Below are positions 1 through 64,000 of a DNA stretch of 64,000 nt, piece after piece. Location: NCBI GenBank assembly GCA_028684065.1, contig JAQUGO010000006.1, positions 1-64,000 of the forward strand, in the 5' to 3' direction. Below the pieces are notes generated by a model. The model did not search any database. It had not been told where the DNA came from and was given only the letters and a program-made list of their open reading frames with translations. Position 1 is the stretch's first letter. The number at the start of each line of letters is the position of its first letter. Source of the stretch: Sulfurospirillaceae bacterium. Lineage in GTDB: Bacteria > Campylobacterota > Campylobacteria > Campylobacterales > Sulfurospirillaceae. The position numbers and the translations under genes are program-made.

Positions 1-114
1 TGGTAGTGGATCCCAAGTCTTCTTCATAGCACCCAGTGCTAGAACCCCACCAACCGCAGCAACTCCGCCGAATGCCATGCCTATAAAGTCGCGTCTACTT
101 TGCTCAACAGCCAT
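1..114 (-). CDS. petA: Rieske iron-sulfur subunit of cytochrome bc1 (N-terminal part only)
   Basis: The first 38 codons read leftwards off the window edge. The N-terminus carries a twin-arginine motif (SRRDF) followed by a Gly/Ala-rich hydrophobic helix and then KKTWDPLP, the arrangement of epsilonproteobacterial Rieske subunits, which are Tat-exported and anchored in the inner membrane. The 2Fe-2S domain lies outside the window, so the name rests on the leader alone. AAAGGA sits about 9 bases before the ATG. In known systems the bc1 complex oxidises quinol and feeds periplasmic cytochromes, which suits a position beside a nitrous oxide reductase locus, though that link is inferred. Confidence 0.75.
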   Translation of the reverse strand, partial: MAVEQSRRDFIGMAFGGVAAVGGVLALGAMKKTWDPLP

Positions 115-158
115 CCTTCGTTCCTTTAATTAACAATTTTAATTACTTTTGAAATAAT

Positions 159-166
159 ATTTTATA
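159..166 (-). promoter_or_regulatory. putative -10 box for petA
   Basis: TATAAAAT on the minus strand, 45 bases before the petA start codon, in an AT-rich stretch. No convincing -35 is visible, as is usual for sigma-70 promoters of this phylum. Confidence 0.4.
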
Positions 167-228
167 GGATGTCTAGTTTCTTTTGAGTCGCTGATTTAAG
201 AAAACATGCAAAGAATGTAAAAAAGTAG

Positions 229-915
229 TTATTTAATCGTATAGCCTAAGTTGCCAACCGTTTGGATAATGTCATTATTCATTTTTTTGCGCAGTTTGAA
301 GATAAGATTTTTAAGCGCAGAAGGTGGTGCGTCATCATAGATATACAGTTGATTTTCAATGACTTGTCTGGTTACTAGATTTCCTCGGTGTGCTAGTAAT
401 AGTTCAAAAAGCTCTATCTCTTTGGGTGTGAGTATAATCGTAACGTCATTTTGGATGATGATTTTATTATTGTAGTCATAGGAGTTTTCACTGTCCAGTG
501 TCATAATGGTTAAATGATTTGAAGCGAGAATCTCAGCACTGGCTTCTAATAATCGTATCAATTCACTCTCTTTAATAGGCTTTATAATATAGTCAATTAA
601 GGAAAGTTTGATGGATTCAAGTAAAAAATTGCGATCTGTGTAGGCGCTGGTCACAATAATGGGAATCGAATGGTTCTCTTTTCGTATTTTTTTAATTAAC
701 TCTAAACCATTCAGTTTGGGCATTTTAATATCCGTAATAATAATATCAGGATGCTTTGTTTGATACAGTAAAAAAGCCTCTTCTCCATCGGCCGCCGTGT
801 GGACTTTGTTAACATAAAATAAAAGTATTTTGGCAAAACTATTGCGAAGATTTTCTTCATCTTCAACCAATAAAATAGAGCTGTTATTTAAAATGAGTTC
901 AAGTTTTTTATTCAT
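229..915 (-). CDS. OmpR/PhoB-type response regulator
   Basis: 228 residues. The N-terminal receiver has the acidic pair in VEDE (residues 17-20), phospho-acceptor Asp62 in ITDIKMP, the Thr/Ser switch in VTSAY and the Lys in IIKPIKE. Residues about 140-228 form a winged-helix DNA-binding domain (TPKEIELFELL, then the LKNLIFKLRKK recognition-helix region). It is divergent from the histidine kinase gene starting at 1008, so the two are very likely a cognate pair. GGAGG precedes the ATG. Targets are unknown; the adjacent nosZ cluster is the obvious candidate by position. Function as a DNA-binding regulator is certain, the signal is not. Confidence 0.93.
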   Translation of the reverse strand: MNKKLELILNNSSILLVEDEENLRNSFAKILLFYVNKVHTAADGEEAFLLYQTKHPDIIITDIKMPKLNGLELIKKIRKENHSIPIIVTSAYTDRNFLLESIKLSLIDYIIKPIKESELIRLLEASAEILASNHLTIMTLDSENSYDYNNKIIIQNDVTIILTPKEIELFELLLAHRGNLVTRQVIENQLYIYDDAPPSALKNLIFKLRKKMNNDIIQTVGNLGYTIK

Positions 916-936
916 AGTTTACCTCCACAGTTTTTA

Positions 937-961
937 ATTATAACATTAATATTGCTACAAT
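937..961. promoter_or_regulatory. divergent promoters of the regulator/kinase pair
   Basis: Within the 92-base gap between the two start codons there is a minus-strand TATAAT (937-942) placed for the response regulator. A plus-strand TACAAT (956-961) preceded by TGC is placed for the kinase. The two -10-like boxes are 14 bases apart, so the promoters would interfere or be co-regulated. Confidence 0.45.
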
Positions 962-1007
962 TAGCAGAATTGATACGATGTTATATTTTACTTCCAAGGG
1001 ATTTTAT

Positions 1008-2657
1008 ATGCCTCAAAGATTTAATCTTACCAAACGGTATGTCCTTGCTCTTTTGATTATTGCGGTACTCTCTGCTCTAGCGTATTACAATTTGAATCAT
1101 CTCATTATTAGTCGTGCCGATGATGGAAAAACGATTAACATCAGCAGTAGGCAAGGGATGCTTTCACAACAGATAGCCTTATATGCCATTTACTATAAAA
1201 CAGAAAATTTACAAAACAATATTAAACTGATGGAAGATTCGCACCAACTTCTAATAACAGCTCCTATGACAGAAGAGCTCAAAGCAATCTATTTTGATGA
1301 ACCTATCCTATTGGATGAAAAAGTGAAGCGTTATTTATACCATGCTAAACGATTTTATGAAAATAGAGACGGTAGAAGTTTAACGTATGTGTTACAAAAT
1401 TCTCAACACTTATTACATGATTTAGAAAAAGCCACATCTATATATGTGTCGATTACAGAAGCCAATACACGAAATTTGAAACAGCTCGAGTTACTGATTT
1501 TTATTTTAACATTAGTGACATTGGTTTTTGAGGCACTCTTTATTTTTAGACCTGCCAATAATACGATTATTAAAGATACGCAAGAGATTATTAAGCAAAA
1601 GGATTACTCAAATGCTATTATTGAATCCAGTACCAATGCCATTGTGACATTAGATTCTCATTTAGAAATCAAAACGTATAATAAAATGGCGGAAAGAATC
1701 TTTGGGTATGAAAAGAAAGAGATGCTTTATTCTTTGGGTTTGGAAAAAATTATTCCCGAACATTACTATGCCATTCAAAAAGATGGTGTTAATAGTTATG
1801 TCAAGAAACTCGAAAGTGGTCATCCTGATGCTGTACAAGAGCTTGAAGCAATAACAAATAAAGGTCAAATCTTTCCTATTAGACTTTCATGCGGTGTCAG
1901 TGGTGAAGGAGAGGAGTTGCTGTTAATTGCTAGTATTCAAGATATAACACGTGAAAAGTTAAAAGACAAAATTATGATTGAACAAGCAAAATTTGCAGCT
2001 CTTGGGGAAATGATCGCTATTATCGCACATCAATGGAGACAGCCATTGGCGCAGCTCAATTTTAATTGTATGTATATACGTAAAATGCTTAAAGATCCTG
2101 AATTGATTGCTGAGACAGAAAAGAATGAAGATATTATTCAATTTATGTCCGAAACGATTACCAATTTTGAAAATTTTTATAAGCACGTTGACAATACTAT
2201 TTTTAACCCAGCACTTTCGATTAATCAGGCATTAAAATTAATCGAAACGTCATTAAAACACAATCACATTATACTGACGCAAGAACTTGATGTACCGATG
2301 AATATCTATGGCAATTCAAATAGTTTGGCACAAGTGGTATTGTCTATTGCTCAAAATACCATCGATATTGTCAAGGCTTCAACTATTGATAAACCTTTTA
2401 TTGAAATTAGGTTAAAGCAAGTCGATGAAATGGTGGTTCTAACCATTAGAGATAATGCAGGAGGTATTCAATTAGACCCTATTGATGAAATCTTCAAACC
2501 TTTCAGAAGTAATAAAAAAACACCTTCCACTGGAATTGGGCTTTATATGTCTAAACTGGTCATTGAAAATCAATTTCATGGCTTTATTGAGGCAAGTAAT
2601 GTTGAAAATGGGGCACAATTTATCATAAAACTCCCAAGCCATAGTCAAATAAGATAA
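1008..2657 (+). CDS. membrane sensor histidine kinase with PilJ/NarX-like sensor region
   Basis: 549 residues from the ATG at 1008, chosen over the upstream ATG at 978 because AAGGGA lies 6 bases before it. Order: transmembrane helix about 11-27; periplasmic region with NISSRQGMLSQQIA, resembling the P-box-like segment of PilJ/NarX N-terminal domains; second helix about 163-180; a PAS domain about 200-320; an H-box with His341 in AHQWRQPLAQL (the form common in this phylum); and a HATPase domain with N-box, DNAGG and GIGLYMSK. Nitrate/nitrite or another N-oxide is a reasonable ligand guess, given the NarX resemblance and the nosZ neighbour. It likely phosphorylates the divergently encoded regulator. 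Confidence 0.9.
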   Translation: MPQRFNLTKRYVLALLIIAVLSALAYYNLNHLIISRADDGKTINISSRQGMLSQQIALYAIYYKTENLQNNIKLMEDSHQLLITAPMTEELKAIYFDEPILLDEKVKRYLYHAKRFYENRDGRSLTYVLQNSQHLLHDLEKATSIYVSITEANTRNLKQLELLIFILTLVTLVFEALFIFRPANNTIIKDTQEIIKQKDYSNAIIESSTNAIVTLDSHLEIKTYNKMAERIFGYEKKEMLYSLGLEKIIPEHYYAIQKDGVNSYVKKLESGHPDAVQELEAITNKGQIFPIRLSCGVSGEGEELLLIASIQDITREKLKDKIMIEQAKFAALGEMIAIIAHQWRQPLAQLNFNCMYIRKMLKDPELIAETEKNEDIIQFMSETITNFENFYKHVDNTIFNPALSINQALKLIETSLKHNHIILTQELDVPMNIYGNSNSLAQVVLSIAQNTIDIVKASTIDKPFIEIRLKQVDEMVVLTIRDNAGGIQLDPIDEIFKPFRSNKKTPSTGIGLYMSKLVIENQFHGFIEASNVENGAQFIIKLPSHSQIR

Positions 2658-2841
2658 AAAAAATAGATTATTTTTTAATTAAAAGATTGGCGACCAAAAA
2701 GAAACTGGAGTTGGTATAAAATTCCATTGTTGAGTTAAATGTTAAATTAATGTTAAATAAAAGTAAGCAAAGCATTGTTTTGGAAATTGCTTTTATCTAT
2801 CGATGATGTTAACGTTATCACGTATTTTCAAAGGAGGAAAT
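2658..2841 (+). promoter_or_regulatory. nosZ upstream region with GTTAAAT repeats
   Basis: 184 bases without a gene. It holds a TATAAA-like -10 candidate (2715-2720) and three direct copies of GTTAAAT at 2734-2740, 2741-2747 and 2752-2758. An imperfect inverted repeat, TGAT-N9-ATCA, lies at 2804-2820, 22 bases before the start codon. A strong AAGGAGG (2831-2837) serves nosZ. The repeats could be binding sites for the adjacent response regulator or a Crp/Fnr-family protein, but no canonical TTGAT-N4-ATCAA site is present. Assignment is by inference. Confidence 0.4.
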
Positions 2842-5439
2842 ATGGAAAAAGGTTTAAAACATCTTTCATCCCTTCTGCTCTCAAGTGCTTTAATGGTAAC
2901 TGCTTCAGTTGCTGCTGATGGCACTTTAGATAAAGTGATGAAAGAAAGAGGTTTGTCTGAGGCTGATGTTGTTCGTGCCGCCAAGACCTATAATCCAACG
3001 GGTGTGCATGACAAATATATGGTTTTCAGTTCAGGCGGTCAATCCGGGCAAATGATGGTTTACGGTGTACCTTCTATGAGGTTACTCAAATATATTGCTG
3101 TATTTACACCAGAGCCTTGGCAAGGATATGGCTTTGATGAAGAGAGTAAAAAAGTTCTTAGACAAGGCAATATTAGAGGTAAAGAGATCAATTGGGGTGA
3201 TACCCATCATCCATCTTTATCAGAAACCAATGGTGAAGTAGATGGAAAATGGCTCGTTATCAATGATAAAGCCAATCCAAGAATTGCAGTTATTGACCTA
3301 CATGACTTTGAAACAAAGCAAATCGTTGTTAATCCTGTGTTCAAATCTGAACACGGTGGCTCTTTCTTTACACAAGATTCAGAATATATCATTGAAGCAT
3401 CACAATACGGTGCGCCATTTGATAACAACTACCACCCCATTGAAGAGTATAAAGAGACGTATCGTGGTGGTGTAACCATGTGGAAGTTTGACCCAAAAAT
3501 TGGAAGAATTCAAGATAAAGATTCTTTTACCATTGAGCTTCCTCCGTATATGCAAGATTTGAGTGATGCAGGTAAAAAAGTAAGTCACGGTTGGGGCTTT
3601 ACGAACTCCTTTAACTCAGAGATGTACACCGGCGGTATCGAAGTGGGCATGCCACCAAATGAAGCAGGTATGAGTCGAAATGATACGGACTTTTTACATG
3701 TGTATAACTGGAAAAAGTTAGCAGAGCTTGCAAAAGACCCTAAGAATGTCAAAATTGTCAATGACCATAAAGTTATTCCTATGGACGTTGCGGTTAAAAA
3801 TGATGCGCTCTTTTTAATTCCAGAGCCAAAATCTCCTCACGGTGTTGATATTGATCCAACGGGTGAATACATCGTTGTTTGTGGTAAATTAGATACGCAT
3901 GCATCAGTGTATAGTTTCTCAAAAATTCAAGCATTGATTAAAGCAAAAGACTATGTCGGAAAAGATCCGTATGGTATTCCTATCTTAGACATGAAAAAAG
4001 CGCTTCATGGGCAAGTAGAGTTGGGACTGGGACCATTGCATAATCAATACTCTAATGTTGATGGTGAGATATATACCTCATTGTATGTTGACTCTCAAGT
4101 GGTTAAATGGAACTTTAAAACACTTAAAGTCATTGACCGTGTTAATGTTCACTACAACATTGGTCACCTTTGTGGCATGGAGAGTAATACATGTGATCCT
4201 CAAGGTGAATATATCATCGCACTTAATAAATTGTCGATTGATAGATTTGCCAATGTAGGACCATTGCACCCTCAAAACCATCAGTTAATTGATATTCATG
4301 GTGGTAAGATGGATATGTTGGTAGATATGCCAATACCTCTTGGTGAACCGCATGATGCTGTGGCTATTCGAGTGAGTAAACTCAACCCAGAAGTGCGCTA
4401 CCAAATGGGAACCAATTCTCGTACGGGTGAAATGAGCATTGGAAAAACATTAGCTGGACAAGAGAGAATTGAGCGTAAAGGCAACAATGTAACCGTTTAT
4501 GCTACCTTGGTTCGTTCACATATCAATCCTGAGCATATTACTGTCAATAAAGGTGATAATGTTACGATTTATATGACCAACCTTGAGCGGGCAGAAGATG
4601 AAACGCATGGTTTTACCGTGGACAACTATAATGTTCACGCTTCTGTAGAGCCAGGTAAAACATCGACTGTGAAGTTTAAAGCAGATCTAGAAGGTGTATT
4701 CCCTTACTACTGTACAGAGTTTTGTTCAGCACTACACCTAGAAATGATGGGTTATTTAATGGTTAAAGACCCAAGTAAAAAATACGAAAGTGCTCAAAAA
4801 CTTAAAATGGCAACGATGAGTAAAGAACAACTTAAAGCAGAATATGACAAAACGGTTGCGGTCAATAAAGCAACTGATGATGTTATTCAAAGCGTTGTGA
4901 AGTTCTTGAAAGATAATCATTTTGAAAAACACGAAACCATTAAAAACCTTGTAACAGATGCACTTGACCAATATGGCAAAATTCCTGAGCAAAAGAAATT
5001 CTCAGATGCTGCGGTCAAAGCAGGTGATTTGGAAAAAGCTGTCTTATTTGAAAATATGATTTGGCAGTATATGGTGAAAACAGCAGACGTTGGTATCCGT
5101 GCCAAAGACTTACTTGTGAAAGCCGTTGCAACCAAACAAACACCAGAAGCGGGTCGTGGTGAGCTTGCCTTCAATGAAGGTGGCTGTTCAGGTTGTCATG
5201 TTATTGGAAAAGTAAGTTCAGGTCCTGATTTGACAGGTGTTTTAGGCCGTCATGAAAATGGTGAACAATGGGTAGCCGATTTTATCAAAAACCCACAACA
5301 CAAATACAATGACCCTTATGTTAAAGCGATGATTGATTACTTTAATCTAAGAATGCCAAATCAAAATATGAAAGATGCAGAGATAAAAAGTATTATCGAG
5401 TATCTTAAGTGGATAGATAGTAACGCAAATCTATTCTAG
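2842..5439 (+). CDS. nosZ: nitrous oxide reductase, clade II with C-terminal cytochrome c
   Basis: 865 residues; reduces N2O to N2 in the periplasm. The ATG at 2842 is preferred to the one at 2803 because AAGGAGG lies 4 bases upstream, and it gives a clean Sec signal peptide (residues 1-24, ending SVAADG). That is the clade II hallmark, as opposed to the Tat signal of classical NosZ. A beta-propeller carries CuZ-type histidines (for example GDTHHPS, HGVDID, EPHDAV). The cupredoxin domain has the CuA set C624-x3-C628-x3-H632-x2-M635. A monoheme cytochrome c domain follows with CSGCH at 782-786, typical of epsilonproteobacteria. All key residues appear intact. Confidence 0.98.
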   Translation: MEKGLKHLSSLLLSSALMVTASVAADGTLDKVMKERGLSEADVVRAAKTYNPTGVHDKYMVFSSGGQSGQMMVYGVPSMRLLKYIAVFTPEPWQGYGFDEESKKVLRQGNIRGKEINWGDTHHPSLSETNGEVDGKWLVINDKANPRIAVIDLHDFETKQIVVNPVFKSEHGGSFFTQDSEYIIEASQYGAPFDNNYHPIEEYKETYRGGVTMWKFDPKIGRIQDKDSFTIELPPYMQDLSDAGKKVSHGWGFTNSFNSEMYTGGIEVGMPPNEAGMSRNDTDFLHVYNWKKLAELAKDPKNVKIVNDHKVIPMDVAVKNDALFLIPEPKSPHGVDIDPTGEYIVVCGKLDTHASVYSFSKIQALIKAKDYVGKDPYGIPILDMKKALHGQVELGLGPLHNQYSNVDGEIYTSLYVDSQVVKWNFKTLKVIDRVNVHYNIGHLCGMESNTCDPQGEYIIALNKLSIDRFANVGPLHPQNHQLIDIHGGKMDMLVDMPIPLGEPHDAVAIRVSKLNPEVRYQMGTNSRTGEMSIGKTLAGQERIERKGNNVTVYATLVRSHINPEHITVNKGDNVTIYMTNLERAEDETHGFTVDNYNVHASVEPGKTSTVKFKADLEGVFPYYCTEFCSALHLEMMGYLMVKDPSKKYESAQKLKMATMSKEQLKAEYDKTVAVNKATDDVIQSVVKFLKDNHFEKHETIKNLVTDALDQYGKIPEQKKFSDAAVKAGDLEKAVLFENMIWQYMVKTADVGIRAKDLLVKAVATKQTPEAGRGELAFNEGGCSGCHVIGKVSSGPDLTGVLGRHENGEQWVADFIKNPQHKYNDPYVKAMIDYFNLRMPNQNMKDAEIKSIIEYLKWIDSNANLF

Positions 5440-5442
5440 TAT

Positions 5443-5487
5443 ACACATCAATAAAGGAGGTTTCCTCCTTTATTGATTGATGTGTGT
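5443..5487 (+). terminator. hairpin after nosZ (attenuator or 3' stabiliser)
   Basis: AATAAAGGAGG (5450-5460) pairs perfectly with CCTCCTTTATT across a TTT loop. CACATC pairs further out with GATGTG, leaving a small bulge on the right arm. No T-run follows, so it is not a classic intrinsic terminator. Four bases after the nosZ stop it could protect nosZ mRNA or partly stop readthrough to nosB. Confidence 0.6.
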
Positions 5488-5521
5488 CATTGTGAAATCG
5501 TTGAAATACGACTACAATATA

Positions 5522-5555
5522 TTTACATGTAAGTTATTTATACCTTACATGTAAG
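5522..5555. repeat. two TTACATGTAA palindromes upstream of nosB
   Basis: Perfect copies at 5523-5532 and 5545-5554; the second extends to a 12-bp palindrome (CTTACATGTAAG). Their centres are 22 bp apart, about two helical turns, so both would face the same side of the DNA. They lie 23-55 bases before the nosB start. The same word recurs eight more times in the window. Confidence 0.8.
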
Positions 5556-5577
5556 CATTTACAATAAAAGGACAACG

Positions 5578-6360
5578 ATGCATCCAAGTTTTTTAAAATC
5601 AAAAATTTTTGCTGGACTGGCTTTGGTGATTTTGAGTGTAGCTTTTACAATACCGATGGTTGGATTTCATGGTGCTTTAAATAATATCCATGAGAACAAA
5701 GCAGTTTCTTCGGTATCAACAACGCTTTGGAATATTTATAATATAGGTCGATACAAGAGTACCACAACGCCCAAAGCGGCACATAATAATTTGCAAAAGA
5801 TGATTGATACTAGCTCAGAAATAGGTGTCGCATCTATGCCAATTTGGGCAGTTTCTTTGGAGGCACCTAATTATCCTAAAGAAGCTTTCCCTGAGGGAAT
5901 TCCTGTTTATTTCCATTTTGATGGCTTTAGTGGAGAAGTGCACGAAATGAACACTATCAACCACTATATAGGAATGGATCCGATGTGGAGAGGGGGAATT
6001 TTTGAGCGTGAAATAGGTATTTATGCCCTCTTAGGCTTAAGCTTGGTCATGATCTATTTTATAGCCTTTAATCATAAAATTTTTACCTATTTGATGTATA
6101 TCCCCGTAAGTGTTCCTGTGTTGTTTATTGCGGAGTATTCATACTGGCTTTATTGGTTTGGACACAACATGCACGATTGGGGCGCTTTTAAAATCAAACC
6201 TTTTATGCCAACAGTTTTTGGTGATGGTAAGGTTGCACAATTTACAACTCACTCGTATCCAACCATTGGATTTTATCTTTTGATGGCTATTAGTGTCCTT
6301 AGTTTACTTGCGATTCTTGCACGAAGTAAAGCTATTAAAGAGAGTAAACAAGTTCAATGA
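5578..6360 (+). CDS. nosB: NosB, membrane protein of clade II nos clusters
   Basis: 260 residues. One N-terminal helix (about 10-30), a periplasmic stretch to about residue 140, then about three helices (about 146-165, 170-192, 228-250). No cofactor motif is seen; Trp/Tyr/His-rich turns (EYSYWLYWFGHNMHDWG) occur between the C-terminal helices. The position directly after nosZ and before nosD matches the order known from Wolinella-type clusters, where the gene is called nosB. Its biochemical role is not established. AAGGA lies 7-11 bases before the ATG. It overlaps nosD by 4 bases, implying translational coupling. Confidence 0.88.
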   Translation: MHPSFLKSKIFAGLALVILSVAFTIPMVGFHGALNNIHENKAVSSVSTTLWNIYNIGRYKSTTTPKAAHNNLQKMIDTSSEIGVASMPIWAVSLEAPNYPKEAFPEGIPVYFHFDGFSGEVHEMNTINHYIGMDPMWRGGIFEREIGIYALLGLSLVMIYFIAFNHKIFTYLMYIPVSVPVLFIAEYSYWLYWFGHNMHDWGAFKIKPFMPTVFGDGKVAQFTTHSYPTIGFYLLMAISVLSLLAILARSKAIKESKQVQ

Positions 6361-7661
6361 AATATATTATTTTCTTTTGCATCATCACGCTTTCGTTGAT
6401 TGAAGCGACAAATTATTTTCAATATGATGTTCAAGAAAAAGTAGCTACCTATAAAGGTCCCACGGCAGAGTTACACAGGAGTGCGATTCAAGATGCCATT
6501 GATAATGCCAAAGAAGGCTCCATTATTAAGCTCAAAGCAGGGGTATATAAAGGAAATATCGTGATTAACAAGCCTCTGACACTCATTGGTGTAGAAGAGG
6601 GTGTTATTATCGATGGCTTGGGTACAGGTAGTGTTATAACCGTTCAAAGCTCTTATGTGACATTGAAAAATTTAACCATTACAAACAGTGGTGATAGACC
6701 TGATTTGTTGGATGCTGGAGTTCAGCTAAGTGGCAATTTGGCTGATGGAAAATCAATCAGTCAATGTGAAATTAGTCATTGCAAGATTACGAATTCTTTG
6801 TTGGGAATCAATATGGAGATTGTCAATAATTCTATCATTCACGATAACTACATAACCTCTAAAAATTATGATTTAGGTTTAAGAGGGGATGGACTGAGAT
6901 TATGGTATGCCAATGACAACATTATTCGCAAAAATCATCTTTATAAATCACGCGATATGGTGGTGTGGTATTCGCATGGAAATACGATTGAAGAAAATCT
7001 AGGAGAGTACGGGCGTTACTCGTTACATTTTATGTATGCTGGGAAAAATATCGTGCGTAACAATGTCTACCAATACAATTCAGTGGGCATTTTCTTTATG
7101 TATTCTAACGATACGATAGCGACGGGTAATTTAATTAAAAGTTCCATTGGGGCAACGGGTATGGGCATTGGTTTTAAGGATGCTAGTAATTTTACGATTG
7201 AAAATAATACAATTTTGTATAACTCACAAGGGATGTATATTGATAGGTCACCTTTTGAACCAGATACGCATAATTGGATTCGTAATAATAAGATTATGTA
7301 CAATTCAGAAGCGATGCATTTTCATTCTTTATGTGAGAACAATATTGTATCTGAGAATATTATTATGGGCAATATCGAGGATGTCGTCAATGATTCCCGC
7401 AGTGAAAAAGAGTTCAATAACTTTTTTACAAAGAATTATTGGGATAGTTATGAAGGTTTTGATAAAGACAATAATGGCTATGGCGATACGACGTATAAGG
7501 TTTATCAATATGCCGATAAATTATGGACATACAATCCTTCGGTGAAGTTTTTTTACGGTTCACCCGTGATGACACTGCTTAATTTCCTCTCAAAATTGGC
7601 TCCTTTTTCTGAGCCAATTTTTTTACTAGAGGATAAAGAGCCTAAATTTATGATTAAATAA
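6357..7661 (+). CDS. nosD: NosD, periplasmic beta-helix protein for CuZ maturation
   Basis: 434 residues with a Sec signal (about 1-17). Residues about 50-350 are a right-handed parallel beta-helix of the CASH/NosD type, seen as repeats of the pattern N-x-I-x-x-N-x-I (GNTIEENLG, ENNTILYNSQG, NNKIMYNSEA, ENNIVSENII). NosD acts with the NosFY ABC transporter in assembling the copper-sulfide CuZ centre of NosZ. It overlaps nosB by ATGA. The last 23 codons encode an RNA hairpin described separately. Confidence 0.95.
   Translation: MKYIIFFCIITLSLIEATNYFQYDVQEKVATYKGPTAELHRSAIQDAIDNAKEGSIIKLKAGVYKGNIVINKPLTLIGVEEGVIIDGLGTGSVITVQSSYVTLKNLTITNSGDRPDLLDAGVQLSGNLADGKSISQCEISHCKITNSLLGINMEIVNNSIIHDNYITSKNYDLGLRGDGLRLWYANDNIIRKNHLYKSRDMVVWYSHGNTIEENLGEYGRYSLHFMYAGKNIVRNNVYQYNSVGIFFMYSNDTIATGNLIKSSIGATGMGIGFKDASNFTIENNTILYNSQGMYIDRSPFEPDTHNWIRNNKIMYNSEAMHFHSLCENNIVSENIIMGNIEDVVNDSRSEKEFNNFFTKNYWDSYEGFDKDNNGYGDTTYKVYQYADKLWTYNPSVKFFYGSPVMTLLNFLSKLAPFSEPIFLLEDKEPKFMIK
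7592..7624 (+). terminator. intrinsic-terminator-like hairpin inside the 3' end of nosD
   Basis: AAAATTGGCTC (7592-7602) and GAGCCAATTTT (7611-7621) form a perfect 11-bp stem with an 8-base loop. The strand continues into a run of seven T (7618-7624). It lies within nosD codons, 37 bases before the stop, and so before nosG. It has the form of a Rho-independent terminator that would act only on transcripts not covered by ribosomes. Confidence 0.75.
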
Positions 7662-7673
7662 GTTGGAGTGAAA

Positions 7674-8414
7674 ATGGCATTACATGTAAAGAAAGAACGA
7701 CGGGATTTTATCCATTATTCAACACTGGGTGTGTTAGGTCTTGCGTTAGCTGGGGGTGTTGTAGGTGCTCCTTATCTCAAACGTGAAGAGAAGCACCTCA
7801 GACCACCAGGAGCTGTAGCGGAAGATCGCTTTTTAGCATTATGTATCAAATGTGGGCAATGTTTGCAAGTATGCCCTTACCATTCAATTCATTTAGCAGA
7901 TTTTATTCAAGGTTATGGAATAGGTACACCGTATATTGATGCTCGAAAGCGTGCATGTTATCTTTGTGGAGCAGTGCCTTGTGTCTTAGCCTGTCCGACG
8001 GGAGCCTTAGATCATCATACCGAAAAGCCAACCGATGCTAAGATGGGAATTGCTGTCTTAGAATTTCCACAATCTTGTTTGGCGATGACTGGTACGCTTG
8101 TTCCAAAATCCGTTGTAGAGCGTATTTCGAGCCATCCTCACACACGAGCTGTGGAAGAGGATGTTTTGAAAAAATTGGCGGAATTTGTAGATAAGCCATG
8201 TACTATATGTGCTGACATGTGTCCCCTTCCAAATGCTATAAATGCTATTGAGATGGTGAAAGCAGCTACTGGAGAAATTCATCCAGAAGTCAAAAGTGGA
8301 TGCGTGGGTTGTGGTGTTTGTGAAGAGTTATGCCCAGCATTAACGCCAGCGATTGTCGTCAAGCCAAGGTTAAATTATGAGGATTATTATAAAGGGGGAG
8401 CAGCACACTCATGA
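7674..8414 (+). CDS. nosG: NosG, NapG-like periplasmic ferredoxin
   Basis: 246 residues from the ATG at 7674 (TTGGAG 6 bases upstream; a GTG at 7668 is the in-frame alternative). A Tat-type leader (RRDFIHYSTLGVLGLA) is followed by four cysteine clusters: CIKCGQCLQVCP, CYLCGAVPCVLACP, CTICADMCP and CVGCGVCEELCP, predicting four [4Fe-4S] clusters. It is homologous to NapG. With NosH it is thought to form a menaquinol dehydrogenase passing electrons to the NosC cytochromes and NosZ. It overlaps nosC1 by 4 bases. A TTACATGTAA word is built into codons 3-5. Confidence 0.93.
   Translation: MALHVKKERRDFIHYSTLGVLGLALAGGVVGAPYLKREEKHLRPPGAVAEDRFLALCIKCGQCLQVCPYHSIHLADFIQGYGIGTPYIDARKRACYLCGAVPCVLACPTGALDHHTEKPTDAKMGIAVLEFPQSCLAMTGTLVPKSVVERISSHPHTRAVEEDVLKKLAEFVDKPCTICADMCPLPNAINAIEMVKAATGEIHPEVKSGCVGCGVCEELCPALTPAIVVKPRLNYEDYYKGGAAHS
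7680..7689. repeat. TTACATGTAA palindrome (in nosG)
   Basis: Exact copy inside nosG, read as Leu-His-Val in frame. Confidence 0.7.
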
Positions 8415-8971
8415 AAATATTTATACTGATGCTTCTATGTGCTTTTACGTTCATAGGATGTTCTGACAAAGAAGAAAAAAAAGAGGCTAACACTTCATCA
8501 GCCCAAGAGGGAAAAATTGAAGTGGTGCAAAATGATAACTTTAAAGAAGAAAAAGTCCATGCTAAAGCTAAAGAAAACAATGTAAGTAAAGACTTTTACT
8601 ATGACTATAACCAAGATAAAAAAGTGATGAGCGAAGAAGTTGAACAACACACACCTATAGAAGCAGCTTTAAAAGTAAAAAGCCCTTATGAGCATGTTGA
8701 AATTAGTATGTTGGTTAGCAAACTGAGTAAAACATTTATTTTGAAGTGTTCGGCATGTCATGATGACTATGCTAATGGAATTATCGGTCCTTCACTTCTC
8801 TCAAAAGACAGTGCCTATATTTATGGAACCATTGTCAAGTATAAAAGTGGTGAAAAAAAGAATGTTTTGATGAAAGAATTGGTCATGCAGATGAATGACA
8901 AAGAGATTAAGGCATTAGCGGATGAAATTTATACCTTCAACCAACAAATTAAAAAATTAAGAGAGAAATAA
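8411..8971 (+). CDS. nosC1: NosC1, monoheme c-type cytochrome lipoprotein
   Basis: 186 residues. A lipoprotein signal ends at a lipobox-type FIGCS (Cys17), so the protein is probably tethered to a membrane facing the periplasm. A charged Lys/Glu-rich linker (about 20-90) leads to one heme-binding motif, CSACH (113-117), with MKELVMQM supplying candidate axial Met residues. In clade II nos clusters NosC1 and NosC2 are proposed electron carriers between NosGH and NosZ. The start overlaps the nosG stop (ATGA). Confidence 0.9.
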   Translation: MKIFILMLLCAFTFIGCSDKEEKKEANTSSAQEGKIEVVQNDNFKEEKVHAKAKENNVSKDFYYDYNQDKKVMSEEVEQHTPIEAALKVKSPYEHVEISMLVSKLSKTFILKCSACHDDYANGIIGPSLLSKDSAYIYGTIVKYKSGEKKNVLMKELVMQMNDKEIKALADEIYTFNQQIKKLREK

Positions 8972-8973
8972 CC

Positions 8974-9465
8974 ATGAAAAATATAATCGTCGGTATTTTA
9001 ACACTTATCATTATTGCATTGATGGGGTATACGGCCAGTAAAGGTGGTGCATGGCAAGGTGGAGAAGCTGGAAAGATTACTGAAAATGTGGCCTCTATGC
9101 AGAAAGAAACGGTTGCCACTCCTGTTGTTGCACCAATTGAGCAAAAGAGTGATCGAGATATTGAAAATGAGAAACTCAAGTCACTCAAAGATAAAGCGGG
9201 CAATGCTGTCACTTTTAAAGTAAGTGATAAATACAAACAAAAGTGTGCATCGTGCCATGGTGCTGGGGGAGAAGGTATCGTCGGGCTTCCTTTGTTTGGA
9301 CAAAGTGCTGAGAGTATTTATGAGAAGTTGATAGATTTTAAAAGTGGTAAACGACAAAACCCTATTATGAAGGGTGCTATTATGAATATTGGTGAAGCTG
9401 ATTTTAAAGAGTTAGCACAAGAAATTAGTGAGTTTAAAGCACGCGCGGAAGCATTGAAGCAATAA
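8974..9465 (+). CDS. nosC2: NosC2, monoheme c-type cytochrome
   Basis: 163 residues. An uncleaved-looking N-terminal hydrophobic helix (about 4-21) anchors a periplasmic domain with one heme motif, CASCH (91-95). KGAIMNI further on offers the likely Met ligand. Its C-terminal half resembles NosC1 (shared pattern FKSGK/YKSGEK, then MKGAIM/MKELVM), so the two are probably paralogues. Only 2 bases separate it from nosC1. Confidence 0.9.
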   Translation: MKNIIVGILTLIIIALMGYTASKGGAWQGGEAGKITENVASMQKETVATPVVAPIEQKSDRDIENEKLKSLKDKAGNAVTFKVSDKYKQKCASCHGAGGEGIVGLPLFGQSAESIYEKLIDFKSGKRQNPIMKGAIMNIGEADFKELAQEISEFKARAEALKQ

Positions 9466-9475
9466 AGGATTGGAT

Positions 9476-10381
9476 GTGGGTAAATACGAAGAGAGACGAA
9501 CCATCGCCAAAACAACGTTTTTATCAACGTTTTTAGATGAAACTAAAGAAGGTAAAAAGAAACTAAGCCTACGTGCAAAACGCTGGCTAGTGATTATCAG
9601 TATCCATCTATTGTTTTTTCTATCGTTTGCGATTGATATTCAAGTACTTGAAGGCACACTCAGTGGTTCACGGTTTTTAGGATTTCACTTAATTGATGTC
9701 TATGCAACACTAGAAGTCTATCTCGCAACGTATCATATGCCTATTAATATGGTGATTGGTACAGTGACGATTATTATAGTGTACCTCATTATCGGAGGAC
9801 GTACTTATTGTTCATGGGTCTGTCCGTATGGATTATTGAGTGAGATTGGTGAAAAGCTACACTCCATATTAGTAAGTAAAAAAATCATCAAAGAGCGTAG
9901 TTTTGATAACCGTGTGCGCTATATTTTTTGGGCTATTTTTTTAATTCTTTCTTTTAGTAGTGGTTATTTAGTGTTCGAAGTGATTAATGTTGTGGGAATT
10001 TTAAGCCGTTTTATTGCGTATGGGTGGAGTGTTGCTTTAGTGTGGGTTTTGGCAGTGTTTTTGATGGAAGTTTTTTTCGCCAGACGTGCATGGTGCCGAT
10101 ATTTGTGCCCAATAGGCACAACTTATGGTTTCTTGGGTTGGGCGAGTGCTACTAAAATTGAATGGAATGACAATTGTGATCACTGTATGGTGTGCCATGA
10201 TGTCTGTTTTGAAAATCAAGTGCTTGAAATTACCAAAAATAAGTATGATGAGCAGAGAAAAGAATTAGGTATTAAAAAAGAGGTTGTCATGAGTGGAGAT
10301 TGTACTTTGTGTGGAAGATGTATAGATGTCTGTCATTCTGATGCGCTTTCTTATACGTTTAGATTAAAGTCTCTCGTATGA
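9476..10381 (+). CDS. nosH: NosH, NapH-like membrane ferredoxin
   Basis: 301 residues from the GTG at 9476. A TTG at 9470 is in frame, but AAAGGA (9464-9469) touches it, whereas it stands 6 bases from the GTG. About four transmembrane helices (about 40-58, 95-115, 152-170, 180-200) carry two CxxxCP motifs (CSWVCPYG and CRYLCPIG) on the cytoplasmic side. Two C-terminal [4Fe-4S] motifs follow (CDHCMVCHDVC, CTLCGRCIDVCH). NapH-type proteins oxidise menaquinol; here the partner would be NosG. It overlaps nosF by 4 bases. Confidence 0.93.
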   Translation: MGKYEERRTIAKTTFLSTFLDETKEGKKKLSLRAKRWLVIISIHLLFFLSFAIDIQVLEGTLSGSRFLGFHLIDVYATLEVYLATYHMPINMVIGTVTIIIVYLIIGGRTYCSWVCPYGLLSEIGEKLHSILVSKKIIKERSFDNRVRYIFWAIFLILSFSSGYLVFEVINVVGILSRFIAYGWSVALVWVLAVFLMEVFFARRAWCRYLCPIGTTYGFLGWASATKIEWNDNCDHCMVCHDVCFENQVLEITKNKYDEQRKELGIKKEVVMSGDCTLCGRCIDVCHSDALSYTFRLKSLV

Positions 10382-11016
10382 TAGATATCAAAAATGCTAC
10401 CAAAAAATTTGGTTCAACCCTCTCTTTGGATGATGTTTCGTTGACCTTCAATACGAATGATTATGTAGCTCTTATGGGTCCCAATGGGGCAGGAAAAACG
10501 ACCCTTATTCGTTTAATTCTTGGTTATTATCATCCTACCAATGGCGAAGTGCTTATCTATGGTATGAACGCTATTAAACACCGTTTAAAGGTATTAGAAC
10601 ATATTAGTTTTGTTCCACAGCTTCCACCTCCTATTAAGCTCAGTTTGGATGAACTGATGAGTTATGTGTGCGCGAGTGCCCACATTAAACGAGAAGAGAT
10701 TGTGCACTTTGCGAAAGAAATGGAGCTTGATTTGGAACCTAATTTAAGTAAATCATTTTTTAAACTCAGTGGTGGTATGAAGCAAAAAATGCTGATTGCC
10801 ATTAGCTTGGCTAAAAAGAGTGAAATTATTATTTATGATGAACCAACAGCCAATTTAGACCCAAAAGCACGAGATAACTTTTATCGATTGCTAAAACAAA
10901 ATGAGAATGGTAAAATTTCTCTTTTTGTAACGCACCGATTGGATGAAATCAAAGAGATTGTAAATAGACAAATCTTTATGGATTTAGGTAAAGTAGTGAG
11001 TGATGAAAAAATATAG
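10378..11016 (+). CDS. nosF: NosF, ABC transporter ATPase
   Basis: 212 residues. Walker A GPNGAGKT (34-41), Q-loop in FVPQLPPP, signature LSGGMKQK, Walker B IIIYDEPTA and the H-loop in FVTHRLDE are all intact. It pairs with NosY, whose gene here is displaced about 4 kb downstream by inserted genes. NosDFY is believed to supply sulfur and copper for CuZ assembly. The 3' end overlaps the next gene by 14 bases. Confidence 0.93.
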   Translation: MIDIKNATKKFGSTLSLDDVSLTFNTNDYVALMGPNGAGKTTLIRLILGYYHPTNGEVLIYGMNAIKHRLKVLEHISFVPQLPPPIKLSLDELMSYVCASAHIKREEIVHFAKEMELDLEPNLSKSFFKLSGGMKQKMLIAISLAKKSEIIIYDEPTANLDPKARDNFYRLLKQNENGKISLFVTHRLDEIKEIVNRQIFMDLGKVVSDEKI

Positions 11017-11443
11017 TTTTTTATTGTTTATAATGGCTTTTTTCTTTATCGGATGTGATACTAAAATAGACCATAATCCCCAAAAAATACATTGGGATCG
11101 CGACATGTGTGAACGATGTAAAATGGTTCTCAGTGATCGGAAATTTTCAGCGCAAGTCGTTAACCCTGAAAATGGTCGAAAATATACTTTTGACGATATT
11201 GGATGTGTTGTTTTATGGTTTAGAGACGATAAAATTGCATGGAGCGATAAAGCTATTATCTGGGTCAATGATGTGCATACAGGTGAATGGATTGATGCGC
11301 GAAGTGCGTGGTATGATGTGGAAAACATAACGCCTATGGCATATGGTTTTGGAGCACATAAAAGCAAAGAAGCGTTACATGCAGAAGATGAAGTAGTGGA
11401 TTTTGCTGAAATGTCACGCAGGATTATTAAAATAGGAAAATGA
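11003..11443 (+). CDS. NosL-like copper-binding lipoprotein (first copy)
   Basis: 146 residues from the ATG at 11003 (a GTG at 11000 is also possible), with a lipobox-type FFIGCD (Cys18). The motif C36-x2-C39-x-M41 (MCERCKM) is that of NosL Cu(I) chaperones. It is followed by FDDIGC and later PMAYGFGAH, both also present in the second copy at 14558. Likely a membrane-tethered copper carrier for NosZ maturation. Gene overlap with nosF implies coupled translation. Confidence 0.85.
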   Translation: MKKYSFLLFIMAFFFIGCDTKIDHNPQKIHWDRDMCERCKMVLSDRKFSAQVVNPENGRKYTFDDIGCVVLWFRDDKIAWSDKAIIWVNDVHTGEWIDARSAWYDVENITPMAYGFGAHKSKEALHAEDEVVDFAEMSRRIIKIGK

Positions 11444-11760
11444 TGTATAAAAGTAGGGTTCTTCTTTTTTTGGGATTGGGTATTGTGTTATTGAGCTTAT
11501 TTCAGTGGAGCTATTTTAAAACACATTCTTCATTAAATACGCATACTTTAGCGCAGAAAAATGCCTTTGTTTCCCTTATAGGTTTACCTGATTTAGCCTT
11601 GGTGACAGAAGCCCATTATGTGAGACACCGAAGTTTGAGTGATGTTTTTTCTTTTTTTGCAGACTCGCCAGAATTGCTCGAATATTTTCCTTCAACCTTT
11701 GTTTACATGTATACTCCAAGTATCGTTAAAACGCCTTCAGAGGTTCTCCATGAAAAATAA
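11443..11760 (+). CDS. small single-helix membrane protein of the nos cluster, function unknown
   Basis: 105 residues (ATG at 11443; another ATG at 11440). One N-terminal transmembrane helix (about 6-22) is followed by a periplasmic tail of about 80 residues without cysteine or recognisable motif (LIGLPDLALVTEAHYVRHRSLSDVF). I do not recognise a family. Its start abuts the NosL-like gene and its end overlaps the permease gene by 11 bases. It was therefore probably acquired or evolved with this transporter, perhaps as an accessory subunit. Confidence 0.7.
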   Translation: MYKSRVLLFLGLGIVLLSLFQWSYFKTHSSLNTHTLAQKNAFVSLIGLPDLALVTEAHYVRHRSLSDVFSFFADSPELLEYFPSTFVYMYTPSIVKTPSEVLHEK

Positions 11761-12937
11761 AATCAATTTATTTTTAGTAGAGTACGCTATTAATGCTCTT
11801 GTGCGAAGGGGTGGAAAACATTTTTTTATTGGTTTTATTTTTACGTTTTTAATTTTTTTACTCTCTTCAACACTCTTTATCAGTGATGCTATCAAACTAG
11901 AGCTAGGAAGTGCATTGCACGCTTTACCGGAAATTACTCTACAACGTTTTGTTGCGGGTAAACAAAGTGATGTTCCTATCCAACGTGTCGATGCTCTTTT
12001 GGATATTGAAGGTGTTAAAAGTGCTATTCCTCGTGTGTGGGGATATTACTATTTTAAGCCAGCAGGCGTCAACTTTTCAGTCATTGGCATGGATGCCTTT
12101 AGTCGTCAATATACCCAAACATTGCAAACCATCGTTGATGGTATAGATATGAAAGCCTTGGAAAAAGAGAATGGTATGATCGTTGGTGAAGGGGTGAAAA
12201 AAATATTGGGAGCCAACTACTATCAAGACTTTTTTAATTTTGTGACCAGTGATGGGCAGTGGAAAAAAGTCTTTATTGCCGGTACGTTTAATGCCTCTAT
12301 TTCGCTTGAAGCCAACGATATGATTCTTTTACCTAAAAAAATAGCCTATGAGATTTTTGGGATGGACACAACAAGGGCTACCGATATTGTTGTGAGTGTT
12401 TCAAATCCTAAAGAAATTTCGATGGTTGTGAATAAAATCAATCTGCTTTATCCAGATATGCGTACAATTACTAAAGATGATATTCGTGTAAGTTACCAGA
12501 ATATTTTTGATTATAAAAGTGGTTTTTTCCTAAGCCTTTTTATGGTGTGTGCTTTTACATTTTTTATCATTGTTTACGATAAGCTCAGTGGCCTTAGTTC
12601 TGAAGAAAAAAAAGAGATAGGCATCTTAAAGGCTGTAGGTTGGAGTATGGACGATATCATTAAAGAAAAATTTTATGAAAGTTTCATCCTCTCTTTAGGT
12701 GCTTTTATGTTAGGAATATGCTTTTCACTTTTCTTTGTTTATGGTTTACAAGCACCGCTATTGCGCGATATCTTTATGGGCTATTCAAATCTCAAGCCTT
12801 CTTTTAATCTTCCTTTTAGTGTGGATGGTGGAATGTTGTGCCTTCTTTTTTTATTGAGTGTACCTATTTACATTGGGGCAACCTTGATCCCGACGTGGAG
12901 AGCATCTATCTTAGATGCTGATGAGGTGATGCGATGA
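11750..12937 (+). CDS. FtsX/MacB-type ABC permease
   Basis: 395 residues from the ATG at 11750. Topology is one N-terminal helix (about 24-44), a periplasmic domain of about 220 residues, then three helices (about 260-280, 310-335, 360-380): the MacB/LolC/FtsX layout. The cytoplasmic EEKKEIGILKAVGWSMDDI motif between helices is the coupling signature of that family. It works with the ATPase at 12934. In MacB-like systems such permeases extrude or move substrates in the periplasm; a copper or lipoprotein cargo is only inferred from the NosL neighbours. Confidence 0.88.
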   Translation: MKNKINLFLVEYAINALVRRGGKHFFIGFIFTFLIFLLSSTLFISDAIKLELGSALHALPEITLQRFVAGKQSDVPIQRVDALLDIEGVKSAIPRVWGYYYFKPAGVNFSVIGMDAFSRQYTQTLQTIVDGIDMKALEKENGMIVGEGVKKILGANYYQDFFNFVTSDGQWKKVFIAGTFNASISLEANDMILLPKKIAYEIFGMDTTRATDIVVSVSNPKEISMVVNKINLLYPDMRTITKDDIRVSYQNIFDYKSGFFLSLFMVCAFTFFIIVYDKLSGLSSEEKKEIGILKAVGWSMDDIIKEKFYESFILSLGAFMLGICFSLFFVYGLQAPLLRDIFMGYSNLKPSFNLPFSVDGGMLCLLFLLSVPIYIGATLIPTWRASILDADEVMR

Positions 12938-13602
12938 TAATGCTTCGTGATATTCGAAAAGTTTACACCAGTGCCAGTGAAGAAGTGGTTGCGCTTAAGA
13001 ACATCTCTTTGCATGTCAAAGTTGGTGAGTTTTGTGTGCTTAAGGGTGCTAGTGGAAGTGGCAAAAGTACGGTTTTATCGCTTATTGCAGGCCTCAGTAA
13101 GCCAAGTAGCGGCGAGGTTATGGTTGATGGCAAACAGATTTCAAAATTGCCCGATACTTTTAGTGCACATTTTCGCCGCCGAAATATAGGTTTTATTTTT
13201 CAAAAATACCATTTGATTCCAACACTCAGTGTTAAAGACAATATTATCGTACCTTTAATTCCTGAGAATTTACCTTTGGCACAGATAGAACAACGTGTAC
13301 AAAACGTAATGGAAAAATTCTCCATTGCGCATAAAGCGACGAGCATGGTCAAATATCTCTCAGGTGGTGAACAACAACGTGTCGCTATTGCAAGAGCTTT
13401 AGTCAATCATCCTAAAATTATTTTAGCGGATGAACCAACAGCCAATTTAGATGCGACACTTTCGATGGAACTCATGACCATATTTGAAATGTTAAAGAAC
13501 GAAGGCGTGAGTATCATTGTGGCCACACATGACCCTCTTTTCTTTGATTTAGCCTGTGTCGATAGCATTAAAGAGATGAAAAACGGTGAGATAGTGTCAT
13601 GA
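12934..13602 (+). CDS. LolD/MacB-type ABC ATPase
   Basis: 222 residues. Walker A GASGSGKS (38-45), Q-loop FIFQKYHLIP, signature LSGGEQQR, Walker B IILADEPTANLD and H-loop ATHDP are intact. The long LSGGEQQRVAIARAL stretch and FQKYHLIPTLSV are typical of the LolD/MacB/FtsE branch, distinct from NosF. It overlaps the permease before it and the membrane protein after it by 4 bases each. Confidence 0.92.
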   Translation: MIMLRDIRKVYTSASEEVVALKNISLHVKVGEFCVLKGASGSGKSTVLSLIAGLSKPSSGEVMVDGKQISKLPDTFSAHFRRRNIGFIFQKYHLIPTLSVKDNIIVPLIPENLPLAQIEQRVQNVMEKFSIAHKATSMVKYLSGGEQQRVAIARALVNHPKIILADEPTANLDATLSMELMTIFEMLKNEGVSIIVATHDPLFFDLACVDSIKEMKNGEIVS

Positions 13603-14561
13603 CTTTAACCCCTGAGATTATTGCTCTATTAATGCTTGATGCGCTTTTTTTATTTTTTTCTCTCATTGCTTTAGTGCTCAGTGTGCGCATTTTTTTAAAA
13701 TGGGATATGCACTCAACCCATGCGTTGCAATACAGCCTTGAAAAACAAAGTTATCTTGTTTCTGTAGTTATTAAATACATCTTTACCCTTAAAATTCCAC
13801 TCTTTTTATTTTTTATCTTTACATGTAATAAACTGTCCAACATTATTACCGGGGCTATGTGTGCCGCTGGTGTTGTCAATTCCGTTGATTTTGGGCTTTA
13901 TTTGACTGTATTTAAAATCATCAATCTTTATTTTTTTGGTTTTTGGCTTTTACTTAATCGCGCAGATATGAAAGAAGAAAAACTTCCTTTTACGAAGTTA
14001 AAATTTTTGTTATTTATCCTTTTCTTTGTGCCATTATTGGCTGAAATCGTGTTGGAAATTTCATTTTTTTCCTCGTTAAATATCAGTAAAATTGTGAGTT
14101 GCTGCGGAACGCTCTTTTCGGCGGCAAGTACCTCTTATCTCTCCTTACTTTTTAAAGTTGATAAAACATTGGTCGTAGGTATTTTTTACTTTTTTGCCTT
14201 TTTGATAGGGATTGCCTATTTTTTGAAAAATAGTGTGGTTTTTATATTTGCCAATGGGATGTTCGTTATATTCGCCATTGTCTCTTTAATCGTTTTTTTT
14301 AGCACCTATGTGTATGAACTTCCGACGCATAATTGCCCCTTCTGCTTACTTCAAAAAGAGTATTATGGTGTGGGATACGTGATGTATGTTACGCTTTATA
14401 TTGGCACTTTTTTTGGTATAGGAGGGACTATTTTAAATGGTTTGCTTCGAAGTGACGATAGACTTTTTTTGAAAATTTCATTGCTATTTGATACGCTTTA
14501 TGTGCTTATCGTTTCAGCGTACCCTCTGTCTTACTATCTTAAAAATGGAGTTTGGTTGTGA
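13599..14561 (+). CDS. cysteine-containing polytopic membrane protein, function unknown
   Basis: 320 residues, with about eight hydrophobic helices (for example about 8-28, 58-76, 98-118, 132-152, 192-212, 216-238, 262-282, 293-312). Cysteines occur at 76, 88, an adjacent pair C168-C169, and a CxxC at 246-249 (NCPFCLLQ). Paired thiols could bind copper or carry disulfide redox chemistry, as in VKOR/DsbB-like proteins, but no family is recognised. Its ends are translationally coupled to the ATPase before and the NosL-like gene after (GTGA). Confidence 0.75.
   Translation: MTLTPEIIALLMLDALFLFFSLIALVLSVRIFLKWDMHSTHALQYSLEKQSYLVSVVIKYIFTLKIPLFLFFIFTCNKLSNIITGAMCAAGVVNSVDFGLYLTVFKIINLYFFGFWLLLNRADMKEEKLPFTKLKFLLFILFFVPLLAEIVLEISFFSSLNISKIVSCCGTLFSAASTSYLSLLFKVDKTLVVGIFYFFAFLIGIAYFLKNSVVFIFANGMFVIFAIVSLIVFFSTYVYELPTHNCPFCLLQKEYYGVGYVMYVTLYIGTFFGIGGTILNGLLRSDDRLFLKISLLFDTLYVLIVSAYPLSYYLKNGVWL
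13819..13828. repeat. TTACATGTAA palindrome (in membrane protein gene)
   Basis: Exact copy inside the gene at 13599, read in a frame giving Thr-Cys-Asn, not Leu-His-Val. Confidence 0.7.
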
Positions 14562-15064
14562 AAAAAACGTTCTCAACAGCTATTTTAATAGGCTTTCCAC
14601 TGGTGGTTCTTATCACGCTTGGATGGTATTTAGCCCATCGTAACCAATCACCTACAGATATCATTAATCAAGAGCAAAAACCTCTCACCTATAAAGACAA
14701 TACGGTGCAATGCCCGCAGTGTCACATGTACTTAGTCGGTATGGTGCATACGGCTCAAATTATTAGTAAAGAAGGACAAACGCATTTTTTTGATGATATT
14801 GGTTGTGCCATTTTATGGAGCAAAGAACACCATATCGACGTAGCGAACGTCGTTTTCTGGGTTTACACGGTAGATACTAAACGGTGGATTAAAGCTAAAG
14901 AGGCTCACTATTCATTAAATGATGAAACCCCTATGAAGTATGGATTTGGAGCCTATGAACAAGAAAAAGAAGGAATGATAGCCTTTGAAGAGATGCGCCT
15001 TCGCATGTTAAGAGGCGAAAATATGAGTGACCCCAAAGTACGAAAAAAATTATTAGGAAAATAA
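14558..15064 (+). CDS. NosL-like copper-binding protein (second copy)
   Basis: 168 residues from the GTG at 14558; GGAG lies 7 bases upstream and the GTG overlaps the previous stop (GTGA). A TTG at 14552 is the longer option. An N-terminal helix (about 7-25) without a lipobox anchors a domain with C52-x2-C55-x-M57 (CPQCHM). FDDIGC and PMKYGFGAY follow, the same landmarks as the copy at 11003. The two are paralogues flanking the inserted ABC transporter, one lipid-anchored and one helix-anchored. Likely a periplasmic Cu(I) relay. Confidence 0.85.
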   Translation: MKKTFSTAILIGFPLVVLITLGWYLAHRNQSPTDIINQEQKPLTYKDNTVQCPQCHMYLVGMVHTAQIISKEGQTHFFDDIGCAILWSKEHHIDVANVVFWVYTVDTKRWIKAKEAHYSLNDETPMKYGFGAYEQEKEGMIAFEEMRLRMLRGENMSDPKVRKKLLGK

Positions 15065-15065
15065 G

Positions 15066-15893
15066 ATGCAAAATGTAATGTTAATTGCCTATTTAGATAT
15101 TAAAGAGTCTATACGGGCAAAATGGTTTTTAGTGTATTCATTTGTTTTTGGTGGACTTATCGCACTGTTTTTTATAGCTGGTGTTACTGAATCGCAGGTG
15201 ATGGGGTTTAGTGGACTTAGTCGTTTATTGTTGATGTATATTCAAGTGACGATTGTCATCTTACCTATTTTTATTTTGATTACAACAGTACGTTCTATCT
15301 CTGGCGATAGGGATACTCATATTTTAGAGTACATGCTCTCTTTTCCTATCTCCCTTGCACAATATTATTGGGGGAAAATTATTGGGCGCTTTGCGACGGT
15401 TTTTTTACCCGTTTTTTTGGCAATGGTGATTGCTCTCATTGTTGGTTTTATGAAAGGTGCATCGATTCCGTGGAGTATTTTTTTACTCTATACGGGTCTT
15501 TTATTTTCATTGAGTTCAGTTTTTTTAGGAATTGCTTTTTTTATCTCGTCAATTGTCAAATCCTCTGAAGTTGCGTTGGGTCTATCTTTCTTTGTATGGA
15601 TATTTTTATTGGCATTTTTGGACATTGCTTTGATTAGTTTAATGATGCAGCATAGAGTTTCAGAAGAGTTAATTATCTTAGCTTCATTACTGAATCCAAT
15701 GGAAATTTTTAGGGTTGCCGCTATTAGTCTTTTTGACCCTGAATTAACCGTTATGGGCCCAGTTGCTTTTTATATTTTGGATTCTATTAAGCATACAACT
15801 TTTGTTCTTTTTTCGATTGGGTATCCTATCCTTTTAGGTTTGGGATTTGCGTTTTTTGGTTTTAGCATTTTTAAAAAAACAGATTTGGTTTAG
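15066..15893 (+). CDS. nosY: NosY, ABC transporter permease for CuZ maturation
   Basis: 275 residues with six predicted helices (about 18-38, 55-75, 100-122, 130-155, 165-187, 248-268), of the ABC-2/NosY type. DRDTHILEYMLSFPIS is the cytoplasmic segment conserved in NosY-like permeases. It would pair with NosF, whose gene lies 4 kb upstream. It begins 1 base after the second NosL-like gene. Confidence 0.9.
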   Translation: MQNVMLIAYLDIKESIRAKWFLVYSFVFGGLIALFFIAGVTESQVMGFSGLSRLLLMYIQVTIVILPIFILITTVRSISGDRDTHILEYMLSFPISLAQYYWGKIIGRFATVFLPVFLAMVIALIVGFMKGASIPWSIFLLYTGLLFSLSSVFLGIAFFISSIVKSSEVALGLSFFVWIFLLAFLDIALISLMMQHRVSEELIILASLLNPMEIFRVAAISLFDPELTVMGPVAFYILDSIKHTTFVLFSIGYPILLGLGFAFFGFSIFKKTDLV

Positions 15894-15902
15894 GAGAAAG
15901 AG

Positions 15903-16370
15903 ATGAAAAAATTATTACTGATAGTTTTGTGCGTGGCGACTTTATTTGGCGCCCATATGGAAATTAGCAAAGATGCAACCTGCTTAATACGCAAAATTAA
16001 GCTCTATACAGCGCCTGAATGGGCAGCCAGCATACAAGTACGGAGTGGAAAAATAGCCTATTTCTCAAGCCCAAAATCAATGTTTGAGTTTTATTTTCAG
16101 CCTGGAAAATGGCCTGAATATAATGTCAAAAGCGAAGATGATATGAGAATACATGTAACAAATTTTAATACTTTAGAAAAAATACCCGCTAAACAAGCTT
16201 TTTTTGTCTATGGTTCGAGTAAGATAAGTCCCGCAGGAGATGATTTACCTGCATTTTCAACCAAACAAGAGGCCGAAGCTTTTTTAAAAAAATATAACGG
16301 TTCACGTGTGATGGACTTTTCGCAAGTTTCAGATGGCTTGATTAACCTTTTGAATGGACGAACACGTTAG
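15903..16370 (+). CDS. nosL: NosL family protein lacking the CxxCxM motif
   Basis: 155 residues with a Sec signal (about 1-17, LFGAH). It sits directly after nosY, the position of nosL in Wolinella-type clusters. The body matches NosL in outline (KIAYFSSPKSMFEFYF, PAKQAFFVYGS, FSTKQEAEAFLKKYNG). However, only one cysteine (DATCLIRKI) remains where the other two copies have C-x2-C-x-M. It may bind copper differently, act as a partner of the other NosL-like proteins, or be a fold relative with another role. AGGAGAAAGAG supplies the ribosome site. Confidence 0.8.
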   Translation: MKKLLLIVLCVATLFGAHMEISKDATCLIRKIKLYTAPEWAASIQVRSGKIAYFSSPKSMFEFYFQPGKWPEYNVKSEDDMRIHVTNFNTLEKIPAKQAFFVYGSSKISPAGDDLPAFSTKQEAEAFLKKYNGSRVMDFSQVSDGLINLLNGRTR

Positions 16371-16387
16371 CCTAAAAAAGGATAGAT

Positions 16388-17206
16388 ATGAAAGTAGCCA
16401 TGAGTGGCGCAAGTGGTTTTGTAGCAAATGCTTTAAAAAAAGCATTCCCTGAGTGGATAGCCATTGACCGTACGGATAGCGTTGAGGCAATAGTTGTAAA
16501 ACTTCAAGGTGTGGATGCTGTTTTTAATCTAGCAGGTGCTCCTATCGCCGCACGTTGGGATGAAGCGTACAAAAAAGTGTTACTTTCCAGTCGTATTGAT
16601 ACGACCAAAAAACTTGTAGCGGCCATTAATCAAAGTGATGTGAAACATTTTATTTCAACTTCTGCGGTAGGTATTTATCCCAATAATATACCATGCGATG
16701 AAGAAAGTGAAAAAATGGGTGATGACTTTTTAGCAGGGCTTGCCTTAGCATGGGAAAGTGAAGCCCGAAAATGCCAAAAGCCCACAACGATACTACGATT
16801 TGGTGTCGTACTGGGTAAAGATGGTGGGGCACTTGAAAAAATGGTTCCAGCCATTCAAGCTTACATGGGAGGGACCATTGGTAATGGTATGATGATAACC
16901 AGTTGGATTGACATCGATGATTTGGTGCGTATCTATCAGTTTGTTTTAGACAATAATACTGTAGGTACCTTTAATGCAACGGCTCCAAATCCTGTGAGCA
17001 ATTTTACGTTTACCAAAATATTGGGCAAAATACTCAAGCGCCCGACATGGTTGCCTTTACCTCCTTTTATCATAAAAATGCTCTTTTCAGAAGGAGCAAC
17101 AGTCCTTTTAGATAGCAAAGAAGTTTATCCTAAAGCGCTTGTCAAAAAAGGGTTTAGTTTTAAATATCCTGATTTAGAGGGTTCTTTACGTAAAATTCTC
17201 GCTTAG
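16388..17206 (+). CDS. NAD(P)-binding epimerase, TIGR01777/YfcH-like
   Basis: 272 residues. The N-terminal GASGFVANAL is a Rossmann dinucleotide-binding turn, followed by FNLAGAPIAARWDEAYK and the SRIDTTKKLVAAI segment typical of the TIGR01777 branch of extended short-chain dehydrogenases. The C-terminal region contains the usual DUF1731-like tail (VKKGFSFKYPDLEGSLRKIL). Substrate is unknown for the family. It follows nosL by 17 bases with AAAGGA before the start, so it may be read from the nos transcript. Its stop overlaps the convergent transporter gene. Confidence 0.85.
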   Translation: MKVAMSGASGFVANALKKAFPEWIAIDRTDSVEAIVVKLQGVDAVFNLAGAPIAARWDEAYKKVLLSSRIDTTKKLVAAINQSDVKHFISTSAVGIYPNNIPCDEESEKMGDDFLAGLALAWESEARKCQKPTTILRFGVVLGKDGGALEKMVPAIQAYMGGTIGNGMMITSWIDIDDLVRIYQFVLDNNTVGTFNATAPNPVSNFTFTKILGKILKRPTWLPLPPFIIKMLFSEGATVLLDSKEVYPKALVKKGFSFKYPDLEGSLRKILA

Positions 17207-17829
17207 TGTTTTTCTAAAAAAAGACGAATGCCAAGGGCGATCATTACGATGCCAGAGATGGCATCAAGGCTTTGGCGTACGCTTCGTTTCGTGATAAACC
17301 CATTGGCTGAAACAATGGTATAGACTAAAATACCTTGCCAAATAGTACCAATGATAAAATGAAGGAAGGCTAGAAAGAGTGATTGCGCCAAAACAGAGCT
17401 TTCGTGTGAGATGAATTGTGGTAAAAAAGCCATATAAAAAATAACTGCTTTGGGATTAAGTACATTGGATAAAAAGCCTTCTCGAAGAGAAGTCCAAAAT
17501 AAAAATGGTTTTTGAACAACAACTTTTTGATGCATCTTTTTAGCGTTCCAAAATGATTTAAGTGAACCAAATCCTAACCATAAAAGATACAGCGCTCCTA
17601 TACTTTTTAAAATTATAAAAGCCGTTGCTGAGTAGAGTAAAATGGCAGAAATACCCACGGCAGAGAGCGTTGCATGTACAAAAAGTCCCGAGCAAATGCC
17701 TAAACTTGAAACTAAGCCATCTTTAACGCCACCTCTTAATGTATTGCGCATGACAATCATTGTATCAGCTCCTGGTGTCATCGTGAGTAGTGTAATGGCA
17801 ATCAAAAAAGTAAATAAATCTAATGGCAT
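17203..17829 (-). CDS. LysE/RhtB family amino-acid exporter
   Basis: 208 residues and six predicted helices. The N-terminal LTMTPGADTMIVMRNTLRGG and the later LREGFLSNVLNPKAVIFYMAF are the LysE/RhtB family landmarks. Members export amino acids such as homoserine, threonine or lysine; the substrate cannot be read here. It converges on the epimerase gene with overlapping stop codons, so no room exists for a terminator between them. Confidence 0.92.
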   Translation of the reverse strand: MPLDLFTFLIAITLLTMTPGADTMIVMRNTLRGGVKDGLVSSLGICSGLFVHATLSAVGISAILLYSATAFIILKSIGALYLLWLGFGSLKSFWNAKKMHQKVVVQKPFLFWTSLREGFLSNVLNPKAVIFYMAFLPQFISHESSVLAQSLFLAFLHFIIGTIWQGILVYTIVSANGFITKRSVRQSLDAISGIVMIALGIRLFLEKH

Positions 17830-18012
17830 GGTTATCCTTGATTATAGAGGTAAAAAATCTTTAAAATAGTACTGGATTATTCTTGAAGTAAGACTTTATG
17901 CGGGTTAATAATCTGCGGTAGACTCTGGCATTGTATATACTGTTTGTTTTCATATGTAAAGTAGCACTAAAATTTGTTCAATAATCAACCAATGCGATGA
18001 ACTATTTTGGGT

Positions 18013-18018
18013 TATAAT
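18013..18018 (+). promoter_or_regulatory. -10 box of the EAL gene
   Basis: Perfect TATAAT. Transcription would begin near 18025, which excludes an upstream GTG start at 18020 and supports the ATG at 18047. The rest of the 217-base gap (17830-18046) is AT-rich and holds nothing else I recognise. Confidence 0.65.
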
Positions 18019-18046
18019 AGTGCCTTTATTTACAATAAGGTTTTAT

Positions 18047-19231
18047 ATGGTTTCACAGCTTATACATTCTGGCACAATAAATATTCATTTTCAGCCTATT
18101 ATTTCAATTCGCTGTTCACGCGTGATAGGGGTTGAAGCGCTCATGCGTGCTTATGACGAAAATGGTGAGTTTTATTCGCCAGTTTTTGTTTTTGCGCAGG
18201 CTAAAAAAGAAAATATTGCATTTGAATTTGATAAGCTTGTTCGCCAAAAGGCATTGGAAGCTTTTGCGCCACTTTATCAGACGAATAAAGAGTTATTACT
18301 TTTTTTGAATTTCGAATCGTATCTTTTAGACAGTAAAATAGATTTCGAAGCTTTTGAATTTTGCATGACAGCAAAAAAATTAGGTGTGCCTCCATCACGT
18401 ATCGTTCTTGAAATCAAAGAAAATCAAATCAATGATACCGAAAACCTTAAACGTTTTAGTGAATATTATAAAGAGAGAGGCTTTTTGATAGCCCTTGATG
18501 ATTTTGGCGCTGGTAATGCAAATTTTGATCGTATCGCTACCGTTCGCCCAAATATCGTAAAAATAGACCGCTCCATTGTCTTTAATGTTCACCAAAATTT
18601 CATTAATAAAGAGATACTTAAATCCATTGCCAATATGTGTTTTAACATAGGGGCATTGGTTTTAGCGGAAGGGGTTGAGAGCGAAGAAGAGATACTGCGT
18701 TCTTTAAAACTTGATATTGATTTATTTCAAGGATTTTGGTTTGCAAAGCCCCAAGGAAGGCTCTATGATGAAAAGATATTGCTGGATAAAATTAAGAGCA
18801 TAGGGTATCAACATACCAATAATATGAAAGCAAGTATGCAAAAAAAAGAGGAGTTGATTCTCAATGCAAAGCAATATGCAGGGATAATTATAGAGGCACT
18901 TTTAGAAAATATAAAGGTTAATATTTACAGTTTTCTAGAACATTATAAAGCCATTGAAGCTATTTATTGTATAGATGCACGCATGGGTATTCAAGAGGGT
19001 AATACCGTTATTAATACAGATATTCAAGAGTTTTTTCGTCCAGCACAAGCGGGAGAAAGCCATGCTTTAAAGGAGTATTTTTATATTACCAAAGAGTCCA
19101 AAAGAGGTAATTATTTGAGTCAAAAGTATATTTCAAGAGCTTCAGGAAAGATGTGTCGCACTTTTGCTCAAAAATTTTACTTAAATGGAGAAGAAAAAAT
19201 TATTTGCTTAGATTTAAAAGTTGATCCCTAA
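18047..19231 (+). CDS. EAL-domain c-di-GMP phosphodiesterase
   Basis: 394 residues; ATG at 18047 with AATAAGG 6 bases upstream. The EAL domain (about 1-245) keeps the key sites: EALMR (Glu30), the metal-binding Glu in LEIKEN, LDDFGAGNANF, VKIDRSI, EGVES and QGFWFAKP. It should therefore hydrolyse c-di-GMP to pGpG. Residues about 250-394 form an unassigned domain (YSFLEHYKAIEAIYCIDARMG), possibly a sensor. There is no membrane segment, so it is cytoplasmic. It stands alone with its own promoter and terminator. Confidence 0.93.
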   Translation: MVSQLIHSGTINIHFQPIISIRCSRVIGVEALMRAYDENGEFYSPVFVFAQAKKENIAFEFDKLVRQKALEAFAPLYQTNKELLLFLNFESYLLDSKIDFEAFEFCMTAKKLGVPPSRIVLEIKENQINDTENLKRFSEYYKERGFLIALDDFGAGNANFDRIATVRPNIVKIDRSIVFNVHQNFINKEILKSIANMCFNIGALVLAEGVESEEEILRSLKLDIDLFQGFWFAKPQGRLYDEKILLDKIKSIGYQHTNNMKASMQKKEELILNAKQYAGIIIEALLENIKVNIYSFLEHYKAIEAIYCIDARMGIQEGNTVINTDIQEFFRPAQAGESHALKEYFYITKESKRGNYLSQKYISRASGKMCRTFAQKFYLNGEEKIICLDLKVDP

Positions 19232-19237
19232 ATGATT

Positions 19238-19284
19238 AGAGTTCTTACAAAGTAATTTTTGCAAGAACTCTATTTATTTTTTTT
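19238..19284. terminator. intrinsic terminator after the EAL gene, probably bidirectional
   Basis: AGAGTTCTT (19238-19246) pairs with AAGAACTCT (19263-19271) over a 16-base loop, followed by a T-rich run (19272-19284). The right arm overlaps the last codons of the convergent small gene, so the structure may serve both strands. Confidence 0.75.
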
Positions 19285-19488
19285 TCTATCAGCTTTGGAT
19301 TTTTTAGCCTTGGCTTTTGCTTTTATTTTTTGAGCATCACTCATTTTTGCCTTATCGGAATTGACTGCTCCGGGCTCAACTTCTTTTTGTTTTTGTGAAG
19401 CAACGATATTTTTTCGTTCTTGACTGTAAAGCGCGGCTAATTTATAACCTTTTTCCATTTTGACACTGTTATTAATAATGGCACCCAT
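19270..19488 (-). CDS. small Lys/Ala-rich protein, function unknown
   Basis: 72 residues, highly basic at the C-terminus (KIKAKAKAKKSKADRKKNK) and without hydrophobic segments. AGGAAC precedes the ATG. Low complexity makes homology calls unsafe; a nucleic-acid-binding role is possible but not shown. The start region (MGAIINNSVKMEKGYKLAALYSQER) looks like ordinary coding sequence. It lies between the EAL terminator and tRNA-Ala. Confidence 0.6.
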   Translation of the reverse strand: MGAIINNSVKMEKGYKLAALYSQERKNIVASQKQKEVEPGAVNSDKAKMSDAQKIKAKAKAKKSKADRKKNK

Positions 19489-19539
19489 TGTATGTTCCTA
19501 TTGTTATTATGTTTTTGAAGAAAGAGCTGAAAGGATTTT

Positions 19540-19615
19540 TGGTGGAGCATAGCGGGATCGAACCGCTGACCTCAACGCTGCCAGCGTTGCGCTCTCCCAG
19601 CTGAGCTAATGCCCC
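19540..19615 (-). tRNA. tRNA-Ala (anticodon GGC)
   Basis: 76 bases on the minus strand. Acceptor GGGGCAT pairs with ATGCTCC and the encoded CCA is at 19540-19542. The D-stem GCTC/GAGC, anticodon stem CAACG/CGTTG around loop CTGGCAG, and T-arm AGCGG-TTCGATC-CCGCT are all intact. Anticodon GGC reads GCC/GCU alanine codons. Confidence 0.96.
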
Positions 19616-19666
19616 ACGTCAATTTGTGGAAATGAGATTTTATCCAAGCAAAGCTTAAGAATAGCT

Positions 19667-20185
19667 CTATGCTGCACATTTTTTATGTTTTTCGTTTTTA
19701 ATCGTTTCATAAGCCTCTTGAATTTTCTGAAACATCCCTACCGTTTTAGATGTTGCAGTGCTATCGGGGTGGTATTGTTTTACAAGGCGTAGGTATTTTT
19801 TGCGGATACTCTCTAAACTCTCTTCTTGGGTTGCTTCTAATAGAGCATAGCATTTTGCTAAAGGGCTTAAATAGTACGGTTTATGAGATGCAGTGTTATT
19901 GTTTCTCAGAACAACTTTAATAGGCTTATCATGCAAGGCTATTAAACGTTGGAGAAAATCCAGATTTTCTGTTTGTGAATTAAAGGCACATGTATAATAA
20001 AGTGAAGTTAAAAATTCTTTACGTTTAGCTTTTTCTTTTTGGGTAGGAAGATTAATCAATGTTTTATTAATCCAAAAAGATTTACTAAAGTGTTTTGAAA
20101 GCGTTTGGCTTACATGTAGGAAGTGAGATGAATGTTCGTAAAGATCGACCGTTATACAATGTTCACTTAAACGTAATTGCATCAT
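19667..20185 (-). CDS. J-domain (DnaJ-like) protein
   Basis: 172 residues. The C-terminal 60 residues are a J domain (CYALLEATQEESLESIRKKYLRL, then the invariant HPD in KQYHPDST, then FQKIQEAYETI). It should therefore stimulate a DnaK-type ATPase. The N-terminal 100 residues (MMQLRLSEHCITVDLYEHSSHF) have no recognised domain and may select a client. There is no Gly/Phe region or zinc finger, so it is not DnaJ itself. A TTACATGTAG near-palindrome lies at 20110. Confidence 0.88.
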   Translation of the reverse strand: MMQLRLSEHCITVDLYEHSSHFLHVSQTLSKHFSKSFWINKTLINLPTQKEKAKRKEFLTSLYYTCAFNSQTENLDFLQRLIALHDKPIKVVLRNNNTASHKPYYLSPLAKCYALLEATQEESLESIRKKYLRLVKQYHPDSTATSKTVGMFQKIQEAYETIKNEKHKKCAA

Positions 20186-20287
20186 TTCCCCCTTAACTTT
20201 TTACATAACATTAAGCAAAAGTAGTTCCTCTTTTGCACGTTTGATATTTCCCACCACTAGTTAACTTTTTTTTAATTTTTTTTGATG

Positions 20288-20334
20288 TATAGTAATTAGA
20301 TATTTTTCATCAAGTAAAAAGAGCCATAATGGCT
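20288..20334 (+). promoter_or_regulatory. promoter and palindrome before the chemosensory operon
   Basis: A -10-like TATAGT (20288-20293) lies 55 bases before the GTG start of the first gene. A 13-base palindrome, AGCCAT-A-ATGGCT (20322-20334), ends 1 base before the strong AAAGGAGG (20336-20343). It could fold in mRNA next to the ribosome site or bind a dimeric regulator. Confidence 0.45.
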
Positions 20335-20347
20335 TAAAGGAGGCTCT

Positions 20348-20734
20348 GTGAGTAAACGGGTAATATTAGTAGATGACTCCAAAACAATTCTTGCAACAGC
20401 AGAAATGGCATTGGAGGATATGATTAGTAAAGGCGTCATTGAATTTGCTACATATCTCAATCCAGCAGAGCTTTTGGAAGCATTACTAAGTGGCGCAGAG
20501 GATTATGATCTTCTTATCAGTGATATCAATATGGCGCAAATGAGTGGGCTTGACCTTTCCGAGCAGTTAAAAAGTCATGATAAATTTAAAAATAGACCTA
20601 TATTGATACTAACAACGGAGAGTTCTCCGGAGATGAAGGCGAGAGGCAAGGCTATCGGTGTAACAGGATGGATGGTAAAACCTTTTAGTGATGAGAAGCT
20701 AATCAAAGCTATAACTATGGTGCTAGGACTATAA
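20348..20734 (+). CDS. CheY-like single-domain response regulator
   Basis: 128 residues; GTG start 5 bases after AAAGGAGG. The receiver has the acidic pair in VDDSK, phospho-acceptor Asp59 in LISDINM, switch Thr in LTTESS and the invariant Lys in MVKPFSD. No output domain, so it works by protein contact. As the first gene of the operon it is probably phosphorylated by the CheA at 23598. Confidence 0.93.
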   Translation: MSKRVILVDDSKTILATAEMALEDMISKGVIEFATYLNPAELLEALLSGAEDYDLLISDINMAQMSGLDLSEQLKSHDKFKNRPILILTTESSPEMKARGKAIGVTGWMVKPFSDEKLIKAITMVLGL

Positions 20735-20736
20735 CT

Positions 20737-21240
20737 ATGGAAGAAAAAAAAGCAAAAAACATTGGTTTAAACACCAACCGATTTCTGACATTTTACCTTG
20801 ATGAAGAGATTTACGGTGTTGATATCTTTGATGTTAAAGAGATTATCGCAATGATGAAAACGACACCAGTTCCTAAAACCCCTCCCTTTATCAAAGGTGT
20901 GATGAATCTGAGAGGTAATATCATTCCCGTGGTTGATATGCGTATCAAATTTGATATGCCAGAAGTTGAGCCACAGATGTATACTGCTATCGTTATCATA
21001 ACGATAGAAAATAAAAATATTGGTTTTATTGTTGATAAGGTTGAAGAAGTCGTTAATGTTGAAGAAGACAATATATCAGCCCCACCTGAATTTGGGGCAA
21101 GTGTTGATACACGATTTATCAAAAATATGGCAAAACAAAAAAATAAGGTCATAATGATTCTTGATTTAGTAGCTCTTTTTGGGGAAGAAGAGCTTAGTTT
21201 GGTTCAAAATTTAAGTAAAACAATCAGTGATAAAGGATAG
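20737..21240 (+). CDS. cheW: CheW coupling protein
   Basis: 167 residues. Family landmarks are FYLDEEIYGVDIFDVKEI, FIKGVMNLRGNIIPVVDMR and IGFIVDKVEEVVNV. It links receptors to CheA in signalling arrays. Two bases separate it from the cheY-like gene and 3 bases from the receptor gene, so the three are co-translated. A second CheW-like fold is at the end of CheA. Confidence 0.96.
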   Translation: MEEKKAKNIGLNTNRFLTFYLDEEIYGVDIFDVKEIIAMMKTTPVPKTPPFIKGVMNLRGNIIPVVDMRIKFDMPEVEPQMYTAIVIITIENKNIGFIVDKVEEVVNVEEDNISAPPEFGASVDTRFIKNMAKQKNKVIMILDLVALFGEEELSLVQNLSKTISDKG

Positions 21241-21243
21241 AGG

Positions 21244-23229
21244 ATGGGTAGTAATATGACTTTAGGAAAAAGAATTTCTATTGGTTTTGGTATTTTAGTA
21301 TTTATCACATTAGTCTTAGGCGCAATTGGCGTTTTCAATATGAGAGGTGCGGCAAGCGATTCGGCAAATCTTTCAGAAAAATATGCTCCTGAAGCACAAG
21401 TTGCCGTTGAAATTTTTAAATTAGCCAATCAAATTCGCTATGATATCCGTGCATTTACGATGAGTGACAATGAGCCCGCTCTTGCCAATGCCAAAAAAGG
21501 GTTAGTAGAGATTCAAAAACAACTCTCTCTCGCAGCTGAATTAGGCAAAAAATACAATCTCAAAATTTTACTCGAACAAGAAAAAATTGCTTCCAAAGCC
21601 GTAGCGGAATATATCGCTTCGGTTGATCGTAGCGAAAAAACGTTTGCGAAGAAGAAAAGTTTTGATCTTACGATGGCTGAGAATGCTACTGTTCTTCTCA
21701 AAAATGCCAATGATTATCTAGACTCCCAAGAAGAAGCTTTCAAAAAAGAAGCGGCTGAAAATGCAGGAATAGCCAAACTTGTTAGTAGAATGGAAAAGAT
21801 TGCGCTAATTAATCATCTTCTCGAAAGTGTTGGCGATGCCCGTGTTTATGGTCAAAGAGCACAAGTCAAAAATGACTTGACACTACTTGATAGAGCGCTT
21901 AAAGATTTTGATCCAATCTATCAAAACCTTGCTCAGTTACGTACTGTCTCGACACGTGCAATTAATATTGAGCAGCTCAAAAATATCGAAGCGGCTGCAA
22001 AAGCTTATGAAGTTTCACTTAAAGGGTTTATCGTTGTAATGAATGATATTGCAGCAGAATCTATCTTGCGCCGTAAAGTAGCTAATGACGTGATGAATGC
22101 CGCTGAAGCAGTTGTTGAAATAGCGCTTAAAAATGTTGTTGACATTTCTACAGAATCGACAGCTACCCTCAATATTGCATCATGGGTAATGATTATAGGC
22201 CTTATTGCGGCACTGATGATAAGTATTACAGTAGCATTTTTTATTATTCGAAGTATTGTTAGAATCGTTATTGAATCCGTTAAGTCTCTTTCTGAGGGAA
22301 CGACTCAGGTGGTGAGTGCTAGTGAACAAATAAGCTCCGCTTCGGTTTCATTAGCTGAGGGGGCAAGTAGTCAAGCTAGTAGTGTTGAAGAAGTCAGTGC
22401 AACGATAGAGCAAGCAACTGCTAGCAATAATCAAAACGCTGATAACTCACGTGAAGCTAATATCTTAGCGCAACACTCGAATGATGCAGCAAAAGTAGGA
22501 AATCAACGTGTTGTTGAATTGATGGGAGCTATGGAGCAAATCACAGCTTCGTCTCAAAAAATTGCTAAAATCATCAAAACGATTGATGAAATTGCCTTCC
22601 AAACCAATCTTCTAGCTCTTAATGCAGCCGTAGAAGCCGCACGTGCAGGTGAACATGGCTTAGGCTTTGCCGTGGTAGCAGAAGAGGTTAAAAACTTAGC
22701 AGAGCGAAGTGCAGGCGCTGCAAAAGAGATTACTGGTATTATTGAAACCAGCATAGATCAAGTTAAGATGGGAACGGATGTTGCTAATAAAACCAAAGAT
22801 TCTTTCACGGATATCCTTAATGGTATTAAGAAGACGTCAGACCTTATTGGAGAGATTGCAATATCGGCTAAAGAGCAAGCGGAAGGAATGAACCAAATCG
22901 CAACGGCTATGGGTTCTGTTGACCAAATTACCCAGCAAAATGCTTCAGCATCTGAAGAAACGGCTGCAGCAGCTGAAGAGCTTAATGCTCAAGCGATTTC
23001 AATGTTAGATAGCGTTGCTGAAATGGCTGCTTTAGCAGGATTTGATATGGGTAAAGAGAGTCGAAATGCTCCAAAAAGCGTAAAAAAACTCTCTTCACCA
23101 ACCCTTTCAGCACCCAAAAGACTTGTCAATGTACCAAACCGAAAAAGCAAGCCAATGCAAAATGTGACTTCAAAGCGTAATCATGAAGATGTTTTTCCAC
23201 TGGATGAAAGTGATTTAAAAGAGTTTTAG
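21244..23229 (+). CDS. methyl-accepting chemotaxis protein
   Basis: 661 residues; ATG at 21244 with AAAGGA 6 bases upstream. Helix 1 (about 12-32), a periplasmic helical ligand domain of about 275 residues with a four-helix-bundle feel (no Cache motif seen), helix 2 (about 313-335). Right after helix 2 the chain passes into the signalling coiled coil with only a remnant of HAMP (RSIVRIVIESVKSLSEG). The hairpin tip is canonical (EIAFQTNLLALNAAVEAARAG). There is no C-terminal CheR-binding pentapeptide (ends DLKEF). This is the only receptor in the island, so it is likely the dedicated input. Confidence 0.95.
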   Translation: MGSNMTLGKRISIGFGILVFITLVLGAIGVFNMRGAASDSANLSEKYAPEAQVAVEIFKLANQIRYDIRAFTMSDNEPALANAKKGLVEIQKQLSLAAELGKKYNLKILLEQEKIASKAVAEYIASVDRSEKTFAKKKSFDLTMAENATVLLKNANDYLDSQEEAFKKEAAENAGIAKLVSRMEKIALINHLLESVGDARVYGQRAQVKNDLTLLDRALKDFDPIYQNLAQLRTVSTRAINIEQLKNIEAAAKAYEVSLKGFIVVMNDIAAESILRRKVANDVMNAAEAVVEIALKNVVDISTESTATLNIASWVMIIGLIAALMISITVAFFIIRSIVRIVIESVKSLSEGTTQVVSASEQISSASVSLAEGASSQASSVEEVSATIEQATASNNQNADNSREANILAQHSNDAAKVGNQRVVELMGAMEQITASSQKIAKIIKTIDEIAFQTNLLALNAAVEAARAGEHGLGFAVVAEEVKNLAERSAGAAKEITGIIETSIDQVKMGTDVANKTKDSFTDILNGIKKTSDLIGEIAISAKEQAEGMNQIATAMGSVDQITQQNASASEETAAAAEELNAQAISMLDSVAEMAALAGFDMGKESRNAPKSVKKLSSPTLSAPKRLVNVPNRKSKPMQNVTSKRNHEDVFPLDESDLKEF

Positions 23230-23238
23230 TTTCACGTT

Positions 23239-23271
23239 GTAAAGAAAGAAGCGTATCGCTTTTTTCTTTAC
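23239..23271. terminator. terminator-like hairpin after the receptor gene
   Basis: A 15-bp stem (left arm 23239-23253, right arm 23257-23271, one G-U pair) with loop TAT, 9 bases after the stop. The T-run lies within the right arm, so termination may be partial. A small hairpin (GCTCA/TGAGC, 23296-23310) follows before the next gene. Confidence 0.65.
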
Positions 23272-23335
23272 TGATTCAAAGTAGTGCTAAAACAAGCTCA
23301 ACAAATGAGCAGAAATTCTTTTGCAAAGGCCTTAC

Positions 23336-23605
23336 ATGTGTATTGATGGTGATGTTTTAGAACTAGATATCGAAATAGACTTAGAAGAAGTGAAGGCATT
23401 ACATCTTTTTGTGAAAGATAGGTTGGAGTATATTGAAGAGATAAGTTTGTTACGTTCTTCGACAGGGCTTCCTTCTACGTCAGCACTTTTTTCTCTCCTT
23501 TTTTGTATTAAAAAAATGAAACCTTCCATAAAAATTGATTTAATTGATGCTACGAGCTTTGATTTAGAATCGTATGGGAAACTCTATTGGATGAACCATG
23601 AGTAA
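23336..23605 (+). CDS. small protein between receptor and cheA, possibly STAS-like
   Basis: 89 residues; ATG at 23336 with AAAGG 6 bases upstream. A TTG at 23321 is the longer option but overlaps that ribosome site. The sequence alternates acidic strands and helices (VLELDIEIDLEEVKALHLFV, then IKIDLIDATSFDLESYG), which suggests an alpha/beta fold such as a degenerate STAS domain. I see no certain family. It overlaps cheA by 8 bases, so it is a genuine part of the operon and may tune CheA. Confidence 0.7.
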   Translation: MCIDGDVLELDIEIDLEEVKALHLFVKDRLEYIEEISLLRSSTGLPSTSALFSLLFCIKKMKPSIKIDLIDATSFDLESYGKLYWMNHE

Positions 23606-25649
23606 AGAAAAATTAAAACAGATATTTATCGAAGAGGCGACTGAAATCATTGAGAAGATGGATATTGATATTCTCAATTTTGAAGAATCGCCAAGCAATA
23701 AAGACCTTTTAAATGAGATTTTTAGAGGTGTTCATACGTTAAAAGGTAGTGCTAATGCTTTTAACTTTTCACGATTAGGAGAGTTTGTTCACCATTTTGA
23801 AGATGTTTTAGATTTTTTTAGAAGCAGTGACATTGTGCCTAATTCAACTCATGTGGATACCTTTTTAGAAGGTGTGACTGTTATTAAAGAGACATTGACG
23901 TATGAAGTCGAAGAACATGAGGGAAAGCCTGAGAGTTATGAAGCGTGCTTACGCAAAATTCAAGAAATCTTATTACACGTTGAACCCCATCATGAAGCAA
24001 GTGTCGTAACATGTAAAGACCTTACTGAAGAATTTGGCGATGATTTTGTTTTGAGTGCGCCACAAGGAGCAAACGAAGCAGAATTAAGGAGTGCTTTAAA
24101 GGCAAATGAACACCTTTATAAAATCACTTTGACGCTGGATACCGATATTTATTTACGCGGGTTTGATCACTTTTTATTTTTCAAAAACCTTTTACACGAA
24201 GGAAAAATTTTAGCATCTAACTGGCGTGAACCGACATGTTTTGATTTAGAAAGTTTTGATGTCGAGCGTAATGAAATTCAAGAGGTTGTGCTTTACCTTG
24301 CGAGTGAAAAAGAACGTGATGATATTGTGGATGTTTTTGCCTTTTTAGAAGAAGAAGAGTTTCAAGTAGTGTTGATGGAGCCTTTGAAAACAGAAACAAA
24401 AGAGCCACAAAGCATTCAACCTTCAGAAACGACAGTCGAACTAAAAAAAGACGATAAAGAAGAACACAAAGAAGAAAAAAGTAAAAGTATACCAACACAA
24501 AAAAGCTTTTTAAAGATTGATTCACAAAAATTAGATGAACTGTTTGATTCTATCGGAGAGTTGGTTATCGCACAAAACTATTTGGGTGAAAATGGGAAAA
24601 TCAAAGCAGTTAAAGATGCGGAAGTCACTAAAACAATAGAAAACCTTTCAAAAATTACGAAATTAATTCAAAACCGCGTTATGTCTTTGCGAATGATACC
24701 TATTCGTGATACGTTTGAAAAAATGAAGCGTGTTGCACGTGACTCTTCTAAAAAGGTTAATAAGCAAATTCATCTTGTTCTTGAAGGTGAAGATACGGAA
24801 ATCGATAAAACGATGGTAGAGGCCTTAGCAGATCCACTCATTCATATTATTCGAAATTCTATTGATCATGGCATCGAAAGTGATGTACAAGAACGTATTA
24901 ATGCGGGCAAAGGTGAAGAGGGCGTTGTCACATTGAGCGCTTATCATCGTGGTGGCAATATTATCATTGAAGTTAGAGATGATGGACGAGGTATCAACAA
25001 ACAAAAAGTTTACCAAAAAGCACTAGAGAGAGGACTCATTAAAGCAGAAGACGAACTGAATGATGCACAGATTTATGGACTCATTATGCAGCCTGGTTTT
25101 TCAACCGCTGATGTCATTAGTGATATTTCAGGGCGTGGAGTAGGTCTTGATGTGGTGCGCAATGCGATTGAAGGTGTTCGAGGTAAAATAGATGTTACAT
25201 CAATTGAAGGAAAGGGAAGTACTTTTTCGATTGTTTTACCATTGACATTAGCAATTATCGATGGCATGATAGTTCGCTGTAGTGAAAAGATTTATATTCT
25301 TCCAACACTCTCTATCACGGAGTCCTTTAGACCTCAAATGGATTGTGTGCATGTAGCAGGGGGCAAAGATGAATTTGTGCAATTGCGTAGTGAACTCTTG
25401 CCGATTGTGAGGCTCAATAAAACATTAATATTAGATACAAAAATGCCAAATCCTTGGGAATCAACTCTCGTATGCATCGAAAATGAAAAAGGAAAATTTG
25501 CTCTTTTAGTAGATGAACTAGTGGGCAGGCAACAAGTGGTAATTAAAACGTTAGGTGAATTTTTTGCTAAAACAGAAGGAGTCAGTGGTGGAGCTGTCAT
25601 GGGTAATGGCGAAGTGGCTCTGATATTGAATGTTGAAGAGTTGTATTGA
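23598..25649 (+). CDS. cheA: CheA chemotaxis histidine kinase
   Basis: 683 residues. Hpt domain with His46 in VHTLKGSANAF, then a divergent linker region (about 130-290) that does not look like a standard P2. It continues with the dimerisation helices (LDELFDSIGELVIAQNY), the ATPase domain (LIHIIRNSIDHGIE, DDGRGIN, GRGVGLDVV) and the CheW-like P5 (DGMIVRCSEKIYILPTLSI). All catalytic boxes are present. A Lys/Glu-rich stretch (about 268-300) separates the linker region from the dimerisation helices. It should phosphorylate the CheY-type proteins and CheB of this island. Confidence 0.97.
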   Translation: MSKEKLKQIFIEEATEIIEKMDIDILNFEESPSNKDLLNEIFRGVHTLKGSANAFNFSRLGEFVHHFEDVLDFFRSSDIVPNSTHVDTFLEGVTVIKETLTYEVEEHEGKPESYEACLRKIQEILLHVEPHHEASVVTCKDLTEEFGDDFVLSAPQGANEAELRSALKANEHLYKITLTLDTDIYLRGFDHFLFFKNLLHEGKILASNWREPTCFDLESFDVERNEIQEVVLYLASEKERDDIVDVFAFLEEEEFQVVLMEPLKTETKEPQSIQPSETTVELKKDDKEEHKEEKSKSIPTQKSFLKIDSQKLDELFDSIGELVIAQNYLGENGKIKAVKDAEVTKTIENLSKITKLIQNRVMSLRMIPIRDTFEKMKRVARDSSKKVNKQIHLVLEGEDTEIDKTMVEALADPLIHIIRNSIDHGIESDVQERINAGKGEEGVVTLSAYHRGGNIIIEVRDDGRGINKQKVYQKALERGLIKAEDELNDAQIYGLIMQPGFSTADVISDISGRGVGLDVVRNAIEGVRGKIDVTSIEGKGSTFSIVLPLTLAIIDGMIVRCSEKIYILPTLSITESFRPQMDCVHVAGGKDEFVQLRSELLPIVRLNKTLILDTKMPNPWESTLVCIENEKGKFALLVDELVGRQQVVIKTLGEFFAKTEGVSGGAVMGNGEVALILNVEELY

Positions 25650-26467
25650 TGGAGCAGATCAAACTCAGTAAAAAAGAATTTGATCTTTTTAAAGCTTATA
25701 TTTATGAGCATATTGGTATTTCACTGAGTGATCAAAAAATTTATTTAGTACAAGCACGTCTAGCAAAACGTGTAAAGCAACTTAGTTTGGATAATTTTAG
25801 CGAATACTATACGCTTTTAGTTAATGATACGACGGGCGTTGAATTAGAATACCTTTCATCGCTGATTTCAACCAATGTGACCTCTTTTTTTAGGGAAGGC
25901 AAACAATGGGAGTTTTGGAAAAACAATCTTTCAGCAATGATGGAAAAGAAAAACAACAAGCTTCGTATCTGGTCAGCGGCATGTTCGACAGGAGAAGAAC
26001 CTTATAGTATAGCGATGTTTTTAGCTGAAAATGCTCCAACGATAGATGTTAAAATTTTAGCGACAGATGTTTCACCTCGCGTCCTTAAACTAGCGAGTCT
26101 TGGAACCTATAATGAAAAATCAGTCGCTTCACTTGGAGCTACGTATCTTAATAAGTATTTTATCAAAGACAAGAATGAAAAAGGTCATAATTTTACTATC
26201 AATGAGCAGTTAAAAAAATCTATTCTTTTTCGAGGATTTAATTTGGTTACAGGCAACTATAATCTTTTTAAAGAGAAGAAATTTGACATTATTTTTTGCC
26301 GCAATGTGATGATTTATTTTGACAAACCAACACAAGCAGCATTAGTAGAGAAGTTTTATCATATGTTGCATAAAGATGGATATTTATTTATTGGGAGTTC
26401 TGAAGCACTGACAGATATGAAAATAGGGTTTAAATCCAGAAGTGCGTCTATTTATCAAAAAGTCTAA
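25649..26467 (+). CDS. cheR: CheR receptor methyltransferase
   Basis: 272 residues; the ATG overlaps the cheA stop (TGATG). An N-terminal helical domain precedes an AdoMet-binding fold with RIWSAACSTGEEPYSIAM, ILATDVSP and FDIIFCRNVMIYFD, the three CheR hallmarks. It methylates receptor glutamates; because the local receptor lacks a tethering pentapeptide, binding would be direct to the helical bundle. Confidence 0.96.
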   Translation: MEQIKLSKKEFDLFKAYIYEHIGISLSDQKIYLVQARLAKRVKQLSLDNFSEYYTLLVNDTTGVELEYLSSLISTNVTSFFREGKQWEFWKNNLSAMMEKKNNKLRIWSAACSTGEEPYSIAMFLAENAPTIDVKILATDVSPRVLKLASLGTYNEKSVASLGATYLNKYFIKDKNEKGHNFTINEQLKKSILFRGFNLVTGNYNLFKEKKFDIIFCRNVMIYFDKPTQAALVEKFYHMLHKDGYLFIGSSEALTDMKIGFKSRSASIYQKV

Positions 26468-26478
26468 AAGGGTTTTAC

Positions 26479-27375
26479 ATGAATATCGAATTGGCTAGTG
26501 ATGCTATATTATTAGATGAGGTTAAACGTCGGTTTGAACAAAAAAATACCACGCTTGAAGAGCTCGAATTTACCACTAAAAAGTTGTATGACCTCAATGA
26601 AAAGCTCAAAGAAAATGACTCGGTGAAAGGAGAGTTTTTATCGCTTATTAAAAATGTTTTTAATAATCCTATCAGCTCTTTATTAAATCTCTCTACGATG
26701 ATACAAAAAAATCAAGATTCCCCTAAAACTGAAAAAATTAAAAGCTTTATGAATACAGAGTTATTGAAGCTAGATTTTCAATTAAACAATATTTTTACAG
26801 CGGCAGAAATAGAAGCAGGTGAGATTGGTAACTATTTTAGTGAAGTCAACGTACCTGAGCTTTTTAATGAAGTTATGAATGCTTTTGGCTATTTGATTGA
26901 AGAAAAATCATTGGTGATTGAGCCAATGATTAATCTTGAAGCACCGATTGTAAGTGATGCTAAAAAACTGCATTGTATCTTTGCAAATATTTTATCCAAC
27001 GCGTGTGAATACTCATTTAGAGGTAAAAAAGTAGTATTCCGTGTAGATATTGAGCATGAACGCCTTGTTATTCGTATCAGTAATGTCGGAGATGTCATTT
27101 TAAAAGAGTATAAAAAAGAGGTATTCAATCGTTTCAAAAAGGTAGACAAACAAAGCAAAGCTCGTGAATCTGTGGAAGGTCTTGGTTTGGGTCTTAGTGT
27201 GGTTAATGCTTTGGTTGAATCATTGGATGGGGAAATTGATTACGATTCTTGTGAAGAGGAAACCATCTTTACCATCACACTGAAATTGCATGATAAAAGT
27301 ATTTCAGAAGCATTGTTAGGCGAGAGTGGCAATGAATTTATGTTTGATGATTTTGATGATATGAAAGAATTTTAA
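26479..27375 (+). CDS. histidine-kinase-like protein lacking the phospho-accepting His
   Basis: 298 residues, cytoplasmic. A coiled-coil start leads to a HisKA-like segment (KGEFLSLIKNVFNNPISSLL). Asn59 stands where active kinases have the H-box His (usual pattern SHELRTPLN). The HATPase domain is retained (ILSNACEYSF, RISNVGD, GLGLGLSVVNALVE), although the G1 box Asp-Gly is altered. It may bind ATP and act as an allosteric partner, a phosphatase or a competitor of CheA. The sequence is in good coding shape, so it is not decaying. It lies 11 bases after cheR and overlaps cheD by 1 base. Confidence 0.85.
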   Translation: MNIELASDAILLDEVKRRFEQKNTTLEELEFTTKKLYDLNEKLKENDSVKGEFLSLIKNVFNNPISSLLNLSTMIQKNQDSPKTEKIKSFMNTELLKLDFQLNNIFTAAEIEAGEIGNYFSEVNVPELFNEVMNAFGYLIEEKSLVIEPMINLEAPIVSDAKKLHCIFANILSNACEYSFRGKKVVFRVDIEHERLVIRISNVGDVILKEYKKEVFNRFKKVDKQSKARESVEGLGLGLSVVNALVESLDGEIDYDSCEEETIFTITLKLHDKSISEALLGESGNEFMFDDFDDMKEF

Positions 27376-27848
27376 TGTTACCTCGAAAATTTATTCACGT
27401 AGGAGAGATTTTTGTTGCGATTAATCCTAGTGAAATCGTAACTGTACTAGGCTCTTGCGTGAGCGTATGCTTATACGATAAAGTGCAAATGTTAGGTGGC
27501 ATGAATCACTATCTTTTACCACTTTGGAATGGTAATGGGCTTGAAAGTCCTAAATTTGGCAATATTTCTATTCCTAAGATGATTGAAAATATGGAAAATA
27601 TTGGTTGTTCAAGGCGCAATATGGAAGCCAAGATTTTTGGTGGTGCTAATATTCATAAGAGTAATACCGAAGGGCAAATGATCGGACAAAAAAATATTAT
27701 GATTGCCAAAGAGATTTTAAGACAATACACAATTCCCATTAAGGCTGAAGACACAGGTGGTAATAATGGAAGGCGCATCATGATGATCAGTGATGCCAAC
27801 AGAGTCATTCTTAAATACGTACAAAATGAGATTATGGGCAATGATTAG
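27375..27848 (+). CDS. cheD: CheD receptor glutamine deamidase
   Basis: 157 residues. Catalytic Cys in TVLGSCVSVCLYD and His in GGMNHYLLP match the CheD papain-like triad; KIFGGAN and DTGGNNGRRI complete the pattern. CheD deamidates receptors and binds CheC, and a CheC gene is present on the facing operon (35678). The cheB start overlaps its end by 8 bases. Confidence 0.96.
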   Translation: MLPRKFIHVGEIFVAINPSEIVTVLGSCVSVCLYDKVQMLGGMNHYLLPLWNGNGLESPKFGNISIPKMIENMENIGCSRRNMEAKIFGGANIHKSNTEGQMIGQKNIMIAKEILRQYTIPIKAEDTGGNNGRRIMMISDANRVILKYVQNEIMGND

Positions 27849-28869
27849 AGTTCTTATTGTGGATGATAGTGCTACAGCACGGCATATTTTGAGAGAAATT
27901 CTAGAAAGCGATAGTCGCATCGAAGTCGTAGGACTTGCAGCAGATGCTTATATCGCCCGCGATATGATAGTAGAGCTTAAACCTAATGTGATTTGTTTGG
28001 ATGTAGAAATGCCACGTATGGATGGGGTAACATTTTTACAAAAATTAATGACTCATTTTCCAACTCCTGTTGTAATGGTCTCTTCTTTAACACGTCAAAG
28101 TGCTCAGGTTACGCTGGATGCATTGGAGGCTGGAGCGGTGGATTATGTGGCAAAACCACACTCAAATATTTACGATGGCAAAGAAGAAATTAGGGATGAG
28201 CTGATTCAGAAGGTCGTGGATGCTTCGTATGCAAGAGTACAAAAAGTTATTCCTCTTGCTAAGATACTATCCAATCGACTGAGCATTGCGGAGACAACCA
28301 ATAAAGTGATTGCAATAGGCTCTAGCACAGGAGGTACAGAAGCACTTAAGGTTGTACTTCAAGGGTTCCCTAAAAATTCACCGGCCATCGTGATAGTGCA
28401 ACATATGCCCGATAGCTTTGTAGGCCCATTTGCCTCAAGGCTAAATTCTTTATGTGATATAGATGTTAAGGTGGCAAGTAGTGGAGAGTTTTTAGCAATG
28501 GGTACTGCATACATTGCACAAGGCGGTCTGCATATGGTTTTGCGTCGTTCTGGAGCACGATATTATATAGAGATTGGTGAGGGACGAAAAATTAATGGGC
28601 ATTGCCCCAGTGTTGATGTACTGTTTAATTCTGTAGCAAAGATTGCAGGCGCAAATGCATTGGGAGTTATTTTGACAGGAATGGGTAATGATGGCGCACG
28701 AGGTATGTACAATATGCATCAAGCAGGAGCTCAAACAATTGCTCAGTCTGAAGAAACCTGCGTTGTCTTTGGGATGCCTAAAGAGGCGATAAAGTTAGGA
28801 GCTGTTGATTTTATTGTTCCCTTGGGTGAGATTAGTAGTGTTATTGTCTCAAAGTTATCGCAAAAGTAG
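27841..28869 (+). CDS. cheB: CheB methylesterase response regulator
   Basis: 342 residues from the ATG at 27841, the start that gives the canonical MIRVLIVDDSATAR. Receiver with Asp54 (CLDVEMP), switch and Lys (YVAKP). The C-terminal esterase has Ser in GSSTGGTEAL, His in VQHMP and Asp in GMGNDGARG. It removes receptor methyl groups when phosphorylated. Confidence 0.97.
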   Translation: MIRVLIVDDSATARHILREILESDSRIEVVGLAADAYIARDMIVELKPNVICLDVEMPRMDGVTFLQKLMTHFPTPVVMVSSLTRQSAQVTLDALEAGAVDYVAKPHSNIYDGKEEIRDELIQKVVDASYARVQKVIPLAKILSNRLSIAETTNKVIAIGSSTGGTEALKVVLQGFPKNSPAIVIVQHMPDSFVGPFASRLNSLCDIDVKVASSGEFLAMGTAYIAQGGLHMVLRRSGARYYIEIGEGRKINGHCPSVDVLFNSVAKIAGANALGVILTGMGNDGARGMYNMHQAGAQTIAQSEETCVVFGMPKEAIKLGAVDFIVPLGEISSVIVSKLSQK

Positions 28870-28875
28870 CTTGCT

Positions 28876-30384
28876 ATGAAACATGTTTTTTACGAAGCTA
28901 ACCAATTATCGGCACTTATCATTGGAGATATAGCCAAAGATGAGGAATTTATCTCTCTTGCTCGCAATATCTGTAAATCTTTACATGTAGGCATATTAAT
29001 GCCTCAAATTCAAAAAATAATTTTGGAAAATAGAGTTGATCTTGTCTTTGGGACACTTACTTATGAAGGTATTTCATATTTAAAAGTTCTTGAAGAAATT
29101 AAGCAACGGAATCCTGATATGGGAATCATCCTTTTTTTAAAAGTATCAGATGCTGATGATTTGTATGATGCTCTTGCCCTTAAATGTAGTAGATATTTTT
29201 GCATGAAGACGGAAAAAGAACATTTATTTAAACATTTTAAAGATGGGCTAGATGTTATTTCAAATAAAGATATTTTTCTCAAAGATACTCAATATTTCAA
29301 TGCTCTTATCGAATCTTCCGTTGTTTCACAGTCAGATGCAAAAGGCAATGTGACGTATATTAACAGCAATTTTACAAAAGTGACGGGTTATACGCAAGAA
29401 GAGATAATAGGAAAAAATCATCGCATTTTAAAACATCCATCAAATGGACCAGAAATATTTCAAGATATGTGGGAGACTATTAGCCAAGGAAAAGTCTGGC
29501 GAGAAAGAGTTCTGAATAGAAATAAAGATGGCAGTGATTTTTGGGCAGATACAATTATTATCCCTTTTAAAGATGAAAAAACAGGGGAAATTATTCAATA
29601 TATTGCTATTCGTCGTGATATAACACAAATGTTGCTTGAACGCCGTGCCGTTCAAGCGCGTGAGATAAGAGCCAATGAGCAGACCAAACTTTCTGAAGCT
29701 AAAGATTCTTTTTTAATTCTTTTTACCCATGAACTTAAAACACCCCTTAATGCTATTATTAACTTTTCGCAATATTTGTATAAAAACATGTATCGTATAG
29801 AAGAGATTCCAAAAGAAAAAAGGCTTCATCTGTTGAGCCAAATTTATAAAAGTGCCTCTATGATGCTAGAAAATGTGACTCATATTTTAGATTTAAGTAA
29901 ACTTAGAAACCATAAAATAAATTATACGTACACACTTTTTAATCTCAAAGAGAGTATTCAAGATGTCATTGATAAGCACGAATCATTGGCTTTGGAAAAT
30001 AAAAAAGAAGTTGTATTTCAAGATGATGGAAGTGAAACCTATATTAGTAGTGATGAGTTTAGATTTAAGCAAATCATCGCCAATATCCTCTCCAATGCTA
30101 TAAAATATGGCACTTCTTGTGTAGAAATCTTTTTACTCTGTGATAAGGAAAAGATAGAGATTATTATCGAAGATGATGGTAAAGGTATTAGTGATAAAAA
30201 AGGTGTTTTTGAACTTTATGAACAAAGCGCTAATGGTAATACTACTATGGAAAAAAAAGGTACGGGGATAGGGCTTAATTTTGTCAAATTACTTTGTGCC
30301 GATCTTAGCTTTAACTGTATCATTGAAGATTCTCTCTCTCTTGGTGGAGCAAAATTTATTATAACAAAAAGATTGAAGGACTAA
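28876..30384 (+). CDS. PAS histidine kinase with an N-terminal pseudo-receiver
   Basis: 502 residues, no membrane helix. Residues about 1-130 have receiver-like periodicity, but the phosphorylation strand reads LVFGTLTYEG with no Asp and the N-terminal acidic pair is missing; it is probably a docking domain. A PAS domain follows (about 140-255; VTYINSNFTKVTGY, RDGSDFW-type core, IRRDIT). Then come a HisKA with His285 (THELKTPLNAI) and a HATPase (ILSNAIKYG, EDDGKGIS, GTGIGLNF). It starts 6 bases after cheB. It would be a second phosphate source in the island. Confidence 0.9.
   Translation: MKHVFYEANQLSALIIGDIAKDEEFISLARNICKSLHVGILMPQIQKIILENRVDLVFGTLTYEGISYLKVLEEIKQRNPDMGIILFLKVSDADDLYDALALKCSRYFCMKTEKEHLFKHFKDGLDVISNKDIFLKDTQYFNALIESSVVSQSDAKGNVTYINSNFTKVTGYTQEEIIGKNHRILKHPSNGPEIFQDMWETISQGKVWRERVLNRNKDGSDFWADTIIIPFKDEKTGEIIQYIAIRRDITQMLLERRAVQAREIRANEQTKLSEAKDSFLILFTHELKTPLNAIINFSQYLYKNMYRIEEIPKEKRLHLLSQIYKSASMMLENVTHILDLSKLRNHKINYTYTLFNLKESIQDVIDKHESLALENKKEVVFQDDGSETYISSDEFRFKQIIANILSNAIKYGTSCVEIFLLCDKEKIEIIIEDDGKGISDKKGVFELYEQSANGNTTMEKKGTGIGLNFVKLLCADLSFNCIIEDSLSLGGAKFIITKRLKD
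28981..28990. repeat. near copy of the palindrome (TTACATGTAG)
   Basis: One mismatch from TTACATGTAA, in the kinase gene at 28876, read as Leu-His-Val. Listed as an example of the one-mismatch class also seen at 11703, 16149, 20110, 24007, 40191, 41994, 42825, 45122, 46391 and 48260. Confidence 0.5.
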
Positions 30385-30387
30385 AGA

Positions 30388-31668
30388 ATGGTTAAAGTAC
30401 TAATTGTTGATGACAATGATAATAATAGACTCACCCTCAATCTTCTTCTTGAAGATATAGCAGGTGTTGAAGTATTCGAAGCAGAAGATGGCCAAGTTGC
30501 TGTTGAGATGTGTGTGAGAGAAAAATTTGATTTGATTTTTATGGATATTATGATGCCCAACTTAGATGGCTTTGAGGCAACCAAATTTATCAAACAAGTG
30601 CAAAAAAACTGTATGATTATCGCACTTAGTGCCCTTGATGACCAAGCCTCTAAAAATACAATGCTCTCTTTGGGTGCGGAAGATTATCTGACTAAACCTG
30701 TTGATGCTGAACTTTTTAGCACTAGAATTAAACACTATCTTCGCATCATTACTCTTAGAAATAAAGAAACCACTGCAGCTTCACAAGTAATAAACCCTTT
30801 TGATACTAAGGTGTATAGTCGAAGTACTACTTTTAAAATTGACAAAGAAGAAGCTTTAGGCGAGTTTTGGGATTATTGGCTTAAGGGTGAAAAAAATATT
30901 ATTGACCTCAGTGATTGTGTGCGATTAATTTATGGATTTAGTTTATGGTTACTCAAAAATGATAAAACTTTTACGATAGTTATGGAAGAAAGTAGCGATA
31001 AAGTGTATATGATGCTTTTACACCAAGGGGCGATTAAAAGTGTCATTATCAAAAACCTTTTACTCAAACATTTTGCACAGGCAAAGTATATTTTAACCAA
31101 AGAAATGCTTTCATTTCAGCTCGATTATGAGGTTAAAAAAGCCTCTATTGAAGTCAGCGATGAAGCTAAAAAGATATTAGGTAAAACTCATAATAATACT
31201 ATTTGCGCTGCTGAATATATCGAAAATAGCGCTATCTCGTTTATGGGTAAAATAGATGGGCTTGAAACTATTAATGATGAAATGGATAAGGCTATTTTAG
31301 ATTTTGAAAAACATCCAAGTAAACAAACAGCAATGATTATTTGTGATAACTTTCAAGAGTATGCGAATGTATTAGAGGAGTTGATGGATTTCGCTCATTT
31401 AGGATTTGCTGTACAAACATTGATTAATTTTCTTTCGACTTTAACAGAAGAGCAATTTGATAATACCAAAGTTAAAAAACTCTCATCAATGCTTCTTAAT
31501 CTTCTTCATGACCTTGCTTCCTGGAGGGAAAATGTTTTTATTACGCAAGTAGCACGTGATGTTCATTATCTTGATGCTTCATTGCTCTCTTCGTGTATTC
31601 AAATCGAAGCGATTTTTGAGGAAAAAAGTGCCGATGTAAGCGGAGATGATGATATAGAGTTTTTTTAA
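30388..31668 (+). CDS. receiver protein with unrecognised C-terminal region
   Basis: 426 residues. The receiver (about 1-120) is intact: VDDND, Asp53 in FMDIMMPNLDG, ALSALDD, LTKPVD. Residues about 125-426 match no DNA-binding, enzymatic or chemotaxis domain I know. They appear mixed alpha/beta at first (FGFSLWLLKNDKTFTIVMEES), then mainly helical (ETINDEMDKAILDFEKH). It could be a protein-protein output or a phosphatase. It lies 3 bases after the pseudo-receiver kinase and 1-base overlap joins it to the next kinase. Confidence 0.85.
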   Translation: MVKVLIVDDNDNNRLTLNLLLEDIAGVEVFEAEDGQVAVEMCVREKFDLIFMDIMMPNLDGFEATKFIKQVQKNCMIIALSALDDQASKNTMLSLGAEDYLTKPVDAELFSTRIKHYLRIITLRNKETTAASQVINPFDTKVYSRSTTFKIDKEEALGEFWDYWLKGEKNIIDLSDCVRLIYGFSLWLLKNDKTFTIVMEESSDKVYMMLLHQGAIKSVIIKNLLLKHFAQAKYILTKEMLSFQLDYEVKKASIEVSDEAKKILGKTHNNTICAAEYIENSAISFMGKIDGLETINDEMDKAILDFEKHPSKQTAMIICDNFQEYANVLEELMDFAHLGFAVQTLINFLSTLTEEQFDNTKVKKLSSMLLNLLHDLASWRENVFITQVARDVHYLDASLLSSCIQIEAIFEEKSADVSGDDDIEFF

Positions 31669-33845
31669 TGACTCAAAAATTTATCAAGCGCTCATCAATT
31701 CCTCTTTTTCACCGATTGATAGTGGCTTTAGTCGTCGTATTGTTTTCTTTATCTTTTGGACTAGAAGCTTTTATATGGGACCACTACCGCGCACATATTG
31801 ACGATCACGTAGAGCATAATAGTGTTGTTATCGACGAATATTTTTCAATAATAGTAGGGGAAAATGCAACAGCTTTACACATGGCTTTACTGCCTATCAG
31901 CCTTGACATTAACTTACAAAGAGCATTAATTACAAGAGATGTTAATGCCTTAAACACAAACTGGAAATTTATTTTTAGTGCTATGCAACAATCTCAACAT
32001 ATAACCCATTTTTCTTTTTTGGATGCTCATCGTACAGTCATTATTCGTTTCCATGATATGGCTAGGAAGGGTGATATCGTTGAGAGAACAACTCTTTTGA
32101 AGGCAGAGCAAAGTGGTAAAACATCGTGGGGTATTGAGGTCGGAAGTTTTGGAACCATTACTTTAAGAGTAGTACAACCTGTCTATGAGGGAGGTATCTT
32201 AGTTGGATATATAGAAATTGGGCAAGATATCGCTAGTGTCATGAACACTTTACATGTAATCTTAAAAAACGATTTAGCCATTTTTGTTCATAAAGAATAT
32301 GTAGAGCAAAATATATGGGAAAAGAATACCCATATATTAGGAAAAAATTCTCATTGGGATGAGTATTCCCAAAGCGTACTCTTATATTCTTCGATAATGC
32401 CTTTATCTAAGTCACTTGGTCAAGTCGTTGAGTATCACCAAGATGGTCAACATTACCAAGTTTCGGTTGATGAAAAAGAATGGATTGCTTATGCTATACC
32501 TCTTCATGATATCAAAGGAGAAGAGATTGGTGATATGTTAGTAATGCAAGATATCACCAATGAAACAGAATCTTTTATACATTTTATTCTTAAAAGTAGT
32601 CTCATTGGGGGGTGCTTATTTTTACTAGTGGCAGGATTTATTTATCTTTTATTACGGCAGACCAATAAAAGTTTTTCAGCACAAGAAGAAGCGTTAAGTA
32701 GAATTGAAAAAATAGCCAGTCGGATACCAGGTGTTGTTTATCAGTATCGTCTGCGCCCAGATGGTAGTTCTTCTTTTCCTTTTGCCAGTGATGCGATTGA
32801 ACAGATATATAGAGTCAGTGCCAAAGAAGTAATGGAAGATGCCAGTAAAGTTTTCCGGATATTACATCCTGAAGATTTTGAAAATATCATTGATTCTATT
32901 AATCAATCAGCAAAAAATCTTACGCCATGGAAACTAGAGTATCGCGTTCAGTTTGATGACGGGACTGTACGTTGGCTTTTGGGTAATGCAATACCTGAAA
33001 AAGAAAAAGATGGCTCAACGCTTTGGCATGGCTTTATCGATGATATTACTGAGCAAAAAGCGTTAGAATATAAACTCAAAAAGATGAATGAACTACTCGA
33101 TATTCAAGTTGAAAAAGAAGTTGCCCATAGAATGAAAATCCAAAAAGAACAAGAAGTCGAGAGACAATTTTTGGTTCAGAAGTCTAAACTCTCTTCGATG
33201 GGTGAGATGATGGGAGCCATAGCGCATCAATGGCGACAACCTTTGAATGCTTTAAATATCAATATTCAAAATTTGGATGATGACTTTGATGAAGGTCTCG
33301 TTGACAAAGCATTTATTAATAAATTTATTGAAAAAAATAAAAAAACTATTCATTTTATGAGTAGGACGATTGATGATTTTAGAAACTTTTTTAAGATTGA
33401 TAAAGAAAAAAAAGAGTTTTCACTAAGGGATGCTATCTCTGAGACACTCTCTTTACAGAGTGCCCAATTTGAAAATCGTAACATTCATGTAGATTTAGAA
33501 GGGGAAGATAAAAAGTTTTATGGATTTAAAGGGGAGTTTCAACAGGTTATCCTCAATATCATAAATAATGCAAAAGACGCTATTATAGAACAAAAAATAA
33601 AAGAAGGAAGGATACGTATCATTTTAGATGATAAGAGTATCGTCATTGAAGACAATGCTGGAGGTATTAAAGCAGAGATGATTGAGCGTATTTTTGAGCC
33701 TTACTTTACCACTAAAGATCAAGGAGAGGGAACTGGCATTGGGCTTTATATGTCAAAGATGATTGTTGAAAAAAATATGGGTGGAAGACTGATGGTTGAA
33801 AATGTATCGCAAGGTGCAAAATTTACTATTTTGTATGGATTTTAA
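31668..33845 (+). CDS. membrane sensor histidine kinase with periplasmic domain and PAS
   Basis: 725 residues. Helix 1 (about 15-36), a periplasmic domain of about 260 residues with Cache-like features (FLDAHRTVIIRFHD, RVVQPVYEGGILVGYIEIG), helix 2 (about 303-325). A PAS domain (about 345-465) is followed by a coiled coil, an H-box with His520 in AHQWRQPLNAL, and a HATPase (IINNAKDAI, EDNAGGI, GTGIGLYMSK). The start codon overlaps the previous stop. It is the last plus-strand gene of the island and brings an extracytoplasmic signal into it. Confidence 0.93.
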   Translation: MTQKFIKRSSIPLFHRLIVALVVVLFSLSFGLEAFIWDHYRAHIDDHVEHNSVVIDEYFSIIVGENATALHMALLPISLDINLQRALITRDVNALNTNWKFIFSAMQQSQHITHFSFLDAHRTVIIRFHDMARKGDIVERTTLLKAEQSGKTSWGIEVGSFGTITLRVVQPVYEGGILVGYIEIGQDIASVMNTLHVILKNDLAIFVHKEYVEQNIWEKNTHILGKNSHWDEYSQSVLLYSSIMPLSKSLGQVVEYHQDGQHYQVSVDEKEWIAYAIPLHDIKGEEIGDMLVMQDITNETESFIHFILKSSLIGGCLFLLVAGFIYLLLRQTNKSFSAQEEALSRIEKIASRIPGVVYQYRLRPDGSSSFPFASDAIEQIYRVSAKEVMEDASKVFRILHPEDFENIIDSINQSAKNLTPWKLEYRVQFDDGTVRWLLGNAIPEKEKDGSTLWHGFIDDITEQKALEYKLKKMNELLDIQVEKEVAHRMKIQKEQEVERQFLVQKSKLSSMGEMMGAIAHQWRQPLNALNINIQNLDDDFDEGLVDKAFINKFIEKNKKTIHFMSRTIDDFRNFFKIDKEKKEFSLRDAISETLSLQSAQFENRNIHVDLEGEDKKFYGFKGEFQQVILNIINNAKDAIIEQKIKEGRIRIILDDKSIVIEDNAGGIKAEMIERIFEPYFTTKDQGEGTGIGLYMSKMIVEKNMGGRLMVENVSQGAKFTILYGF
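32250..32259. repeat. TTACATGTAA palindrome (in sensor kinase gene)
   Basis: Exact copy inside the kinase gene at 31668, read as Leu-His-Val. Confidence 0.7.
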
Positions 33846-33871
33846 AAGGCTATGTCACTTTCTTTAAAGCA

Positions 33872-34660
33872 CTATTGATGACTCTCTTGAGCATTGCATG
33901 ATAAATCTAGAAAAATATAAGTTTGTACTAGTTCATAGTCTGCCCCCACAAAAAGGCTATTAGCATAAAGCCAGTAGCTTTTGCTTGAGCCATCAGGTGT
34001 AGGAAGTTTGATTTTTTGTCGTTCATTTTTAGTAATGTCAAATTGGCTAACAAATGCAGTTTCTTGTTCGATAGATTCTATTTTTACTTCTTCAAGCATC
34101 TTTGCTGCTACAGTGTTGACAAAAATGAGTTTGTTACTTTTGTAAAAAATGGTGGGAAAAGGTAGTAGGTTTGAAAGTTCTTGGATAGATTCTTCTGCAA
34201 AGTGGTTTATCTCATCTATCTTTTTTTGCTGTTCTAGTTCCTTAACTTTTTTGGCATTATAAAGGTGCTGAATGTTTTTTAAAAGGTGATCAAAAAGTTT
34301 TTCTTTGTCGATGGGTTTAAGTAAAAATGAATCAACATTATTTTCAATTGCTTGTAAAAAGTAGCGCTCTTCATTAAAGGCAGTAGTAATGATAATAGGC
34401 GTTTGTAGAGAGAGTGCTTTGATAGCTTTACTCATTTCAATACCATTGCAATGAGGCATTTGAATATCCGTAATAACGATGTCGGGTGTATGTTCTTTAA
34501 ACAGTTCAAGCCCGATAAGTCCATCATTGGCGACAAAAACTTCTTTAAAAATACGTTTGAGAGTTTTACTTACTTCTTCTTGCGTTTGAAGGTCATCTTC
34601 CACATACAAAATAGTGTAATCATTACAAAGTGCTTGTAATTGTTTTAAATCAGTAGACAT
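33872..34660 (-). CDS. response regulator with PAS-like C-terminal domain
   Basis: 262 residues. Receiver with VEDD, Asp65 in VITDIQMP, ITTAFNE switch and LLKPIDKE. A helical linker (about 130-160) leads to a PAS-like region (FPTIFYKSNKLIFVNTVAAKML). There is no DNA-binding or enzymatic domain. It is the last gene of the minus-strand operon, one base after the GGDEF gene, and converges on the membrane kinase gene, leaving a 26-base gap. Confidence 0.88.
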   Translation of the reverse strand: MSTDLKQLQALCNDYTILYVEDDLQTQEEVSKTLKRIFKEVFVANDGLIGLELFKEHTPDIVITDIQMPHCNGIEMSKAIKALSLQTPIIITTAFNEERYFLQAIENNVDSFLLKPIDKEKLFDHLLKNIQHLYNAKKVKELEQQKKIDEINHFAEESIQELSNLLPFPTIFYKSNKLIFVNTVAAKMLEEVKIESIEQETAFVSQFDITKNERQKIKLPTPDGSSKSYWLYANSLFVGADYELVQTYIFLDLSCNAQESHQ

Positions 34661-34661
34661 T

Positions 34662-35681
34662 TTATTTTTCTTTATTCCTTAAAAAACAAAATGTATTTTT
34701 ACCTTTTGTTTTAGCTGAATAGAGTGCTAAATCAGCATTTTTAAGTAGTTCATTAAAACTTATACCATCATTTGGAAAAATGCTAATACCAATACTGGCG
34801 GTTATTTGTAAATCGATATTTTTTATTTTTACAGGGTTTTGGATAGATGAGATAATTTTTTGAGCAATGCTGGCTAAGATTTTATCACTTTCGATATCAT
34901 CCATAAGAATAATAAATTCATCGCCACCAATGCGTGCAACGGTATCTGTTTTGCGGGTCGCATGCAAGAGTAATTTAGCAACATGTATGAGAAGTTCGTC
35001 ACCAATATCATGCCCTAAAGTATCATTGACCTCTTTAAAGCGATCTAAGTCTAAAAAGAAAACACCAAATTTTTTATCATTTTCGGTTGCCCTTTGAATT
35101 AAAAGTTGAAATCTTTCGTGGAGTAATGAGCGATTTGCCAAAGAAGTAAGTTGGTCATAATGTGCTTGTTTGTAAATAATATCTTTTTGTTTAACTAAAG
35201 TACGTTGAGCATTTTCAAGTTTTTTAATCGTCTCATTAGCGACTTTGACGGCTTCTGCAAGGGAGGCGCTTTCTTTATGGCATTTTGCTTTTTCTTCCAT
35301 AAGCGTTGTTTGGTCATAGACTAAAAGAGTCACTTGTCTTTTGGCTATATCATAGGGAACTATAGTTACATCTTGCTGCATAAATTCAAAGATAGATTTA
35401 ATGGTTAAAGCGTGTTTCATTGCAAACAAATAGTGATTAGAATCGGCAGTATACAATGATGGGCTTTTCAGCGTGAGCGCTGCTTTAATATGGCGTTTGA
35501 GTGTTTTAATCTGTTCTTTATTAAGCGCAAATATATCCAAAAGATTCAAAGGCTCATTTTGTTGATGAACGATTTCACTATGAACACTAAACCATTTATT
35601 CATATAGAAGATATTAAAGTCAGTGTCAATGGTCATAATGCCAACATTGATGGAATCAATGATTTTTTCACAGTTAATCAT
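34662..35681 (-). CDS. PAS-GGDEF diguanylate cyclase
   Basis: 339 residues. An N-terminal PAS-like domain (IDSINVGIMTIDTDFNIFYMN) and coiled coil precede a GGDEF domain with the intact active site RIGGDEF (GGDEF at 252-256). An RxxD inhibitory site (RKTD) lies five residues upstream. Enzyme activity with product feedback is therefore expected. It overlaps the cheC gene by 4 bases, so c-di-GMP synthesis is genetically tied to this chemosensory set. Confidence 0.94.
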   Translation of the reverse strand: MINCEKIIDSINVGIMTIDTDFNIFYMNKWFSVHSEIVHQQNEPLNLLDIFALNKEQIKTLKRHIKAALTLKSPSLYTADSNHYLFAMKHALTIKSIFEFMQQDVTIVPYDIAKRQVTLLVYDQTTLMEEKAKCHKESASLAEAVKVANETIKKLENAQRTLVKQKDIIYKQAHYDQLTSLANRSLLHERFQLLIQRATENDKKFGVFFLDLDRFKEVNDTLGHDIGDELLIHVAKLLLHATRKTDTVARIGGDEFIILMDDIESDKILASIAQKIISSIQNPVKIKNIDLQITASIGISIFPNDGISFNELLKNADLALYSAKTKGKNTFCFLRNKEK

Positions 35682-36283
35682 GATAGGGTATCGATTACTT
35701 CTTTAAGATGCTTAAACATTGCATTATCCAATAAAATAAACATATGCCCTAGGATATTTTCTTGCTCAATATCTAAAGCCGTTTTGATGATGATGACATT
35801 ATCATAGCCTTCACTTTTAGGGTAGCTATTGATTTGTGAGAGGAAACGTTTTTCAATAGAAGGTACTTTGAAAATCGTCTCTCCATGGATAATTTCACAA
35901 AATTTTCCAATACATGCAGAGGTGATAATATTAGTCAGTTCCATAATAGAAGATTTGATATCAGCATCATCAATTTCACCTTCTTGTTGTAAAAGAAGAT
36001 TACAAAAAACATTTGCTGACGTACTGTCAAATACAAAGAGTACCTCACCATTGAAAGAGCCAAGAAAACGTTGCTTTGTCAGATAGAACTCTTCATTATC
36101 TCCTAAAAATTCAACTATTTTGTCATCAAAATCTTCAATTTTAATATTGGATATTTCAGGGATATGAAGCTTTGCGTGACTATCCAGCATATCTCCAATG
36201 AGAGAAGCAGAGAGTCCAAAAGACATATTGACGAGTTCTCTGAGTATATCTTCTTGTGTTGGATTAAAATAAGTATTTTTCAT
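35678..36283 (-). CDS. cheC: CheC-type CheY-P phosphatase
   Basis: 201 residues. Two copies of the CheC/CheX/FliY active-site pattern (D/S)-x3-E-x2-N-x22-P are present: D-ILR-E-LV-N with Pro 23 residues on (IPEI), and S-SIM-E-LT-N with Pro 23 residues on (VPSI). Both sites look competent, as in Thermotoga CheC. CheC binds CheD, encoded at 27375. The gene lies 1 base after a CheY gene, its likely substrate. Confidence 0.92.
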   Translation of the reverse strand: MKNTYFNPTQEDILRELVNMSFGLSASLIGDMLDSHAKLHIPEISNIKIEDFDDKIVEFLGDNEEFYLTKQRFLGSFNGEVLFVFDSTSANVFCNLLLQQEGEIDDADIKSSIMELTNIITSACIGKFCEIIHGETIFKVPSIEKRFLSQINSYPKSEGYDNVIIIKTALDIEQENILGHMFILLDNAMFKHLKEVIDTLS

Positions 36284-36284
36284 A

Positions 36285-36665
36285 TTAAAAGACTAATTTA
36301 AGGAGTGTAGCTCGGAATTCATCTGCATTAACAGGCTTAGCAAGAACTGCCGATGCGCCTAGTGTTAAAACTCTTTCTTGTGTACTTTTTTGTCTATCTG
36401 CTGAAATCATAATAATCATGGCATCGTTATTTAATGCTTTGATTGCTTGCAGGGCCTCAATGCCATTCATAATAGGCATTGTAATATCCATAAAAACAAG
36501 ATCTGGTTGGTGCTCTTTATAGAGGTCAATGGCTTCTTGTCCATTTGTTCCTTCAATAATAGTTGCGTGCTCAAGGATTTTTGGAGGAATCATTTCAATA
36601 AGCCATTTACGTGAAATTTTTGAATCATCAATTACCAAAAAAACTATTTCACTAAATTTCCCCAT
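36285..36665 (-). CDS. CheY-like response regulator (minus-strand operon)
   Basis: 126 residues. Receiver with VIDDSK, Asp60 in VFMDITMPIMNG, MISADRQ and LAKPVNADE. No output domain. First gene of the cheY-cheC-GGDEF-regulator operon; GAGGA precedes its start by 7 bases and a promoter probably lies in the 66-base gap upstream. Confidence 0.93.
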   Translation of the reverse strand: MGKFSEIVFLVIDDSKISRKWLIEMIPPKILEHATIIEGTNGQEAIDLYKEHQPDLVFMDITMPIMNGIEALQAIKALNNDAMIIMISADRQKSTQERVLTLGASAVLAKPVNADEFRATLLKLVF

Positions 36666-36731
36666 TGTTATATTTCCTCACGTGTAATTATTTTTAAAGA
36701 ATTTATATTATCCAAATAAAGCTTTAAATTC

Positions 36732-37715
36732 TTATAAGATATATATTTTTGCCTTATCTCTTGTAGCGTATGGGCTAGCGTGAAAGAGTGTATCACGAAA
36801 GGAAAGCGTATAGGTCTGCTCAGGCAAAGCTTTGGTAAAGCTAAGGATAATTTTACAAGCTTCTTGGATGTCCGTTTCACTTGCATTATGCGAAAGAAGG
36901 GCACTTGGTGTATTGAAAGAATCCTTTACATGTAAGGGTAAAAACATTTGAGAGTGCAGTGATTCTAAGACTGAATTTTCAACTTCATCACGACCGACAA
37001 CGAGTTTTGCACCATCAGCAAGTCTGAAATGGCGTCCATTTTTTAGAAGGTTAATATGTTCAAGTTCAAAGGTATCGTAAGCAATAAAATCTCTCAAACG
37101 CAATGAAAAAGAGGCTTCAGTTAAAAGGCACCCTCCTGCAGGACTAGGGTAATCTTCCCAACCATAATTTTTAGCTAGTTCCAACTGTCGACTTCTGCCT
37201 CTCCCATTGATGTCAAGCAGCTTTTCTCTATCCACCCAGCCTTCTCTTTCCGCTTTACTAGGGGGCATTATTTTAGCGCATAATGGGCGTAAAATAAGGT
37301 CATCTTCCAAATCCTTGGCAAGACGTTTAACCAGTTGCATTGCATCTTTTTTTTGGCTCATCGGTCGCTGACCAATGACTTCACCTGAAGCGATAAAGGA
37401 AGCATCATATTGAGGAAGCAACGCAATGGCGACTCTAAACATAAAGCCATGACAATCGATGCATGGATTAAACTGTTTTCCATACCCGTATCGTGGGGTA
37501 AAAAGCACCTCTTGTAAATAGGTGCTACGCACATCTATAATTTCTAAAGGCGCACCTGCTAAAGCCGCACGTTGTTCTAAGGCTGTTATATTTTCTTTTT
37601 TAGAGTTAAAGCCGATGTTGATGTGGATGGCCACAACGTCAATATTTTGTTCACGCAGAAGTTTGATGGCCAGCATGCTATCAAGTCCGCCGCTAAAGAG
37701 TACTAATGCTTTCAT
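36732..37715 (-). CDS. PP-loop ATPase related to tRNA thiolation enzymes
   Basis: 327 residues from the ATG at 37715, which gives MKALVLFSGGLDS with the PP-loop at the N-terminus. A GTG 15 bases upstream is in frame but lacks a spaced ribosome site. SGGLDS binds ATP and adenylates a substrate in the MnmA/ThiI/ArgG class. The cysteines in FNPCIDCH and PAGGCLL are placed as in thiouridylases. It has no methyltransferase or THUMP domain. A tRNA sulfur-transfer role is likely but the substrate is unknown. Its start overlaps the 3' end of dnaG by 23 bases. Confidence 0.8.
   Translation of the reverse strand: MKALVLFSGGLDSMLAIKLLREQNIDVVAIHINIGFNSKKENITALEQRAALAGAPLEIIDVRSTYLQEVLFTPRYGYGKQFNPCIDCHGFMFRVAIALLPQYDASFIASGEVIGQRPMSQKKDAMQLVKRLAKDLEDDLILRPLCAKIMPPSKAEREGWVDREKLLDINGRGRSRQLELAKNYGWEDYPSPAGGCLLTEASFSLRLRDFIAYDTFELEHINLLKNGRHFRLADGAKLVVGRDEVENSVLESLHSQMFLPLHVKDSFNTPSALLSHNASETDIQEACKIILSFTKALPEQTYTLSFRDTLFHASPYATRDKAKIYIL
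36926..36935. repeat. TTACATGTAA palindrome (in PP-loop gene)
   Basis: Exact copy; on the minus strand it reads Leu-His-Val. Confidence 0.7.
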
Positions 37716-39351
37716 AGGGTACGAGTTCACCTTGTTTTAATTTCATCATTTTTTCTTGTATTTTACGAATGAAAAATTGTTTTTTTTCATAACTAAGTAG
37801 CTTGGCTGATTTTATTGCATGAAATTTTTCATTGTAATAGCCATATAAAAAGTTAATCATCGATGAAATGAGTTCTTTTTCATCATATGTTTTGATATCT
37901 TCCCACATAAGGATGCGCCTAAGTTTTGGATGCTCAAGTTGATTGGCGAGGAGTAATGCAAACTCCTCGCCATGGTTTTTAAACATAGAACTGTCTATCG
38001 TATCTAAAACTGTATCTATCAAGCTAGGTTCTTGTAAAATTGTTTTGATAATGGTCAGTTCTAACATATCTTCAAATACACGCTCTTTTTGATTAAGACG
38101 TGTGGGTTTATGTGTTTGTACTTTCACGAGATTTTGATTGATATTGAGTGTGCTTGAAAGAAGCCCAAGATAGCTCTCTTGCACGGCATTGGGCAGTGTT
38201 TTAAGAAAAGTCATAGCTTCATCTAAGGCTTGTTGTTTAACCAGAGGGTCTTTAAGGTTATATTTTTTCAAAATACGCTCAATCGCAAATTCAATAAAAG
38301 GTTGTGGGGCATGAAAAAGATGGTTCAATGCCTCACTCATCTCATTTTGAACCATATCAGCTGGGTCCATACCGCCACCAAAAAGTACCACGCCCCCTTT
38401 AATACCATGTTGGCTTAGAAGCATCGAAGCCTTGAGTGCGGCGTTAATACCTGCGCTATCACCATCGTAAGCGACAATCACATCAGGTGCTCCTCGTAAA
38501 AGCAGAGGAATATGCTCATTGGTTAAAGCTGTCCCAAGGGTCGCAACAGCGGTGTTAAAACCTGCTTGATGAAGCATGACAACATCCAGATAACCCTCCG
38601 TGACGATGATGGATTTTTGACGCATAATATTCTCTTTGGCTAAATGGTAGCCGTAGAGCAGCTGAGATTTATTAAAGTGTTTGGTTTGTGGAGAATTGAC
38701 GTATTTGGCAGGATGATTGCTGAGGGTTCGTCCCCCAAAACCTACAATCTTTCCAGTGGCTGAATAGATAGGGAAGGTCAAGCGTTCGATAAAGCGGGCA
38801 TAAGGAGCATTACCTTCTCCAAGCCCTGCCACACCATATTCAATGGCTTCTGCCATCGTATAACCTCTGGCTTTGAGAAAATCAAGCGTTCCAAAAGAAG
38901 AGGGTGCATAGCCTAATTCAAATTTTTCGACAGACGCTTCAGCAATGCCTCTTTGATGCACATATTGCTTTGCAACGCTGTTGGTATCAAAGGTTTTGAT
39001 GTAAAAAAGATTGAGATTTTCCATCAGTTTTCGGTCTTCTCGCTTTACCCCTTCATTGGAAGTGTAACTCAGAGAAAAGTTGACCATAGAGGCGAGTTTT
39101 TCAATGGTTTCAGGGTAGCTTAGTTTTTCGTATTCCATGACAAATTTAATGCTATCGCCACCTGCTCCACAGGCAAAGCAGTGGTAAATCTGCTTAGAGG
39201 GGCTGACCACAAGACTTGGAGAGGTGTCGTTATGGAATGGGCAGACGCACTTAAAATTTGCCCCATTTTTTTTCAACTCCAAGAAGGTGCCAATGACTTC
39301 AACAATATCAAGACGTTGTTTTAAATTTTCTATGGATGCTTTGTCAATCAT
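37693..39351 (-). CDS. dnaG: DNA primase
   Basis: 552 residues. N-terminal CHC2 zinc finger with C37, H40, C58 and C61; RNA polymerase/Toprim core with YARFIERLTFPI, VTEGYLDVV and the DGD of YDGDSAG. A C-terminal helical DnaB-interaction region follows. It makes RNA primers for replication. No Shine-Dalgarno sequence precedes the ATG, and a -10 box ends only 7 bases upstream, so the mRNA appears leaderless. Confidence 0.97.
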   Translation of the reverse strand: MIDKASIENLKQRLDIVEVIGTFLELKKNGANFKCVCPFHNDTSPSLVVSPSKQIYHCFACGAGGDSIKFVMEYEKLSYPETIEKLASMVNFSLSYTSNEGVKREDRKLMENLNLFYIKTFDTNSVAKQYVHQRGIAEASVEKFELGYAPSSFGTLDFLKARGYTMAEAIEYGVAGLGEGNAPYARFIERLTFPIYSATGKIVGFGGRTLSNHPAKYVNSPQTKHFNKSQLLYGYHLAKENIMRQKSIIVTEGYLDVVMLHQAGFNTAVATLGTALTNEHIPLLLRGAPDVIVAYDGDSAGINAALKASMLLSQHGIKGGVVLFGGGMDPADMVQNEMSEALNHLFHAPQPFIEFAIERILKKYNLKDPLVKQQALDEAMTFLKTLPNAVQESYLGLLSSTLNINQNLVKVQTHKPTRLNQKERVFEDMLELTIIKTILQEPSLIDTVLDTIDSSMFKNHGEEFALLLANQLEHPKLRRILMWEDIKTYDEKELISSMINFLYGYYNEKFHAIKSAKLLSYEKKQFFIRKIQEKMMKLKQGELVPYESISTL

Positions 39352-39357
39352 TTGTAA

Positions 39358-39363
39358 ATTATA
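39358..39363 (-). promoter_or_regulatory. -10 box of dnaG (leaderless transcript)
   Basis: TATAAT on the minus strand, 6 bases from the start codon at 39351. Transcription would begin at or within a base or two of the A of the ATG. Confidence 0.6.
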
Positions 39364-39373
39364 GCAAGTTTGG

Positions 39374-39379
39374 TATAAT
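39374..39379 (+). promoter_or_regulatory. -10 box of the TPR gene
   Basis: TATAAT on the plus strand, back to back with the dnaG -10 box 10 bases away. The TTACATGTAA palindrome (39398-39407) lies just inside the resulting transcript. Confidence 0.6.
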
Positions 39380-39397
39380 AGACTTCTTTATGTTGCC

Positions 39398-39407
39398 TTA
39401 CATGTAA
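39398..39407. repeat. TTACATGTAA palindrome (dnaG/TPR intergenic)
   Basis: Exact intergenic copy, 21 bases before the TTG start of the TPR gene. Confidence 0.7.
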
Positions 39408-39427
39408 ATCTGTTAAAAGGGAAGTCT

Positions 39428-40471
39428 TTGGATAATTTTTTTATTGAATACCGTGATCCACTCTTTGGTATTATCATCTTATGTGCGATTGTTTTTGTAA
39501 TCTCTTTTTCAAATTACTGGTGGGGAATTTTTAAAAATAAAGAAGAGAAGCAAAGTATTGAAAAATTTGTTAAAAAATTTGAAATTGTCACCGATGAAAA
39601 TGAATACAAAAAACTGTTAGAAGATTTTTCAATTCCTTTAGAATCTTTAGCCCTCTTAGCCCATGCGTACAGCAAAAGCGGGGATTATGAAAAAGCAATC
39701 AATATCTATTTAGTGGCACTCAAAAGGGTTAAAGGCAAAGATGAAAAGCAATATCTTCTCTCAACACTCGGTAAAACCTATTTTAAAGCGGGTTTTTTAA
39801 GACGTAGTGCAGAAGTTTTTTTAGAATCTTTGCGGCTGCATCCCCGAAATGCTGAGTCTTTGAAGTATTTAACGGTGGCGTATGAGCAGTTACAAGAGTA
39901 TGAAAAAGCCCAAGAAGTGCTTGATTCGCTGGAAGAATTAGGTGCCAAAGTCACACTTCAAAAACACTTTTTATACGCACTTTCCATCGTTAAAGATGCA
40001 TCATTAGGCGATTTACAAAAGGTTGAAAAACTCTCAGAACTGTGCAAGAGAGTACCTTTTTTAAAGCGAAAGTTATTTGAGTTTATGAATGAAAAATGTC
40101 TTCCCATCACGACAGAATTATTTGAAAGCCTTCCTTTTGAAAACATGGTTGATACTCTGTGGTACATGGATGCTTCTATTTACGATATGCTTGCATGTAA
40201 GGATGATATGGTTCAAGCTATTGCCATGGCGAAAGGCTTAATGCCTTATACCCCAATACCCAACACCCCCTTTGCTTTAGATGTACTTGGAAAATTACAA
40301 AGCCTTGGCGATGAGAGTGCAACGCTTAGTTTTGATTATGTTTGCAATGAATGCAAGCAAGTTTTTCCGATTCATTTTTACAGATGTCCTCATTGTCAAA
40401 GCATCAACAGCGTTCAAATCCAAACCTCTATTACGAAAGTGAGTGATGAAGAAAATATCTCTTTTCTGTGA
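39428..40471 (+). CDS. TPR-repeat membrane protein with C-terminal zinc ribbon (LapB-like layout)
   Basis: 347 residues from a TTG at 39428, the only usable start before the membrane helix; AAAAGG is 7 bases upstream. One N-terminal helix (about 13-32), several TPR units (LLAHAYSKSGDYEKAINIYL, LGKTYFKAGFLRRSAEVFLE, LTVAYEQLQEYEKAQEVL), and a C-terminal rubredoxin-like ribbon with CNEC and CPHC. This order matches LapB/YciM, which controls LpxC and lipopolysaccharide assembly in E. coli. Whether that role holds here is an inference. Confidence 0.82.
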   Translation: MDNFFIEYRDPLFGIIILCAIVFVISFSNYWWGIFKNKEEKQSIEKFVKKFEIVTDENEYKKLLEDFSIPLESLALLAHAYSKSGDYEKAINIYLVALKRVKGKDEKQYLLSTLGKTYFKAGFLRRSAEVFLESLRLHPRNAESLKYLTVAYEQLQEYEKAQEVLDSLEELGAKVTLQKHFLYALSIVKDASLGDLQKVEKLSELCKRVPFLKRKLFEFMNEKCLPITTELFESLPFENMVDTLWYMDASIYDMLACKDDMVQAIAMAKGLMPYTPIPNTPFALDVLGKLQSLGDESATLSFDYVCNECKQVFPIHFYRCPHCQSINSVQIQTSITKVSDEENISFL

Positions 40472-40868
40472 TGGCTCCTCGCTTGGCAATCCTGGTTTTG
40501 GAGGCTACTGCGCGATTTTACGATATGGTGATAAAGAGCGTATTGTTAGCGGTGGGCAAGTCGATGCAACGAATAATCAAATGGAATTGATGGCAGTGAT
40601 TAAAGGCTTAGAAGCGCTGAAGGAGCCGTGTGAAGTGCATATCACTAGTGATTCAAGTTACGTAGTAAAAGGTATCAATGAATGGCTAAGTAATTGGGTG
40701 AAGAAAGATTTTGCTAAAGTAAAAAATCCTGAACTTTGGCAATATTATATGGACGTTGCCAAAAAACATAAAATCAAAGCAACATGGGTGAGGGGTCATG
40801 ATGGACACATTGAAAATGAACGGTGCGATGAAATCGCCAAAAATGAAGCAACACAATTAAAAGGATAA
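40446..40868 (+). CDS. rnhA: ribonuclease HI
   Basis: 140 residues from the ATG at 40446 (GTG at 40443 is also in frame). Catalytic residues are visible: Asp in FCDGSSLGNPG, Glu in NQMELMAVIKGL, Asp in ITSDSSYV and the C-terminal Asp in NERCDEIAKNEA, with the His of RGHDGH. It cleaves RNA in RNA-DNA hybrids. Its start overlaps the TPR gene by 26 bases. A type HII enzyme is encoded at 46308. Confidence 0.95.
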   Translation: MKKISLFCDGSSLGNPGFGGYCAILRYGDKERIVSGGQVDATNNQMELMAVIKGLEALKEPCEVHITSDSSYVVKGINEWLSNWVKKDFAKVKNPELWQYYMDVAKKHKIKATWVRGHDGHIENERCDEIAKNEATQLKG

Positions 40869-40872
40869 AAAG

Positions 40873-41562
40873 ATGAATATGCATCACACAATAGAAGCGT
40901 TGCAGAAGCGTCTGGGTTATCAGTTTACCGATCAAAATCTGATAATCGAGGCTCTTACGCATAAGAGTTCAAAACAGCCTTACAACAATGAGCGTTTAGA
41001 GTTTTTAGGTGACGCTGTACTGGATTTAATCGTTGGGGAGTATCTTTACCATACTTTCAAAGGGGTTGCTGAAGGAGAACTTTCCAAACTTAGAGCTTCA
41101 TTAGTGAATGAAAAAAGTTTTGAAAAGCTGGCACGTTTACTGCATTTAGGAGAGTCTATCTATATCTCTATGGCCGAAGAAAATAATAATGGTAGAGAAA
41201 AACCCTCTTTACTTTCCAATGCATTTGAAGCGATTATGGGCGCACTTTATTTAGAGGCAGGACTTGACAAAGCTAAAAAGTTGGCAATTGCCCTCTTAGA
41301 AGAAGCGTATCCTACGATTGATATGGAAGCTATTTTTAGAGACCATAAAACCACCTTACAGGAGTTGACGCAAGCTTATTTTGGTGTGACACCGGAGTAT
41401 CGTTTAGTACGTGCTTTTGGACCTGATCATAAAAAAGAGTTTGAAATTGCTGTGAATATTAACGGACGAGATTTATCTATGGCAAGTGGAAAAAGTAAAA
41501 AAGAGGCGCAACAAAAAGCAGCGATGATAGCCTTAGAAATTCTCAAAAAGGAAGCACGATGA
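40873..41562 (+). CDS. rnc: ribonuclease III
   Basis: 229 residues. Signature NERLEFLGDAVLDLIVGEYL with the catalytic Glu/Asp, then EAIMGALYLEAG. The C-terminal double-stranded RNA-binding domain (TTLQELTQAYFGVTPEYRL to KSKKEAQQKAAMIAL) is complete. It processes rRNA precursors and other duplexes. AAAGGA is 8 bases upstream; overlaps aroC by 4 bases. Confidence 0.97.
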   Translation: MNMHHTIEALQKRLGYQFTDQNLIIEALTHKSSKQPYNNERLEFLGDAVLDLIVGEYLYHTFKGVAEGELSKLRASLVNEKSFEKLARLLHLGESIYISMAEENNNGREKPSLLSNAFEAIMGALYLEAGLDKAKKLAIALLEEAYPTIDMEAIFRDHKTTLQELTQAYFGVTPEYRLVRAFGPDHKKEFEIAVNINGRDLSMASGKSKKEAQQKAAMIALEILKKEAR

Positions 41563-42632
41563 ATCGCTTTGGTAAAGCCTTTAGTTTTACAACCTTTGGT
41601 GAATCGCATGGTCCTGCTGTTGGGTGTGTTATTGATGGTATTCCTGCGGGGCTTTGTATTGATGAGGCGTTTATTCAAAGTGAACTTGATCGCCGCCGAC
41701 CGGGGCAAAATAAATTCGCCACAGCTCGAAAAGAGGGTGATAAGGTAGAGATTTTAAGTGGGGTATTTGAAGGCTTAAGTACAGGTTCCCCTATTGCTTT
41801 GGTGATTTTTAATGAAAATCAAAAGAGTGGAGATTATGAAAATGTGAAAGATCTTTTTCGTCCTGGTCATGCGGATTTTACTTATTTTCACAAATATGGT
41901 ATTAGAGATTATCGTGGTGGCGGACGTAGTAGCGCACGAGAAACGGCTGCACGAGTAGCAGCTGGTGCTGTCGCAAAGTTACTGCTAAAAGCCTTACATG
42001 TAGAGGTGAAAAGCGGTGTTTGTGCGATTGGTACTATCGAAGCGATACAATATGATTTTTCACGCGTTGCTCAAAGTCCAATTTATGCTTTAGATGCAAG
42101 TGTTGAAAAAGCGCAAGAAGATGCCATTATGGAGGCTAAAAACACTCACGATTCGATTGGTGGTGTAGCCCTTGTTCATATCGTTGGAGCTCCTGCGGGT
42201 TTGGGTGAACCATTGTATTATAAACTTGACGCACTTTTAGCAGAAGCGATGATGGGCATTAATGGAGTGAAAGCAATAGAAATAGGTGAGGGTTTTCATG
42301 CCTCTTCGCTTAAAGGCTCAACCAACAACGATGCCATCACTAAAGAGGGTTTTGTGAGCAATCACAGTGGCGGTATTTTAGGGGGTATTAGTAATGGTGA
42401 TACCATTACATGTAAGGTTTATTTTAAACCAACACCTTCTATTTTTATCGCTCAACAAACGATAACCAAAGAAGGCGAAGAAGTAGAGTGTTCCCTCAAA
42501 GGCAGACATGACCCTTGCATCGCCGTACGTGGAAGCGTAGTAGCTGAGTCAATGGCTGCTTTGGTGGTGGCAGATTTACTGCTTTTAAATATGGGCTCAC
42601 GACTTGAGCACCTTCAAAAGGTTTACATGTAA
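41559..42632 (+). CDS. aroC: chorismate synthase
   Basis: 357 residues. Signatures GESHGPAVGCVIDGIPAG, YRGGGRSSARETAARVAAGA and RHDPCIAVRG mark the FMN-dependent enzyme that converts EPSP to chorismate, the last step of the shikimate pathway. The rnhA-rnc-aroC order is compact and probably one transcript. The stop codon is part of a TTACATGTAA palindrome at 42623, and a second copy lies at 42406. Confidence 0.97.
   Translation: MNRFGKAFSFTTFGESHGPAVGCVIDGIPAGLCIDEAFIQSELDRRRPGQNKFATARKEGDKVEILSGVFEGLSTGSPIALVIFNENQKSGDYENVKDLFRPGHADFTYFHKYGIRDYRGGGRSSARETAARVAAGAVAKLLLKALHVEVKSGVCAIGTIEAIQYDFSRVAQSPIYALDASVEKAQEDAIMEAKNTHDSIGGVALVHIVGAPAGLGEPLYYKLDALLAEAMMGINGVKAIEIGEGFHASSLKGSTNNDAITKEGFVSNHSGGILGGISNGDTITCKVYFKPTPSIFIAQQTITKEGEEVECSLKGRHDPCIAVRGSVVAESMAALVVADLLLLNMGSRLEHLQKVYM
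42406..42415. repeat. TTACATGTAA palindrome (in aroC)
   Basis: Exact copy, read in frame as Ile-Thr-Cys-Lys. Confidence 0.7.
42623..42632. repeat. TTACATGTAA palindrome (aroC stop)
   Basis: Exact copy; its last three bases are the aroC stop codon TAA. Confidence 0.7.
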
Positions 42633-42633
42633 A

Positions 42634-42655
42634 GGTTAAAATGAGAATTTTAACC
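42634..42655. terminator. hairpin between convergent aroC and permease genes
   Basis: GGTTAAAAT (42634-42642) and ATTTTAACC (42647-42655) form a perfect 9-bp stem with a GAGA tetraloop. It begins 1 base after the aroC stop and covers the permease stop. T-runs are short on both sides, so strength is uncertain. Confidence 0.6.
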
Positions 42656-43702
42656 ACAACATTTTTTAGCTTTTGAACGTGGAAGCAGTGTTTGATACAG
42701 CAATACAAGAAGAACAATGGAGCTAGCAATGCTCAGTAATGAAGGTTCTTCATGATGCTCTGAGAGAACATTGAGCGTGATAAAATCCTTAAAAAAAACA
42801 TCCATAAGATAGCCAAAAACATAGCTACATGTAAGAATGGAGCTTAAGTAAATCATCAAGCCTTTCATCCCCACTAATTTTTTAATAACACTCATGGTAA
42901 TAAGGCTCGTAGCCGGTCCTGCACTTAAAAATACAAAGGCTGTACCAGGGCTAAAGCCTGCTAAAATAAGCGATAATCCTAACGGTACACTTGAGGTGGC
43001 ACACACATAAAGAGGCATAGCAATCGCTATCATCAGCGTGTAGGAGAGAAAAAGATTTTGCGTCAAGACATTATCGATTTTTGTTGGGATAAAGGTACTT
43101 AAAAGACTGGCTAAAATTAAACCAATCAACAAAGGTTTGGCTATATCTTTAAAAATACTATAGTATCCATAGCGCCAAACTTGCGTCAAAAAATTGCCCG
43201 AAGAAGCAACACTTGATGTATGACACGAAGTGTTCATTGCTTTGGGCTTTACTGCTGTAAAAAGCATAGGCTTAGGAGCCTCAACACTACTATCGAGCCA
43301 TTTGGAAAGTATCCCTGCGATGATGGCAATCACAAAGGATGTGACCATGCGATAAAGTGCAAAAACCCACCCTAAAGCGCCTTGGGTCACCAGCAAGGAA
43401 TCTATGCCACTAATAGGGGCTGAAATCAAAAAAGTTTGTAAAGCACTTTTACTCGCACCATCTTTTTTAAGCGCTGTCGCAAAAGGAATCACACTACAAG
43501 AACATAGAGGCAAAGGAATGCCAATAAGCGCTGTTTTAAATATGCTTGCGTGTGAGTTTTGACCAATATGGCGTTTGATAAAAGAGTCTGGCAAAAGTTT
43601 TTTCATAAGACCTGCTAAGAGTAATCCCATTAAAATATACAAAGAAATTTCGTTTAACATGTCCCAAAAATTTAAAATAAAGTGTTCAATATAATACATC
43701 AT
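42650..43702 (-). CDS. SO_0444-type Cu/Zn efflux permease
   Basis: 350 residues (ATG at 43702; another ATG at 43699 has better spacing to AGGA). About eight to ten helices. The conserved PLPLCSCSVIPFATALKKDGAS and FLISAPISGIDSLL mark the DUF318/ArsP-like permease family, and the C-terminal KKCCG could bind metal. Members export metals or organoarsenicals. It lies downstream of feoAB on the same strand, though whether it is co-expressed is uncertain. Confidence 0.85.
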   Translation of the reverse strand: MMYYIEHFILNFWDMLNEISLYILMGLLLAGLMKKLLPDSFIKRHIGQNSHASIFKTALIGIPLPLCSCSVIPFATALKKDGASKSALQTFLISAPISGIDSLLVTQGALGWVFALYRMVTSFVIAIIAGILSKWLDSSVEAPKPMLFTAVKPKAMNTSCHTSSVASSGNFLTQVWRYGYYSIFKDIAKPLLIGLILASLLSTFIPTKIDNVLTQNLFLSYTLMIAIAMPLYVCATSSVPLGLSLILAGFSPGTAFVFLSAGPATSLITMSVIKKLVGMKGLMIYLSSILTCSYVFGYLMDVFFKDFITLNVLSEHHEEPSLLSIASSIVLLVLLYQTLLPRSKAKKCCG

Positions 43703-43720
43703 ATGTTCCTAATAAAGGTA

Positions 43721-43736
43721 GGTAGCCAAAGCTACC
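43721..43736 (-). terminator. small hairpin after feoB
   Basis: GGTAGC and GCTACC pair over a 4-base loop, 2 bases after the feoB stop. A T-containing stretch (CTTTATT) follows on the minus strand. It may be a weak terminator between feoB and the permease gene. Confidence 0.5.
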
Positions 43737-43738
43737 CA

Positions 43739-45847
43739 CTAGGTTAAATAAAAATAGCCTGCAACATGAAAGGCTAAAAACGAAAGTGCCCATGCCGTTG
43801 CAAAAGTAAATAGTACCAAATAAAAGGTGTATTTCAAACTCTCTGCTTCTTTAGCAAAAACAACCGTTGCTGCAATACATGGTAGATAAATCATAACAAA
43901 GACGATAAATGAAACTGCCGCAGGCAAAGAGATACTTTTGGCAATGGTATCACGAAGTGAACTGTCATCTTCACTGACCTCGCTTCCTAAAGAATACAAC
44001 ACCCCCAAAGTGGAAACAATGACTTCTTTCGCTGCAAGACCACTGATAGTGGCAACACTCATTTTCCAGTCAAAACCCAGAGGTGCAAAAAATGGCTCAA
44101 TTGTTTTGCCCATCATCCCTAAGTAGGTTTTTTCCATCAATTTTTCGCGCATCTCATTTTCCATTGTGCTTTTTGAAGCATCATCTTGAAGTGTTTTAAT
44201 GTGTGCAGTGTAGGACTCTTCAATCAGTGTGTTTTTAGGATACGAGCTAATAAACCAAATCAGCATCGACGCTAAAAGGATAAAGGTACCGGCTTTTTTG
44301 ATGTACATCATGGATTTGGAGTAAACAGCAAACCAGATAAGTTTTAAGCTTGGTAAACGATACTTTGGCATTTCCATGACAAAAGGCTCATCTTCTCCTT
44401 TAAATGCGGTGATACGAAGGATTTTCCCTGCAATCAATCCCAATAAAGCACCACTAATATAGATGATAAATAAAATATTGCCTGCCATATCTTCGTCAAA
44501 AAAGGCACCTGCAAAAAGCACATACACAGGCAATCTTGCGCCACAACTCATAAAGCCAATGATAAACATCGTTAAGAGTCTATCTTTTTTATTTTTAAGG
44601 GTGCGTGCCGCCATGTAAGCAGGAACAGAACATCCAAATCCTGTGACAAGTGGGATAAAACTTTTACCGTGAAGCCCAAATTTATGGAAAAATCCATCCA
44701 ATAAAAAAGCAACTCGCGACATGTAACCCGTAGTTTCCAGTAAAGAGATACCTAAAAATAAAATCATAATATTAGGTAGGAACATAATAACGCCACCCAC
44801 ACCCGCAATCATACCATCCACAATTAAAGATTTTAAAATCTCATTGTCAATACCAGCGCCCACACTCTCTCCCAGCCAACCAAAGCCAGCCTCGATCCAA
44901 TTCATTGGAAGCTCTCCGAGAGTAAAGGTGAGTTGAAAGAGTCCCCACATCAAAAAGACAAAAATAGGTAAGCCTAAAAGCTTGTGTATCAAAAGAGCAT
45001 CAATACTTTGCGTGAGGTTCTTTATTTTTTGTGTTTTTAGATGCATAACATCCATCGTGATACCTTTGGCAAAAGCGGAATGCTCTTTACTGATAACATC
45101 TTCAATATCCTCCGTTTGGGCGTACATGTAAACATAGCCTAAAGCATGATTTAAAAGAGGTTGAAGCTCTACAAAGAGTGGAAATTCATGCATTAAAGCG
45201 TAGATATGTTTGCGTTGCCAAAGCAGACCGAGGGCAATATTTCGATTGCTTAACATTGGATGGTTAAAGTGTTTTTCATTAAGAAATGTTGTTATCTTTT
45301 GCAGCTCTTCTTCAATAATATCACTGAAAAAGAGTTTAGGTGATTCCAAAGTAGATGAGCTTACATGTAAGATACTTTTTAAAAGTGCAGACATGTTAAA
45401 TTTCGTTTTTGAAGAGACTTTGATACATGGTACGTTGAGTAATTTACTCATGTACTCAGTGTCGATATCAATACCTTCTTTTTGGGCTTCATCATCCATA
45501 TTTAAAGCGATAACCATTTTTTTACCCAGTTCCATCAGTTGGGTACTAAGGCTTAGGTTTCGCTCTAAATTGGTAGAATCAATCACATTTAAAATAAGGT
45601 CATAATTCTCTTGCAATAAAAAATCTTTTGTCACTTTTTCATCGGCTGAAAAATCATCTAAAGAGTAAAGGCCAGGAAGGTCAATCATTTCAATAGAAAA
45701 TCCCTCTTTACTAAAAGTTGCAAGGGCTTTTTCAACGGTAACACCCGCAAAATTACCGATTTTCAAATTAGAACCGCTTAAGGCATTGGCTAAATGACTT
45801 TTGCCAACATTCGGTTGCCCTACAAGGGCTATGGTTAATTTTTTCAT
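43739..45847 (-). CDS. feoB: ferrous iron transporter FeoB
   Basis: 702 residues. The cytosolic G domain has G1 GQPNVGKS (10-17), the G2/G3 region FAGVTVEKA and DLPGLYSL, and G4 NMDD. A helical spacer leads to the membrane core with the Gate motifs (GFGCSVPAYMAARTLKN and LAAKEVIVSTLGVLYSLG). It imports Fe(II) across the inner membrane. It overlaps feoA by 4 bases and lies under an apparent Fur box. Confidence 0.97.
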   Translation of the reverse strand: MKKLTIALVGQPNVGKSHLANALSGSNLKIGNFAGVTVEKALATFSKEGFSIEMIDLPGLYSLDDFSADEKVTKDFLLQENYDLILNVIDSTNLERNLSLSTQLMELGKKMVIALNMDDEAQKEGIDIDTEYMSKLLNVPCIKVSSKTKFNMSALLKSILHVSSSTLESPKLFFSDIIEEELQKITTFLNEKHFNHPMLSNRNIALGLLWQRKHIYALMHEFPLFVELQPLLNHALGYVYMYAQTEDIEDVISKEHSAFAKGITMDVMHLKTQKIKNLTQSIDALLIHKLLGLPIFVFLMWGLFQLTFTLGELPMNWIEAGFGWLGESVGAGIDNEILKSLIVDGMIAGVGGVIMFLPNIMILFLGISLLETTGYMSRVAFLLDGFFHKFGLHGKSFIPLVTGFGCSVPAYMAARTLKNKKDRLLTMFIIGFMSCGARLPVYVLFAGAFFDEDMAGNILFIIYISGALLGLIAGKILRITAFKGEDEPFVMEMPKYRLPSLKLIWFAVYSKSMMYIKKAGTFILLASMLIWFISSYPKNTLIEESYTAHIKTLQDDASKSTMENEMREKLMEKTYLGMMGKTIEPFFAPLGFDWKMSVATISGLAAKEVIVSTLGVLYSLGSEVSEDDSSLRDTIAKSISLPAAVSFIVFVMIYLPCIAATVVFAKEAESLKYTFYLVLFTFATAWALSFLAFHVAGYFYLT
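45361..45370. repeat. TTACATGTAA palindrome (in feoB)
   Basis: Exact copy within a 12-bp palindrome (CTTACATGTAAG); on the minus strand it reads Leu-His-Val. Confidence 0.7.
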
Positions 45848-46071
45848 ACAATCGCCTCTACTTCAATCATTTTAGCTTCTTCCATCCGCAAAGCAATGGA
45901 ACTAAAACCTAATGCGATTTTAATAGTGTTCTTTTGCAAACTAATCTCTGTAATTTCTACCTCTTTGCCAGAACCTAAACCTAAAGAATATAAACGTTTT
46001 TTGAGCAAAGATTGCGCAGTAATGGTTTTAATCATAACTTTTGTATTTTTTGATATTTGTGATAAATTCAT
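45844..46071 (-). CDS. feoA: FeoA, SH3-like regulator of FeoB
   Basis: 75 residues from the ATG at 46071, preferred to the ATG at 46092 because GAGGA lies 4 bases upstream of it. LLKKRLYSLGLGSGKEVEI and FSSIALRMEEAKMIEV are the FeoA SH3-like landmarks. It is thought to assist FeoB. Translationally coupled to feoB (ATGA). Confidence 0.92.
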   Translation of the reverse strand: MNLSQISKNTKVMIKTITAQSLLKKRLYSLGLGSGKEVEITEISLQKNTIKIALGFSSIALRMEEAKMIEVEAIV

Positions 46072-46085
46072 TGTGTCCTCTTTAT

Positions 46086-46127
46086 TTAACATGTTGAGCC
46101 ATTTTGTTGTATAAGATCAGATTTCAT
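46086..46127 (-). CDS. possible 13-residue leader peptide upstream of feoA
   Basis: A 13-codon ORF (MKSDLIQQNGSTC) has a stronger ribosome site (TTGGAGG, 6 bases before the ATG) than feoA itself and ends 15 bases before the feoA start. Its ATG at 46092-region neighbour is out of frame with it. It could couple ribosome loading to feoA or act as a regulatory upstream ORF; nothing proves translation. Confidence 0.35.
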   Translation of the reverse strand: MKSDLIQQNGSTC

Positions 46128-46222
46128 TACTTGCCTCCAAGATACACCATTAGGTGCAGATAAAATTTATTTATTTTTGATAACTAATATCGAAATAGTA
46201 ATGAAATAAAACTTTATTTTTA

Positions 46223-46243
46223 CTTATATTGATTGTTATTATC
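46223..46243 (-). promoter_or_regulatory. Fur box and -10 of feoAB
   Basis: GATAATAACAATCAATATA (minus strand of 46225-46243) matches the 19-base E. coli Fur consensus at 15 positions. An overlapping TATAAG (46223-46228) could be the -10 box, giving a leader of about 145 bases. Fur-Fe(II) binding would block polymerase. The rest of the 180-base gap to rnhB shows nothing else clear. Confidence 0.65.
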
Positions 46244-46307
46244 AATTAAAGACGGGAAAAAGATCTTTTATGACTATTCAACTGTTAGCAAAAAGCTAAA
46301 GAAGGGT

Positions 46308-46853
46308 TTAAAACAGAGAGGGTTGCGAAAGGCTTTTTATTTTAAAGGATTTACGATGAAGGTCACAATAGCCATATTGTTTAATTTTTTCTACATGTAA
46401 AGCACTACCATAGCCTTTGTGTTTGTCAAAGTTATAGTGTGGATACTTGAATGCTACTTCGTACATAAAGCGATCACGGCTCACTTTTGCCAAAATACTT
46501 GCAGCACTTACTTCAGGTATTTTAGCATCAGCTTTGACCATCGTCTCAATACCTTGCACACCAAATGTGCAGTTACCATCCATTAAAATAGAATGTCCTT
46601 TGAAGTGCTCTTGAATAGTAAGAATGGCATATTTAAGGCAAAAGCTCAAACCCTTTTCATCAACCATAATATTGTCACAAAAGACGATTTTGTAGGCTGC
46701 TTTAGCCTGAATGAGCGTAAAGAGGGCTTCTCTTCTTTTTTCGCTAAGTATCTTTGAATCTGCGAGCCCCAAAATAGGTTCATTTAACACAACTCCAGCT
46801 ACTACCAAAGGTCCTGCTAAACACCCACGTCCTGCTTCATCAATTCCACACAT
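46308..46853 (-). CDS. rnhB: ribonuclease HII
   Basis: 181 residues. Catalytic Asp5/Glu6 in GIDEAGRGCLAGPLV, DSKILSEKRRE, and the C-terminal ASILAKVSRDRFM region with its Asp. It removes ribonucleotides from DNA. The gene starts 66 bases from the divergent phosphatase gene. Confidence 0.96.
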   Translation of the reverse strand: MCGIDEAGRGCLAGPLVVAGVVLNEPILGLADSKILSEKRREALFTLIQAKAAYKIVFCDNIMVDEKGLSFCLKYAILTIQEHFKGHSILMDGNCTFGVQGIETMVKADAKIPEVSAASILAKVSRDRFMYEVAFKYPHYNFDKHKGYGSALHVEKIKQYGYCDLHRKSFKIKSLSQPSLF

Positions 46854-46919
46854 TGTGCCTCCTCTTTAATATGTAAGGATTTTAATATAGATTTGCTAAA
46901 ATAATCTAAAGGATATGAC

Positions 46920-48170
46920 ATGATGCTTGAGCAAGAAGATTTAGATCGTGCATTTAATAAAGAACTATTTATTATACGCAATGATATTTACTATCAGCAG
47001 CTAGAGTTTAAAAATAAGGCTGCAAAGTCTATACTACGTGTAGATATATCGTATAAACCACAGCAAGCATTAAGCGGTGATAGTTACTCTTTACGTAAAA
47101 CTAAAGATGGCAGAATCGTTGGTTTTATTGTAGATGCAATGGGAAAGGGAATTTCTGCAGCATTGACATCGATGGGAGCTACACGTTTCCTCAACTATAT
47201 TTTTGATGAACTTGAAGAAAATAGATCATTTGACTTTCAGCTATGGACACAAAAGTTTGTTCGATTTATGACACAAAATTTGATGGATGAAGAGATGCTT
47301 AGCATTGCATTAATGGAGCTAAATTTTCATCAATCCACTACACAGTATGCTTTGTGTGGCATGCCTGCTTTTTTAGTCGCGACGGATGATAGTGAATTTA
47401 CTCTTATCAAAAGTAATAACCCACCCATGATGCGATACACTACAAGTTTAAAAATATCTAGTGCTCCTACTTCCAATATTCGTAAAATACTTTGCTATAC
47501 AGATGGTTTAAGTGAAAGTATAACACGAGAAGGCATCCCTTATAATATGCAAATGCGTCAAGATTTTTTCGATAGTGCGTGTGTAGGTGAATTTAATGAT
47601 TTAGTGAAAAAAGCCATTGTAAAAGGAGATGATGACATTACATATTTTTATATCCACAAAAGTGAATGTGGATTTGATAGAAAACAATTCTGCATACAAA
47701 GTAGTTATAAAGCTGTAGAAGAGACATTGCAAGAAATTTCGACATATCTTAACAATCAACAAGTAAACCGTAAATGCGCGAGTGAAATTATTTTGGCTTT
47801 TTCAGAATTATTACTCAATGCATTGGAACACGGTAACTTTGGGATTTCTAGAGAAGCAAAGAATGAGTTAATTGCCAAAGATTTATTCGATGATACAATG
47901 ATACGTTTAGAAGCACGCTATAAAGAAAAACCGATTAAAATTACGTATCGTATGATGCAACGAAAACGAGGAAAAATATTTGAAGCCACGATTGCTGATA
48001 GTGGAGATGGTTTTGATGTGCAGGTTTTGAAAAATATCGTTGTAAATGCAGCCAACTTTAATGGGAGAGGCTTTATTATTGTGAGAAAGTTGGTCGATCG
48101 TTTCTACTTTAATGTTAAAGGTAATGCTATCACGATTCAAAAACTTTTAATATTTGATTCAAAGTTGTAG
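46920..48170 (+). CDS. SpoIIE-type phosphatase fused to an RsbW-like ATPase domain
   Basis: 416 residues (ATG at 46920; a second ATG at 46923). Residues about 35-240 are a PP2C/SpoIIE domain with metal-binding acids in SGDSYS, VDAMGKGIS and CYTDGLSE. Residues about 270-410 are a HATPase/anti-sigma kinase-like domain (ELLLNALEHGNFG, ADSGDGFD, GRGFIIVRKLVD). Such proteins usually act in partner-switching with a STAS antagonist and sigma factor or effector, but no STAS or sigma gene is adjacent. There is no sensor or membrane part. Its end overlaps the convergent AAA gene by 12 bases. Confidence 0.88.
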   Translation: MMLEQEDLDRAFNKELFIIRNDIYYQQLEFKNKAAKSILRVDISYKPQQALSGDSYSLRKTKDGRIVGFIVDAMGKGISAALTSMGATRFLNYIFDELEENRSFDFQLWTQKFVRFMTQNLMDEEMLSIALMELNFHQSTTQYALCGMPAFLVATDDSEFTLIKSNNPPMMRYTTSLKISSAPTSNIRKILCYTDGLSESITREGIPYNMQMRQDFFDSACVGEFNDLVKKAIVKGDDDITYFYIHKSECGFDRKQFCIQSSYKAVEETLQEISTYLNNQQVNRKCASEIILAFSELLLNALEHGNFGISREAKNELIAKDLFDDTMIRLEARYKEKPIKITYRMMQRKRGKIFEATIADSGDGFDVQVLKNIVVNAANFNGRGFIIVRKLVDRFYFNVKGNAITIQKLLIFDSKL

Positions 48171-49232
48171 TGCCCATTCCCAAAAAGGTGTGACTGAAAA
48201 ACTAATTGTATCTAGTTCAAAAGAACCTTCATTACCTAGACTTACAATTTCTACTTTGTTGACATGTAACATATGAAACGTTGAACTCAGCTTTTTCATC
48301 CGTAGCATAATGGCTTCTTCCGTTGCAAATGCAATACAAAAGAGTGCTGTTTTTTCTTCAGGAAGATAAAGGTCAATACCTTCATCATAAAAAATTGTTT
48401 TACCCCTTTTCATAAGCTCTAAAAATACCATATTTTCAAAACGTTTAAGAAAATCTTTTTTAAAACTTAGAGCATTTTTTAAAGCAAAATCAATAATATA
48501 AACTTTTTTGGCTGCACTAGGCTGGTTGTACTTTTCCACTAAAAAAAGTAAATTATTTTCAATAAATAGAAGAGTAGTAGCATACAGTTTGTCTTTAGAG
48601 AGTTTTATCATAGGTTTGAGTTGATTGTAGATTTGAAAGAGTGTCACTTTTGTGCTTTGTAACTCACAGAAACGTTTATAAATTGTAAAAGTTGTTGGTT
48701 CTGGTATTATAAGATGCACCATAGCTTGCATTTGTCTGTGATGATCAGCTTCGATAAGTTGATGAATATATGGAAACGTTCCATGATTAGCAAAAAGATT
48801 AAAAAGATGTTCAATATTAGAATGCTTCTTATCAAAAGCGATAAATTCTTCAAAATCAAGAGGGTAGAGTGTTTGTTTATCAAATCCATTGAGTTCTTTA
48901 GATATCCATGTTGTTGTAATGATGATTTCAGAAACATCAGGGAGAGCAAAACTAAAATCAAAATGCTCTAGTATTAAGAGAGTAATAGGATGAGATGCTA
49001 AAAACAATGGTAAGTGTTCAGCAATGGAATCGTTTTCAACTCGGGCATCTGAAAAATCAATATACAGATAGCTCCCTTTTTCATAATGGCTGAGATGATC
49101 AATAATCAAATGAGTTTTTCCACTTTTGCGTGGACCACACAACAAAGTTTTTTTATGAGAAATAGTAATTTTTCTATCAACAAATAAAATATTTTTTAGA
49201 TGTGTTTCATAAAGTATTTCTAAAGTTTGCAT
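48159..49232 (-). CDS. AAA-type ATPase with DUF4143-like architecture
   Basis: 357 residues. Walker A CGPRKSGKTH near residue 33, Walker B-like TLLILEHFDF. A winged-helix-like stretch in the middle (KVTLFQIYNQLKPMIKLSKDK) and a C-terminal nuclease-like fold (LKRFENMVFLELMKRGKTIFY) resemble the large AAA/DUF4143 family. Function is unknown for most members. The ATPase assignment is firm; cellular role is not. Confidence 0.78.
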   Translation of the reverse strand: MQTLEILYETHLKNILFVDRKITISHKKTLLCGPRKSGKTHLIIDHLSHYEKGSYLYIDFSDARVENDSIAEHLPLFLASHPITLLILEHFDFSFALPDVSEIIITTTWISKELNGFDKQTLYPLDFEEFIAFDKKHSNIEHLFNLFANHGTFPYIHQLIEADHHRQMQAMVHLIIPEPTTFTIYKRFCELQSTKVTLFQIYNQLKPMIKLSKDKLYATTLLFIENNLLFLVEKYNQPSAAKKVYIIDFALKNALSFKKDFLKRFENMVFLELMKRGKTIFYDEGIDLYLPEEKTALFCIAFATEEAIMLRMKKLSSTFHMLHVNKVEIVSLGNEGSFELDTISFSVTPFWEWALQL

Positions 49233-49317
49233 CTGTTATCCTTTACTTTAATCATAATATTTTCCTTATTAAAAGGAAATAAAATTGTCTTAGAAGTATC
49301 AAAAACCCCTATATAGC

Positions 49318-49346
49318 TTGACTTTTGTGGTATCTTTTAGTAAAAT
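49318..49346 (+). promoter_or_regulatory. sigma-70 promoter of the ribosomal super-operon
   Basis: TTGACT (49318-49323) and TAAAAT (49341-49346) with an exact 17-base spacer, 56 bases before rpsJ. The short leader contains a small CACC/GGTG hairpin. This is the best -35/-10 pair in the window. Confidence 0.8.
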
Positions 49347-49401
49347 CACAGTCCTTAATTCAGTCACCAACAGGGTGGCAAGTTCTTTACAGGGGTACTT
49401 A

Positions 49402-49713
49402 ATGGAAAAAATTAGACTTAAACTCAAGGCGTATGACCATAGAGTTTTAGACAGATCTGTTGCAGCTATCGTCGAAGCTGTCAAACGAACTGGAGCCGAA
49501 ATAGTCGGACCAATTCCTATGCCTACAAAAATTAAGCGCTATACAGTGCTTAGATCACCGCACGTCAACAAAACTTCAAGAGAGCAATTTGAGATGAGAA
49601 TTCACGCACGTATGATTGATATCGTATCTGCAACGACTGATACAGTTGATTCGCTCATGAAACTCGACCTTGCACCTGAAGTGAATGTCGAAGTTAGAGC
49701 AATGGGTAAATAA
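49402..49713 (+). CDS. rpsJ: 30S ribosomal protein S10
   Basis: 103 residues, the normal length; start at ATG 49402 (AGGGG upstream) rather than an earlier in-frame codon within the promoter. [37 protein letters not shown] and the C-terminal [17 protein letters not shown] identify S10 (NusE), which also joins antitermination complexes. First gene of the S10 operon. Confidence 0.98.
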
Positions 49714-49722
49714 GGGGTAATG

Positions 49723-50301
49723 ATGGAATATATTATTGAAAAAATCGGCATGAGCCGAACAATCGCAGTACCAAGTGTTCCGGTCACTTTACTCAGAGTT
49801 TTAGAAGCAAAAGTATGTGAAGTTAATGAAAACAAATCAGCTTTAGTTTCTTATGCGAGTGGCAAAAAAATGAACAAAGCGATTGCGGGACAGCAAAAGA
49901 AATATAGTCTTTCTGCTGAATTTAACCGTTTTGTAACACTTAAAATTGCTGATGTTGAAGCAGGTGAGTTAAGTACAGCACCGCTTAGCGAAGCAAAAAC
50001 ATTAAAAGTATCACTAAACACTAAAGGTAGAGGTTTTGCTGGTGTTATTAAACGCCACAATTTCCAAGGTGGTCCTGGTGGACATGGTAGCCGTTTCCAT
50101 AGACAACCCGGTTCAATCGGTAACTGTGAATGGCCTGGCCGTGTACAAAAAGGCAAGAAAATGCCTGGTCACTATGGCAACACTCAAGTCACCGTTAAAA
50201 ATGAAATTGTTTCATTTGATGCAGAAAACGGCATTTTAGCTGTTAAGGGTTCAGTCCCAGGCGCAAATGGATCATTAGGCAGAGCAAGGATTGTTAAATG
50301 A
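49723..50301 (+). CDS. rplC: 50S ribosomal protein L3
   Basis: 192 residues (ATG at 49723; ATG at 49720 also possible). [21 protein letters not shown] and [21 protein letters not shown] are the L3 core loop segments at the peptidyl transferase side. Overlaps rplD by 4 bases. Confidence 0.98.
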
Positions 50302-50912
50302 GTAGTGCAATCGTACTAAATGAAAAATTTGAAAACAGTGGCGTTTTAGCTCTTCCAGCATGTTTTGAAGAGATTAATTCACACAACTTATATCTTTATG
50401 TCAAATCTTACCAAGCGGCACTTCGCTCAAATACTGCAAACACCAAAACAAAAGGTGAAGTAAGTGGTGGTGGTAAAAAACCATGGGCACAAAAAGGTAG
50501 AGGTGGCGCTCGTGCAGGTAGTAGAAGAAGTCCTGTATGGGTTGGCGGTGGTGCTGCATTTGGACCAAAAGCTAACAAAAATTATGATTTAAAAGTTAAC
50601 AAAAAACAGAAAAAATTAGCACTTGAATTTGCATTAAATGAAAAAGCAGCAAACAATGCACTTTTCGTCGTTGATAGTTTAACTATTGAATCAGGTAAAA
50701 CAAAAGACGCAGCAAAAATCATGAAAACGCTAGGTGCAAGAGATGCGTTAATCGTTAAAGAATTAGTAGATGACAATACCTTTTTGGCATTTAGAAATCT
50801 ACAAAATTGCTACATCATTGAAGCAAATGAGCTCAATGCTTATCTAGCGACTGCATTCTATACTGTTGTCATAGAAAAATCAGTGCTCGAAACACTAACA
50901 AAAGAGGGTTAA
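50298..50912 (+). CDS. rplD: 50S ribosomal protein L4
   Basis: 204 residues. The exit-tunnel loop is clear ([33 protein letters not shown]). In E. coli L4 represses its own operon; no matching leader fold was identified here. 2 bases separate it from rplW. Confidence 0.98.
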
Positions 50913-50914
50913 TA

Positions 50915-51196
50915 ATGGCTGATATAACCGATATTAAAGCAATCCTTTATACTGAAAAGAGCTTAAGCCTTCAGGAAAATGGTACTGTGGTTATCCAAAC
51001 TTCATTAAGAATGACTAAAAATAGTTTGAAAGAAGTTTTAAAACAGTACTTTGGTTTTACACCACTGAAAGTTAATTCACTAAGAGTAATGGGTAAAGTA
51101 AAAAAGTTTAAGGGTATCCAAGGCAAGCGTAACGATTTTAAAAAGTTTTATGTTCAGTTGCCAGAAGGCGCTCAACTAGAAAATTTGGAGGCGTAA
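50915..51196 (+). CDS. rplW: 50S ribosomal protein L23
   Basis: 93 residues with [10 protein letters not shown] at the start and the [20 protein letters not shown] extension. It forms the docking site at the tunnel exit for trigger factor and SRP. One base before rplB. Confidence 0.97.
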
Positions 51197-51197
51197 T

Positions 51198-52028
51198 ATG
51201 GCAATTAAATCATATAAACCATATACCCCAAGTCGTAGATTTATGACTGGTTTGGATTCAAGTGATATTACAGCAAAAGCTAGCGTTCCTTCACTATTAG
51301 TGAAAGTAGCGGCAACAGCTGGTAGAAACAATAATGGTAGAATTACTTCTCGCCATAAAGAAGCTGGTGTTAAAAAACTCTACAGGATCATTGACTTCAA
51401 ACGAAGAAAATTTGATATTGAAGGTAGCGTTGAGGCTATTGAATATGATCCAAACAGAAACTGTAGAATTGCACTTGTAACGTATGCAGATGGCGAAAAA
51501 AGATATATTCTTCAACCAAAAGGCTTACAAGTAGGTGATAAAATTCAAGCAGCTGAGAGCGGTTTGGATATTAAACCAGGTAATGCTATGAAATTAAAAA
51601 GCATTCCAGTAGGTACTATTTTACATAACATTGAAATGAAACCAGGCAAGGGTGGCCAAATTGCACGAAGTGCTGGTGGTTATGCCCAATTGATGGGTAA
51701 AGAAGAGCAATACGTTATGGTTAGACTTCCAAGTGGTGAGATGCGCAAAATATTGTCTGAGTGTATGGCAAGTATCGGTGTCGTTGGGAATGAAGATTGG
51801 GCAAACATTGTTATTGGTAAAGCAGGTCGTAATAGACATCGCGGTATTAGACCTCAAACACGTGGTTCTGCGATGAACCCAGTTGATCACCCACACGGTG
51901 GTGGTGAAGGTAAGACAAACTCAGGAAGACATCCAGTAACACCATGGGGTCAACCAACAAAAGGTTCTAAAACTCGTAAGAAAAAAGCGAGTGATAAACT
52001 GATTATCTCTAGAAGAAAAGGAAAATAG
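51198..52028 (+). CDS. rplB: 50S ribosomal protein L2
   Basis: 276 residues, full length. [31 protein letters not shown]-type loop (here [17 protein letters not shown]) and the C-terminal [13 protein letters not shown] with the catalytic-site His. Directly abuts rpsS. Confidence 0.98.
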
Positions 52029-52310
52029 ATGGCTAGATCGCTAAAAAAAGGTCCTTTTGTAGACGCTCACGTAATGAAAAAAACTGTTGAGGCAAAAGAG
52101 ACAAAATCTAACAAGCCGATTAAGACATGGTCTCGTAGAAGTACTATTATTCCTGATATGATCGGATTGACATTCAATGTTCATAATGGCAGAAACTTTG
52201 TACCTGTATACGTTACTGAAAACCATATTGGTTATAAGATGGGTGAATTTGCACCTACTCGTACGTTTAAAGGCCACAAGGGCTCAGTACAGAAAAAAAT
52301 TGGTAAGTAG
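52029..52310 (+). CDS. rpsS: 30S ribosomal protein S19
   Basis: 93 residues. [39 protein letters not shown] and [12 protein letters not shown] are diagnostic. Starts on the base after the rplB stop. Confidence 0.98.
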
Positions 52311-52317
52311 GTAGAAG

Positions 52318-52650
52318 ATGAGTACAGCAATATTAAAATTTATCAGATTATCTCCTACTAAAGCTCGTTTGATTGCACGTGAAGTTCAAGGTTTAAACGC
52401 TGAATTTGCTATGGCAAGTTTGGAATTCATGCCAAACAAAGGTGCAAAAATTATTTCTAAAGTCATCGCTTCTGCAGTTGCAAATGGCGGTTTTGAACCA
52501 AATGAAGTTGTGGTTGCTTCTTGTCGTATAGATGCAGGCCCAGTTCTTAAACGTTTTAGACCAAGAGCAAGAGGAAGTGCAAGTGGCATTAGAAAACCGA
52601 CTTCTCATATATTTGTTGAAGTAGCCAAAGCTACAAAGAAGGAAGACTAA
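52318..52650 (+). CDS. rplV: 50S ribosomal protein L22
   Basis: 110 residues. [18 protein letters not shown] at the start and the tunnel-lining hairpin [16 protein letters not shown] near the end. One base before rpsC. Confidence 0.98.
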
Positions 52651-52651
52651 G

Positions 52652-53359
52652 ATGGGTCAAAAAGTAAATCCGATTGGTTTAAGACTTGGTATTAATAGAA
52701 ATTGGGACTCAAGATGGTTTCCAGGTAAACAAAACTTGGCTACAAGCATCGGGGAAGATTATAAAATCAGAACATTTTTGAAGAAAGAACTTTATTATGC
52801 TGGTGTTAGCCAGATTTTAATAGAGAGAACTGCTAAGAAATTAAGAGTTACCGTTGTAGCAGCGCGTCCTGGTATTATTATTGGTAAGAAAGGCTCTGAT
52901 ATTGAAAAATTAAGAGCAAAACTTAACAAGCTTATCGACAAAGATGTTAACGTTAATATTAAAGAGGAGAGACGTCCTCAAGCTTCTGCTCAGCTTTGTG
53001 CTGAAAACGTTGCAATGCAACTTGAACGTCGCGTAGCCTTTAGACGAGCTATGAAAAAAGTCATTCAAGGTGCGCAAAAATCTGGTGCAAAAGGTATCAA
53101 AATTTCTGTTTCTGGCCGTTTAGGTGGTGCAGAAATGGCAAGAACAGAGTGGTATCTAGAAGGACGTGTTCCACTTCATACCCTTAGAGCAAAAATTGAT
53201 TATGGTTTTGCTGAAGCACATACAACGTATGGTGTTATCGGTGTAAAAGTATGGATCTTTAAAGGTGAAGTTTTAGTCAAAGGGCTTGTTCCTGAAAAAG
53301 AAGAGCAACCTAAAGATAAAGATGCTACACGAAAACCAAAGAGAAGAGGTAAAAACTAA
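52652..53359 (+). CDS. rpsC: 30S ribosomal protein S3
   Basis: 235 residues. [20 protein letters not shown], a KH domain with [13 protein letters not shown], and the C-terminal [13 protein letters not shown]. Basic Lys-rich tail. Stop overlaps the rplP start. Confidence 0.98.
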
Positions 53360-53784
53360 TGTTAATGCCTAAAAGAACAAAATATAAAAAGCAGATGAAA
53401 GGCCGCAATCGCGGTGAAGCGCATAGTGGTGCTTCAATCTCTTTTGGTGAAATCGGTTTAAAAGCTGTTGAAGCGGGCCGTATTGACTCTCGCCAAATTG
53501 AGGCTGCAAGGATTGCATATACACGTCACGTTAAGCGTCAAGCAAAAACATGGATTCGTGTATTCCCAGATAAACCTCTAACCGCTAAGCCTATTGAAAC
53601 AAGGATGGGTAAAGGTAAGGGTTCTGTGGACAAGTGGGTTATGAATGTTAAGCCAGGTAGAATTATTTTTGAAATGGCAGGAGTGTCTGAAGAGTTAGCG
53701 CGTGAAGCTTTAACCCTTGCAATGCACAAACTTCCTTTTAAAACCAAGATTGTAACTCGAGAGAGCGAAAATGAAGTATATTGA
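53359..53784 (+). CDS. rplP: 50S ribosomal protein L16
   Basis: 141 residues. [19 protein letters not shown] and [13 protein letters not shown] are the L16 signatures. Its last 14 bases overlap rpmC. Confidence 0.98.
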
Positions 53785-53959
53785 TTTGAATAGCAAAAGC
53801 GCAACTGAGCTTTTGGAGTTATTAAAAGAGAAGAAGGTTCTTTTGTTTACATTAAGACAAAAGTTAAAAACAATGCAACTGACTAATCCTAATGAGATTA
53901 AAGAAGTTAGAAGAGATATCGCTCGTATTAATACGGCAATTTCTGCTCAAAGTAAGTAG
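53771..53959 (+). CDS. rpmC: 50S ribosomal protein L29
   Basis: 62 residues, two-helix protein ([30 protein letters not shown]). Starts inside rplP, suggesting translational coupling. Nine bases before rpsQ. Confidence 0.96.
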
Positions 53960-53968
53960 GGGTAACTA

Positions 53969-54220
53969 ATGACTTTAAAACGAGAGATTCAAGGCGTAGT
54001 TGTTCAAAAGGCTGGTGATAAAACAATCACTGTCTTGGTAGAGAGACGTGTTATGCATCCACGATATCGTAAGTTTGTTAAGCGTTTTAAAAAATACTTA
54101 GTACACGATGAAAGCAATCAAGTAAAAGCAGGTGATACTGTTAGTGCAATTGAATGCCGACCACTTTCTAAAAGAAAAGCTTTTAGACTAAAAGAAGTTG
54201 TCAAAGTGGGAGTTGAATAA
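53969..54220 (+). CDS. rpsQ: 30S ribosomal protein S17
   Basis: 83 residues, OB fold. [23 protein letters not shown] and [21 protein letters not shown] are typical. Stop shares a base with the rplN start. Confidence 0.97.
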
Positions 54221-54588
54221 TGATACAAAGTTTTACGAGATTAGCCGTAGCTGATAACAGTGGCGCTAAAGAGATTATGTGTATTAAAGTTCTTGGTGGC
54301 AGTAAGCGTCGTTACGCAACAGTAGGCGATGTTATTGTTGCTTCTGTCAAAAAAGCACTACCAAGTGGTAAAATTAAAAAAGGTCAAGTTGTCAAAGCAG
54401 TTATCGTTAGAACACGAAAAGAGATTCAAAGAGAAAATGGCTCATTGATTCGTTTCGACGAAAATGCAGCGGTTATTCTTGATAATAAAAGAGAGCCAAT
54501 CGGTACAAGGATTTTCGGACCAGTCGGAAGAGAAGTTCGTTATGCTAACTTTATGAAAATTGTATCTTTGGCACCGGAGGTACTCTAA
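54220..54588 (+). CDS. rplN: 50S ribosomal protein L14
   Basis: 122 residues, exact family length. [35 protein letters not shown] and [11 protein letters not shown]. 1-base overlaps at both ends. Confidence 0.98.
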
Positions 54589-54824
54589 TGGCAACTAAGA
54601 TGAAAATTAAAAAAGGCGATACAGTAAAAGTAATCGCAGGGGATGACAAAGGCAAAGAAGCAAAAGTACTTCAAGTACTTCCTAAAGCTTCAAGTGTTGT
54701 TGTTGAAGGATGCAAAGTAGTCAAGAAAGCTATTAAACCAAGTGAAAGTAACCCAAAAGGTGGTTTTGCGAATGTTGAAAAGCCAATTCATGTCTCTAAT
54801 GTGGCTAAAGTAGAGGGTAAATAA
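54588..54824 (+). CDS. rplX: 50S ribosomal protein L24
   Basis: 78 residues, shorter than the E. coli protein (about 104) as in other epsilonproteobacteria. KOW motif [20 protein letters not shown]; then [17 protein letters not shown]. 1-base overlap with rplE. Confidence 0.97.
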
Positions 54825-55369
54825 TGAACAGATTGCAAGAAAAATTTACTGCTGAAGTACAGCCAGCAGTGGTTAAAGAGTTTAATATTACGAACCCTAT
54901 GCTTACGCCAAAACTTGAGAAAATTGTTATCAGTGTTGGTGCCGGTGAAGAAGGTAAGGATACAAAGATATTACAAAATATCACCGATACAATTTCATTG
55001 ATTGCGGGACAAAAAGCTGTCGTTACAATGGCAAAAAAATCAGTTGCTGGTTTTAAAGTACGTGCTGGTTATCCCGTTGGTGTTAAAGTAACGTTACGAA
55101 ATGAGCAAATGTATGCATTTTTAGACAAACTTATTTCTGTAGCCCTTCCTAGAGTGAAAGACTTTAGGGGTCTTCCAAGAACTGGTTTTGATGGACGTGC
55201 TAATTATAACTTTGGTCTAAATGAGCAATTGATGTTCCCTGAAGTAGAATATGATAACATCATGAAAACACACGGAATGAATATTACAATCGTAACAACT
55301 GCGAGCAACGATAAAGAGGCATTTAAACTTCTTGAACTTGTTGGTTTGCCGTTCGCAAAAGGTAAATAA
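54824..55369 (+). CDS. rplE: 50S ribosomal protein L5
   Basis: 181 residues. [36 protein letters not shown] and the C-terminal [21 protein letters not shown]. Binds 5S rRNA. 1 base before rpsN. Confidence 0.98.
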
Positions 55370-55370
55370 T

Positions 55371-55556
55371 ATGGCTAAAAAATCTATGATCGCAAAGGCT
55401 AATAGAAAGCCTAAGTTTCAAGTAAGGGCATATACACGATGTCAGATTTGTGGACGTCCACATTCAGTCTATCAAGATTTCGGTATTTGTAGAATTTGTC
55501 TAAGAAAAATGGCAAATGAAGGTCTAATTCCCGGCCTCAAAAAAGCAAGCTGGTAA
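55371..55556 (+). CDS. rpsN: 30S ribosomal protein S14, zinc-binding type
   Basis: 61 residues from ATG 55371 (an upstream in-frame start at 55332 lies inside rplE and is rejected). Two CxxC pairs (CQIC, CRIC) form a zinc ribbon, so this is the short type Z form, which suggests that growth under zinc limitation may need an alternative copy elsewhere. Confidence 0.98.
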
Positions 55557-55567
55557 GGAAATAAACT

Positions 55568-55963
55568 ATGATTAATGATCTAGTCGCAGATTCTTTAACG
55601 AGAATCAGAAATGCATCAATGCGCAAACTTGATGTCACAAAATTAATGCATTCTAAACTGGTTGAAGCACTTTTAGTTGTTTTCCAAAATAAAGGTTATA
55701 TCGAAAGTTTTAACGTTATTGAAGAGGGTCCTAAAAAATTTATCAACGTTGTTTTGAAGTATGATGCTCATGGTAACCAAGTTATCAATGAAGTTAAAAA
55801 AATCTCTAAGCCTGGACGTAGAGTCTATAAAGGCAGTGATGAAATAAAGCGATTTAAAAACGGCTATGGTACAATTGTTGTGAGTACATCAAAAGGTGTT
55901 CTCAGTAATGATGACGCGCACAAAGCGGGTGTTGGTGGCGAAGTTATCTGTAGTATTTGGTAA
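55568..55963 (+). CDS. rpsH: 30S ribosomal protein S8
   Basis: 131 residues. [17 protein letters not shown] at the start and [21 protein letters not shown] near the end. S8 is the spc-operon autoregulator in E. coli. A 76-base gap to rplF follows, longer than usual here, with no gene or clear signal. Confidence 0.98.
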
Positions 55964-56039
55964 TGAGCAGTTCTTTTATGGTATTCGATATCCATTCTAA
56001 GATTTGTAAGCTTATCGTAGACAAGTAAAAGGAAAAAGT

Positions 56040-56576
56040 ATGTCTCGTATTGGTAAAAAACCTATTGCTATTCCATCTGGTATAGAAGTATCAGTTAATG
56101 GCGATATGGTAGAGTTTAAAAAAGGGAGTGTCCAAAAGATTTTGGATACTAAGGGAAATGTTGACGTTAAAGTTCAAGATCAAGAGATCGTTTTTTCATC
56201 AAAAGGTGCTGATAGACAAAGTAGTGCATTTTGGGGTACTTACCGTGCTCTTAGTCAGAATATCATCACAGGTTTAACAGAAGGCTTTAAAAAGCAACTT
56301 GAAATTAACGGTGTTGGTTACAGAGCTGCAGTTAATGGAAATGTACTTGAGCTTCAACTTGGTTATTCTCATCCTATTAATTATGAATTTCCACAAGATG
56401 TTCAAATTACAGTTGAGAAAAACGTAGTTTCTATCCATGGTAATGACAAACAAGTTGTTGGTCAAATTGCTGCCGAAATTAGAAGTTTTAGAGCGCCAGA
56501 GCCATATAAGGGCAAAGGTGTTAAGTATAGTAATGAAACCATTATCCGTAAAGCCGGAAAAACTTCCAAGAAGTAG
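56040..56576 (+). CDS. rplF: 50S ribosomal protein L6
   Basis: 178 residues. [29 protein letters not shown] and [15 protein letters not shown], the L6 C-terminal signature. AAAGGA upstream. Confidence 0.98.
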
Positions 56577-56585
56577 GGGTAGGAC

Positions 56586-56942
56586 ATGAAAGCAAATATT
56601 TTAAAACGTAAACTAGCACTCAGAGCAAAACGTAAAAAAAGAGTAAGAGCAGATATATCTGGTACGGAGCAAAGACCTAGAGTTTCTTTCTTTAAATCAA
56701 ACCGATTTATCTATGCACAGGCAATTGATGATGTTAATGGCATCACATTAGCAAGTGTTGATGGAAAGAAATTAGGATTTAACTCTAGCAAAGCAAGTGC
56801 AATTGAAATTGCCAAAGTTTTTGCAGAAACGTTAAAAGCTAAGAACTTAACTACAGTTGTCTATGATAGAAATGGTTATTTGTATCATGGTGTTGTTGCT
56901 GCTTTTGCAGATGGCCTTAGAGCAAATGGCATAGTGCTGTAA
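56586..56942 (+). CDS. rplR: 50S ribosomal protein L18
   Basis: 118 residues. [39 protein letters not shown] and [20 protein letters not shown]. 5S rRNA binding. Confidence 0.98.
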
Positions 56943-56966
56943 CGAAAAAAAGAGGAAAACGATTCA

Positions 56967-57410
56967 ATGGAAAAATATAACAGAGAAGAGTTTGAAGAAG
57001 CCATAGTTAACATCGGCCGCGTAACAAAAGTTGTTAAGGGCGGTAGACGTTTTAGATTTACAGCGCTTGTTGTTGTAGGTAATAAGCAAGGCTTAGTAGG
57101 CTATGGTTTTGGTAAAGCAAAAGAGGTTCCTGATGCGATTCGAAAAGCCGTTGATGATGCATTTAAAAACATCGTTAAGGTAAATATTAAAGGTTCTACA
57201 ATTGCACATGATGTTGAAGTGAAGTTTAATGCGAGCCGTATTATCCTTAAGCCAGCCAGTGATGGTACAGGTGTAATTGCTGGTGGTGCAACGCGCCCAG
57301 TCGTTGAACTTGCAGGTATTAAAGATATTTTGACAAAGTCATTAGGATCAAACAATGCTTCAAACGTAGTAAGAGCAACTATTAAAGCTCTTAGTATGAT
57401 TAAAAGCTAA
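56967..57410 (+). CDS. rpsE: 30S ribosomal protein S5
   Basis: 147 residues. [21 protein letters not shown] (the RNA-binding domain carrying the spectinomycin-site loop) and [19 protein letters not shown]. Only 13 bases separate it from rplO, so rpmD (L30), which lies here in many bacteria, is absent. Confidence 0.98.
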
Positions 57411-57423
57411 GGAAGGATAGATT

Positions 57424-57828
57424 ATGGCATTAGATAATCTTACACCAGCAGAAAACTCTACACATAAGATTAAACGTGTCGGACGTGGACAGGGTAGTGG
57501 TATGGGTAAAACAGCAAGTCGTGGATCAAACGGACAAAAATCTCGTACAGGTTATAAGCGAAAAAGAGGATTTGAAGGCGGTCAACAACCACTTCAAAGA
57601 CGATTACCAAAAGTAGGTTTTACAACAAAAATCGTAAAACCATATATTATTAATATTGATAAAATTAAAGCGGTTGCTGAACTAGCTGAAATAACTATGG
57701 ATAGTATTAGAGCTGTTCATAAAATTGGTAGTGCTATTACGACAGTGAAATTAATTGGTGCTGGAGCGAAAGAGCTTGCAAGCAAGATTAAAGATGAAAA
57801 CGTAATATTTACTGGAATGGATAAATGA
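57424..57828 (+). CDS. rplO: 50S ribosomal protein L15
   Basis: 134 residues. The Gly-rich N-terminus ([20 protein letters not shown], then RRLPKVGF) is typical. Overlaps secY by 4 bases. Confidence 0.98.
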
Positions 57829-59087
57829 GCCAAGATCTCACCAAGAAGATTTTAGTTACATTAGGATTCATTTTTGCATATAGGATACTGGCATATGTGC
57901 CAGTTCCTGGTGTGAATTTGGACGTAATTAAAGAATTCTTCGACTCCAATAGCTCAAATGCTTTAGGTATGTTCAATATGTTCAGTGGTAATGCTGCACA
58001 ACGTTTGAGTATCATATCTTTAGGAATTATGCCTTATATTACTGCTTCCATTGTTATGGAACTTCTTGCAGCTACTTTCCCAGCCTTAGGTAAAATGAAA
58101 AAAGAACGTGATGGTATGGTTAAATACATGCAAATCATTCGCTATGCGACGATTGGCATTACGATTATCCAAGCTATTGGTGTTTCTGTAGGACTTGGTG
58201 GATTGACAGGACGTGCAGGTGAGAGTGCGGTGATGATTGATATGACAACCTTTACAGCCTTAGCTGCAGGTAGTATGCTTACTGGTACCATGTTACTCAT
58301 GTGGATTGGTGAACAGATTACGCAGCGTGGTATTGGTAATGGTATCAGTTTGATTATTTTTGCAGGTATTGTTTCAGGTATTCCTCGTGCTATTGGTGGG
58401 ACAATAAATCTCGTTAATACAGGTGAATTAAACTTCTTAGTGGTTATTGGTATTTTAGTTGTTATTTTAGCTACTGTTGGCTCCATCATCTTTGTTGAAA
58501 TGGGAGAGCGTCGTATACCAATCTCTTATTCACGCAAAGTTGTTTTGCAAAATCAACATAAGCGTATTATGAACTATGTACCTATTAAAATGAACCTTAG
58601 CGGTGTAATTCCTCCAATTTTTGCAAGTGCAATTTTGATGTTCCCATCAACAATTATGCAAGCAAGTACGAATCCAATTGTTCGCTCTATTCATGATTTC
58701 TTAAATCCTAATAGTTATGTTTTTAATGTTCTTACATTCTTGTTTGTTATTTTCTTTGCTTATTTTTATGCATCAATTGTATTTAATGCTAAAGATATCT
58801 CTGAAAATCTTAAGCGCCAAGGTGGTTTTATCCCCGGTGTTAGACCAGGAGAAAGTACAGCACTATTTTTAAATGAAGTGGCAAGCAGATTAACATTTTG
58901 GGGTTCAATTTATCTTGGACTGATTTCAACGTTACCATGGGTTCTTGTTAAGGTAATGGGTGTACCATTTTACTTTGGTGGTACAGCGGTTTTAATTGTA
59001 GTTCAAGTAGCACTGGACACAATGCGAAAAATTGAAGCACAAATGTATATGAACAAATATGAAACATTAAGTGCGGTAGGACTTTAA
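57825..59087 (+). CDS. secY: SecY, protein translocase channel
   Basis: 420 residues with ten predicted helices. [10 protein letters not shown] near the N-terminus, [20 protein letters not shown] (helix 2), [20 protein letters not shown] and the C-terminal loop [14 protein letters not shown]. Forms the SecYEG pore. Coupled to rplO and 5 bases before map. Confidence 0.98.
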
Positions 59088-59092
59088 ATTTT

Positions 59093-59851
59093 ATGGCAAT
59101 TACAATAAAAAAACCTAATGAGATTGCTAAGCTCTCAGTGGCCAATAAAATTGTTGGTAAAACCTTAGAGTATCTTACATGTCATGTAAGCCCAGGCATG
59201 AGCTTGAAAGAGCTCAATGCCATGGGAGAAGCGTATATACATAGTTTTGGAGCACGTCCTTCTTTTAAAGGTCTATATGGCTTTCCTGCTGGAATATGCA
59301 CCTCTGTCAATGAAGTCATTATCCATGGTATTCCAAACAAGTATTGTCTTAAAGAAGGTGATATTGTAGGTTTTGATATAGGGACAGAAATTGATGGTTG
59401 GTATGGGGATGCCGCTGTGACGGTTGGTGTTGGTGAAATATCTAAAACTGATGCTTCCTTGATAGCATGTGCTAAAGATGCACTCTATTTCGCCATAGAT
59501 ATTATTCGACCAGAGATGCGTTTTAAAGAATTAAGTTTTGAAATTGAAAAATTTATTATCGCTCGTGGTTTTGTACCGTTGCGTGGCTTTTGTGGTCATG
59601 GTATTGGCAGAAAACCGCATGAAGAGCCTGAAATTCCTAATTATTTAGAAGGTACCAACCCAAAGAATGGACCAAAAATTAAAAATGGCATGGTTTTTTG
59701 TATTGAACCCATGATTTGCCAACAAGATGGGACCCCCAAAATTTTAGAAGATAAATGGGCGGTTGTTTCCAAGGATGGTTTAAGAGGTAGTCATTATGAG
59801 CATACTGTTGCTGTTATTGATGGAAAAGCCGAGATATTGTCTTTAGGCTAA
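59093..59851 (+). CDS. map: methionine aminopeptidase, type I
   Basis: 252 residues. Metal ligands in FDIGTEIDGWYGDAAVTV (two Asp), HGIGRKPHEEP (His), FCIEPM (Glu) and HYEHTVAV region (Glu) are intact. It removes N-terminal Met from new proteins. A TTACATG-T-CATGTAA variant of the window's palindrome is at 59174-59188. Confidence 0.97.
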   Translation: MAITIKKPNEIAKLSVANKIVGKTLEYLTCHVSPGMSLKELNAMGEAYIHSFGARPSFKGLYGFPAGICTSVNEVIIHGIPNKYCLKEGDIVGFDIGTEIDGWYGDAAVTVGVGEISKTDASLIACAKDALYFAIDIIRPEMRFKELSFEIEKFIIARGFVPLRGFCGHGIGRKPHEEPEIPNYLEGTNPKNGPKIKNGMVFCIEPMICQQDGTPKILEDKWAVVSKDGLRGSHYEHTVAVIDGKAEILSLG

Positions 59852-59876
59852 AGGGACTCTTTAAAATTATTATTTT

Positions 59877-59920
59877 GGACATTTAATAAAAAGATTAAAA
59901 ATACTTTTTATTAAATGTCC
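59877..59920. terminator. perfect 17-bp inverted repeat between map and infA
   Basis: Left arm 59877-59893 (begins GGACATTT) and right arm 59904-59920 (ends AAATGTCC) are fully complementary over 17 bases with a 10-base AT loop. No T-run follows. It could terminate, process or stabilise the transcript at the end of the S10-spc part; a new promoter follows. Confidence 0.65.
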
Positions 59921-59942
59921 TATTAAAGCTGATATATGCTTG

Positions 59943-59948
59943 TATAGT
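59943..59948 (+). promoter_or_regulatory. -10 box before infA
   Basis: TATAGT preceded by TG, about 52 bases before the infA start and just past the inverted repeat. It would let infA and the alpha operon be transcribed apart from the upstream genes. Confidence 0.5.
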
Positions 59949-59999
59949 ATGTATTAGCTTTAAAAGCGTCATTAATGATAGATAGGTATGGGAGGTAAA

Positions 60000-60218
60000 A
60001 TGGCAAAAGATGATGTTATTGAGATTGATGGCAAAGTGATTGAAGCACTTCCCAATGCAACGTTTAAAGTAGAAGTGCAGAATAGCCATGTGATTTTATG
60101 TCACATTGCGGGTAAGATGAGGATGCATTATATTAAAATAATGCCAGGAGATACCGTTAAGGTTGAGTTAACGCCTTATAGTTTAGATAAAGGTCGTATA
60201 ACATACCGCTATAAGTAA
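60000..60218 (+). CDS. infA: translation initiation factor IF-1
   Basis: 72 residues, exact family length, from ATG 60000 with GGGAGG 4 bases upstream. OB fold: [34 protein letters not shown] and [11 protein letters not shown]. Confidence 0.98.
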
Positions 60219-60237
60219 TCTATTAGCTTAAATTGTG

Positions 60238-60243
60238 TATAAT
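60238..60243 (+). promoter_or_regulatory. -10 box of the rpmJ-rplQ (alpha) operon
   Basis: Perfect TATAAT with TGTG in front, 19 bases after the infA stop. It gives an RNA leader of about 130 bases before rpmJ. Confidence 0.65.
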
Positions 60244-60273
60244 ATGTCCCTTTTGTAAAGCTGTGTGAAGAAT

Positions 60274-60329
60274 AATTGAAAAAGAACCACTGTTTTTTCA
60301 ATTGTTGGTTTGAGATTCATCATCAAACC
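60274..60329 (+). promoter_or_regulatory. structured leader of the alpha operon
   Basis: Two hairpins in the untranslated leader: AATTGAAAAA (60274-60283) with TTTTTCAATT (60294-60303), and GGTTTGA (60307-60313) with TCAAACC (60323-60329). They resemble the place, not the known sequence, of the ribosomal protein S4 regulatory site in E. coli. Confidence 0.5.
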
Positions 60330-60380
60330 TGTGACAGTTTAACTCAAAATTCCAGTGGAAAAAAAGTTCAGGAGTCACGA

Positions 60381-60494
60381 ATGAAAGTACGACCTTCTGT
60401 AAAGAAGATGTGCGATAAGTGCAAAGTGATCAAACGAAAAGGTATCGTTAGAGTCATTTGCGTAAATCCAAAACACAAACAGAGACAAGGATAA
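60381..60494 (+). CDS. rpmJ: 50S ribosomal protein L36, zinc-binding type
   Basis: 37 residues from ATG 60381 (CAGGAG upstream; an earlier in-frame start at 60276 lies in the leader). [20 protein letters not shown] with CxxC and the later C-x4-H gives the zinc site (C+ form). Confidence 0.97.
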
Positions 60495-60496
60495 GC

Positions 60497-60865
60497 ATGG
60501 CAAGGATTGCAGGTGTAGACCTTCCAATGAAGAAGAGAGTAGAGTATGCTTTAACATATATCTACGGAATAGGTTTGACAAGTTCTAGAGCTATTTTAAC
60601 AGCAACTGGGATTTCATTCGACAAAAGAGTACATGAGCTCAGTGAAGACGATGTTGCTGCCATTCGTAAAGAGATCCAAGCTGGATATCCAGTAGAAGGT
60701 GATCTTCGTAAAAAAGTGGCCATGGATATTAAAGCATTGATGGATATGGGTAGCTACAGAGGCCTTAGACATAGAAAAGGCTTACCAGTTCGTGGTCAAA
60801 AAACAAAAACGAATGCGCGTACCCGTAAAGGTAAAAAACGCACCGTTGGCGCCAAAGCTAAATAA
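60497..60865 (+). CDS. rpsM: 30S ribosomal protein S13
   Basis: 122 residues from ATG 60497. [20 protein letters not shown], the HhH region and [21 protein letters not shown]. Contacts the P-site tRNA and bridges subunits. Two bases after rpmJ. Confidence 0.98.
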
Positions 60866-60886
60866 CGAAGTCTCAAAGGGAATCAG

Positions 60887-61279
60887 ATGGCAAAAAGAAA
60901 AGTAGTACGCAAGAAAGTTGTTAAGAAAAATATTGCTAAAGGTATCATTTATATCTCTGCAACATTTAATAACACTGTCGTAACTGTTACCGATGAGATG
61001 GGAAATGTTATTGCATGGAGCAGTGCAGGTAGTTTAGGCTTCAAAGGTAGTAAAAAATCTACTCCTTATGCAGCACAACAAGCCGTAGAAGATGCACTCA
61101 CGAAAGCAAAAGAGCATGGTCTCAAAGAAATCGGTATCAAAGTGCAAGGACCAGGAAGTGGTCGTGAAACAGCTGTAAAAAGTGCAGGTTCAACAGAGGG
61201 AATTAAAGTATCTTTCTTAAAAGATATTACGCCTCTACCACACAATGGTTGTAGACCTCCAAAAAGAAGAAGAGTTTAA
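60887..61279 (+). CDS. rpsK: 30S ribosomal protein S11
   Basis: 130 residues. [20 protein letters not shown] and PPKRRRV at the end, with [11 protein letters not shown] 76-base AT-rich gap to rpsD follows, with no clear signal besides AGGAG. Confidence 0.98.
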
Positions 61280-61355
61280 TTCTTAAATATAGAGTTTTAC
61301 TATTTGTAAAAAAACAAAATAATTTTTTCGTTTATGCAATAGATTAGGAGAAAAG

Positions 61356-61982
61356 ATGGCGAGATATAGAGGACCAGTCGAAAAGCTCGAAAGAAGACTT
61401 GGTGTCAGCTTAGCCCTTAAAGGTGAGCGCAGACTTGCTGGCAAAAGTGCGTTAGATAAGCGCCCATATGCCCCAGGACAGCATGGTCAAAGAAGAGCAA
61501 AGATTAGTGAGTATGGCCTTCAGTTAAGAGAGAAGCAAAAAGCTAAATTTATGTATGGAGTTTCTGAAAAACAATTCAGACGAATTTTTGATGAAGCAGC
61601 AAGAAGAGATGGTAATACTGGTACAAACTTGGTATTATTAATCGAAAGAAGACTTGATAATGTTGTCTACCGCATGGGTTTTGCAACAACAAGACGTTTT
61701 GCTCGTCAATTAACAACACACGGACACATCTTAGTGAATGGTAATAAAGTAGACATTCCTTCATATATGGTACGTGCTGGTGATAAAGTGGAAGTATGTG
61801 AAAAATCAAAAAACAATGCCCAAGTTAAGCGTGCTCTTGAGTTAACGCAACAAACAGGTATCGTTCCATGGGTTGATGTTGAAAGAGACAAAGCAATGGG
61901 TGTATTTACACGTATTCCAGAAAGAGAAGAAGTAGTTATTCCGGTTGAAGAAAGATTAATCGTTGAGCTATACTCTAAATAA
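61356..61982 (+). CDS. rpsD: 30S ribosomal protein S4
   Basis: 208 residues. [32 protein letters not shown], and the S4 domain [21 protein letters not shown] with [16 protein letters not shown]. The N-terminal region has no zinc-ligand cysteines (C- form), unlike S14 and L36 here. Likely autoregulator of the operon. Confidence 0.98.
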
Positions 61983-61997
61983 TTAAGTAGGTAGCAT

Positions 61998-63011
61998 ATG
62001 AAAAAAATCAATACATCAGCTTACATGCCGACAGAAATAGAAGTAGAAAATGTTGCGACCAATAAAGTCCAAATTTCTGCTTTCCCTTTTGAATCAGGGT
62101 TTGCTATTACATTAGCACATCCATTACGACGATTACTGTTAAGTAGTACCGTAGGTTCTGCACCAACGGCTGTAAAAATAGATGGCGTTACCCATGAGTT
62201 TGATAGCATGCGTGGTATGCTTGAAGATGTTGCTCTTTTTATCATTAACCTAAAAAATATACGATTCAAAATCAAAAATGATGAGAAACGTGTAGAAATT
62301 AACTACTCATTCTCTGGCCCAAAAGAGATTAGAGGTAGTGACCTTTCAAATGCTTTGGTTGATGTCGTGACACCAGATGGTTATTTAGCAACAATCAATG
62401 AAGACGCAGAATTCAACTTCTCTTTAATTATTGAAAAAGGAATGGGTTATGTTCCTAGTGAAATTATTAGAGAGATTGTAGGTGAAGACTATATTGCACT
62501 AGATGCTTTCTTCACGCCTGTAAAAAAAGCAGTTTACGATATTGAAAACGTTTTGGTAGAAGATAATCCTAACTATGAGAAGATTGTATTTACAATTGAA
62601 ACAGATGGTTTAGTGTCACCTATTGAAGCATTTAAAAATGCATTGGAATCGATGTATTCACAAATGTCAGTTTTCAATGGTATTTTAGATATTGCCGTAG
62701 CCCCTAAGAGTGAAACCTCTGGTGAAAACGTTGAATTAACTAAACTGTTACAGAGTATTGAAGAATTAAATTTAAGTGCACGTAGCTTTAACTGTTTAGA
62801 TAGAGCAGAGGTAAAATATATCGGTGAACTCTCTTTGATGAGTGAACTTGAGCTTAAAAACCTCAAAAATCTAGGCAAAAAATCTTTAGAAGAGATTCGA
62901 CAAGTTATGGAAGAGAGCGGTTATCCAGTAGGTTTTAACTTCTCAGAAGATATAGCAAGTCAACTCAAGAAAAAAATTGAAGATTTAAAATCTGAAGCCA
63001 ACGAGGGTTAA
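61998..63011 (+). CDS. rpoA: RNA polymerase alpha subunit
   Basis: 337 residues. Dimerisation domain ([21 protein letters not shown]) and C-terminal DNA-binding domain (about 260-325; [32 protein letters not shown]). No stop or frameshift. 3 bases before rplQ. Confidence 0.98.
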
Positions 63012-63014
63012 TTT

Positions 63015-63365
63015 ATGAGACATAAGCACGGATACAGAAAGCTTGGTCGTACATCTTCACACAGAGGCGCTTTGTTGAAGAATATGGCTATTGCTGTCAT
63101 TAAATATGAAAAAATCGAAACAACACTTCCTAAAGCAAAAGAGCTTAGAGGTTTTGTTGAAAAATTGATTACTAAAGCAGGTGTTGGTGGCGATAACGCA
63201 CATAAAGCAATTTTTGCAGCACTTCAAGATAAAGAGTGCACTAAAAAATTAGTGAATGAAATCGCTCCAAAATATGTAGAGAGAAATGGTGGTTACACTC
63301 GTATCATCAAAACTCGTCTTAGAAAAGGCGATGCAGCGCCAATGGCTTTTTTAGAGCTCGTATAA
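63015..63365 (+). CDS. rplQ: 50S ribosomal protein L17
   Basis: 116 residues. [20 protein letters not shown] and [20 protein letters not shown]. Last gene of the super-operon. Confidence 0.98.
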
Positions 63366-63380
63366 CGCAACTTTTTGTTT

Positions 63381-63399
63381 GGGAGGCTTTTCGCTTCCC
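63381..63399 (+). terminator. hairpin after rplQ
   Basis: GGGAGGC (63381-63387) pairs with GCTTCCC (63393-63399) around TTTTC, with one G-U pair. It lies 15 bases past the rplQ stop, but T-runs are upstream, not downstream, so it may be an RNA-processing or weak termination site. The remaining 110 bases before the next gene show only a ribosome site. Confidence 0.5.
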
Positions 63400-63510
63400 G
63401 AATCTCTTACCCTCCCTTCATATCGCTTAGAGCTCACTTTGAGTTTTGAGATTAAGTCATTTTTAACGCAAACTATTGTTAAATTAGATACTTTTGCTAT
63501 AGGAGATTAA

Positions 63511-63792
63511 ATGATACCATTTACCGATGAAGAACTACTTCCTGTTGTTGAAAAATCACTTGAAAAAATAAAGCCTATGCTTGCCTTAGATGGTGGTGGA
63601 TTGACATTGTTAAAAATTGAAGATGGCCGCGTTTTTGTACAATTACAAGGTGCATGTCAAGGTTGCGCATCCAGTGGTCAAACTTTAAAATATGGTGTTG
63701 AACGACAATTACGTATTGATATTCATCCAGAAATTGAAGTTATTAACGTACTTCCAGGTACGGAAAATGAAATAGAGAGTCTAAATCACTAA
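63511..63792 (+). CDS. Nfu-type iron-sulfur cluster carrier (NifU C-terminal domain)
   Basis: 93 residues. LALDGGGLTLLKIEDGRVFVQL and the cluster-binding C-x2-C in GACQGCASS define the NifU C-terminal/Nfu domain. It is a stand-alone domain without the IscU-like or A-type parts. It passes 4Fe-4S clusters to client proteins. GGAG lies 7 bases upstream of the ATG. Confidence 0.93.
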   Translation: MIPFTDEELLPVVEKSLEKIKPMLALDGGGLTLLKIEDGRVFVQLQGACQGCASSGQTLKYGVERQLRIDIHPEIEVINVLPGTENEIESLNH

Positions 63793-64000
63793 TGATAGAT
63801 TATTTTAAACAAGGCATTACTGTTTTCTTTGAAAAAAAATTTGATGAAGCTATGCGTAATTTTTCATTAGAGCTTAGTCAAAATCCACTCTCAAAACAAG
63901 CAAGAATAGGTGCTATTTTATCTGATATGGCACAGCACTCAGAAGAGCAAGCTATAGCTTTATTTGAATATTACCTAGTGACAAAAGATAATGGGACAGA
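63792..64000 (+). CDS. start of a probable TPR-like protein (truncated by window edge)
   Basis: 69 codons open to the window end, starting MIDYFKQGITVFFEKKFDEA with the ATG overlapping the nfu stop by 1 base. Helix-turn-helix periodicity (FEKKFDEAMRNFSLELSQNP, SKQARIGAILSDMAQHSE) suggests tetratricopeptide repeats. Function cannot be assigned from this fragment. Confidence 0.7.
   Translation, partial: MIDYFKQGITVFFEKKFDEAMRNFSLELSQNPLSKQARIGAILSDMAQHSEEQAIALFEYYLVTKDNGT

Follow-up and report, generated by a model that had tools for sequence, protein, structure and literature searches.

The nos cluster of the window (the whole stretch of 64,000 nucleotides analysed here, from a Sulfurospirillaceae bacterium) carries an insertion of five genes, S-P-A-M-L2, at positions 11440-15064 (Table 1), and the same cassette recurs in every operon found for MccA, a haem c-copper sulfite reductase. 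Its probable role is therefore to supply respiratory enzymes with copper in general, and not in nitrous oxide reduction alone. With slightly more confidence than doubt, we propose that these genes encode a LolCDE/MacB-type (mechanotransmission) ABC system, complete in itself, which prepares NosL-type copper chaperones in the periplasm so that Cu(I) can be inserted into respiratory enzymes. The presence of additional genes at this place is not new: in 2016 a five-gene insertion with no function assigned was reported for Sulfurospirillum cavolei, likewise in its nos cluster (PMC4794192). According to the available part of that article, it occupies the same site, between 'nosL' (L1 in our designation) and nosY, and consists of ORFs for a hypothetical protein, an ABC permease, an ABC ATPase and two further hypothetical proteins, whereas a link to mcc or to standalone copies, or a chaperone motif, is not given in that part. 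What is new here is the distribution of the cassette.

Table 1. Genes of the cassette and its surroundings in the window
Feature	Position	Strand	Description
L1	11003..11443	+	NosL-family lipoprotein, CxxCxM (MCERCKM); core nos gene beside the cassette, outside it
S	11440..11760	+	Small protein, one N-terminal TM (TM sketch); opens the cassette
P	11750..12937	+	LolCE/MacB-type (type VII ABC) permease, 4 TM and periplasmic core domain
A	12934..13602	+	LolD/FtsE/MacB-type ATPase
M	13599..14561	+	8-TM protein, no known family
L2	14558..15064	+	N-terminally anchored NosL-like protein, CxxCxM (QCPQCHM); closes the cassette
nosY	15066..15893	+	ABC-2 permease of NosDFY, 3' neighbour; Pfam ABC2_membrane_2 4.7e-18
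Terminal nosL	15903..16370	+	NosL fold without CxxCxM; Pfam NosL 65.8 bits
Downstream flank	16388..17829		272-aa epimerase-like (+), 208-aa LysE-type (-)

Between the end of nosF (11016) and the start of nosY (15066) lie six co-directional ORFs, nearly all of whose junctions overlap (the preferred starts are 11750 for P and 14558, a GTG, for L2). The initial annotation regarded all six as one unit, inserted into a Wolinella-type order nosF-nosY-nosL. The tight coupling it described is real, widespread and beyond what chance would give: the order P-A-M is kept in 110 of the 121 distinct loci with enough flank, and A overlaps M in 104 of 115. The unit, however, comprises five genes. Two other genomes (G248 and G206) harbor a second, near-identical copy of S-P-A-M-L2, the nos and standalone copies being 99.1% identical over 3611 bp in the former and 95.9% over 3605 bp in the latter, and the duplicated blocks, whose edges fall at the start of nosY and no more than ~30 bp into S, span these five genes. 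The Wolinella baseline was incomplete as well, since the genome of W. succinogenes reads nosF-L1-nosY-nosL-L2-like; there, as in other clusters lacking the cassette, L1 occupies the gap between nosF and nosY, and it thus belongs to the ordinary nos cluster and not to the insertion. S or its short mcc counterpart was detected in 72 of the 121 loci, a figure that undercounts such small genes, as a simple ORF picker was used for the gene neighbourhoods. The promoter and terminator scan gave a signal near shuffle level and was set aside.

As to the two CxxCxM-bearing, NosL-like proteins recognized initially, both motifs stand, while the family assignment holds for one of them. L1 begins with a lipobox-like FFIGC and passes the Pfam NosL family (PF05573) with 26.1 bits against a cut-off of 24. 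L2 scores 15.0 bits, below that cut-off, and is ranked here as NosL-like only, although its CxxCxM can be aligned with that of L1, the two proteins having C54, C57, M59 and C85 in common. The motif of clade II NosL is CXXCXM (PMC6530538), and L1 contains it as CERCKM. Since CxxCxM is present in 31 of 31 L1-type relatives and in none of 27 terminal nosL proteins, the motif-bearing NosL of these clusters is L1 and not the product of the terminal nosL.

The permease and ATPase were correctly assigned from the outset to the FtsX/MacB and LolD types. P matches FtsX (4.5e-12) and MacB_PCD (0.0012) in Pfam, its profile matches LolC 7arh (E 5.6e-6), and its AlphaFold2 model (pLDDT 86.5) retrieves LolE (E 1e-14), MacB (1.8e-13) and other type VII permeases with Foldseek. 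With its four TM helices, MacB-type periplasmic core and FtsX C-terminal domain it fits the type VII ABC permeases, which are motors doing work in the periplasm; it fails the LolC/LolE equivalog TIGR02212 of NCBIfam (39.4 bits against a cut-off of 362). A is an ABC ATPase of LolD/FtsE type (Pfam ABC_tran 1e-38) with MacB, FtsE and LolD as relatives in the PDB, and it keeps Walker A and B, LSGGEQQR and the H-loop across 72 relatives. Compared with LolCDE, MacB and FtsEX, with which it shares the permease fold and the ATPase family, the cassette has a single permease gene and is tied to NosL proteins and M instead of LolA, MacA or TolC.

M, described previously as a Cys-rich polytopic protein, has indeed eight TM helices in its AlphaFold2 model (pLDDT 90.1) and a set of invariant cysteines. 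It matches no family of Pfam or NCBIfam; its search against plasmids gave no match, its profile found none among the PDB sequences, and its fold gave nothing significant against the PDB and viral models (best PDB E 0.36). Invariant in 51 aligned rows and in 72 relatives are G-A-M-C (85-88, with M87-C88), C168-C169 and H244-x-C246-P-x-C249. In the model these motifs map to the loops that join helices 2 to 3, 4 to 5 and 6 to 7, the C168-C169 loop being of low confidence, and therefore lie on one side of the membrane, which the charge pattern predicts to be the periplasmic one.

In the survey of 298 genomes of Campylobacteria, all counts being taken over related genomes, M was found in 107 genomes (126 copies), and nosZ, intact or interrupted, in 89, while 48 genomes encode an MccA of the 4RKM type. 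Taking a radius of 25 kb around mccA or nosZ, 47 copies of M are near mccA, 16 near nosZ and 63 near neither. The most consistent partner enzyme of the cassette is MccA: M lies within 25 kb of mccA in 47 of the 48 MccA genomes, and in the remaining one (G182) the contig breaks off at mccA. The gene order of these operons is mccA-B-C-D-ccsA-sel1-LL-S-P-A-M-L2, in which no NosL-linked ABC system other than the cassette is seen. W. succinogenes, whose MccA is an exact match to 4RKM, has a paralogous LL-S-P-A-M block after ccsA in its mcc operon; the P, A and M of this block are ~30-47% identical to those of the window, the target is MccA and not NosZ, and NosDFY is lacking. The twelve genomes with MccA and without nosZ contain no NosD (0/12), NosY being also absent from them except for one relic; because of the missing NosD, the cassette may be the counterpart of NosDFY in such organisms. 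In the tree of P, A and M the copies from mcc fall into a single clade, which also takes in the nos-linked copy of G218. The link to mcc therefore represents essentially one ancient association followed by vertical or joint inheritance, and not 48 independent events. As for prior publications on the ABC genes of mcc, the open-access literature yielded none beyond PMC4794192, and a mention in the subscription papers on mcc is possible.

The association with nosZ is looser. Copies of M outside mcc co-occur with nosZ in 39 genomes (odds ratio 3.9, p 2e-6, with relatedness ignored). However, 50 of the 89 nosZ genomes have no such copy, which means that the cassette is not required for NosZ, and 35 of the 74 genomes with a non-mcc copy have no nosZ. 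These figures, together with the steadier partnership with MccA, give no support to the NosZ-specific role suggested at first. The more general proposal of the initial annotation, a second ABC system connected with copper chaperones, draws support from the neighbours with NosL domains and from the association with both NosZ and MccA; nor do the carriers mostly lack copper enzymes, as 80 of the 107 genomes with M have nosZ or MccA. For the other 27 we considered the cbb3 oxidase as a partner, but the presence of its subunit CcoN in 26 of them weighs little and is uninformative, CcoN being near-universal (286 of 298 genomes). Among the best 80 genome matches to M all belong to Campylobacterota or to unclassified MAGs, the phylum-level genome draw having contained one order only.

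In the proposed copper-loading scheme, M would hold Cu(I), or keep the thiols of the chaperones reduced, at a site of Cys, His and Met on the periplasmic face. P2A2, as a motor whose periplasmic domain resembles that of LolC, would use ATP to drive the handover to, or the release of, the anchored CxxCxM chaperones, namely L2, the two-domain LL and, in nos, also the lipoprotein L1. From these, copper could pass on via NosDFY to NosZ in the nos system, where the cassette would be an addition to NosDFY, and without NosDFY to MccA in the mcc system. Genomics supports the copper link of the cassette well through the mcc and nos-linked copies, 63 of the 126 copies having neither enzyme within 25 kb; copper as the cargo we infer from the NosL domains and the two copper enzymes, and the steps of the mechanism and the subunit assembly are likewise deduced. 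More tentatively, and with somewhat less than an even chance of being right, we suggest a hitherto unassigned copper-insertion machine in which a LolCE/MacB motor works with M as a membrane copper protein, of a fold without a match among solved structures, and which replaces NosDFY for MccA and supplements it for NosZ. Like NosDFY-NosL, the cassette has an ABC ATPase and a permease together with a CxxCxM chaperone of the NosL type, encoded in the operon of a copper enzyme; unlike it, the cassette has a permease of the LolCE/MacB type and not of the ABC-2 type (NosY), lacks NosD and contains M. Both systems occur in the window, where NosD and NosY are encoded by separate genes. If the proposal is true, the cassette would provide a second kind of ABC system for delivering copper in the periplasm, relevant to bacteria that consume N2O and whose N2O reduction can be limited by the supply of copper. 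The block fixed in mcc is a direct candidate for the route by which copper reaches MccA.

Other readings of the same genes have to be weighed. P and A, whose nearest relatives are LolCE and LolD/MacB, could act as a dedicated LolCDE that extracts lipoproteins of the NosL type from the inner membrane, with copper incidental to this; L1, with its lipobox, and many of the neighbours are exported NosL-type proteins suited to this. L2, however, appears to be TM-anchored rather than a lipoprotein, no LolA partner is seen in the cassette, and neither the invariant Cys, His and Met of M nor the concentration of the cassette in copper-enzyme operons is explained, so we consider lipoprotein release unlikely. 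We give about the same small chance to the idea that M acts in the periplasm as a thiol-disulfide enzyme, the system assisting c-type haem attachment or keeping CxxC motifs reduced for MccA and for haem-bearing NosZ. The invariant CC and CPxC pairs of M agree with this, as do CcsA preceding the cassette in mcc, the c-type cytochrome genes nosC1/C2 in nos and the haem exporter HrtB, which P matches in fold, though after LolE and MacB; since c-type haem is common to MccA and the present type of clade II NosZ, haem is conceivable by association. Nevertheless, M has no fold or family match to enzymes of the DsbB/VKOR/CcdA type (PDB folds, Pfam, NCBIfam), its restriction to 107 of 298 genomes is hard to reconcile with a class rich in c-type cytochromes, and NosL-type neighbours, from a family known for copper, are present in 102 of 121 loci (CxxCxM-bearing ones in 98).

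The standalone form, the commonest one (63 of the 126 copies), suggests another possibility, that the cassette serves to remove or store copper in the periplasm and was recruited to the vicinity of copper enzymes. One Sulfurimonas copy does adjoin the copper-resistance oxidase CopA and CopB, but CopA, which we rejected as a general partner, is present in only 20 of 298 genomes and is mostly non-adjacent, and the tight partner is MccA and not resistance genes. A primary role in copper homeostasis or export seems to us quite improbable.

Returning to copper loading in nos, the copies linked to this cluster occupy at least three separate positions in the P+A+M tree and three sites within nos, namely the gap between L1 and nosY, that between nosF and L1, and the region downstream of nosL. 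In the tree, the copies embedded in nos in the window, G209, G248 and G206 fail to form a group; in G248 and G206 the embedded copy falls with a standalone copy, either its own or a sister one. The window cluster itself is situated at the chromosomal address of the standalone cassette, since orthologues of its downstream neighbours adjoin that cassette on the 3' side in nine other Sulfurospirillum genomes; the upstream flank genes sit on another contig (C15). Either nos joined the cassette at this address, or it was lost around it elsewhere. At the same address G146, which has no nosZ, retains S-P-A-M-L2-nosY-nosL. Repeated exchange between copies of the cassette is the simplest reading of these relationships. 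In the nos clusters of G272 and G229, remnants of the S start and the M end might represent a deletion scar, which is only suggestive, as a start/stop overlap and a ribosome site could account for them. That a recombining block landed in nos as a passenger without any role there is very improbable: the near-identical copies within genomes, the scatter of nos-embedded copies in the tree, the standalone address of the window cluster and the frequency of cassette-free nos clusters would suit such an origin, but the cassette became associated with nos independently at least three times, its genes overlapping there, and the association with mcc is fixed.

The copper-binding NosL protein of Campylobacterota nos clusters is probably encoded by a gene other than that called nosL. 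The CxxCxM motif is present in all of the 31 L1 proteins (NosL-family lipoproteins), encoded in the order nosF-L1-nosY, whereas none of the 27 relatives of the terminal nosL product from these clusters possesses it.

Features discussed and their locations
Feature	Location
Terminal nosL	window 15903-16370
Gene of 377-aa NosL-domain protein (own genome, contig C11)	L060:7530-8663
DsbD_2/SafE-type protein gene	L070:7487-8197
Split nosZ locus L140, W. succinogenes	G167:C1:869000-888500
Second P-A-M set, W. succinogenes	L141:7122-9918

Further NosL-domain proteins are encoded in the genome from which the window comes. One of them, the 377-aa product of an isolated gene, contains two such domains, and its relatives are the usual upstream partners of the standalone cassette, i.e., of the S-P-A-M-L2 copies located near neither nosZ nor mccA. 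The other, a 608-aa ORF (L061, contig C5), has a NosL domain, is weakly similar to nosH and lacks CxxCxM. A DsbD_2/SafE-type membrane protein is encoded close to the standalone cassette in 14 loci (L070, L095 and 12 more).

The mcc (sulfite reductase) operon of genome G056 (L080 / L053) has been truncated beside transposase-like genes: mccA and mccB are gone, as is the beginning of mccC. Despite this loss, LL-S-P-A-M-L2, headed by the gene of a two-domain NosL-type protein, is still intact. In two loci, L090 (G209) and L146 (G235), nosZ is followed by nosB alone, the remaining nos genes being absent nearby. In the Wolinella succinogenes genome G167, nosZ is divided into two pieces by an inserted 396-aa ORF. 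W. succinogenes also has a second set of permease (P), ATPase (A) and 8-TM protein (M) genes, which is very divergent (30% identity for M).
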